A stretch of DNA of 23,194 bases. Source: a virus. Of the stretch, positions 1 to 23,194 are shown piece by piece; position 1 is the first letter of the stretch; each line of letters starts with the position of its first letter. The notes beneath the pieces were generated by a model, which was given only the letters and a program-made list of their open reading frames with translations, was not told the origin of the DNA and made no database searches. The stretch is from IMG/VR virus record IMGVR_UViG_3300033291_000005, positions 1 through 23,194 of that record; one strand, written 5' to 3'. The position numbers and the translations under genes were made by a program.

Positions 1-35
1 CCTGCAATGATCGCTACCAACACTTCATCGCTCAT
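1..35 (-). CDS. start of next gene, possible holin or small membrane protein (partial)
   Basis: An ATG at 35 opens a minus-strand frame that runs off the left edge of the window. The twelve visible residues, MSDEVLVAIIAG, are an acidic N-terminus followed by a hydrophobic run, as in many short phage membrane proteins that lie just after an endolysin. That position suggests a holin or another lysis-cassette membrane protein, but twelve residues cannot prove it. No convincing Shine-Dalgarno sequence precedes the ATG. The first codons take part in a long-range inverted repeat (12-73). Confidence 0.45.
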   Translation of the reverse strand, partial: MSDEVLVAIIA

Positions 36-73
36 TCGTGATGCCCCGCAGGGCTGGCGGAGATGAAGTAGCG
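12..73 (-). promoter_or_regulatory. inverted repeat around the start of the gene at 35
   Basis: On the minus-strand transcript CGCTAC (from 68-73) can pair with GTAGCG (from 12-17), and TTCATC (62-67) with GATGAA (24-29), leaving a six-base bulge at 18-23. The ATG at 35-33 sits in the loop and the next codons are in the stem. This could tune translation of the possible holin gene. The rest of the gene-free interval 36-143 shows nothing else I can support. The pairing is visible; the role is inference. Confidence 0.3.
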
Positions 74-143
74 ACCAGGGTCTAGGGCCGGCACAGTCAG
101 TCTGACCTCCCTCAAGTGTGGCGGCTGCAGGCGTGTAGAGCGC

Positions 144-923
144 TTACTTCGATGAGCTCGAAGGTGCCGGGAGCCTGTCCGTGATCACTCTGGCCAGCTC
201 GGCCACCTGGTCGCGGAGCTCCTGCATCTCCCTCTCCAGCCGAGACACCCCCTCGTAGGAGCGACTGATCTCCGTGATGACGTTGATCTTCGTCTTCTTG
301 TCCAGGTCGAGGGTCGGATAGAACAGCAGGCCCTGCTGGATGTCCTGAAGGCTCGGCATGTCATCGTCTCCCTGGATCGAGTTCTTGATCATGGCCGAGG
401 GCAGCACGATCGCCCTCTTGTCGAGGTAGGCCGCGTGCGCGGTGAGCTCGTAGCCCGGGCAGCCAGTCGGGTGCCAGTACCAGTGCGGCCAGACCCTCTT
501 GCCGGCGCCGCCATGCGCCCGGGCATCGGCCACGAGCCAGGTCGCCGCGTCCAGCGCGGCCTGCGTCGGCCCCTTCCCCACCTCGTTGATGTGGCAGAAG
601 GCGTAGCTGATGTCATTGCCCCGGTTGGTCCCCTGGCCGGCTGTCCTCACGCCGTAGCCGCGGCCGGCGAACACCCAGCCGTGCTGGCAGAAGCCCATCG
701 TGTAGGCGATGTCCACCCAGCCGCGGGTGTCCATGTGGAAGTCCTGCCAGGCCCTCCAGATCCGCTTGCAGTCGGCGTGCATGCGGATCGTGGAGCCGGC
801 GCCGCCCCAGTGCAGCGTGCAGCCGCCCTTCGCGGGATGGATGTTCAGCGACCTCGAACGAGGGGCCCGCAGCCCGAGGTCAGCCCTGCTCAGCTTGCCG
901 GCGATCCTCGCAATCGAGCCCAT
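144..923 (-). CDS. endolysin, N-acetylmuramoyl-L-alanine amidase (PGRP/Amidase_2 fold)
   Basis: This 259-residue protein should cut the amide bond between N-acetylmuramic acid and L-alanine in host peptidoglycan to release progeny. The Amidase_2/PGRP fold is visible: His38 in LHWGG, the RGWVDIAYTM core near 67-76 with the conserved Tyr74, and His147 followed eight residues later by Cys155 in TGCPG. In the T7 lysozyme family the equivalent His, His and Cys bind zinc, and the Tyr assists catalysis. After residue 185 there is no recognised cell-wall-binding domain, only a charged segment that looks like a coiled coil (about 215-250), which might mediate oligomerisation or wall binding. The ATG overlaps the stop of the upstream 34-codon ORF by one base (TGATG), so translation is probably coupled. 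It follows the tail genes, the usual place for the lysis cassette in actinophages. Confidence 0.9.
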   Translation of the reverse strand: MGSIARIAGKLSRADLGLRAPRSRSLNIHPAKGGCTLHWGGAGSTIRMHADCKRIWRAWQDFHMDTRGWVDIAYTMGFCQHGWVFAGRGYGVRTAGQGTNRGNDISYAFCHINEVGKGPTQAALDAATWLVADARAHGGAGKRVWPHWYWHPTGCPGYELTAHAAYLDKRAIVLPSAMIKNSIQGDDDMPSLQDIQQGLLFYPTLDLDKKTKINVITEISRSYEGVSRLEREMQELRDQVAELARVITDRLPAPSSSSK

Positions 924-1027
924 CAGCTCTCCTCGTGTCCGGCGTCAGCAGGCTCGGCGTCGTCGTTCAGCGGCACCCCATCGGTCAGGTCCGGCTGCCC
1001 GTGGCCCTCTTCGGGCTGAACGCTCAT
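923..1027 (-). CDS. small acidic protein of unknown function (34 aa)
   Basis: A 34-codon frame fills the gap between the collar-type fibre gene and the endolysin. It begins at an ATG (1027-1025) preceded by a purine-rich GGGAGAG ribosome-binding sequence, and its TGA overlaps the endolysin ATG by one base. The product (MSVQPEEGHG...) is rich in Glu, Asp, Pro and Gly and has no membrane segment, so it is not itself a holin. I do not recognise a family. Its value may be translational, delivering ribosomes to the endolysin start. The spacing, ribosome-binding site and coupled junction are the only support that it is translated. Confidence 0.5.
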   Translation of the reverse strand: MSVQPEEGHGQPDLTDGVPLNDDAEPADAGHEES

Positions 1028-1045
1028 ACTCTCCCTCTTTCTCGA

Positions 1046-1936
1046 TCACAGCACCCGGATGATGAACGGCGTCGCCAGGTACGGCGGCATGTTCTCGTGA
1101 GCTGTGGAGCTGCCTATCGATCCTGAGTTTCCGCTCAAGGTGTGGGTGTGGGAAGACCCAGTGCCTGAAGTACCCGAGACCGAGTGATCGTGTCCACCGG
1201 CAGCGCTCGTCGAGCCCGACCCCACCTGGGCGTAGCTGGTCGACCCCGTTGCCACCACTCCGCCAGACCCCATCGAGGGCAGACCGGTCGGGTGGCTGTG
1301 GGCGCTCTCGGTGTCGGTCGTCAGGGAGACAGCGTGCGTGTGCGCGCTCTCCGAGCTGACGGTTCCCGAGGCCAGCGTGTGGGTGTGCGCCGGCAGCTCA
1401 GCGGCCGTCAGCGTGTGCGTGGCCTCGCCACCGGTCGACCCGCGAGCCTTCGTCCCGCTCGCACCCACCGGCACCCGGTCGCGGTAGTCCGGCAGGTTGA
1501 AGTGGGTGCCGTCCACCGACCCGAAGGTCGTCCCGCAGACCGCGTACAGGTCCGGGTAGCTCGCCCGCAGCAAGCTGGCCCCGTCGCAGAACGCCCAGTT
1601 CGCATTCGGCACCGCGCTGCCTGCCCACTCCACGATGCCACCGATCGGCACCATGACATCGGACCCGCCGCCGGAGGCCCCGAGGATGACGACCCGGCGC
1701 CCGTGCAGCTGTGCCCACACCCGTGTCCCCGCCCGCAGAGTCAGCGGGTTGACCAGGCTGTCCGGCGTGATCGGCAGCTCCAGGTTCTCCCCGTCCAGCT
1801 GGACCCGCAGCGGATCCAGCTGGGTCACCGCGGCCCAGCGGTAGCTGTCCTCCGGCGGCGGGCTGGACGCCTCAGGGATCGCCGCCTGGCCGGCCGCCTC
1901 GAGCAGATTGGCCACGGGGCCGGTGGGCACGGTCAT
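1046..1936 (-). CDS. tail fibre or tip protein with phage tail collar domain
   Basis: This 296-residue protein is probably a virion tip or fibre component. Residues 1-92 resemble a small beta-barrel typical of minor tail proteins (RVQLDGENLELPI, VWAQLHGRRVVILGA). Residues 95-165 form a Phage Tail Collar domain: MVPIGGIVEW, WAFCDG, then TFGSVDGTHFNLPDYRDRVPVG. The C-terminal half is rich in Gly and Ser with several His-X-His motifs (HTHT, HTHA, HSH, HDH, HTHT), and it ends in the ENMPPYLATPFIIRVL motif common to collar and microcystin-dependent-type proteins. In T4 gp37 His-X-His repeats bind iron and hold a trimeric needle together; a similar role here is inference. Its ATG overlaps the stop of the preceding minor tail gene by one base (TGATG). 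Confidence 0.85.
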   Translation of the reverse strand: MTVPTGPVANLLEAAGQAAIPEASSPPPEDSYRWAAVTQLDPLRVQLDGENLELPITPDSLVNPLTLRAGTRVWAQLHGRRVVILGASGGGSDVMVPIGGIVEWAGSAVPNANWAFCDGASLLRASYPDLYAVCGTTFGSVDGTHFNLPDYRDRVPVGASGTKARGSTGGEATHTLTAAELPAHTHTLASGTVSSESAHTHAVSLTTDTESAHSHPTGLPSMGSGGVVATGSTSYAQVGSGSTSAAGGHDHSVSGTSGTGSSHTHTLSGNSGSIGSSTAHENMPPYLATPFIIRVL

Positions 1937-4290
1937 CAGGACACCAGCCTCATCACGGTCGTGCAGAGCGCGGTGGGGTCATACTCGATCGAGGTATTCA
2001 CCACGTAGCAGTAGATATCCAACCCAGAATCCGGATTGACGAACCTGATTACGCTATTGATCTTCAGGTCCGGCAAGAACGCGTGCTTCACGGTGAGCTG
2101 GTTCGTCACCGACGTCGCCCTGCTGAGCCGGGCCCTCGCGATCGTGTCCAGGGTCGCCTGGTCCGCGGCCTCCACGCCCTCCTCGACCTGAGTGATCCAG
2201 CGCCCTCGCGAGGAGTAGCTGTAGGGGCTGCCGGGATCCTCGTTCGTGGCCACCGAGGTCAGCGCTGCATTGTCGCCGTCGCCTTGGCCGATCACGAGGT
2301 AGCGATTCGGGATCGAGTAGATGTCCCGGTCCCTGATCCAGGACGGATCCATCAGGCTCTGTGGCCCGTCGGAGAACGGCGCGATACTCTCGTAGACAGG
2401 CACGCGATCCGAGGGCTGCACGTACGGCACCGCCTGGTACCGACCCCAGCCGTCGCAGAACAGGGAGAAATACCCGGCCGCGTCCAGCAGATCATTGATC
2501 ACCCTCAGCCGCGTCGTGCCGACCTGCCACACCATCGCGGCCGCCAGCACCGTGGCGTCCGGCTCGATGGCCGGCGTGACTTCTCCGGTCTCCTCGATCA
2601 GCGTCTTGACCGTGTCAATGACGTTGGCCCCGACGTCCACCGAGTAGGCCGCGATCCCGTCGGGATCTCCGCTGGCAATGTCCTGGTCGAGGACGCTCAG
2701 CTTGTCCGCCAGCTCCACCTGGCGGCTCAGGCCCTGGTCGCCCCAGTTCTCCACCGGTGCCGCGCACAGGAAGACGCCGGTCGGCACCTGCCTGCCGTCC
2801 GGATCGTCGCCTCCGCCCAGCCGGCTGATGCTGATCATCGGCCGGATCCGGACGTTCAGCCAGTCGACCAGCTGCTCGTAACTGACCTCGACCACCTTCA
2901 GGATGTCCCCGATGTCCACCGCGACACTTGAGCTCGGGCTGAAGTAGAGGGTCGTAGTACCGAGGCTGCTCTCCTTGGCCGTGACGGTGAAGGCCTGCTG
3001 ACTCTTCGGCTGCTCGCCGGAGTCGAACAGCGCGACGGAGTCTCCCTGCGAGATCTCCACGGCGTCAGCATCCGAGCAGCTGAAGTGGTCCACCGGGTAG
3101 GTGACCGCGGTAGTGGACGTGGCCTGTGGCCCCAGCGGAGTGTTGAGCTGCACCCCGAGGAAGTCCGGCTGGCCATCGGGCAGGTGGCTGTAGGTCGGAT
3201 CGGTGACCACCGTGAGCTGGCCGGTCGCCTTCACCGCGGAGTAGGCATCCACGCTCACGGTGCCGGAGATGACCCCCACCAGGTGACCGATCAGGTGCTC
3301 GTCGGCGTCCAGCAGGTCGAAGCGGTAGTAGGTGACCCTGCCGCCGATCAGCACCTCGTCCGGGTCGAACAGGGCCAGCACCTCGCTGCCCTGGCCAGGC
3401 TTCCCCGTGACCCGCACACTCCCGATCGCATCGGAGACGACCTCGGAGGTACCGGACACCTGCAGGATCGAGGTGATCGCGCCGCTGGTCCCCGACACGA
3501 TTGCCGCTGTCCCGGAGACGCCGTAGTGCGCGATCGTGATGTTGCCACTCGCGCCGGAGACGACCTCCGACGCCCCGCTCAGCTGCGGAATGCTGATCAC
3601 CGTGACGTTGCCGGACGATCCGGAGACCACCGCCGAGGTGCCCGACACCGAGTAGGTGGCCGCGGCCGGCAGCAGGTACCCCACCGAGCCGGTCCGGCCG
3701 ACGGCCGAGGCCGCAGTGGTCGCGCTCACCGACCCCGTAGCCGTGGCTGTGGTCTGGGACTTCGTGGCCAGAGTGGGTGGGTAACTGTTGTCCACCCGCT
3801 CGGTCCACGTCGAAGGCGGGGTCCAGGGCCCGCCATAGTAGCTAGTCCCGAAGAAAACCAGCAGGCAATAGTCGGTGCTCGGCGTCAACGAAGACGGCGC
3901 GGGAGTGGTCGTTCCCGTACCGCTGTTGTTCACTGCGGTATTGATCGCGCTCCCGAAAGGATCTCCCGAGGCTGTGCCGCCGCTGACCCGCATGCTGGCC
4001 GAGGCGTGGTACACCGTGCCGGACCAGCTGAAGGTGTAGGTCCCCGAATCGCTGCCGGTCGCCCGCTTCCAGAAGATTCTCGCGGTGTGAGCTTGTCCGC
4101 TGGCCGTGGTCGAGGCGCTGGACTTCTGGGTGAAGCCGGCCGGTGGCGTGACCGTGCCCGTCGTCTCAACGTAGAGGCAGACAATGACAATATCCCCGGC
4201 GCTCACTCCGGACGGCACCGGCACAGCGATGCTGGTACCCGAGCCGATGATCGTGTTGCTGTAGCTCTGGGGGACCGGGGCCGCAGTCAT
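1936..4290 (-). CDS. minor tail protein, hub or baseplate-like, with N-terminal lectin-like region
   Basis: A 784-residue minor tail protein. The N-terminal part (about 1-210) is a Ser/Thr/Gly-rich beta-sandwich-like region with conserved aromatic residues (FTQKSSASTTASGQ, FWKRATGSDSGTYTFSW), of the kind that often displays carbohydrate-binding modules. Residues 213-293 hold four degenerate repeats of about 20-22 residues built on VSGTSxVVSGxSG. From about 300 to the end it resembles the siphovirus minor tail protein that follows the distal tail protein in actinophages (RFDLLDADEHLIG, VTYPVDHFSCSDAD, LIEETGEVTPAIEPDAT, LLDAAGYFSLFCDGWGRYQAVPY), often compared with Gp37-like or hub proteins. 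GGAGG lies six bases before the ATG, and the upstream gene ends one base earlier. A role at the tail tip is inferred from gene order and these motifs. Confidence 0.78.
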   Translation of the reverse strand: MTAAPVPQSYSNTIIGSGTSIAVPVPSGVSAGDIVIVCLYVETTGTVTPPAGFTQKSSASTTASGQAHTARIFWKRATGSDSGTYTFSWSGTVYHASASMRVSGGTASGDPFGSAINTAVNNSGTGTTTPAPSSLTPSTDYCLLVFFGTSYYGGPWTPPSTWTERVDNSYPPTLATKSQTTATATGSVSATTAASAVGRTGSVGYLLPAAATYSVSGTSAVVSGSSGNVTVISIPQLSGASEVVSGASGNITIAHYGVSGTAAIVSGTSGAITSILQVSGTSEVVSDAIGSVRVTGKPGQGSEVLALFDPDEVLIGGRVTYYRFDLLDADEHLIGHLVGVISGTVSVDAYSAVKATGQLTVVTDPTYSHLPDGQPDFLGVQLNTPLGPQATSTTAVTYPVDHFSCSDADAVEISQGDSVALFDSGEQPKSQQAFTVTAKESSLGTTTLYFSPSSSVAVDIGDILKVVEVSYEQLVDWLNVRIRPMISISRLGGGDDPDGRQVPTGVFLCAAPVENWGDQGLSRQVELADKLSVLDQDIASGDPDGIAAYSVDVGANVIDTVKTLIEETGEVTPAIEPDATVLAAAMVWQVGTTRLRVINDLLDAAGYFSLFCDGWGRYQAVPYVQPSDRVPVYESIAPFSDGPQSLMDPSWIRDRDIYSIPNRYLVIGQGDGDNAALTSVATNEDPGSPYSYSSRGRWITQVEEGVEAADQATLDTIARARLSRATSVTNQLTVKHAFLPDLKINSVIRFVNPDSGLDIYCYVVNTSIEYDPTALCTTVMRLVS
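3410..3654 (-). repeat. four degenerate ~20-22 residue repeats in the minor tail protein
   Basis: Residues 213-293 of the minor tail protein read as VSGTSAVVSGSSGNVTV, LSGASEVVSGASGNITI, VSGTAAIVSGTSGAIT and VSGTSEVVSDAIGSVRV. These are four short beta-strand-forming repeats that link the N-terminal module to the hub-like part, probably as a spacer or small beta-solenoid. They could vary in number between relatives by recombination. Confidence 0.6.
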
Positions 4291-4291
4291 T

Positions 4292-6628
4292 TCACGCCTC
4301 CACGAGCTGGATGTACCGCTCGGTGAAGTCCACCACGATCACCGAGAAGGAGATCTCGGCGTGGCCAGGCCACACCGTGTTCCCCACGGTCACGTCGGAC
4401 AGAGTGCCGAAGAGCCGGCGCCCGGTGTAATCCCGGTAGCACACCACCTCGGAATCGGTGCCCGCCGCGTCCCACAGCTGGGGCGCGGAGTCGTAGGCGC
4501 ACAGATCCGTGCTGGCGGCGCAGCGTGGATCGAAATACAGCGTCCCGCTGACCGCAAGAGAGCTGCTCGTGGCCTGGCCCACGAGGGCCACCGGCTTGGC
4601 CCGTCCGAGGAAGTGCTGCTGTGCCTTCAGCCGCCCCGAGGTCCTGGAGATCTGCGGATCTCCGTGGAACCGGAGGTCGTGCTCGAAGGAGTCCCCGTAG
4701 CTGACCCAGACCCACAGCGGGCTGCCGTCGGCCACGCCGTCGGTCCCCTCGACCTCGAGGATCGGGCCCACGGCCTGGCTGGGTGTCGCGCTGAGCGCAG
4801 TGATCCGGTACTGGTTCGTCCCGTTCGTCGCCGGCAGGGTGTCGAGAAAGTCGGTCGGGATGAGCAGGCCCGCGGCCAGCGTGACCCAGTCCTCGCCGGG
4901 CGCCATGCGCTCCAAGGTCACCGACTCGACGGCCACGGTGACACCCTCCTCCGCAGCCTCGGGCTCGAAGTGGAGCAGCACGGTGCCCTGGCACTCCTGG
5001 TAGGACCCAGTGACCTGGACCGCGGCCGGTGGCAGGAGATCGAAGCTGGTGGTGACCTCGTCGTACTCCGACCAGATCTCGGCCGAGGACTGGACCAGCA
5101 CCCGCACGATGTAGTCGTTGCCGGTCACCGTGGCGTAGGTGAACGCCACCGTGGTCCCGGCGCCGAACCCGTCGATCTCCTCGAGCAGGGTCACGCCGTC
5201 GTCCGCGTACAGCAGCGCGACGTAGGCCAGCTGGGGCAGCAGCTCCGCCTGGCTGTAGACCCAGGTAGCCACGATCGGGATCGTGTCGGTGGTCGCCTCG
5301 GGCAGGGTCAGAGTCAGCGATGGCTTGGTCGAGCCGGTCACCGCGGCCGAGGCGCTGAAATCGCTGTAGCCGGCCGAGACCAGCCCCTCGGTCTGGACCT
5401 TCCACAGGTAGGGCACCCCGTTCGCCAGGGTCCCCGCAGGCAGCGTGAACGAGCTGACGGCCGAGGCGACGTCGGTGGCCGTCCCGAGGGCGTACCAGTT
5501 GCTGCCCGCGTCGTCGCTGTACTCGATCGTGAAGTGGGTCTGGGCGACGCCGGTGCCGCCCGGGTTGTGCTGCCAGGTGAAATCGACGTCGTCATTGACG
5601 AAGTCGACGTAGGTCCCGTCCGGATCGAGCAACGTCGGCGCCTGAGGCTCAGCCGGGGCGCTGACGGTATTTCCCGTGGCGTAGGCCGACTGCAGCGGAC
5701 CCGTCACCACCGCGGCAATGCGGTACTGATTCGTCCCGCCGCCGGGACTGTTGTCGACATAGGAGGTCGTGTCCTGGTCCGCCACCGTGTCCAGGTCGGC
5801 GAATGCCCCGCCGGCCACAGAGCGCTGAATCTTCCAGCTGCCAGCGCCTGGGTAATTGTAGGCGTTGTCGGTCCACGTCGTCGTGATTGCCGTGCCCGCG
5901 GTGTTGAGCACCGAGGCGACATTCGACGGTGCCGCCGGCGTCATGAAGACGACATTGCTGTCGTTCCATTCCGAAACGCCGTGGGAGTTCACGGCCCGCG
6001 GGGACAGCTGATAGGCGTGGTTGGCGGACAATCCGCCCTTGACGTAACTCCCGGTGGCTCCTGAAACGGTAGCTACCACGTTCCAGCTGGCCTCGGTCCA
6101 GACGGTGGAACCATTCCACCGTCGCATCGAGACCTGCTGATAGGAGTACGGCTCCGGAACCGTGGGGTTCGGGGTCCAGGTCAGCGTGACCTGACTATCG
6201 CTGTTGCGTACCAGCAGCGAGTCGGTGCAGGCCGCCGGCCCGCTCGTCGGCCGCGCCGGAATCGGGTAGGACACCGTGACGGTCGGCGTGATGCCGTTGA
6301 AGGCACCACTGATCGTCGCAGTGAACGTCTGATTCCCCGGACTGTAGCCATATTCCCCGGCGCCGTAGGTGTAGTCGTGCGTCTTGAATTCACGCTGAAC
6401 AATCTGGCTACCCTCGCCATTGGTGAAGGCGAATGAGCCGGCGATGTCATCGGTGTAATCCAGACTCTGGGCATCGGAGGGATAGGTGTACTGGTTCTGC
6501 GTGTAGACCCTGATCTCGAAGGTCGCCACGGTCGAGGAATGAGCCGGCGCGAGCGGGACGGACACGTCCAGCCCGACGCGCATCCCGTTACCGCCGGAGA
6601 ACTGCCAGCTGCCCCACTGGATCGTCAT
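4292..6628 (-). CDS. minor tail protein with several fibronectin type III-like domains
   Basis: A 778-residue tail protein encoded directly after the tape measure gene, where the distal tail/minor tail protein normally lies. Residues about 115-520 contain four tandem fibronectin III-like domains, recognisable by strands such as QVTLTWTPNP, AITTTWTDN, DVDFTWQHNP and the Tyr motifs NHAYQLSPRAV, TNQYRIAAV and PYLWKVQ. A further domain with TNQYRITALS lies near 540-610. The last 140 residues carry a conserved actinophage minor-tail block: GRAKPVALVG, EVVCYRDYTGRRLFGTL and ISFSVIVVDFTE. Fibronectin III and Ig-like domains on phage virions are thought to give weak binding to cell-surface sugars. 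The ATG overlaps the tape measure stop by one base, so the two are probably made from one message. Confidence 0.85.
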   Translation of the reverse strand: MTIQWGSWQFSGGNGMRVGLDVSVPLAPAHSSTVATFEIRVYTQNQYTYPSDAQSLDYTDDIAGSFAFTNGEGSQIVQREFKTHDYTYGAGEYGYSPGNQTFTATISGAFNGITPTVTVSYPIPARPTSGPAACTDSLLVRNSDSQVTLTWTPNPTVPEPYSYQQVSMRRWNGSTVWTEASWNVVATVSGATGSYVKGGLSANHAYQLSPRAVNSHGVSEWNDSNVVFMTPAAPSNVASVLNTAGTAITTTWTDNAYNYPGAGSWKIQRSVAGGAFADLDTVADQDTTSYVDNSPGGGTNQYRIAAVVTGPLQSAYATGNTVSAPAEPQAPTLLDPDGTYVDFVNDDVDFTWQHNPGGTGVAQTHFTIEYSDDAGSNWYALGTATDVASAVSSFTLPAGTLANGVPYLWKVQTEGLVSAGYSDFSASAAVTGSTKPSLTLTLPEATTDTIPIVATWVYSQAELLPQLAYVALLYADDGVTLLEEIDGFGAGTTVAFTYATVTGNDYIVRVLVQSSAEIWSEYDEVTTSFDLLPPAAVQVTGSYQECQGTVLLHFEPEAAEEGVTVAVESVTLERMAPGEDWVTLAAGLLIPTDFLDTLPATNGTNQYRITALSATPSQAVGPILEVEGTDGVADGSPLWVWVSYGDSFEHDLRFHGDPQISRTSGRLKAQQHFLGRAKPVALVGQATSSSLAVSGTLYFDPRCAASTDLCAYDSAPQLWDAAGTDSEVVCYRDYTGRRLFGTLSDVTVGNTVWPGHAEISFSVIVVDFTERYIQLVEA

Positions 6629-9600
6629 CAGACCGACACCTTCCCACTACGCTGCGTCTTCCTCGTGGTGGACCGCGCCTCCTCGAGCATCTTCAGGAAG
6701 TCATCCAGGGTACGCAGCTTCGACAGATCATCGATCGATAGCTTGATCGACACGTCGTACTGATCCCCCATTCCGGCACGGACCAAGGCCTCCGGGGCTC
6801 CGGTGTTGTTCTGCACGAGGGATGGCCCCTTCGGCAACACGCCGCCGTTGTCCATCAACAGCGCGCGCCGCAGCACGCCGCCCTGCGCGAAGGTCGCCCC
6901 GAGGCTGGTGAAGCCGGAAACCGACTGACCGATGATCTTCGTGACGTCGCCGGTGTGCGGCGCCTCGGCCCACTGGCCAGACCCCATGTAGAGCTCTACG
7001 TGCTCCGCCGGCCGGCCGACGAACCCGAGGTCTCCTGGCTTGATCGCACTCGCGGCCACGGCCCGGGCGAACGCTTGCTGCTGCTGGGAGGTGCGCGGGA
7101 TCGAGATGCCGGCCGCGGCGTTGGCCGCCTGGGTGAAGCCCGAGCAATTGTGGACCAGGACGCCGGCAGCGAAGAACTCGTGTTCTCCCTCAACTGTCAG
7201 GTCGTAGACGTCGCTCGTTCCGCTCGGCTTTGCGACGCCGATTGTGGAAATCGTTCTTGTGCTGGTGGCAGCAGAATCGCCGCGAGCCTGCAGCGGTGTT
7301 GCGGTTTGACCCGAGGGACTGGAACTCGGCACCACATTCGGCGCAGACGTAGTCACGTAGCCGACGGGCGGCTTGACTCTCCCGCCGATGCTCGCCGATC
7401 TCGACCAGCGCAAGGTTGGCGATGTCGTTATTGTCCGTGTCATGGTCGATGTGGTGGACCTCGTGCCCAGCGGGGATTGGTCCGTTGTGGTGGCGCCAGA
7501 GGGCACGGTGAAGGCTGTCGTTGGGTCGCAGAAAGTACGCACGATGCGCTGGCCGTGGAGAGTCCGGGTAACGGAAGTATGCGTATCCGTCGAAGACGAT
7601 TCGCTCACTGCGGGACATGAAACCAGAGTATCGTATCTGGTCACATCACCGAGCCCTACCCAGCCGCGGTTGTCCGTCCACACGCGATGGTCTGCCGTCC
7701 CTCGGAGCATCTGACCGCTCACCTGGATTTCCACCGTCGGAGCGGCCCGCCTCACGAGCCAAGCACGGGTAACTGCGCGGTAGCCGCGCCGAGTCAGCAC
7801 GAGGTCCCCAACCACCACTTGCTCGATCGGGACGTCTCCGCGCAGCGTCGTGACCGGAGTCCCTTCGGCGATGCAGTCGTAGCCCGCCGGCCCCGTCCCG
7901 CCCCAGACGTACGGAATCCCGAGGTGGGCCATGACCCACGCCTTCATCTTGGCGAAGATCGGCCCACCGATGCTGTCGTAGGCCTCGTTGAAATCCGAGA
8001 ACAAGGACTTCACCTTGTCCACGGCCAGGGTCACCAGCTTCGACACCGCGGCCCCGGTGAAATCCGACAACACCCCCACAGCAGGAATCGAGGGCAACTT
8101 GGACTTGATGTAATCGAGGGGATTGCTCAGGGCCTTCCAGATCGCGCTGGAGGTGTCCCCGACCCAGCTCAGGGCCGCGGACGACTGACCCTTGATCCAG
8201 TCGACCACACCACCGAGGTCGTAGTGGTGCACCCCTCCCTCAGAGAAATTGCCGGGACCTTGCAGCAATCCGGCCTTGGCCAGCTTGTTCAGGCGCTCGA
8301 TCCCGGCCTTGCCGCCCATGGCCCGGGTGAACTCCGGACGCATGATCGCCTCGCCGCCGCTCAGCGCCAGTGCGCCGCCGGTGGGCGAGTAGAACAGATG
8401 CACGTCCCGTCCGGGCGTATAGCCAGGAGTCACGCCGCCCTGGGCGAAGGGCAGCGGGATGTTGTCGATATGGGGTCCGCCGACCTTACTGCCCAGCCAG
8501 TTGAAAGCCTTGATCAATCCATTGTTGAGAACGGTCTCGATCACGAACTTGATGGGTGCTTGGGCAATCGCCTTAAGCTTGTCCCACGCTACCTTTATTC
8601 CATCCTTGGCCTTGTCGAAGGCTTGCGCAATGAGGTCGACACCCTTCTTCAGGGCGTCGAATGCTGGGGAAATGACGGTATTCCAGCCGACCTTGATCGC
8701 ATCTGAAATGAAATCCCAAGCAGGCTTTACATATTTCTGATAAAGATCGTTGAACCAATCACCGAGGACTCCCAGTGCCTTGACAATGGCGTCCCAGATG
8801 ACCTTGATCAATGCCCAGTCAGCCTTGACAATGGCTACGGCTTTATCCCAGACGGGCTTGATGTATGAATTGTATAGCGCTGTGAACTTATCTCCGAGCC
8901 AGCTCAGCCCACTGACAATGAGATCCCAAACCGCCTTGATCAGGCCCCAAGCTATCTTGATCGCTGAAACTATAAGATCCCAAGCCGGCTTCACTGCATT
9001 GTTGTAAAGCCAGGTGAAAGCATCTCCAAGCTTTCCAAGAGCCAGTTTAGCCGCCTCGAAAGTCGGCATAACGACAAGCTTCCACCAGGCGAGAATGAGA
9101 ATCTCGATCGCCTTGAAGACGAATTCCACGATCTTCTCTAAGGTCTGGAACCAGGGGCCGAAAGTGTCGTTGATCCATGATCCGACCGCGGTGAGCGTGC
9201 CGATAATGCCGTCCCAGACAGTGGTGATCACTTCCCAGACCGCTTGAGCACCTGAGGAGATCCCGTCCCAGACCGCGGTGATCGTGTCCCACAGCACCTG
9301 GGCCGCGCCCATGACGCCGTCCCAGGCAGCGACGATCCCGGCCCAGACCGTCTGAGCAGCGCCGACGACGGCGTCCCAGGCCCCGACGATCGCTGGGACC
9401 ATGGTCCCGGTGATCCAATCCACCACGGCACCAATGGCCGTCTGGATCGCGCCCCAGACCGCCAGGACGATGTTGCGGAAGGTCTCGTTGTGCTTCCACA
9501 GCAGCACGATCCCGGCGACCAGCGCGACGATCCCGGCGATGATCCACGTACCCGGCCAGGCCAGCAGCGCGCTGTTCAGTACCCACTGAATCGCAGCCCA

Positions 9601-10752
9601 GACCTTCGTAGCCGTGGTAACGAGGTTCATCTGGGTGAGGTACTTGATCAGGCCACCGGCCGCCTGCACCGCCAGGTAGGAGGCGTGAGCCTGGGTGATG
9701 GCCAGCAGGGTCCCCATGCTGACGGCCAGAGCCTCAGCGAGCGCCTGGTGCTGCCTCAGGTAGTCGAGGGTCTTGACCCCGGCGTCCCACAGCGCGAGAA
9801 GGGCCTTGCCCAGCAGCTCCAGCACGGAGCGCAGCGCCCCACCGGCCCCCTCGCCCTTGGAGAACTGATCGGCCAGCTCGCGGACCACTCCGACGGCCTG
9901 GCCGAGCTTCTCGCCCAGTACCTCGCCGACCTTCGTCGCCACCGGCTCCAGGCCGTCCAGCGCACCGATCGCGTCCCCGAACAGTGCCGGCAGCTGGGAG
10001 AACACTCCGCCCAGAAGCTTGGCCCCAAGGCGGCCGAGGGCAGCGCCGACATTCTTCAGCGCGCCGGTGAAGGTCTTACCGGAAGCCAGGGCCGCGCCGC
10101 CGAGACCTTTCTCCATGGCCGTCTGGAATTGTGCGAAACTGACCTTCCCTTGGGATACCAACTTGAATGTCTCATCGTTGGACAGCCCAAGACTCTTGGC
10201 CAGGAGCTGCAACGCAGGCACGCCGCGGTCCTGGAGCTGCTGCAACGCCCCGTTGGTGGCCTTCCCGCCAGCCGCCATCGAGGAGAAGATCCCACCGACG
10301 TCACTCAGGCTGGTCCCGGCGATCGTCGTCGTGTCGGCCAGCAGCTTGAGCGTGCGGGTCAGCTCCTGGCCCGGCTTGATCCCGGCTCCGACCAGGATCG
10401 CGGCCTGGCTGGCCGCGTCACCCAGTCCGAACGCCGTGCCCTTCACCGATGTCAGGGCATTGTTCATGATCGAAGTGACCTGCTGGGCCGAGTAGCCCAG
10501 GCCGACCAGCTTGCCCTTGGCATCATCGATCGCCGTCAGCCGGGAGAAGCCCTTGACCAGCGCGGTGCCGATGACTCCGGCCACGAGGCCGCCGGCGATC
10601 TTGGCCCCGGTCGCCATCCCCTTGCCGACCGCGCCGGCGATGTTCAGCCCCGACTTCTGGGCTGCGGGCTTGGTCTTCTGCTCCAGCTCCTTGACGAAGA
10701 GCTGACCGTCCGCGCCGACGACGATGACTGCTTCGCCAATGATGGTGGACAT
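6628..10752 (-). CDS. tape measure protein with C-terminal NlpC/P60 hydrolase domain interrupted by an intein
   Basis: The 1374-residue precursor is the largest gene in the window and follows the two tail assembly chaperones, as tape measure genes do. It sets tail length and probably exits with the DNA. It has an Ala/Gly-rich N-terminus with typical lines (LVGLGYSAQQV, LKLLADTTTIAG), hydrophobic segments near 395-455, four 18-residue Trp repeats (458-529) and three 44-residue helical repeats (575-706). The C-terminus is an NlpC/P60 cell-wall peptidase split by an intein at 960-1202: GIPYVWGG..GYD before, CSGFTQ after. The catalytic triad would be Cys1203, His1251 (AEHVELYMG) and His1266 in precursor numbering. 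The spliced product would have 1131 residues. GGGAG seven bases before the ATG is the ribosome binding site and lies in a hairpin. A tail-borne hydrolase would open peptidoglycan during DNA entry. Confidence 0.95.
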   Translation of the reverse strand: MSTIIGEAVIVVGADGQLFVKELEQKTKPAAQKSGLNIAGAVGKGMATGAKIAGGLVAGVIGTALVKGFSRLTAIDDAKGKLVGLGYSAQQVTSIMNNALTSVKGTAFGLGDAASQAAILVGAGIKPGQELTRTLKLLADTTTIAGTSLSDVGGIFSSMAAGGKATNGALQQLQDRGVPALQLLAKSLGLSNDETFKLVSQGKVSFAQFQTAMEKGLGGAALASGKTFTGALKNVGAALGRLGAKLLGGVFSQLPALFGDAIGALDGLEPVATKVGEVLGEKLGQAVGVVRELADQFSKGEGAGGALRSVLELLGKALLALWDAGVKTLDYLRQHQALAEALAVSMGTLLAITQAHASYLAVQAAGGLIKYLTQMNLVTTATKVWAAIQWVLNSALLAWPGTWIIAGIVALVAGIVLLWKHNETFRNIVLAVWGAIQTAIGAVVDWITGTMVPAIVGAWDAVVGAAQTVWAGIVAAWDGVMGAAQVLWDTITAVWDGISSGAQAVWEVITTVWDGIIGTLTAVGSWINDTFGPWFQTLEKIVEFVFKAIEILILAWWKLVVMPTFEAAKLALGKLGDAFTWLYNNAVKPAWDLIVSAIKIAWGLIKAVWDLIVSGLSWLGDKFTALYNSYIKPVWDKAVAIVKADWALIKVIWDAIVKALGVLGDWFNDLYQKYVKPAWDFISDAIKVGWNTVISPAFDALKKGVDLIAQAFDKAKDGIKVAWDKLKAIAQAPIKFVIETVLNNGLIKAFNWLGSKVGGPHIDNIPLPFAQGGVTPGYTPGRDVHLFYSPTGGALALSGGEAIMRPEFTRAMGGKAGIERLNKLAKAGLLQGPGNFSEGGVHHYDLGGVVDWIKGQSSAALSWVGDTSSAIWKALSNPLDYIKSKLPSIPAVGVLSDFTGAAVSKLVTLAVDKVKSLFSDFNEAYDSIGGPIFAKMKAWVMAHLGIPYVWGGTGPAGYDCIAEGTPVTTLRGDVPIEQVVVGDLVLTRRGYRAVTRAWLVRRAAPTVEIQVSGQMLRGTADHRVWTDNRGWVGLGDVTRYDTLVSCPAVSESSSTDTHTSVTRTLHGQRIVRTFCDPTTAFTVPSGATTTDQSPLGTRSTTSTMTRTITTSPTLRWSRSASIGGRVKPPVGYVTTSAPNVVPSSSPSGQTATPLQARGDSAATSTRTISTIGVAKPSGTSDVYDLTVEGEHEFFAAGVLVHNCSGFTQAANAAAGISIPRTSQQQQAFARAVAASAIKPGDLGFVGRPAEHVELYMGSGQWAEAPHTGDVTKIIGQSVSGFTSLGATFAQGGVLRRALLMDNGGVLPKGPSLVQNNTGAPEALVRAGMGDQYDVSIKLSIDDLSKLRTLDDFLKMLEEARSTTRKTQRSGKVSV
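7190..7618 (-). CDS. HNH homing endonuclease nested out of frame inside the intein
   Basis: A complete 142-residue HNH endonuclease lies wholly inside the intein coding sequence, on the same strand but one base back (-1) from the tape measure frame. It has an N-terminal GYAYFRYP..R.YFL region, LHRALWRHHNGPIP, and the HNH core: His55-His56 in HEVHHIDHD, Asn64 and Asn68 in DNNDIANLALV, His77 in GEHRRES. A zinc-ribbon-like end follows (CAECG near 92-96, FCCHQH near 115-120). By hand count about 70% of its codons end in G or C, as expected of a real gene here. The frame is closed by a TGA nine codons above the ATG. The ATG (7618) overlaps the TCA codon for intein Ser86. No Shine-Dalgarno sequence precedes it, but TACTCT lies six bases upstream. 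It should cut intein-free tape measure alleles to spread the element; that role is inferred from the family and the location. Confidence 0.87.
   Translation of the reverse strand: MSRSERIVFDGYAYFRYPDSPRPAHRAYFLRPNDSLHRALWRHHNGPIPAGHEVHHIDHDTDNNDIANLALVEIGEHRRESQAARRLRDYVCAECGAEFQSLGSNRNTAAGSRRFCCHQHKNDFHNRRRKAERNERRLRPDS
7625..7630 (-). promoter_or_regulatory. possible -10 element (TACTCT) six bases before the HNH start
   Basis: TACTCT fits the actinobacterial -10 pattern TAnnnT and ends six bases before the HNH ATG, which would make a leaderless message. No -35 element is evident 17-18 bases upstream. The same geometry appears before the lipoprotein and chaperone genes. This is inference from position only. 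Confidence 0.25.
8635..9030 (-). repeat. three tandem 44-residue repeats in the tape measure protein
   Basis: Residues 575-618, 619-662 and 663-706 align without gaps. Each begins LGDxF..LYN or LYQ, continues with KPxWD at position 14-18 of the repeat, and then has spaced Ile/Trp residues (AIKxxW, IKxxWD). They are amphipathic and probably form long helices along the tail tube, so copy number would affect tail length. This stretch is distinctly AT-richer than its surroundings: the six lines from 8701 and 8821-9120 range from about 35 to 52% GC by hand count, against about 70% near 9300. Confidence 0.8.
9166..9381 (-). repeat. four 18-residue Trp repeats in the tape measure protein
   Basis: Starting at residue 458 the protein repeats AWDAVVGAAQTVWAGIVA, AWDGVMGAAQVLWDTITA, VWDGISSGAQAVWEVITT and a weaker VWDGIIGTLTAVGSWIND. 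Eighteen residues equal five helical turns, so Trp and Asp recur on one face. The pattern is characteristic of tape measure proteins that pack as helices in the tail tube. Confidence 0.75.
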
Positions 10753-10758
10753 CGCTGA

Positions 10759-10812
10759 TCTCCCGATGCCCCGGCCCTTGGCTCAGCGGGCAGCTCGTCG
10801 GCGATCGGGAGA
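10759..10812 (-). promoter_or_regulatory. hairpin that masks the tape measure ribosome binding site
   Basis: In the transcript TCTCCCGAT (from 10804-10812) can pair over nine bases with ATCGGGAGA (from 10759-10767), enclosing a 36-base loop. The downstream arm contains GGGAG, the only Shine-Dalgarno sequence for the tape measure ATG at 10752. Folding would lower its translation compared with the chaperones just upstream. The pairing is visible; control of dosage is inference. Confidence 0.5.
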
Positions 10813-10838
10813 GGTCACGGAACGCCTCTTGGAGCGTA

Positions 10839-11114
10839 CTACTTGCCCAGCTTCGACCTCAGAGCGTCGAACGCTGCCATCTCAGCGTCAGCCGACCAGG
10901 GCCCCCGGGCCACTTCACCGCTGGGCGGAACCCACACTCGGGCCTCCAGCTTGCGGACCTCAGCTGGGTCGGCGCCGTCGGTCATCCAGAACCACACCAG
11001 ATTGATGAACCTGGCCACACGCAGCGTCAACGGGTCGGGCAGCCCCCGAGCAGCCGCCCACCCGTCGAACTCCCTCCAGTGCTCCAGCACATGAGCCGCG
11101 AGCCTGAGGGTCAC
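10839..11114 (-). CDS. tail assembly chaperone, downstream (T-like) part
   Basis: A 91-codon frame lies between the G-like chaperone and the tape measure gene, exactly where lambda-type phages keep the frameshift-extended chaperone. It is open in the -1 frame relative to the G-like gene and remains open above its GTG codon (11114), so it can be made as a G-T fusion by slippage. Key text: VTLRLAAHVLEHWREFDGWAAARGL, RFINLVWFWMTDGA, and a C-terminal LRSKLGK. The motif after the junction (small residues, then LAAHVLEHW and FINLVWFWM) is usual for actinophage T-like chaperones. It helps the tape measure protein recruit tail tube subunits. The annotated GTG overlaps the upstream stop (GTGA), so coupled separate translation is an alternative. 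Confidence 0.75.
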   Translation of the reverse strand: MTLRLAAHVLEHWREFDGWAAARGLPDPLTLRVARFINLVWFWMTDGADPAEVRKLEARVWVPPSGEVARGPWSADAEMAAFDALRSKLGK

Positions 11115-11135
11115 GTAGTAGGGTCCCCAGACACC
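11111..11135 (-). other. probable programmed -1 frameshift region between tail chaperones
   Basis: The G-like frame reads GTG TCT GGG GAC CCT ACT ACG TGA, and the T-like frame is one base back (GTC TGG GGA CCC TAC TAC GTG). No perfect X-XXY-YYZ heptamer is present. The best candidate is GGACCCT (11120-11126), where the CCT codon re-pairs with CCC. The overlap is certain; the exact slip site is not. Confidence 0.5.
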
Positions 11136-11422
11136 TTCTCGATCAGCGCGTTCATGAGCGCCATCAGATGATCGATATCCAGATCGTCGTCCTCGTCGTT
11201 CAGACGATCCTTGATGGAAGGAGCCACCTCCTTGCCGAACATCTTCGCGGTCATGACGTCGATGGCCTGGCCCATCAGCTCAGGGTTTTCCCCGGCATTC
11301 TTCAGGCGCATCATCAGCGCCAAGGCCAGAGCCTTCTTCGGGGCCTTGACCCGGTAATCCGTGCCGACGACAGTCGCCGGGAACCACTTCTCCGGCGCCG
11401 CCGTGATGTTGATGTCCGCCAT
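11111..11422 (-). CDS. tail assembly chaperone, upstream (G-like) protein
   Basis: This 103-residue protein starts MADINITAAPEKWFPATVVGTDYRV and has a helical middle (KKALALALMMRLKN, MGQAIDVMTAKMFGKEV) and an acidic C-terminal region (DRLNDEDDDLDIDHLMALMNALIEKV). Its length, acidic tail and place before the T-like frame and the tape measure gene mark it as the first tail assembly chaperone. It should coat the tape measure protein and then be lost from the virion. I prefer the ATG at 11422. A GTG at 11509 in the same frame, overlapping the lipoprotein stop as GTGA, would add 29 partly hydrophobic residues that look out of place. The ATG lacks a Shine-Dalgarno sequence but follows TACGCT by seven bases. 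Confidence 0.85.
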   Translation of the reverse strand: MADINITAAPEKWFPATVVGTDYRVKAPKKALALALMMRLKNAGENPELMGQAIDVMTAKMFGKEVAPSIKDRLNDEDDDLDIDHLMALMNALIEKVSGDPTT

Positions 11423-11429
11423 GATGCGA

Positions 11430-11435
11430 AGCGTA
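11430..11435 (-). promoter_or_regulatory. possible -10 element (TACGCT) before the G-like chaperone
   Basis: TACGCT ends seven bases before the ATG at 11422 and is part of a shared GTAGTACGCTTC word. Nearly the same word (GTACTACGCTCC) lies before the lipoprotein ATG. The gene-free stretch 11423-11505 holds nothing else I can support apart from the possible N-terminal extension of the chaperone. A leaderless promoter is an inference. Confidence 0.3.
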
Positions 11436-11505
11436 CTACGCACAGCCTCGGAGGCCAGAACACCTCCCAGGAAGACGAGGACCATCCCGGAAGCGCTCCG
11501 ACCGC

Positions 11506-11691
11506 TCACCGATGCTCCGAAGCAGTGAGCGGCGGCTCCGCCGTATCCAGCGTGGCTTGAGGGGGCGAGACCGAGACCGTCCCGGGCTGCGTGGTCGAAG
11601 AGGCCGGCGGCACGTAGATCTCATGAGGGCGACAGCCTGCGAGTCCCATGATCGCTAAGGACAACGACAAGGCGGTCAGGTATCTACGCAT
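11506..11691 (-). CDS. small phage lipoprotein (61 aa)
   Basis: The product begins MRR, then has a hydrophobic stretch (YLTALSLSLAIMG) and a lipobox Leu17-Ala-Gly-Cys20, a classic type II (lipoprotein) signal peptide. Cleavage before Cys20 would leave a 42-residue, Pro/Thr/Ser-rich peptide anchored by lipid on the outer face of the host membrane. It lies between the tail completion gene and the chaperone/tape measure genes, behind its own promoter-like and hairpin elements. Phage lipoproteins are known in superinfection exclusion; Ltp of Streptococcus phage TP-J34 blocks DNA entry by targeting a tape measure protein. That comparison rests on location and type, not on sequence similarity. The ATG has no Shine-Dalgarno sequence; TACGCT ends six bases upstream. 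The mature part matches no family I recognise. Confidence 0.75.
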   Translation of the reverse strand: MRRYLTALSLSLAIMGLAGCRPHEIYVPPASSTTQPGTVSVSPPQATLDTAEPPLTASEHR

Positions 11692-11697
11692 CCTGGG

Positions 11698-11703
11698 AGC
11701 GTA
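11698..11703 (-). promoter_or_regulatory. possible -10 element (TACGCT) before the lipoprotein gene
   Basis: TACGCT ends six bases before the lipoprotein ATG, spaced as in leaderless actinobacterial transcripts. It directly follows the hairpin at 11708-11739. No good -35 sequence is visible, so a leadered transcript from the promoter-like sequence at 11802-11830 is the main alternative. Confidence 0.3.
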
Positions 11704-11707
11704 GTAC

Positions 11708-11739
11708 GGCCCGGTCCCGGCTACTGCCGGTCCCGGGCC
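11708..11739 (-). terminator. strong symmetrical hairpin between connector and tail operons
   Basis: The 32 bases form a seven-pair outer stem (GGCCCGG with CCGGGCC), a two-by-two GA/GA internal loop, a five-pair inner stem (CCGGC with GCCGG) and an AGTA tetraloop. It works equally on both strands. No T-run follows, which is common for hairpins acting as terminators or attenuators in high-GC hosts. It lies in the 159-base gap 11692-11850, between a promoter-like sequence and the lipoprotein start, so attenuation is also possible. Confidence 0.5.
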
Positions 11740-11801
11740 AGTACCGGCCAGGAGCGCCGGTGAAGTGGGCGGCGTGACTCCGTCGCACCGCTTGGATCTT
11801 C

Positions 11802-11830
11802 AGGATACGTATCATCAACTTCTTGGTCAA
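11802..11830 (-). promoter_or_regulatory. sigma70-like promoter upstream of the lipoprotein and tail genes
   Basis: On the minus strand TTGACC (11825-11830) and TATCCT (11802-11807) are separated by exactly 17 bases, a very good match to the main vegetative sigma-factor consensus for such a GC-rich genome. The surrounding bases are unusually AT-rich. Transcription would start near 11795 and give a leader of about 100 bases containing the hairpin at 11708-11739 before the lipoprotein ATG. It lies just after the stop of the tail completion gene. Confidence 0.5.
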
Positions 11831-11850
11831 ACTCAATCCGCATCGATGCA

Positions 11851-12270
11851 CTACGGCAAGTAATCCTGCAGGCCTATCGTCCGGTAGGCATCGCGGAGCT
11901 GATGTGCTCCGGGGAAGCCCGCGGTACGTGGGCGGAAGATGTATACATCGCTGCCCTTCGGCTTGAACCGCAGTACCGTGGCATTCCGCGGGACCACGGG
12001 TCCGATTCCACCTTCCTGCCATCCGGCATAAAATAACGAGGACCCGACGTCGTAACCGGACTGGTATTGTCCGCGAAGATTTCTCGATTGCTTGGCCGTG
12101 TAGGACTTGGACAATGCCCCGGTGCGCACCCGGTTCTTGGCAATGACATTGGCATTGGCGCGGGCGGCCACCCGCTGAGCGGCTCTCTTGGACGACAGGT
12201 CGGTGACATTGACGATGAAGGGATTGATTTTCGTGTAGTCGAGCTTCACATTTACCGAGGTCAATGCCAT
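11851..12270 (-). CDS. HK97 gp10-like tail completion protein
   Basis: A 139-residue protein of the HK97 gp10-like/tail completion group, which sits at the head-tail joint and helps finish the tail. The family pattern is clear: an N-terminal helix with basic residues (RAAQRVAARANANVIAKNRVRTGALSKS), then VGSSLFYAGWQEGG, TVLRFKPKGSDVYIFRPR, and the closing GAHQLRDAYRTIG. The ATG at 12270 has GGGAGG eight bases upstream. It follows the connector/terminator-like gene after 13 bases and is the last gene before the regulatory gap. The assignment rests on motifs and order. Confidence 0.8.
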   Translation of the reverse strand: MALTSVNVKLDYTKINPFIVNVTDLSSKRAAQRVAARANANVIAKNRVRTGALSKSYTAKQSRNLRGQYQSGYDVGSSLFYAGWQEGGIGPVVPRNATVLRFKPKGSDVYIFRPRTAGFPGAHQLRDAYRTIGLQDYLP

Positions 12271-12283
12271 CTTTCAGCCCTCC

Positions 12284-12766
12284 CTACGGGCAGTTGCAGG
12301 TGCCCAGCTTCACGAGGAACAGCCACTCTCCGCCCACACAGCCACCCTGGGGTCCGAGCGGGTCCCACCTCACGAAGTGCGTCTGCTCGGTCAGCGGCTC
12401 GACGCCGCACTTGATCGCTTCTTCGATGTCCGCACGATCCTGGGTCATCGCGAGGGTGTCCGCGGTGAGCTCGGCCGGCGTCGGCGGGGTGCCATCATCC
12501 TTGACCACCGCAGCGCATCGCATCACGCCGATCCCGAGCACGACCTGCCACAGGTGCACGCCACACGGCTGCCGGCTGCTGGACGAGGAACCGGAGCCCG
12601 TAGGCGTCATCTCGGCGACGCGCACCCACAGCTGCCCCTCGCAGCAGTCGTCCCAGGCCACGTCGGCGCCCGGATACAAGCTGACCCGACCGACGGGCTC
12701 GGTCAGGGCCGCCAGGGCCTCAGCCAGCACCGCAGCCATCAGCGGCCCGAGCGGGTCCGTCGCCAT
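12284..12766 (-). CDS. head-tail connector or tail terminator-like protein
   Basis: A 160-residue protein starting at the ATG at 12766, which overlaps the stop of the previous gene by one base (TGATG). An in-frame extension to 12802 is possible but would overlap that gene more. Marked features are Cys-rich spots (WDDCCEGQLWVRV, RQPCGVHLW, MRCAAV, IKCGV, CNCP at the end) and LGPQGGCVGGEWLFLV. This set is familiar from actinophage genes between adaptor and tail completion genes, usually labelled connector, stopper or tail terminator. Which of these roles applies cannot be decided from the sequence. The eight cysteines match the Cys-rich adaptor and tail proteins nearby. Confidence 0.68.
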   Translation of the reverse strand: MATDPLGPLMAAVLAEALAALTEPVGRVSLYPGADVAWDDCCEGQLWVRVAEMTPTGSGSSSSSRQPCGVHLWQVVLGIGVMRCAAVVKDDGTPPTPAELTADTLAMTQDRADIEEAIKCGVEPLTEQTHFVRWDPLGPQGGCVGGEWLFLVKLGTCNCP

Positions 12767-13134
12767 CAGGTCAGCGTGATCTGGCACTCGCCGGCGGCCC
12801 ACTGCACGCTATCGCCGACGCTCAAGGCCCGAGAAGCGTCCAGGGCTTCCCAGTCGATGCGCTGGTTCCCGCCAGAAACAGCGTCGTAGATCGCGTAGTG
12901 AGTCACCGTGCCGCCGGCGGACGTCACGGTGTCCGAAGTGAGAACGTTGGCGTTGGCCTTGACACTGGGATCGGCCGCGGTCGCCGCGGCCCACCCGGTA
13001 GCGCCGATCGCGGTCCGGGCCAGGTTCGCCCACTCGGAGCTGCCGTTGGTGCTGTAGGCGATGTAGTCGGTGGCTCCAGTCGTGGGGAATCGCTGGTCGA
13101 GGGTGGACTGGCTCTCGGCGATCGTCATGCCCAT
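12766..13134 (-). CDS. short fibre-like structural protein (122 aa)
   Basis: This 122-residue protein begins MGMTIAESQSTLDQRFPTTGATDYIAYSTNGSSE and ends AIYDAVSGGNQRIDWEALDASRALSVGDSVQWAAGECQITL. The second half is a beta-rich module shared by many phage tail or head fibre proteins (IYDA..GGN, then L..S..V..GD...W..G.). A strong AAGGAG ribosome binding site lies upstream of the ATG at 13134. It directly follows the SGNH-hydrolase gene and may be an accessory fibre or adaptor for it. A head-fibre role is equally possible. Confidence 0.65.
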   Translation of the reverse strand: MGMTIAESQSTLDQRFPTTGATDYIAYSTNGSSEWANLARTAIGATGWAAATAADPSVKANANVLTSDTVTSAGGTVTHYAIYDAVSGGNQRIDWEALDASRALSVGDSVQWAAGECQITLT

Positions 13135-13174
13135 GGTGTCTCCTTAAGTCAGGTAACCGCTGTTCTGCCGGGAA

Positions 13175-15034
13175 TTACTTGGCCGCCCACCCGGTGTTTC
13201 CGGTACCAGACTCCTTGACGTAGAGGGTAGTGCCCACGCCTCCGTCGGACCGTAGGTACAGGGAGCCGACCCCGGCTGATTTCGCCCCCTCCGGTGATCC
13301 AGTCCCAGCCATGAGCCTAGGCCCAGACGCGCTGCCGATCCGCAGCAAGGGCAACCATGTGGCTGTCCCTCCCGTGAGGTCGAAATATCCCCAGTCGCGG
13401 CCGTCGATGCCCTGGAAGCGCAGAAACCGATTCGCCCGAATATAAAGGTCGTATTTGTAGATGGGGTCTGCCGCTATCTGCCCCTGTGGCTGCCAGGCCT
13501 TGTCCGCGGCGTTTCCGAAGTCCATCGACGAGATGCGCATTCCTCCGACGAACGGATTGTGCGCACCAGCCGCTACCATTCCGAGGTCCCGGAACAGCTT
13601 CATACCGAGGAACTGGGAGCACTCCGATGTCGGGTGCGTGCCGTCGTTGTTCCACCCCAGGTCGACGAGACGCTGATACGAACCGATCGGAGAGTACCCG
13701 TCCCATGACCGATGCCCGTACGCCTTGCAGACATTGTTAAGAGTCGCGTTCTGTGCGACCTGATCCGCATCGTCCACACCGGACGGAGTCGACTGCACCC
13801 CGACGATTGTCATTCCTGGGGCGCCGAGTGTTGCAGCCTCGAAGAATTCGGTCAGTCGCTGCTCGTACGTGGTGCTATCGGTGTAGTTGTTCTTTTCCTT
13901 CATCTCGAATAGGCAGAGGTCGGGAGTCTCGTTGTCGAGGAAGGAGATGAAGTTCGACCATGCCGTGCTAGTGACCGAGGTGAGGGAGATGCCGCCATTG
14001 GCGACCACCAGTGGGCTCATCCCGGGGCGGGTCGAATCGTTGTACGTGATGTAGACGATGCGGTGAGTTCCGGTCAGGTTGACGATGGTCAGAGTGTGCG
14101 TCGCCGAGGCGGTACGCACCTCCTCTCCGGATGAATGTGCGTATCGTAGTGGCGTCACCGGCACGGTGTACGGGCCAGATCCGGTTGGCCCGGAAGTGAT
14201 AGTTATGGTCTCTTTCGTCGCTCCGGATCCGACCGCGAGAGACCCGTTGGTCCCGACCGAACCGACGGTCGAGACGCTCGTGGCAAGGACCGCGGCGGAC
14301 GAATTGAGCGTGGTTGAGTACGCTGGAGCGATCGGGACATTGGCCACCCCGAGAGTGCCAATTTCCCCGTCGGCCGAGATGTCAGTGAATCCGGTGACGT
14401 CAACTCCATCTACCTGGATCTTAAAGCTTCCAGCGCCGGGCTCCTTGGTGTAGTAGACGCTAACGCTATCCGCAACGAAGTTGCTCGCCGTGGTGCTTGC
14501 GTAGGTTCTACTTGCCCCTGTCGAGAATTCCTGCGCCAGTCCGGTCGGCCACACATCGAACGCGTTGGTCTGCTGAGTGACGGTTCCGCTGGTGGATTGT
14601 GTAGCCACCGCGAGGGGCAATGACGTCCCGGCGCCATCGACCAGGCCACCGCCGGAGAACCCTCCGCAGACCGCGCCCCAGGCGTCGTAGGTCTGGCCCA
14701 TCTTCAAGTTGGCGACGCTGTCGCCGAAGATGACGATCTTCGCTGTATCCCTACGCGCGATCGCACGGTGCACCGCCGGGACGCTGACCGGGGTCCCCGG
14801 GATGCTGGCGTAGGTAGTGTTATCTACCAGATGCTGAGCAGCGAGGGCATCGTCGATGGAGGTAATAACATCCGGACCTGTGTAAGGCAGATCTACGTAA
14901 TGATCCACCCCATTGCCGATCTTCCACTTACCCGTGTCAGTGGCAATGACCAGCTCGTGATTGAGGGGCTTGAAATTCGCGGCAGCCAGCTCCGCAGCCG
15001 TCCCCGCGCTCATCCGAGTCCTGCAGGTGATCAT
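13175..15034 (-). CDS. tail fibre/spike with SGNH (GDSL-like) hydrolase domain
   Basis: A 619-residue receptor-side protein. Residues 10-50 are a short fibre-attachment motif (ELAAANFKPLNHELVIATDTGKWKIGNG, split by GVDHYVDLP). The SGNH hydrolase domain starts with KIVIFGDSVA, giving the nucleophile Ser106, and closes with Asp464 and His467 in NNDGTHPT. KEKNN near 379-383 may supply the Asn block. About 200 residues of beta-rich sequence between the first blocks include the GSGATKETITI region seen in many phage fibres. The C-terminus (GSLYLRSDGGVGTTLYVKESG) is another common fibre module. The enzyme probably removes acetyl or other ester groups from a surface polysaccharide. GGAGGG precedes the ATG. 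Parts are less GC-rich than the flanks, about 48% near 13861-13920, suggesting exchange of this module. Confidence 0.82.
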   Translation of the reverse strand: MITCRTRMSAGTAAELAAANFKPLNHELVIATDTGKWKIGNGVDHYVDLPYTGPDVITSIDDALAAQHLVDNTTYASIPGTPVSVPAVHRAIARRDTAKIVIFGDSVANLKMGQTYDAWGAVCGGFSGGGLVDGAGTSLPLAVATQSTSGTVTQQTNAFDVWPTGLAQEFSTGASRTYASTTASNFVADSVSVYYTKEPGAGSFKIQVDGVDVTGFTDISADGEIGTLGVANVPIAPAYSTTLNSSAAVLATSVSTVGSVGTNGSLAVGSGATKETITITSGPTGSGPYTVPVTPLRYAHSSGEEVRTASATHTLTIVNLTGTHRIVYITYNDSTRPGMSPLVVANGGISLTSVTSTAWSNFISFLDNETPDLCLFEMKEKNNYTDSTTYEQRLTEFFEAATLGAPGMTIVGVQSTPSGVDDADQVAQNATLNNVCKAYGHRSWDGYSPIGSYQRLVDLGWNNDGTHPTSECSQFLGMKLFRDLGMVAAGAHNPFVGGMRISSMDFGNAADKAWQPQGQIAADPIYKYDLYIRANRFLRFQGIDGRDWGYFDLTGGTATWLPLLRIGSASGPRLMAGTGSPEGAKSAGVGSLYLRSDGGVGTTLYVKESGTGNTGWAAK

Positions 15035-15090
15035 TTACCCTCCACCACGAGATTCGAATGGCTGCCGATCCGCACGTTCATCAAACTCAT
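15031..15090 (-). CDS. possible 19-residue ORF between two tail genes
   Basis: After the tailspike stop an ATG at 15090 opens MSLMNVRIGSHSNLVVEGK, whose TGA overlaps the ATG of the SGNH-hydrolase gene as ATGA. It has no Shine-Dalgarno sequence of its own and would depend on re-initiation. It fills an otherwise empty 57-base gap. It may be only a leader peptide or chance; I list it because of the tight junction. Confidence 0.25.
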   Translation of the reverse strand: MSLMNVRIGSHSNLVVEGK

Positions 15091-15091
15091 T

Positions 15092-16849
15092 TCACACAGT
15101 GACCCAGACCCAGCTCGGAGCCGAGCTGTAGGTCAGGGTAATCGTCGATCCGGTGGGGACGAGGACCGTCCCAGCGGTGAGCCCGGTGGCAGTGCCGTCC
15201 ACCGCAATCTCCGTCACGGTACCGCCGCTGACGGACACCGCAGCATCCCGGTAGAAGGGATTGGTCAGCGCTGAGGTGCTGGCCGGGACCGCGGGCGCGG
15301 TCTGCGCTCCCTTGCCCTGCTTCAAGTCGTAGACGGCGAAGGCCGCACCGGTGTCGACGTTCGACCCACTGATCACCTGGGCGTACATCGCTACCCGGAG
15401 GTATCCCTGGAACAGCTCGTCCGAGTCCGCCACGAGGTTGGAATTGATGGACTCGGTCTCCAGGTGATCGATGTCCAGGCGCACCGTGACCCCGGCTGGG
15501 TCCACCGCGGCGATCGCGTGCACGCAGTTCTCGATCGTCGCCGAGATGATATGAATCCGGTCCGCCATCGCCCCGGAGCCCTGATAGGGGACGAGAGCTG
15601 CGTAGCAGTTGATCAGGTGCAGGCTGAAGACCCGGGTGTGCTCGCTCGGCCGAAGCCCGTTGACGATTCCCTCGCAGCGGAAAAGGACAATGTCCTGCAC
15701 CGCATTGTTCGTCGTGATCGGCATGCGCAGGCCGAAATACCCAAAATTGGTGAACGCCGTCGGTGTGGCCTGCGACGGCACCGGATTCGCCCCGCCCGAG
15801 GGGACGATCGCCAGCGGGAAGACCCCGGCGTCCAGCACCTCGACCTCGGCCACCCCGAAGAAGTCGAAGCCACAGCACGGCGCGTCGTAGGGAACGACGG
15901 CACTGATCCCGTCCAGGACCACCATCAGGTTGGTGAACACCGAGGTGGTTCCGTACCCATGGACAGGCCCGCCGATCAGCGCGGTCGGCCCGTAGGTGAC
16001 GTCCACGGTCCCTGAGCCGTCCAGGCAGACCAGCCCGCCGCCGACCGCCTGCGGGCTCAGCTGCTGCCAGTGCGCGAGCGCGCCGGCCGAGCCGGGTCCG
16101 CGGAAGGTCAGCGTCACCTTCCTGGCGGTGGCAGCGATCAGCGGCAGCGGGACGTAGGCGTTCCCCTCGGTCGCCCCGCCGAGCGCGGGCGCGCTGGCGA
16201 AGCCGTAGAAGCCCGAGTGCAGGACTTCGGCGAAGCCCTCGTTCGCCTGGGCGTAAGCGACCGCGGCCGCGACGCAATCGTTGTACCCACTCGAGCTGTC
16301 GGAGCCGTACGCGGCGAGGCAGGTCACCGAGGCGACGGCCGGCGTGCTCATCGTGGCCTCGGTGTCGCTGACCCTCGTCAGCGTCACGTACTGCGGGGTC
16401 ACGCCATCCGCCGAGCCGCAGGCCAGGACCGCCGACATCCCGGTGGTCAGGTCGGCGAATCCTCCCGAGGCGCTCAGGACGGTCGATGACGCGGCGGTCG
16501 TGACCGCGTCGTGGAGGAAGACCACGTCCGCGGCCGCGCCGTAGTCCTCGGGCCGGAACGTCCACGGGCTGCGCGGCTCGCTGGCGGCCTCCGCAGCTGC
16601 TCCAGCAGCCGCTGCTGCTCCGGCAACGTCGGCGCCCACGTCGACGTAGGTGAGCCCGTCAGCCGTGCCCTGCGCCGCGTCGGCAGCAGCCTGGGCGGCA
16701 TCCGCAGCAGCCTGAGCCGTCACGACGTCGGCGGCCGCGGTATCCGCCACGAGGGCCGCGGCCTCGATGCCGTCGTTCATCGTCGTGTCACGCGCGGCGT
16801 TGTAGGACGTGGTCCCGTCGACCGCAGCAGCCGGCTTCGTGTAGGCCAT
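15092..16849 (-). CDS. tailspike-like protein with beta-helix (pectate-lyase-type) fold
   Basis: A 585-residue protein with an N-terminal adaptor (MAYTKPAAAVDGTTSYNAAR), an Ala-rich coiled-coil region (about 30-90, AAADAAQ repeats) and then WTFRPEDYGAAAD..FLHDAVTTAA. That phrase is the usual entry to right-handed beta-helix tailspikes with a pectate-lyase-like fold. The long middle (VTLTFRGPGSAG, FRCEGIVNG, LHLINCYAAL, IISATIENCVHAI) shows the strand-turn rhythm expected of such a helix. The last 50 residues (VSVSGGTVTEIAVDGTATGL..PSWVWVTV) form a C-terminal cap seen on other actinophage fibres. It may bind or cut a host surface polysaccharide, but I cannot identify catalytic residues. It follows the adaptor gene after two bases. 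Confidence 0.78.
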   Translation of the reverse strand: MAYTKPAAAVDGTTSYNAARDTTMNDGIEAAALVADTAAADVVTAQAAADAAQAAADAAQGTADGLTYVDVGADVAGAAAAAGAAAEAASEPRSPWTFRPEDYGAAADVVFLHDAVTTAASSTVLSASGGFADLTTGMSAVLACGSADGVTPQYVTLTRVSDTEATMSTPAVASVTCLAAYGSDSSSGYNDCVAAAVAYAQANEGFAEVLHSGFYGFASAPALGGATEGNAYVPLPLIAATARKVTLTFRGPGSAGALAHWQQLSPQAVGGGLVCLDGSGTVDVTYGPTALIGGPVHGYGTTSVFTNLMVVLDGISAVVPYDAPCCGFDFFGVAEVEVLDAGVFPLAIVPSGGANPVPSQATPTAFTNFGYFGLRMPITTNNAVQDIVLFRCEGIVNGLRPSEHTRVFSLHLINCYAALVPYQGSGAMADRIHIISATIENCVHAIAAVDPAGVTVRLDIDHLETESINSNLVADSDELFQGYLRVAMYAQVISGSNVDTGAAFAVYDLKQGKGAQTAPAVPASTSALTNPFYRDAAVSVSGGTVTEIAVDGTATGLTAGTVLVPTGSTITLTYSSAPSWVWVTV

Positions 16850-16851
16850 GA

Positions 16852-17718
16852 TCAGGTTCCGATCGTGAAGGGAAGCGTCTGCGGCAAGACGGAGGACGGT
16901 GCTGCTGACGAGGTCAGGCTGGTCATCCGGTTCACCGGGCGCCGAACGTCGACCGAGAAGACCCTGCTGGACCGACGCGGCTGGATGACCGAGGCCACCC
17001 AGCTGTCCACCAGCCAGAGCCCGGTCCGGCCCTTGTCCAGCCCCTCGAACTTATCGATCATCGCGAGGGTCACGCCCTGCCGGGTCACCGTCTGCAGCCG
17101 CTGCGGCAGCTGGCACGTGGAGTCGTGGCACGCGGCCTTGGCCAGCTCACAAGCCAGCAGCCCGGCGGCGATCTGCCCGCCGGCCGGCACCTCCTGGCCC
17201 CGGTCGTACGTGATCTGCCAGGTGCCGTCCTCGGTGGCCGGCAGCTCGAGGCTCTGGCAGCTCGGCCAGGTCTCCCCGTCGAGCCGGATCAGCAGGTTCC
17301 CGTCGAGCCGGTACGCCGCCGGAGCGAGCACGTCGCCGTCGATCAGCACCTCGGTAACAGCTGAGACCGGGCCCGGCAGCTCGAGACTGTTCGGCACGGC
17401 ACACGTGCACGAGCCCCGGCAGCCGCAACCGCGCTGGTTGAACCACTTCCCGTCGATCAGGTACGGCCAGCTACGGCCCGGGCCGCCGATCCCTCTCGGG
17501 AACGGGCCGCCGCCGAAGAACGTGGTCCAGGACACGCAGTCGGCGCGGCACGGGCGCAGGGCCACGGAGCAGATCCCGAATTGGCGGAGCGTCCAGTTCC
17601 ACAGGAACTCCGCGGCCATCCCTTCGAAGGTGGCCCTCTCCTCCTCGGACATGTCGTCCAGAGGAGCGCAGGTGGAGCACGCCGCGTAGGACACCGTCCA
17701 GGCGCAAGGACCCGTCAT
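16852..17718 (-). CDS. Cys-rich head-to-tail adaptor protein
   Basis: A 288-residue protein likely to be the adaptor on the portal. The N-terminal WNWTLRQFGICSVALRPCRADC and the middle GKWFNQRGCGCRGSCTCAVP are typical of actinophage head-to-tail adaptors, as are LELPGPVSAVTEVLIDG, YRLDGNLLIRLDGETWP and the late block GLDKGRTGLWLVDSWVAS. It contains 14 cysteines, several in pairs or clusters, which suggests metal binding or disulphides in the finished particle. The ATG at 17718 is preceded by a purine-rich GGGAAGGTGG. It follows the probable major tail protein after 46 bases in which I see no other feature. Confidence 0.78.
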   Translation of the reverse strand: MTGPCAWTVSYAACSTCAPLDDMSEEERATFEGMAAEFLWNWTLRQFGICSVALRPCRADCVSWTTFFGGGPFPRGIGGPGRSWPYLIDGKWFNQRGCGCRGSCTCAVPNSLELPGPVSAVTEVLIDGDVLAPAAYRLDGNLLIRLDGETWPSCQSLELPATEDGTWQITYDRGQEVPAGGQIAAGLLACELAKAACHDSTCQLPQRLQTVTRQGVTLAMIDKFEGLDKGRTGLWLVDSWVASVIQPRRSSRVFSVDVRRPVNRMTSLTSSAAPSSVLPQTLPFTIGT

Positions 17719-17764
17719 GTGGCCACCTTCCCACGGCGTGCTCCACCCACCTACCTCACCTTGA

Positions 17765-18700
17765 TCAGGTGTAGATGAACCCGTCCACCAGCGTCGCGTT
17801 CCCTCCGGCCTTGACCACGGTCACATCCACCGTGCCGGTGCCGGCCGGCGAGGTGACGCTGATCTGGGTGTCAGAGTCGACCGAGAAGCTGGTGCCCGGC
17901 GTCGCGCCGAAGTTCACCGCGGTCGCACCGGTGAACCCGGCACCTGTGATCACGGTCGCGGTCCCGCCGGCCTCCACGCCGGTACCGGGCACCACGGTCG
18001 CGATGTACGGCGGCATCGGCAGCGGGTCGCAGTCCGAGGCCGGCGGTGCGAGCGTGGTCTTGATCAGGAGCAGGTGATCCAGCGCGTCCAGCGCGGTGGG
18101 CAGCGGCGCGGGGTCGCCGCCGTCGTCCTCCAGCACGTTGTACGGACCGGTGCCCCATTGATTGCCGCCCTTGGTGTAGGCGCCCGTCAGCGAGAAGGAG
18201 ACCGCGTTCTCCCCGTCGACCGTGAGGTCTCCCAGGACTCCGGCCTGGACGAAGGGCAGCACGCTGTACCCGCCGGAGAAAGCCGCGCCGGTCGGGCACG
18301 CCTCGCCGCTCAGGCCGGTCCACAGCTCGAAGGCGAAAGCCTTCTCGATGGTTCCCTCGGCGACCACGAAGCCGATCAGCTCGTCGACCGTGTAGCCCTC
18401 GTAGGTCTCCGCGTTGGTCATCATCGCCAGCAGCGCGGGATTCACGCCGCAGAAGGTGATCTCAACGTTGAAGCGCTTGAAACTCGGGGAGAGCTTCTCG
18501 CTCACGCAGAGGCTGCCATCCGCCTTCTTCGTGATGATCTCTGCGCCGTCCTCGACCTGACTCGAGAGAGTCAGAGTGATGAATCCGTCCGTCGCGACCA
18601 CCGAATCGGCGGTGCCTGCGGCGGGCAGATTCCCACAGCTGTCGAGATTGGTGACCCGGATCCGCTTGCCCAGGATCGGGATGAAGCACTCGTTGGCCAT
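17765..18700 (-). CDS. probable major tail tube protein with C-terminal TIG (Ig-like) domain
   Basis: I place the start at the ATG at 18700 (MANECFIPILGKRIRVTNLD), which has GAGAGGA upstream; the longer frame to 18757 would begin inside the previous gene. The 311-residue product has a beta-rich N-terminal 220 residues with lines familiar from actinophage major tail proteins (FITLTLSSQVEDGAEI, KRFNVEITFCGVNPALLAMMT, YTVDELIGFVV, AFELWTGLSGEACP). Residues about 228-311 form an IPT/TIG domain (IATVVPGTGVEAGGTATVITG, FTGATAVNFG, TQISVTSPAGTGTVDVTVV). Ig-like extensions on tail tubes occur in lambda gpV and many relatives. A place before the adaptor gene is unusual for a tail tube gene, so another structural role cannot be excluded. 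Confidence 0.68.
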   Translation of the reverse strand: MANECFIPILGKRIRVTNLDSCGNLPAAGTADSVVATDGFITLTLSSQVEDGAEIITKKADGSLCVSEKLSPSFKRFNVEITFCGVNPALLAMMTNAETYEGYTVDELIGFVVAEGTIEKAFAFELWTGLSGEACPTGAAFSGGYSVLPFVQAGVLGDLTVDGENAVSFSLTGAYTKGGNQWGTGPYNVLEDDGGDPAPLPTALDALDHLLLIKTTLAPPASDCDPLPMPPYIATVVPGTGVEAGGTATVITGAGFTGATAVNFGATPGTSFSVDSDTQISVTSPAGTGTVDVTVVKAGGNATLVDGFIYT

Positions 18701-18714
18701 CGGGGGGTCCTCTC

Positions 18715-19566
18715 TCAGACAGCGGTCAGCGTGGCCAGCGCGGCCGCCACGCCACACGGGTCGAAGCCCAGCAGGTAGGAACGCTCAGCGACCGCGTAGA
18801 GGTCGTTCTGCGCGCGGTCGAACAGATCTCCGGAGCGATTGGAGCTGGTGAAGATCTCGCTGCGGTAGCCGAAGAGAGCCGGCGTGACGAAGGCCCACGC
18901 CGTGCTGGCGGCGGCGGCCTCCCCGGCGGGCCCGGTGCCCGGGTAGCCGGCCCCGGCCACGACCGGAGTCCCGAGCCTGGTCCGCAGCCGCCCGCCGGAG
19001 GTCTCCAGCGCTCCGAGGGTCAGGCCCACCAGCGCGGTCTCCCGCGTCACGTGGATGAGCCCCTGGCTGCCGTAGTTCGTGGCGATCCAGTCCTCCAACA
19101 GGCCCAAGGACTCGGTCACGTCGGCGCCGGCCACCGAGATGTCCGTCGTCCCGCCGTCCTCGAGGGAGGGCGTATTGCCCAGGTCGGCCGTCCAGAACGC
19201 CTGCTCGACCCGCGCCTCCTCGCGCGTGGTCAGCTGCAGCTCGGCCCGAGCCTGCGCCTGCTCCGGCGTCCAGCCCACCGGGCTGCAGGCGAAGTGCCCG
19301 TAGACCGTGAAGGGCAGGGCGCTGCCGTCGTCACCCACGGCACCGGTGGCCACCGTCACGGTCTTGGGCAGGCCGGTCGTCTGGCCGTCCTCGCACTGGG
19401 CCGGGCCGATCCCCTCGAGAGGCTCGCAGGACAGCGTCTCGAAGGTCACCCCGGTCTCCCACCGGTCCGCCCCGTTCGGGCGGAAGGTGAGCACGGAGAA
19501 CAGGCCGTAGGGCAGCGGCGTGCGGGCAGCACCCGTCACCAGTGCCGCTGGGGCCACCATCGTCAT
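18715..19566 (-). CDS. structural protein of unknown role (283 aa)
   Basis: A 283-residue protein encoded between the major capsid and probable tail tube genes. The ATG at 19566 follows AGGAG by a normal distance. It has four cysteines, an early PLPYGLFSVLTFRPNGADRWE, the helical line WTPEQAQARAELQLTTREEARVEQAFW, split by TADLGN, and a GLIHVTRETALVGLTLGALE region. The end (YLLGFDPCGVAAALATLTAV) is hydrophobic. I do not recognise a named family. Gene order and high expression context suggest a minor capsid, cement or pentamer protein. Confidence 0.6.
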   Translation of the reverse strand: MTMVAPAALVTGAARTPLPYGLFSVLTFRPNGADRWETGVTFETLSCEPLEGIGPAQCEDGQTTGLPKTVTVATGAVGDDGSALPFTVYGHFACSPVGWTPEQAQARAELQLTTREEARVEQAFWTADLGNTPSLEDGGTTDISVAGADVTESLGLLEDWIATNYGSQGLIHVTRETALVGLTLGALETSGGRLRTRLGTPVVAGAGYPGTGPAGEAAAASTAWAFVTPALFGYRSEIFTSSNRSGDLFDRAQNDLYAVAERSYLLGFDPCGVAAALATLTAV

Positions 19567-19591
19567 CCTGAGCTCCTCTCAGATGGTGCCT

Positions 19592-19619
19592 GCCCCGCTC
19601 CCGGCGGGAGGAGCGGGGC
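19592..19619 (-). terminator. ten-pair GC-rich hairpin just after the major capsid gene
   Basis: GCCCCGCTCC (19592-19601) and GGAGCGGGGC (19610-19619) form a perfect ten-base-pair stem with an eight-base loop, 14 bases beyond the capsid stop codon. There is no T-run after it. It is well placed to end some transcripts, or to protect the 3' end of the capsid message, so that capsid protein is made in excess over downstream genes. Confidence 0.55.
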
Positions 19620-19632
19620 GAGGCGCACAGGA

Positions 19633-21834
19633 TCAGGCGGTGGTGGTGGCGTCCACCCCGGCGCCCGCGGCGACGTTCCCCACCAGGTCCCGCACCTCGT
19701 GCCGGGTGTGGTACGTGGTCGAGGCGTCCAGGCCGGTCGGGCTGTAGACGGCACTGGCCTGCCAGGCGGTCCAGGTCGGCGTGGCCGACTGGGCGTCCAG
19801 CGTGAACCGGTAGGGCAGGTCGTGCAGGCCGACGCCCGCGTCGCTGGCCCCGGTCACGGTCAGGGTGAAGCCGTCGCCGTCCTCAGCGCTGACCGCGCTG
19901 GTACCAGGCACCGGGTTGACCTGGTCGACGACCAAGGCCGTCCCATCGCAGCCGAGCTGGATCGGCGCGCCCGTGCCGCCGTTGGAGCAGATCGGCACGG
20001 TGATCACGCGGGAATCGATCCACCGCTTCGCGACGAGGTAGCCCTCCTCGGTGAACAGCGCGGTGAAGTTGTTCTGGCCCAGCAGCGCGCTGTCGTAGAT
20101 CGTGTCGAGGGTGATCACGTCGCTGGCACCCTTGACCCAGGTGCCGGCCACGTAGAGCAGGAAGTCCACCGTCGACGGCCACTCGGTGAAGTTCGCCGCC
20201 GTGCCGGTGAGCGGCTGCCAGTCGTAGACGAACTGGGCGGCGATCCCCCGCGAGGCAAACCACATGTTGATCTGGGCGTCCGTGATCTCGACGGACTCGA
20301 CCGGGGTCAGGCCCTGACGCAGCGCGATGTCCGTGCGGACCGCGCCGTGCACCCAGTACGGGAAGACCGCCTCGAGCACGGTGTTCCGGGCCAGCCGGTG
20401 GATGTACCGGTAGTGCTCGACCTGCTTCTCGATCGCGCTCAGCAGCGGAGCGAGAGTGCCGACGGTGCCGGTGGTCATGGTGACCGCGGTGCTGCCGGCG
20501 ACCAGCAGATTGATCAACCGCACGGACATCTTGTGGTCGTGGGCCACGAGGGCCCCACGCGTGGTCCGGCCCAGCATCTCGGGGTAGCCGCGCTGCTGCA
20601 GCAGGCCGGCGTTGAGGCACAGGCCGGCGATCGCCAGCCGCTCCTCGTCCCACGTCGGGCACGGCACGGTGTAGCAGGGCTTGTCCCCCGCGCTGCCGGA
20701 GCCAGGGTGCAGGTGGTCGGCGTCGTCGGTCACCGCGTAGGTGCCGGCCTCGTCCTGGGCCTCGGTGTAGCTCCAGTCGGTGGCCGCGTAGATCGTCGAG
20801 TAGTCGATCCCGGTCGTCCACTGGATGCCGCCGCGGGCGATCCCGATCTCCGGCATGGAGAAGAGGCCGTCACGGCTCTCCAGCTCCAGGAAGTCGTAGA
20901 GGATCTCCGAGGGGGCGCACCAGCCACCGGCCGCGACGAGGGAGCCGCCCTGCAGCCGGGACTGGTCGACCGCCCGGGCGAAGACCTCCTCGACGTGATC
21001 AGGATCGCTGCTCTGGATCATCAGATCCTGCGGGATCGGCCGCTGGAAGACCGCGACCGAGTGCTGGGCGGCCAGGTGCTGACCGGCGCGCTGGGCGGCC
21101 CGGTACTGCCCCTCGTTGAAGCCGGCCAGCCGGCGGTCCACGATCCGGCCGATGTCCCGCCAGTTCACACCGGCTCCAGCCGCGTACCCGGTGCCGTCAC
21201 CGGAGGCGAACACCAGGTCCTGCATCCGCGTCGGCGCGCTTCCCTGGCGCGGCATCACCGGACGCTGCGAGCGCACCGAGGACAGGTTCACCCGCACCTC
21301 GCGCCGCGGAGCGGGCGCGCCGGCCACGACGGCCGCGGGAGCCTGACCCTCAGGCGCTCCCTCGCCACCGCCACCACCATCGCCCTCGCCGGACTCGTCC
21401 TCGTCGTCCCCACCGTCGCCGCCCTGGTCGTCGTCTCCCGCGGCGTCGTCCTCGCGGTCGTTGATCTCCTCGGTACGGGTCTCGGTGTGCACCCGCGTGG
21501 CCAGCTCCGCGGCGGCGGCGGCGCGCTGGTCGGCGGCCTCCCGGCGCGTGGACAGCTCGCCCTGCAGCCCCTCGATCCCTTCGGTGAGCACCGAGAGAGC
21601 GGCCATGGCCTCCTCGGTCAGCCCCTCGCCGCCGTTGTACAGCGTGTCGAAGTGGCCGATCGCCTCGCTGTGCAGGGAAGCCAGCTGCTCGTCCGTGAGC
21701 GTGCTGAGATCCTCCGGGATCACGAAGTCGTCGGCGCCGGGCGCGTTCCCGCCGCTGCCGCCGCTGTCGGACTGCCGCTCGTAGTCGGTGAAGAAGGTGG
21801 TCCGCCGGAGCGCACGCGCTCTGGACTGGCTCAT
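19633..21834 (-). CDS. major capsid protein with N-terminal scaffold region and C-terminal Ig-like domain
   Basis: At 733 residues this is much longer than a plain HK97-fold capsid protein. Residues about 35-125 are helical and charged (LTDEQLASLHSEAIGHF, EGIEGLQGELSTRREAADQR), like the scaffolding delta domain of fused capsid genes. Residues 126-163 are an acidic Gly/Asp/Glu run. The capsid body starts near 178 (RREVRVNLSSVRSQRP) and has expected features such as AGGWCAPSEILYDFLELE, the E-loop/P-domain segments and VDFLLYVAGTWVKG. The capsid protease encoded three genes upstream would remove the scaffold. About 640-733 form an Ig/FN3-like domain (GDGFTLTVTG, PYRFTLDAQSATPTWTAW, TYHTRHEVRDLVGN), which would decorate the shell. 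AGGAGG sits four bases before the ATG. Confidence 0.85.
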   Translation of the reverse strand: MSQSRARALRRTTFFTDYERQSDSGGSGGNAPGADDFVIPEDLSTLTDEQLASLHSEAIGHFDTLYNGGEGLTEEAMAALSVLTEGIEGLQGELSTRREAADQRAAAAAELATRVHTETRTEEINDREDDAAGDDDQGGDGGDDEDESGEGDGGGGGEGAPEGQAPAAVVAGAPAPRREVRVNLSSVRSQRPVMPRQGSAPTRMQDLVFASGDGTGYAAGAGVNWRDIGRIVDRRLAGFNEGQYRAAQRAGQHLAAQHSVAVFQRPIPQDLMIQSSDPDHVEEVFARAVDQSRLQGGSLVAAGGWCAPSEILYDFLELESRDGLFSMPEIGIARGGIQWTTGIDYSTIYAATDWSYTEAQDEAGTYAVTDDADHLHPGSGSAGDKPCYTVPCPTWDEERLAIAGLCLNAGLLQQRGYPEMLGRTTRGALVAHDHKMSVRLINLLVAGSTAVTMTTGTVGTLAPLLSAIEKQVEHYRYIHRLARNTVLEAVFPYWVHGAVRTDIALRQGLTPVESVEITDAQINMWFASRGIAAQFVYDWQPLTGTAANFTEWPSTVDFLLYVAGTWVKGASDVITLDTIYDSALLGQNNFTALFTEEGYLVAKRWIDSRVITVPICSNGGTGAPIQLGCDGTALVVDQVNPVPGTSAVSAEDGDGFTLTVTGASDAGVGLHDLPYRFTLDAQSATPTWTAWQASAVYSPTGLDASTTYHTRHEVRDLVGNVAAGAGVDATTTA

Positions 21835-21908
21835 CAGGCCTCCTGGTCGGGTGGGATCCGCGCCAGGGCCCTGCTGCCACCTACGGTTATCGGCAGAGTA
21901 GCACCGCG

Positions 21909-22025
21909 TCAGAAGGCAGAGTTGAACCGAGCCGACGCGGCCTCGGGATCGATCTCCTTGCCCTCGCGCTCGACCCGCTTCAGGGCGGCCGCGAGATGAG
22001 GGTTGACGTTCTCCCTGTCAGCCAT
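21909..22025 (-). CDS. small protein of unknown function (38 aa)
   Basis: A 38-codon frame (MADRENVNPHLAAALKRVEREG...) lies between the CxC protein and the capsid gene. Its ATG overlaps the end of the upstream gene by eight bases, with AGAGG just before it. The product is charged and probably one or two helices; DPEAASARFNSAF is its end. I do not recognise a family. The interval 21835-21908 to the capsid start holds the capsid ribosome binding site and a TACTCT hexamer at 21895-21900 that may be chance. Confidence 0.55.
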   Translation of the reverse strand: MADRENVNPHLAAALKRVEREGKEIDPEAASARFNSAF

Positions 22026-22215
22026 TCCTCTCGATCCTTCCCACCCGGCCGGCGCGCACCCGCGCGGCCTCGGCCTCCAGCCGGCTGCCGTAGTTCTGCC
22101 GCGGGCCGGTCGGTGGGATGAACGCGAAGGTCTGGGTCATGGACTTGGCTTCTGCCTGCTGGTCCTGGCCCGAAGTAGACGTGGTCTTCTTGGCACCCTT
22201 CCGGCAGTTGCACAT
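22018..22215 (-). CDS. small CxC-motif protein (65 aa) of the actinophage head module
   Basis: I choose the ATG at 22215 (MCNCRKGAKKTT), which has GAGAGGGG eight bases upstream; the in-frame TTG at 22221 is a less likely start. The 65-residue product has an N-terminal Cys-x-Cys motif next to basic residues, then TFAFIPPTGPRQNYGSRLEAEAARVRAGRVG. Small proteins with a Cys-x-Cys start and a similar Tyr/Arg-rich end are common beside head genes of actinophages, but no function is known to me. The two cysteines may bind metal. Two bases separate it from the Acb2-like gene, so co-translation is likely. Confidence 0.65.
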   Translation of the reverse strand: MCNCRKGAKKTTSTSGQDQQAEAKSMTQTFAFIPPTGPRQNYGSRLEAEAARVRAGRVGRIERNG

Positions 22216-22217
22216 GC

Positions 22218-22430
22218 TCAATTCCCCTCTCGCGCGATCGCCGCGTTGGCCCAGAACATCGTCTGTTCGAGGTTGGTCAACGCCAGCGACTTCTCCCGGC
22301 TCTCCGGCAGTTCCTCGTCGATGATCTGGGCCAGCTTCTTGCAGGCCCGGCGCATCGCCTCGTGCGCTCCGACCTTCAGGCCGGTGGGCGGGTGATGATC
22401 GAACCTGCGGTTCAGCTCCTCGGGCGTCAT
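22218..22430 (-). CDS. acb2: Acb2-like cyclic-nucleotide sponge (anti-CBASS)
   Basis: The 70-residue product matches the Acb2 pattern: NRRFDHHPPT at the start, an alpha-helix with HEAMRRACKKLAQIIDEELP, then SREKSLALTNLEQTMFWANAAIARE. The ending LExxMxWANAAIAR and the early F-x-x-H-P-P-T are the strongest family marks. Acb2 proteins form hexamers that bind cyclic di- and trinucleotides made by CBASS (and some Thoeris) systems and so stop the abortive response. In characterised phages acb2 also lies near capsid genes. Here it sits three bases after the capsid protease gene and two bases before the CxC gene, so it would be made late with head proteins. The aromatic residue often present just before the HPP motif is His here, which may change ligand preference. 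Function is inferred from motifs only. Confidence 0.78.
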   Translation of the reverse strand: MTPEELNRRFDHHPPTGLKVGAHEAMRRACKKLAQIIDEELPESREKSLALTNLEQTMFWANAAIAREGN

Positions 22431-22433
22431 GAC

Positions 22434-23194
22434 TCAGTCTCTCGCGGCGTGCACCCGGACGGCCAACGCGCTCGCGCGCACCCGCCGGGCCAGCTCGGCG
22501 GCCTGGGGCAGCACTCCAGCCGCACGCTGCTGCTCCTCGCGGCGCTCGCGATCGGCCAGCCGCTTGAGGTAGCGCAAGTCGTCCACCGAGAGCGCCCCGA
22601 GGGTGCCCGGCCGGCGCACCTTGCGCGGCGGGACCATCCCTGAGGCGACCAGCGACGTGATCACTCCCGAGGCGACCAGCCCGCGCGGACGTGGCACCGG
22701 GAAACCTGGCACGTTCACCGCGAGCGCGGCCACCAGCTCGAGATTGCCGCTCAGCCGCCGCCAGTCACCGCTCAGCGGCGAGGCCCGCAGCGCGCGGACC
22801 TGGTCCGGAGTGACCGAGGGGCGCAGGGCCCCGGCCACCCAGATGCCGAAGACGTCCTCCCCCGCGGCCACGTCCGCCACCACCGCACCGGTGCGCTCGT
22901 AGTGCGCGGCGGCCGCAGCGGCGCTCAGCGTCGGGCCAGCGTGCAGGGTGTCCAGAGTGACGTGCCCGACCGCCACCTCCGCGCCCTCGGCGGTCAGCAC
23001 CGAGCCGGTGCGGAAGTGGGCGTAGCCCGTAACGCTGTGTGGCGGCGTCACGCACCCGGTGTGAGCGTGACTGATATGGCAAGTCCCCCAGATCGCCAGG
23101 TGGCCGAAGATCTGGCCCTCGGCTGTCACCCGCAGCGCAGTCGGCTCGTGCAGATCCGGGTCGGAGAACCACGAGACAGGAGGAGCGTCCGGTA
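22434..23194 (-). CDS. capsid maturation protease (N-terminus beyond the window)
   Basis: The frame stays open to the right edge, and the extra residues (PPVSWFSDPDLHEPTALRVTAEG) fit the family, so the gene is partial and the GTG at 23129 is not its start. Conserved blocks of the actinophage capsid protease follow: GQIFGHLAIWGTCHISH, CVTPPHS, GYAHFRTGSV, VAVGHVTLDTLHAG, AAHYERTGAVVADV, EDVFGIWVAGALRP, and LSGDWRRLSGNLELVAALAVNVPGFPVPR. Such proteases clear the scaffold and trim capsid protein during maturation; His and Ser residues in the HxG and SGDW regions are candidates for catalysis. The C-terminal 60 residues are basic and helical (LKRLADRERREEQQRAAG), suggesting a scaffold-binding tail. 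The three small genes and the capsid gene follow at once. Confidence 0.85.
   Translation of the reverse strand, partial: PDAPPVSWFSDPDLHEPTALRVTAEGQIFGHLAIWGTCHISHAHTGCVTPPHSVTGYAHFRTGSVLTAEGAEVAVGHVTLDTLHAGPTLSAAAAAAHYERTGAVVADVAAGEDVFGIWVAGALRPSVTPDQVRALRASPLSGDWRRLSGNLELVAALAVNVPGFPVPRPRGLVASGVITSLVASGMVPPRKVRRPGTLGALSVDDLRYLKRLADRERREEQQRAAGVLPQAAELARRVRASALAVRVHAARD

What the first reader, a model, noticed from the sequence alone, without database searches (positions are those of the whole stretch)
7190..7618. HNH endonuclease overprinted out of frame inside an intein
Seen: a 142-codon HNH gene with intact HHIDHD, NN..N and H motifs plus a zinc-ribbon-like end is fully nested in the intein, on the same strand in the -1 frame, while the tape measure frame has no stop across all 429 bases. 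Known: intein nucleases are normally in-frame domains, and some fractured inteins have free-standing nucleases between split halves. Inference: this is a third arrangement, in which a contiguous intein carries a separately translated nuclease. It may be a step between in-frame and free-standing homing genes, or a way to express nuclease apart from splicing.
Basis: partly seen in the sequence, partly recalled or inferred. Interest (0 to 1): 0.9.

Follow-up and report, generated by a model that had tools for sequence, protein, structure and literature searches.

The report
Nuclease gene hidden inside an intein
Inside the self-splicing insert (intein) of a phage tail gene lies a complete DNA-cutting gene written in a shifted reading frame of the same letters, and more than a hundred relatives in viruses of bacteria and archaea show that this double use of DNA is a stable, selected design and not a sequencing error.

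Summary
The tape measure gene (6628-10752, minus strand) carries a 243-aa intein (7147-7875) placed just before the catalytic Cys of its NlpC/P60 domain. An intact 142-aa HNH gene (7190-7618) lies wholly inside it in the -1 frame. A relative with 81% protein identity lacks the intein.

It is neither an error nor unique. In IMG/VR, GTDB genomes, phages and plasmids I found 163 HNH genes between the two splicing halves of an intein (147 distinct, nearly all in large terminase genes). In 158 the halves share one open frame and the HNH is in the -1 frame; none is in frame. Stops in the intein frame: 159 of 163 loci have none, 24 expected. Substitutions in the overlap follow HNH codons. The HNH has its own start codon (140 of 142), an enriched ribosome-binding signal and a stop inside conserved intein block F. 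AlphaFold gives a Hint fold with the overlapped part disordered.

So the element is two genes in one: an intein for safe landing and a separately translated HNH for homing. Out-of-frame HNH insertions without an intein are published (ShiLan, 2025). A preprint on non-canonical actinophage inteins could not be read. Splicing, cleavage and expression are inferred. An antisense version also exists.

The parts
6628..10752 (-). Tape measure protein gene (host gene; exteins), TMP_3 domain and C-terminal NlpC/P60 domain
   Evidence: ORF; Pfam TMP_3 4e-13 and NLPC_P60 2.7e-14
7147..7875 (-). Intein, 243 aa, C1 ... HN, followed by Cys+1; inserted directly before the catalytic Cys of NlpC/P60 (GYD^CSGF)
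   Evidence: Pfam Intein_splicing 36.4 bits (cut-off 35.8); intein-less allele L248; Hint fold
7615..7875 (-). N-terminal splicing half (blocks A, B: C1, TADH)
   Evidence: HMM hit; pLDDT 87-98
7190..7618 (-). Nested HNH homing-type endonuclease gene, -1 frame, ATG to TGA, 142 aa
   Evidence: model pLDDT 90
7388..7513 (-). HNH_3 catalytic domain (HHIDHD, NN..N, H)
   Evidence: Pfam PF13392 4e-15, residues 36-77; invariant residues in an alignment of 39
7259..7345 (-). Zinc-binding Cys cluster of HNH protein (C92, C95, C116, C120)
   Evidence: Conserved columns; weak TRASH/zinc-ribbon matches
7646..7648 (-). Stop codon (TGA) in the HNH frame, 27 nt upstream of the HNH start codon
7190..7192 (-). 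HNH stop codon, formed by the Val-Glu codons of intein block F (LTVEG)
7147..7215 (-). C-terminal splicing half (blocks F, G: VYDLTVEGEHEFFAAGVLVHN)
   Evidence: HMM hit; pLDDT 93-98
7144..7146 (-). Cys +1, first C-extein residue and catalytic Cys of the NlpC/P60 domain

Best explanation
It is a mobile intein in which the endonuclease is not an in-frame domain but a complete, separately translated HNH gene nested in the -1 frame between the two splicing halves. Ribosomes on the tape measure mRNA read through the whole region in the intein frame. The overlapped ~140 codons give a disordered linker, the Hint fold assembles and the intein splices itself out, restoring NlpC/P60 (inferred from motifs and fold). 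Other ribosomes start at the internal ATG just after the N-splicing half and make free HNH protein, which stops inside intein block F. The HNH cuts intein-less alleles, and repair copies the whole element in (homing, inferred). Shown here: the anatomy, its recurrence, selection keeping both frames usable, and independent start signals in the family. Not shown: splicing, expression, cleavage.
For: Nested -1 HNH in 158 loci, none in frame. Selecting on the intein N-half alone, 68 of 80 loci carry it. Intein frame stop-free in 159/163 against 24 expected; third frame at expectation (2617 vs 2746 stops). Substitutions in the overlap by HNH codon position 230/184/638, and in the N-half by intein position 111/83/328. 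Start codon in 140/142, SD energy <= -5 in 48% vs 18% of controls, slippery heptamers 8 vs 10.5. HNH stop lies in block F in 91%. Hint fold confident with a disordered middle. HNH model's best match is I-HmuI, weak. Empty allele with 81% identity.
Against: The window's own HNH start has no Shine-Dalgarno (duplex energy -0.9) and no sigma-70-like promoter was found nearby, so its expression is unproven. Its HNH is shorter than the family median (142 vs 200 aa) and lies on a long branch. No close relative exists for a selection test on this copy. No protein or cleavage data.
Confidence: 0.87

Rival explanations
1. Sequencing or assembly frameshifts: the HNH was an ordinary in-frame intein domain and two indel errors put it out of frame.
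Against: The same -1 relation and same borders recur in 158 loci, including finished isolate genomes (Tetrasphaera phage TJE1, Acinetobacter phage Highwayman) and a Halobacterium plasmid. HNH carries its own start and stop.
Confidence: 0.01
2. Programmed -1 frameshifting: ribosomes slip from the intein N-half into the HNH frame and make an extein/intein-N/HNH fusion.
For: The relation is uniformly -1, the direction of classic slippage.
Against: In-frame slippery heptamers in the usable window occur in 8 of 140 loci against 10.5 in control phases. A stop in the HNH frame lies a median 24 nt upstream of the start codon. ATG starts are present in 131 of 142 with SD enrichment. The frame bias is explained by stop content: shuffles give 367 stops in this frame against 2746 in the other.
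Confidence: 0.06
3. The HNH frame is the only functional one and the intein is dead: a gene-breaking insertion where the open intein frame is chance.
For: In this GC-rich window alone, 41% of shuffles leave the frame open. A few relatives do have broken inteins (L007, L008, L048, L057, L190, L193).
Against: Across 105 loci below 50% GC, 101 are stop-free against 5 expected. Splicing residues C1, T/H of block B and terminal N are invariant in the alignment. The host gene is usually a terminase, essential to the phage (general knowledge).
Confidence: 0.04
4. The insert is an intron (group I) carrying an HNH gene rather than an intein.
For: HNH genes are commonly carried by phage group I introns (PMC11855218).
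Against: No Rfam match at E <= 1 over 6900-8200; intein splicing motifs and Hint fold are present; frame kept open in the family.
Confidence: 0.01
5. The HNH is not a homing enzyme but serves another role, such as DNA packaging, and is only lodged in the intein.
For: HNH proteins next to terminases have been shown to act in packaging (work cited in PMC10448857 and PMC12613952); most hosts of this family look like terL, and free-standing relatives sit beside terL.
Against: This copy sits in a tape measure gene and another in an aminotransferase gene; intein-less alleles exist; related inteins without HNH occur, as expected of a mobile nuclease lost after fixation.
Confidence: 0.06

Closest known systems
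[quoted passage not shown] also PMC12613952)
   Same: A complete HNH gene hidden in the third (-1) frame of an insertion that keeps the host frame open; patchy distribution suggesting homing.
   Different: ShiLan insertions have no splicing domain and are thought to stay in the protein. Here the HNH lies between intact intein splicing halves with a Hint fold, in terminase and tape measure genes.
Canonical mobile inteins with an in-frame homing endonuclease domain (e.g. PI-SceI type)
   Same: Splicing halves of the Hint family, nuclease at the endonuclease-domain position, presumed homing.
   Different: Nuclease is a separate gene in another frame with its own start and stop; no bifunctional protein.
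Fractured genes / split inteins with free-standing endonuclease genes between the halves
   Same: Separate nuclease gene between the two intein halves.
   Different: Here the halves stay in one ORF; trans-splicing is not needed. L007 (Vibrio phage 1.245.O) shows the broken state.
Collaborative homing (HEG beside an intron-bearing gene; discussed in PMC10448857)
   Same: Separate nuclease gene and splicing element act together on one target; free-standing relatives of this HNH sit next to terL.
   Different: The nuclease gene is inside the splicing element, so both move as one unit.
[quoted passage not shown]
   Same: By title and by its citation in PMC11855218 for overlapping frames, it may describe related arrangements.
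   Different: Could not be read here, so priority is unresolved.

Membership tests
Intein (Hint superfamily, class 1) | Nucleophile Cys/Ser at position 1, block B T-x-x-H, terminal Asn, Cys/Ser/Thr at +1 | tested here: met
   C1, TADH, VHN^C in window; C1, T60, H63, N243 invariant in 45 sequences
Intein (Hint superfamily, class 1) | Hint fold | tested here: met
   Residues 1-85 and 213-243 pLDDT mostly above 90; best match gp41-1 intein, E 1.6e-6, TM (target) 0.83
Intein (Hint superfamily, class 1) | Insertion absent from some homologous host genes | tested here: met
   L248 TMP, 81% identity over the site, contiguous
Intein (Hint superfamily, class 1) | Self-splicing activity | not testable with these tools
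   Needs expression of the precursor
HNH homing endonuclease | HNH motif and zinc-binding Cys | tested here: met
   HNH_3 4e-15; invariant H55, H56, N64, N68, H77, C92, C95
HNH homing endonuclease | Structural similarity to a known HNH homing endonuclease | tested here: inconclusive
   Top PDB match I-HmuI 1u3e, prob 0.84 but E 0.048
HNH homing endonuclease | Cuts intein-less allele and drives copying | not testable with these tools
   Empty allele exists; no activity data
Canonical bifunctional intein | Nuclease in the same frame as the splicing halves | tested here: not met
   0 of 163 in frame with both halves in this family
Fractured/split intein | Splicing halves on separate ORFs | tested here: not met
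   Single ORF in window and 158 loci
ShiLan-type out-of-frame HNH insertion | Out-of-frame HNH in an open insertion | tested here: met
   Offset 2, host frame open; definition from PMC11855218
ShiLan-type out-of-frame HNH insertion | No self-splicing domain | tested here: not met
   Splicing halves and Hint fold present
Group I intron | Conserved ribozyme core | tested here: not met
   No Rfam match at E <= 1

The most novel reading that the evidence does not exclude
Inteins with a fully overprinted, independently translated homing endonuclease are a third, cross-domain class of mobile intein. In one lineage a sense-strand HNH sits always in the -1 frame, the alternative frame in which an HNH gene carries fewest stops. 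In others a DUF559/Vsr-like nuclease is overprinted antisense. Overlap is thus a general solution for keeping the host frame open while uncoupling nuclease dosage from splicing.
Probability: 0.6. Interest if true: 0.86.

Novelty: new variant of a known kind. Interest (0 to 1): 0.77.

Why it matters
It is an unusually clean, large natural set of long same-strand overlapping genes in viruses of bacteria and archaea, where one frame is under full protein-level selection and the other is held open mainly against stop codons. It offers a route by which a nuclease gene can live in an essential gene at little cost and without being fused to the splicing protein, and it makes the origin of free-standing and fractured arrangements testable by phylogeny and experiment. 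Annotation misses these nucleases: in TJE1, Highwayman, LS06 and the Halobacterium plasmid only the terminase or Hint frame is annotated.

Tried and rejected
Single-sequence scan for the window's HNH in viral contigs gave no confirmed relative; the alignment of five did. Programmed -1 frameshifting was tested by slippery heptamers and rejected as the main route. Group I intron was tested with Rfam and rejected. Sequencing error was rejected by recurrence. A local sigma-70 promoter was sought and not found. For the antisense cases the codon-permutation null is uninformative, because the offending codons are absent altogether, so background codon usage was used instead. The HNH tree had an unsettled bootstrap and many long branches; the row F_MT838676, entered as free-standing, proved to be nested, and CL2 proved to have the N-half of an intein directly upstream, so no direction of evolution is claimed. 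Full texts of Gorbalenya 1998 and the Gosselin 2025 preprint were not available.

Full report
Observation. The window is a 23,194-base IMG/VR virus record. On the minus strand a 1374-aa tape measure ORF spans 6628-10752, with TMP_3 and NlpC/P60 matches. Its NlpC/P60 domain is split by a 243-aa intein at 7147-7875: C1 at the start, HN at the end, and the +1 residue is the Cys of YDCSGF, the domain's catalytic Cys (catalytic role from general knowledge of NlpC/P60). Nested in it is the 142-codon HNH gene 7190-7618, offset 2 (the -1 frame), Pfam HNH_3 4e-15. GC by codon position in the HNH frame is 0.68/0.48/0.69, like a coding frame, while the same bases in the intein frame give 0.48/0.69/0.68.

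The intein is an insertion. A tape measure gene 81% identical at protein level around the site (L248, 1067 aa, in the same gene order) runs GGTGPQFDCSGFTQAA without a break.

Recurrence. tblastn found the same arrangement in isolate and plasmid records: Tetrasphaera phage TJE1 terL, Acinetobacter phage Highwayman terL, Rhodobacteraceae phage LS06-2018-MD07 terL and a Halobacterium plasmid terL-like gene; in each the HNH lies at offset 2 and the annotated ORF is the intein frame. Scoring with HMMs for the HNH and both intein halves placed nearly all of them inside an intein, in the -1 frame, with the halves in one ORF. A scan with the intein N-half alone, blind to the HNH, gave 68 of 80 loci with the nested HNH. 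A scan of GTDB genomes added seven (L175, L177, L178, L182, L183, L184, L186: Berkelbacteria, Nitrospiraceae, Bacteroides, Thermoplasmatales and others). In all, 163 HNH genes lie between the halves, 147 with distinct DNA, 158 with one continuous intein ORF, and none in frame with both halves. Because the intein query was built from such inteins, this is prevalence within one intein family, not among all inteins.

Selection on both frames. HNH codons were permuted among synonymous positions. Expected stops in the intein frame over the 163 loci: 367; observed 26, all in four broken loci. Stop-free loci: 159 observed, 24 expected; below 50% GC, 101 of 105 observed, 5 expected. In the unused third frame stops follow expectation (2617 vs 2746). 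The same numbers suggest why the frame is always -1: under shuffling it carries about 2 stops per HNH gene, the other frame about 17 (inference). In 14 independent pairs of relatives, substitutions in the overlap fall at HNH codon positions 1/2/3 as 230/184/638, while in the N-half they fall at intein positions 1/2/3 as 111/83/328. So within the overlap the HNH protein is what is conserved, and the intein frame is mainly kept free of stops.

Expression signals. A start codon in the HNH frame follows the N-half by a median of 18.5 nt; 131 of 142 are ATG, 9 GTG/TTG. Duplex energy with the anti-SD is -5 or lower in 48% against 18% of other ATGs in the same stretches (p about 6e-8 with no selection among candidate starts). 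The HNH-frame stop upstream is a median 24 nt away, and slippery heptamers are not enriched (8 vs 10.5 loci). The HNH stop reaches into the C-terminal splicing block in 91% of loci; in examples it is formed by the conserved VYNL or TVE codons. In the window the stop is TGA in LTVEG; the start has no SD (-0.9).

Structure. AlphaFold2 on an alignment of 45 inteins gives residues 1-85 and 213-243 mostly above pLDDT 90 and the overlapped middle below 60 without secondary structure. Foldseek matches gp41-1, NrdJ-1 and Mtu RecA inteins (E in the 1e-6 range). The HNH model has mean pLDDT 90 and its best PDB match is the homing endonuclease I-HmuI, weakly (E 0.048).

Relatives that are not nested. BP10, FBPa53, SN1, PAE1, Shemara and vB_EauM-23 have free-standing HNH genes beside terminase genes. 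Vibrio phage 1.245.O, Brochothrix phage BL3 and some contigs have HNH genes next to inteins interrupted by stops. In the HNH tree free-standing genes fall in at least two places among nested ones, but the root and many forks are uncertain. Six inteins selected by the N-half have no HNH; L125 keeps a weak -1-frame remnant.

Antisense version. Three of the N-half loci that seemed to lack HNH (L113, L168, L169) carry a minus-strand ORF with zinc-finger repeats and a DUF559/Vsr-like nuclease, with the intein open on the other strand. A further scan gave L219, L225, L237 and L244 with the same layout: six distinct inteins, all in the codon-aligned antisense frame, with none of the codons TTA, CTA, TCA in the overlap; per-locus chances from 0.0009 to 0.27. 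L209 and L220 have a nuclease of this type in the same ORF as the intein half.

Comparison with the literature. The nearest published case is the ShiLan domain, a third-frame HNH hidden in a phage methylase insertion with no splicing domain (PMC11855218). That paper cites a 2025 preprint on non-canonical actinobacteriophage inteins which I could not read. [quoted passage not shown]

Verdict. The finding is real, conserved and mechanistically coherent: intein plus overprinted HNH gene. Splicing, HNH synthesis, cleavage and homing are inferred from anatomy and selection. I file it as a new variant of the mobile intein, with priority to be checked against the unread preprint.

Noticed in passing
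L113 3735-4637 (-) in intein 3501-4745; L168/L169 3579-4892 (-) in intein 3501-4799; L219, L225, L237, L244: Zinc-finger plus DUF559/Vsr-like nuclease genes lie antisense inside contiguous inteins (six distinct cases), codon-aligned antisense frame, intein ORF open; L168's host resembles a Mu F-like head gene. How an antisense nuclease is transcribed is unexplained.
   Followed up: partly
L248/L249 3001-3327: Intein-less tape measure allele of a related virus with the same gene order, 81% identical around the site: a natural empty target.
   Followed up: yes
L007, L008, L048, L057, L190, L193: HNH genes flanked by intein halves that are broken by stops or out of frame with each other: possible fractured or decaying stages.
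   Followed up: partly
L009 2995-3636; L011 2450-3067; L250 2459-3076; L252 2450-3067; L253 2408-2998; L254 2265-2882: Free-standing relatives of this HNH lie beside terminase genes, suggesting terL as an old target.
   Followed up: partly
L127 3015-4889: Same kind of intein with nested HNH in a DegT/DnrJ/EryC1 aminotransferase gene of a viral contig, a metabolic host gene.
   Followed up: no
L125 1130-1552: Mini-intein with a weak HNH remnant (1393-1464) still in the -1 frame, as if the nested gene had been deleted.
   Followed up: no
L027, L112, L145: Loci with two nested-HNH inteins close together.
   Followed up: no
L209 and L220: DUF559/Vsr-like nuclease in the same ORF as intein halves: an in-frame version of the nuclease that is antisense elsewhere.
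   Followed up: no

Follow-up and report, generated by a model that had tools for sequence, protein, structure and literature searches.

Acb2 proteins and related sponges

Acb2 has been described from PaMx33-type Pseudomonas phages (p26) and from phage T4 (Vs.4), both of which consist of a short N-terminal helix followed by a long helical hairpin (Acb2 description: PMC10419184). The protein considered here, encoded in a 23,194-nucleotide stretch of viral DNA (the window), has this architecture in its predicted model and shares the PF24729 domain with both at similar scores, but at 70 aa it is shorter than the 88-94 aa of p26 and Vs.4. In T4, vs.4 lies among the regB/vs genes, whereas the gene in the window lies in a head operon. 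The Y8A substitution in T4 Acb2 disrupts binding of CDNs and abolishes the activation of Panoptes by Acb2 (PMC12657218, PMC12657230), while F82C (PMC12657218) and T68M (PMC12657230) weaken binding. The action of Acb2 proteins extends to other nucleotide-based systems, and Panoptes is triggered by the presence of Acb2 (PMC12657218, PMC12657230); carrying acb2 can therefore be a cost. In Pseudomonas phages from which acb2 has been deleted, mutations in capsid genes help the phage to escape CBASS, which links capsid proteins to CBASS sensing (PMC10419184).

Thoeris anti-defence 1 (Tad1) has a C-terminal hairpin motif, SRENACALTHVEEALMWMN, that aligns with residues 43-63 of the window protein. Tad1 also has an N-terminal beta-sheet domain (PMC12043709), which is absent from the 70-aa, all-helical model of the window protein. 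Among solved structures, “Acb2 homolog 43” (PDB 9ptq), for which no publication was found, shares the F..H start, a basic residue at position 27, the P.(S/G)REKS motif, and Thr52, but differs by Thr at position 12 and by FF at 59-60, where the window protein has F-W. Annotated homologues or members are already on record as “cyclic nucleotide sequestering protein” genes in the actinobacteriophages Xandras, BigBubba, Serenabean, and Statler, placed in the family by tblastn or by publication; their function is likewise inferred. The HH motif recurs, as FKHHAP, in gp99 of Mycobacterium phage Bruin. In Bruin and Serenabean the gene is surrounded by DNA metabolism genes, unlike in the window.

The gene and its surroundings

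The features of the window on which the comparison depends are as follows.

22218..22430, minus strand: acb2-family gene encoding 70 aa, with an ATG start and a TGA stop
22434..23194, minus strand: capsid maturation protease (portal-protease family), C-terminal part, cut by the window end (phrog_859, E 1e-69)
22018..22215, minus strand: small CNCRKG (CxCxK-type) protein (weak matches to phrog_2069, E 0.0012, and to DUF7196, E 0.0096)
19633..21834, minus strand: major capsid protein, 733 aa (phrog_777 major head protein, E 1e-150)

The acb2 product has the sequence MTPEELNRRFDHHPPTGLKVGAHEAMRRACKKLAQIIDEELPESREKSLALTNLEQTMFWANAAIAREGN. An earlier note, made from the DNA letters, placed the gene correctly at 22218-22430 but gave no strand; the open reading frame runs on the minus strand (22430..22218), and the plus strand at 22218..22430 does not give this protein. 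The length of 70 residues and the C-terminal ending, LEQTMFWANAAIAR, are as that note gave them, but its N-terminal motif has to be respaced, since the sequence reads F-D-H-H-P-P-T, with one residue rather than two between F and HH.

The order of transcription is protease, 3 nt, acb2, 2 nt, the CNCRKG gene, the major capsid gene, and then tail and lysis genes. The location among head genes was thus recognized correctly, with a capsid maturation protease upstream and the major capsid protein downstream. The protease also matches phrog_18402 head maturation protease (E 2e-57), and its counterparts in Microbacterium phages are annotated “capsid maturation protease.” A search around acb2 gave neither a sigma-70-type promoter nor a terminator, although promoters of actinophages may differ from this type. 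The host of the phage is likely actinobacterial, because the most similar head genes are those of Microbacterium phages and other phages of actinobacteria and the GC content of the window is 66.6%.

Two structural genes elsewhere in the window carry additional domains. The major tail protein (17765-18703, minus strand) has a C-terminal IPT/TIG (Ig-like) domain. The tape measure protein (6628-10752, minus strand) has an intein-like insert (Hint/Intein_splicing) at residues about 960-1202, located at the apparent catalytic Cys of an NlpC/P60 domain (GYD|CIAEGTPV...VHN|CSGFTQ); the domain search gave no homing endonuclease domain for this insert.

Family membership and predicted fold

A profile search, proposed earlier as a check, gave a match to PF24729 (the Pfam Acb2/Tad1 hairpin) of 77.8 bits (E 7e-22), far above the curated cut-off of 27 bits and beside 71.4 bits for T4 Vs.4 and 66.5 bits for Pseudomonas phage p26, the two solved Acb2 proteins used as positive controls. 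All 22 of the aligned relatives match PF24729 as well. The product also matches phrog_1454 (E 1.9e-28), which PHROG annotates as “unknown function,” and has tblastn matches in 389 phage records and relatives on at least 579 viral-contig stretches. With these matches, the open reading frame is not a product of chance. PADLOC has no model for the acb2 product, as is expected of a counter-defence gene.

The closest solved sequence relative is Acb2 homolog 43, by both phmmer (E 6.7e-5) and a profile of 22 members (E 3.6e-6). Chains of Tad1 are the next solved matches to this profile, with an E of about 0.05 over residues 43-63 only (21 residues). BLASTP detected no pairwise similarity between the acb2 product and T4 Vs.4, and hhalign against a T4-type Acb2 profile gave a modest match (E 2.5e-4, probability 43). 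The Acb2-type identity suggested in the earlier note is supported by the curated profile, the architecture, 9ptq as nearest solved relative, and the retention of two aligned binding-site positions, and membership of the 70-aa protein in the Acb2 family is close to certain. Within the family it falls in a branch of 70-aa proteins of SREKSLALT type.

An AlphaFold2 single-chain model made with 22 relatives has a mean pLDDT of 89.4 and helices at 3-8, 20-40, and 45-69. These helices make up a short helix and a long helical hairpin, and the beta domain of Tad1 is absent from the prediction. For a single chain, the structure prediction that had been proposed gives the Acb2 arrangement. Comparison with solved folds does not discriminate: T4 Vs.4 (7uq2) matches with Z 5.7 and 2.8 A over 55 residues at 22% identity, but stands at rank 22 among generic helical hairpins, and Foldseek against the PDB gave nothing significant, with no Acb2 among the matches listed. 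Small helical hairpins are too generic for the fold search to be taken as proof.

The putative nucleotide pocket

Alignment by hhalign pairs H12, R27, T52, and A66 of this protein with Y8, K23, T68, and F82 of T4 Acb2. The lysine at T4 K23 and p26 K26 reportedly contacts phosphate. The K23 position is also basic here (R27) and the T68 position is also Thr (T52); among 168 unique relatives, Arg occupies position 27 in 167 and Thr occupies position 52 in 163. The positions of T4 Tyr8 and Phe82 differ, with His and Ala in the window protein, but p26 Acb2 has Ala at the Phe82 position too.

That His replaces the usual aromatic residue, as the earlier note remarked, agrees with the pairing of H12 and T4 Tyr8. 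Position 12 is Tyr in 107 of the relatives, Phe in 37, and His in 20 (Y/F 86%, H 12%). Given the Thr at this place in Acb2 homolog 43, Tyr is not a strict hallmark of Acb2. The His12 state accounts for 11 changes on a FastTree tree built from few alignment columns, at least three of them on well-supported branches. His12 is paired with His23 in 19 of the 20 relatives that have it.

Residues 12 and 23 covary across the same set (H/H 19, F/H 36, Y/Y 78, and Y/H 27 of 168). On sequence grounds, this covariation may reflect a contact or a shared pocket.

A different choice of ligand had been suggested from His12. Since His is a recurrent minority state, present in 20 of 168 relatives, an altered ligand choice is possible but is not indicated; the predicted pocket appears to be a recurrent variant, with a change of ligand as a possibility. 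If the ligand did differ, it would show one small fold retuned to different immune signals.

Proposed function and ligand

An Acb2-type cyclic-nucleotide sponge is the probable function of the protein, judged from its relatives. The small protein, for which a single chain was predicted, would most likely form a hexamer. The hexamer would sequester, without cleavage, the cyclic di- and trinucleotides made upon infection by CBASS and related defences, and with these signals sequestered CBASS and related effectors would stay off. Within this scheme, ligand binding, ligand identity, late-gene co-expression, and a protective effect for the phage are steps that we infer. The earlier note also had the phage meeting cyclic-nucleotide defences in its host, for which the survey gives little backing: a SMODS-type CD-NTase domain occurs in just two of 19 actinobacterial genomes with acb2 relatives, a count that comes from a single cyclase model and is of little use for judging the host of the window phage.

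A sponge of the same fold might instead have as its main ligand something other than a CBASS signal, such as a Thoeris signal, which is what Tad1 takes up, a type III CRISPR cyclic oligoadenylate, or some other nucleotide. There is a resemblance between the conserved SREKSLALT..LE..MWANA helix and the hairpin of Tad1, and Tad1 is the next solved profile match, if only over residues 43-63; the predicted H12/A66 pocket is unlike Y8/F82 of T4, and SMODS-type CD-NTases are few in the genomes with relatives. However, 70 aa leave no room for the N-terminal beta domain of Tad1, Acb2 homolog 43 is a far better match than Tad1 (3.6e-6 vs 0.05), and the Ala at the F82 position is shared with p26 Acb2. 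A main ligand outside CBASS is therefore considered unlikely.

Taken as an Acb2-type sponge, the protein is, on well-supported grounds, an ordinary member of the family that stands out mildly by its location and carries a recurrent His variant. With it, an uncultured phage, probably of an actinobacterium, joins the carriers of a sponge family that is widespread but mostly unannotated, and it marks the His-for-Tyr change in the predicted nucleotide pocket as recurrent.

Homologues elsewhere and the proposed timing of protection

Homologues in cultured phages adjoin ThyX, tRNA genes, a RecA-like gene, SSB/primase, HicAB, or holin, and some are near the genome end, before terminase. In the nearest viral-contig and prophage relatives, the upstream gene is often an endolysin, terminase, portal, capsid, or HNH endonuclease gene (from a neighbour scan in which the first ten genes were chosen for size). 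A place among late genes is common in the nearest branch but is not a rule. Protection timed to assembly, which the earlier note read from the late position, is unsupported as a general rule, as homologues in cultured phages are often in DNA-metabolism regions; with relatives beside DNA-metabolism, lysis, or packaging genes, such timing is only a guess. A more elaborate proposal, that in this phage lineage the sponge gene is kept behind the head protease for production in step with the capsid proteins, given their link to CBASS sensing, and that the pocket of the His12/His23 subgroup has shifted to a different cyclic nucleotide, is unlikely in our estimate.

Homologues in Paenibacillus phage Diane (L035, 3001-3204) and in other Paenibacillus phage records are labelled “phosphomannomutase,” an apparent mis-annotation.

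Presence and absence in related head operons

The head operon allows a clean comparison of phages with and without the gene. The same acb2 arrangement is kept in the nearly identical contig L002/L232. In the distant L089 the spacing is almost as in the window, with the protease stop, 2 nt, acb2, 3 nt, and a CNCGK gene, and in L007, L009, and L010 acb2 is directly behind the protease gene. Between acb2 and a CGCRK gene, both L007 and L009 have a glutaredoxin-like gene together with further genes. There is no acb2 in this slot of L233, Dulem virus 38, FuzzBuster, Hendrix, and Kozie, despite homologous head genes; the capsid protein of L233 is 54% identical to that of the window. Small genes of the CxC type are found in the equivalent place in all five and in L089, L007, and L009. 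Since five head-gene relatives lack acb2 in the slot, acb2 is accessory to head assembly and an accessory gene of the head operon.

The place beside protease and capsid genes would suggest a helper of virion assembly, such as a small helical protein of scaffold or decoration type. The head operon is tightly spaced around acb2 (3 nt and 2 nt), and the gene adjoins the same protease family in L002, L007, L009, L010, and L089. Against this, the five relatives named above have homologous head genes without it, and homologues elsewhere adjoin thymidylate synthase, tRNA, HicAB, recombinase, endolysin, and HNH genes, which makes a role in assembly very improbable.

Another possibility considered was that acb2 entered the protease slot separately in three groups of phages. 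The AU test does not reject a single clade of the window, L002, L007, L009, and L089 (p-AU 0.187, or 0.511 without L089), and neither inheritance nor re-insertion is established by this result; acb2 may have been lost from the slot or inserted there more than once.

The slot between the protease and CxC genes may be a recurrent cargo site, because a glutaredoxin/NrdH-like gene follows acb2 there in L007 (5251-5829) and occupies the same slot in L009. In L089 (4814-8604), six tRNA genes on the opposite strand are spread over about 4 kb of the head region, between the CxC and capsid genes.

Rate of protein change

In a comparison of the window with L232, the dN of acb2 is 0.038 and its dS 0.087, while seven neighbouring genes have a dN of 0.002-0.010 and a dS of 0.089-0.122; dN/dS is about 0.44 for acb2 and 0.02-0.10 for the neighbours. 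Nonsynonymous and synonymous codons number 5 and 4 in acb2 versus 27 and 191 in the neighbours (Fisher p 0.003, with nine acb2 codons only). The five replacements are at 32, 44, 51, 58, and 61, and spare positions 10, 12, 13, 27, 45-47, 52, and 60.

A passenger gene in decay, without a present function and with its dN between the window and L002 raised by relaxed constraint, would agree with a dN/dS above that of the neighbours, but both phages keep an intact frame, the replacements spare conserved positions, and dN is still below dS, so that decay is the least credible of the explanations. Positive selection was also considered; a dN/dS of about 0.44 over only nine changed codons amounts to faster change than in the neighbours, not positive selection. 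The acb2 protein changes faster than the products of its seven neighbours, which fits a counter-defence gene, while relaxed constraint would look alike.
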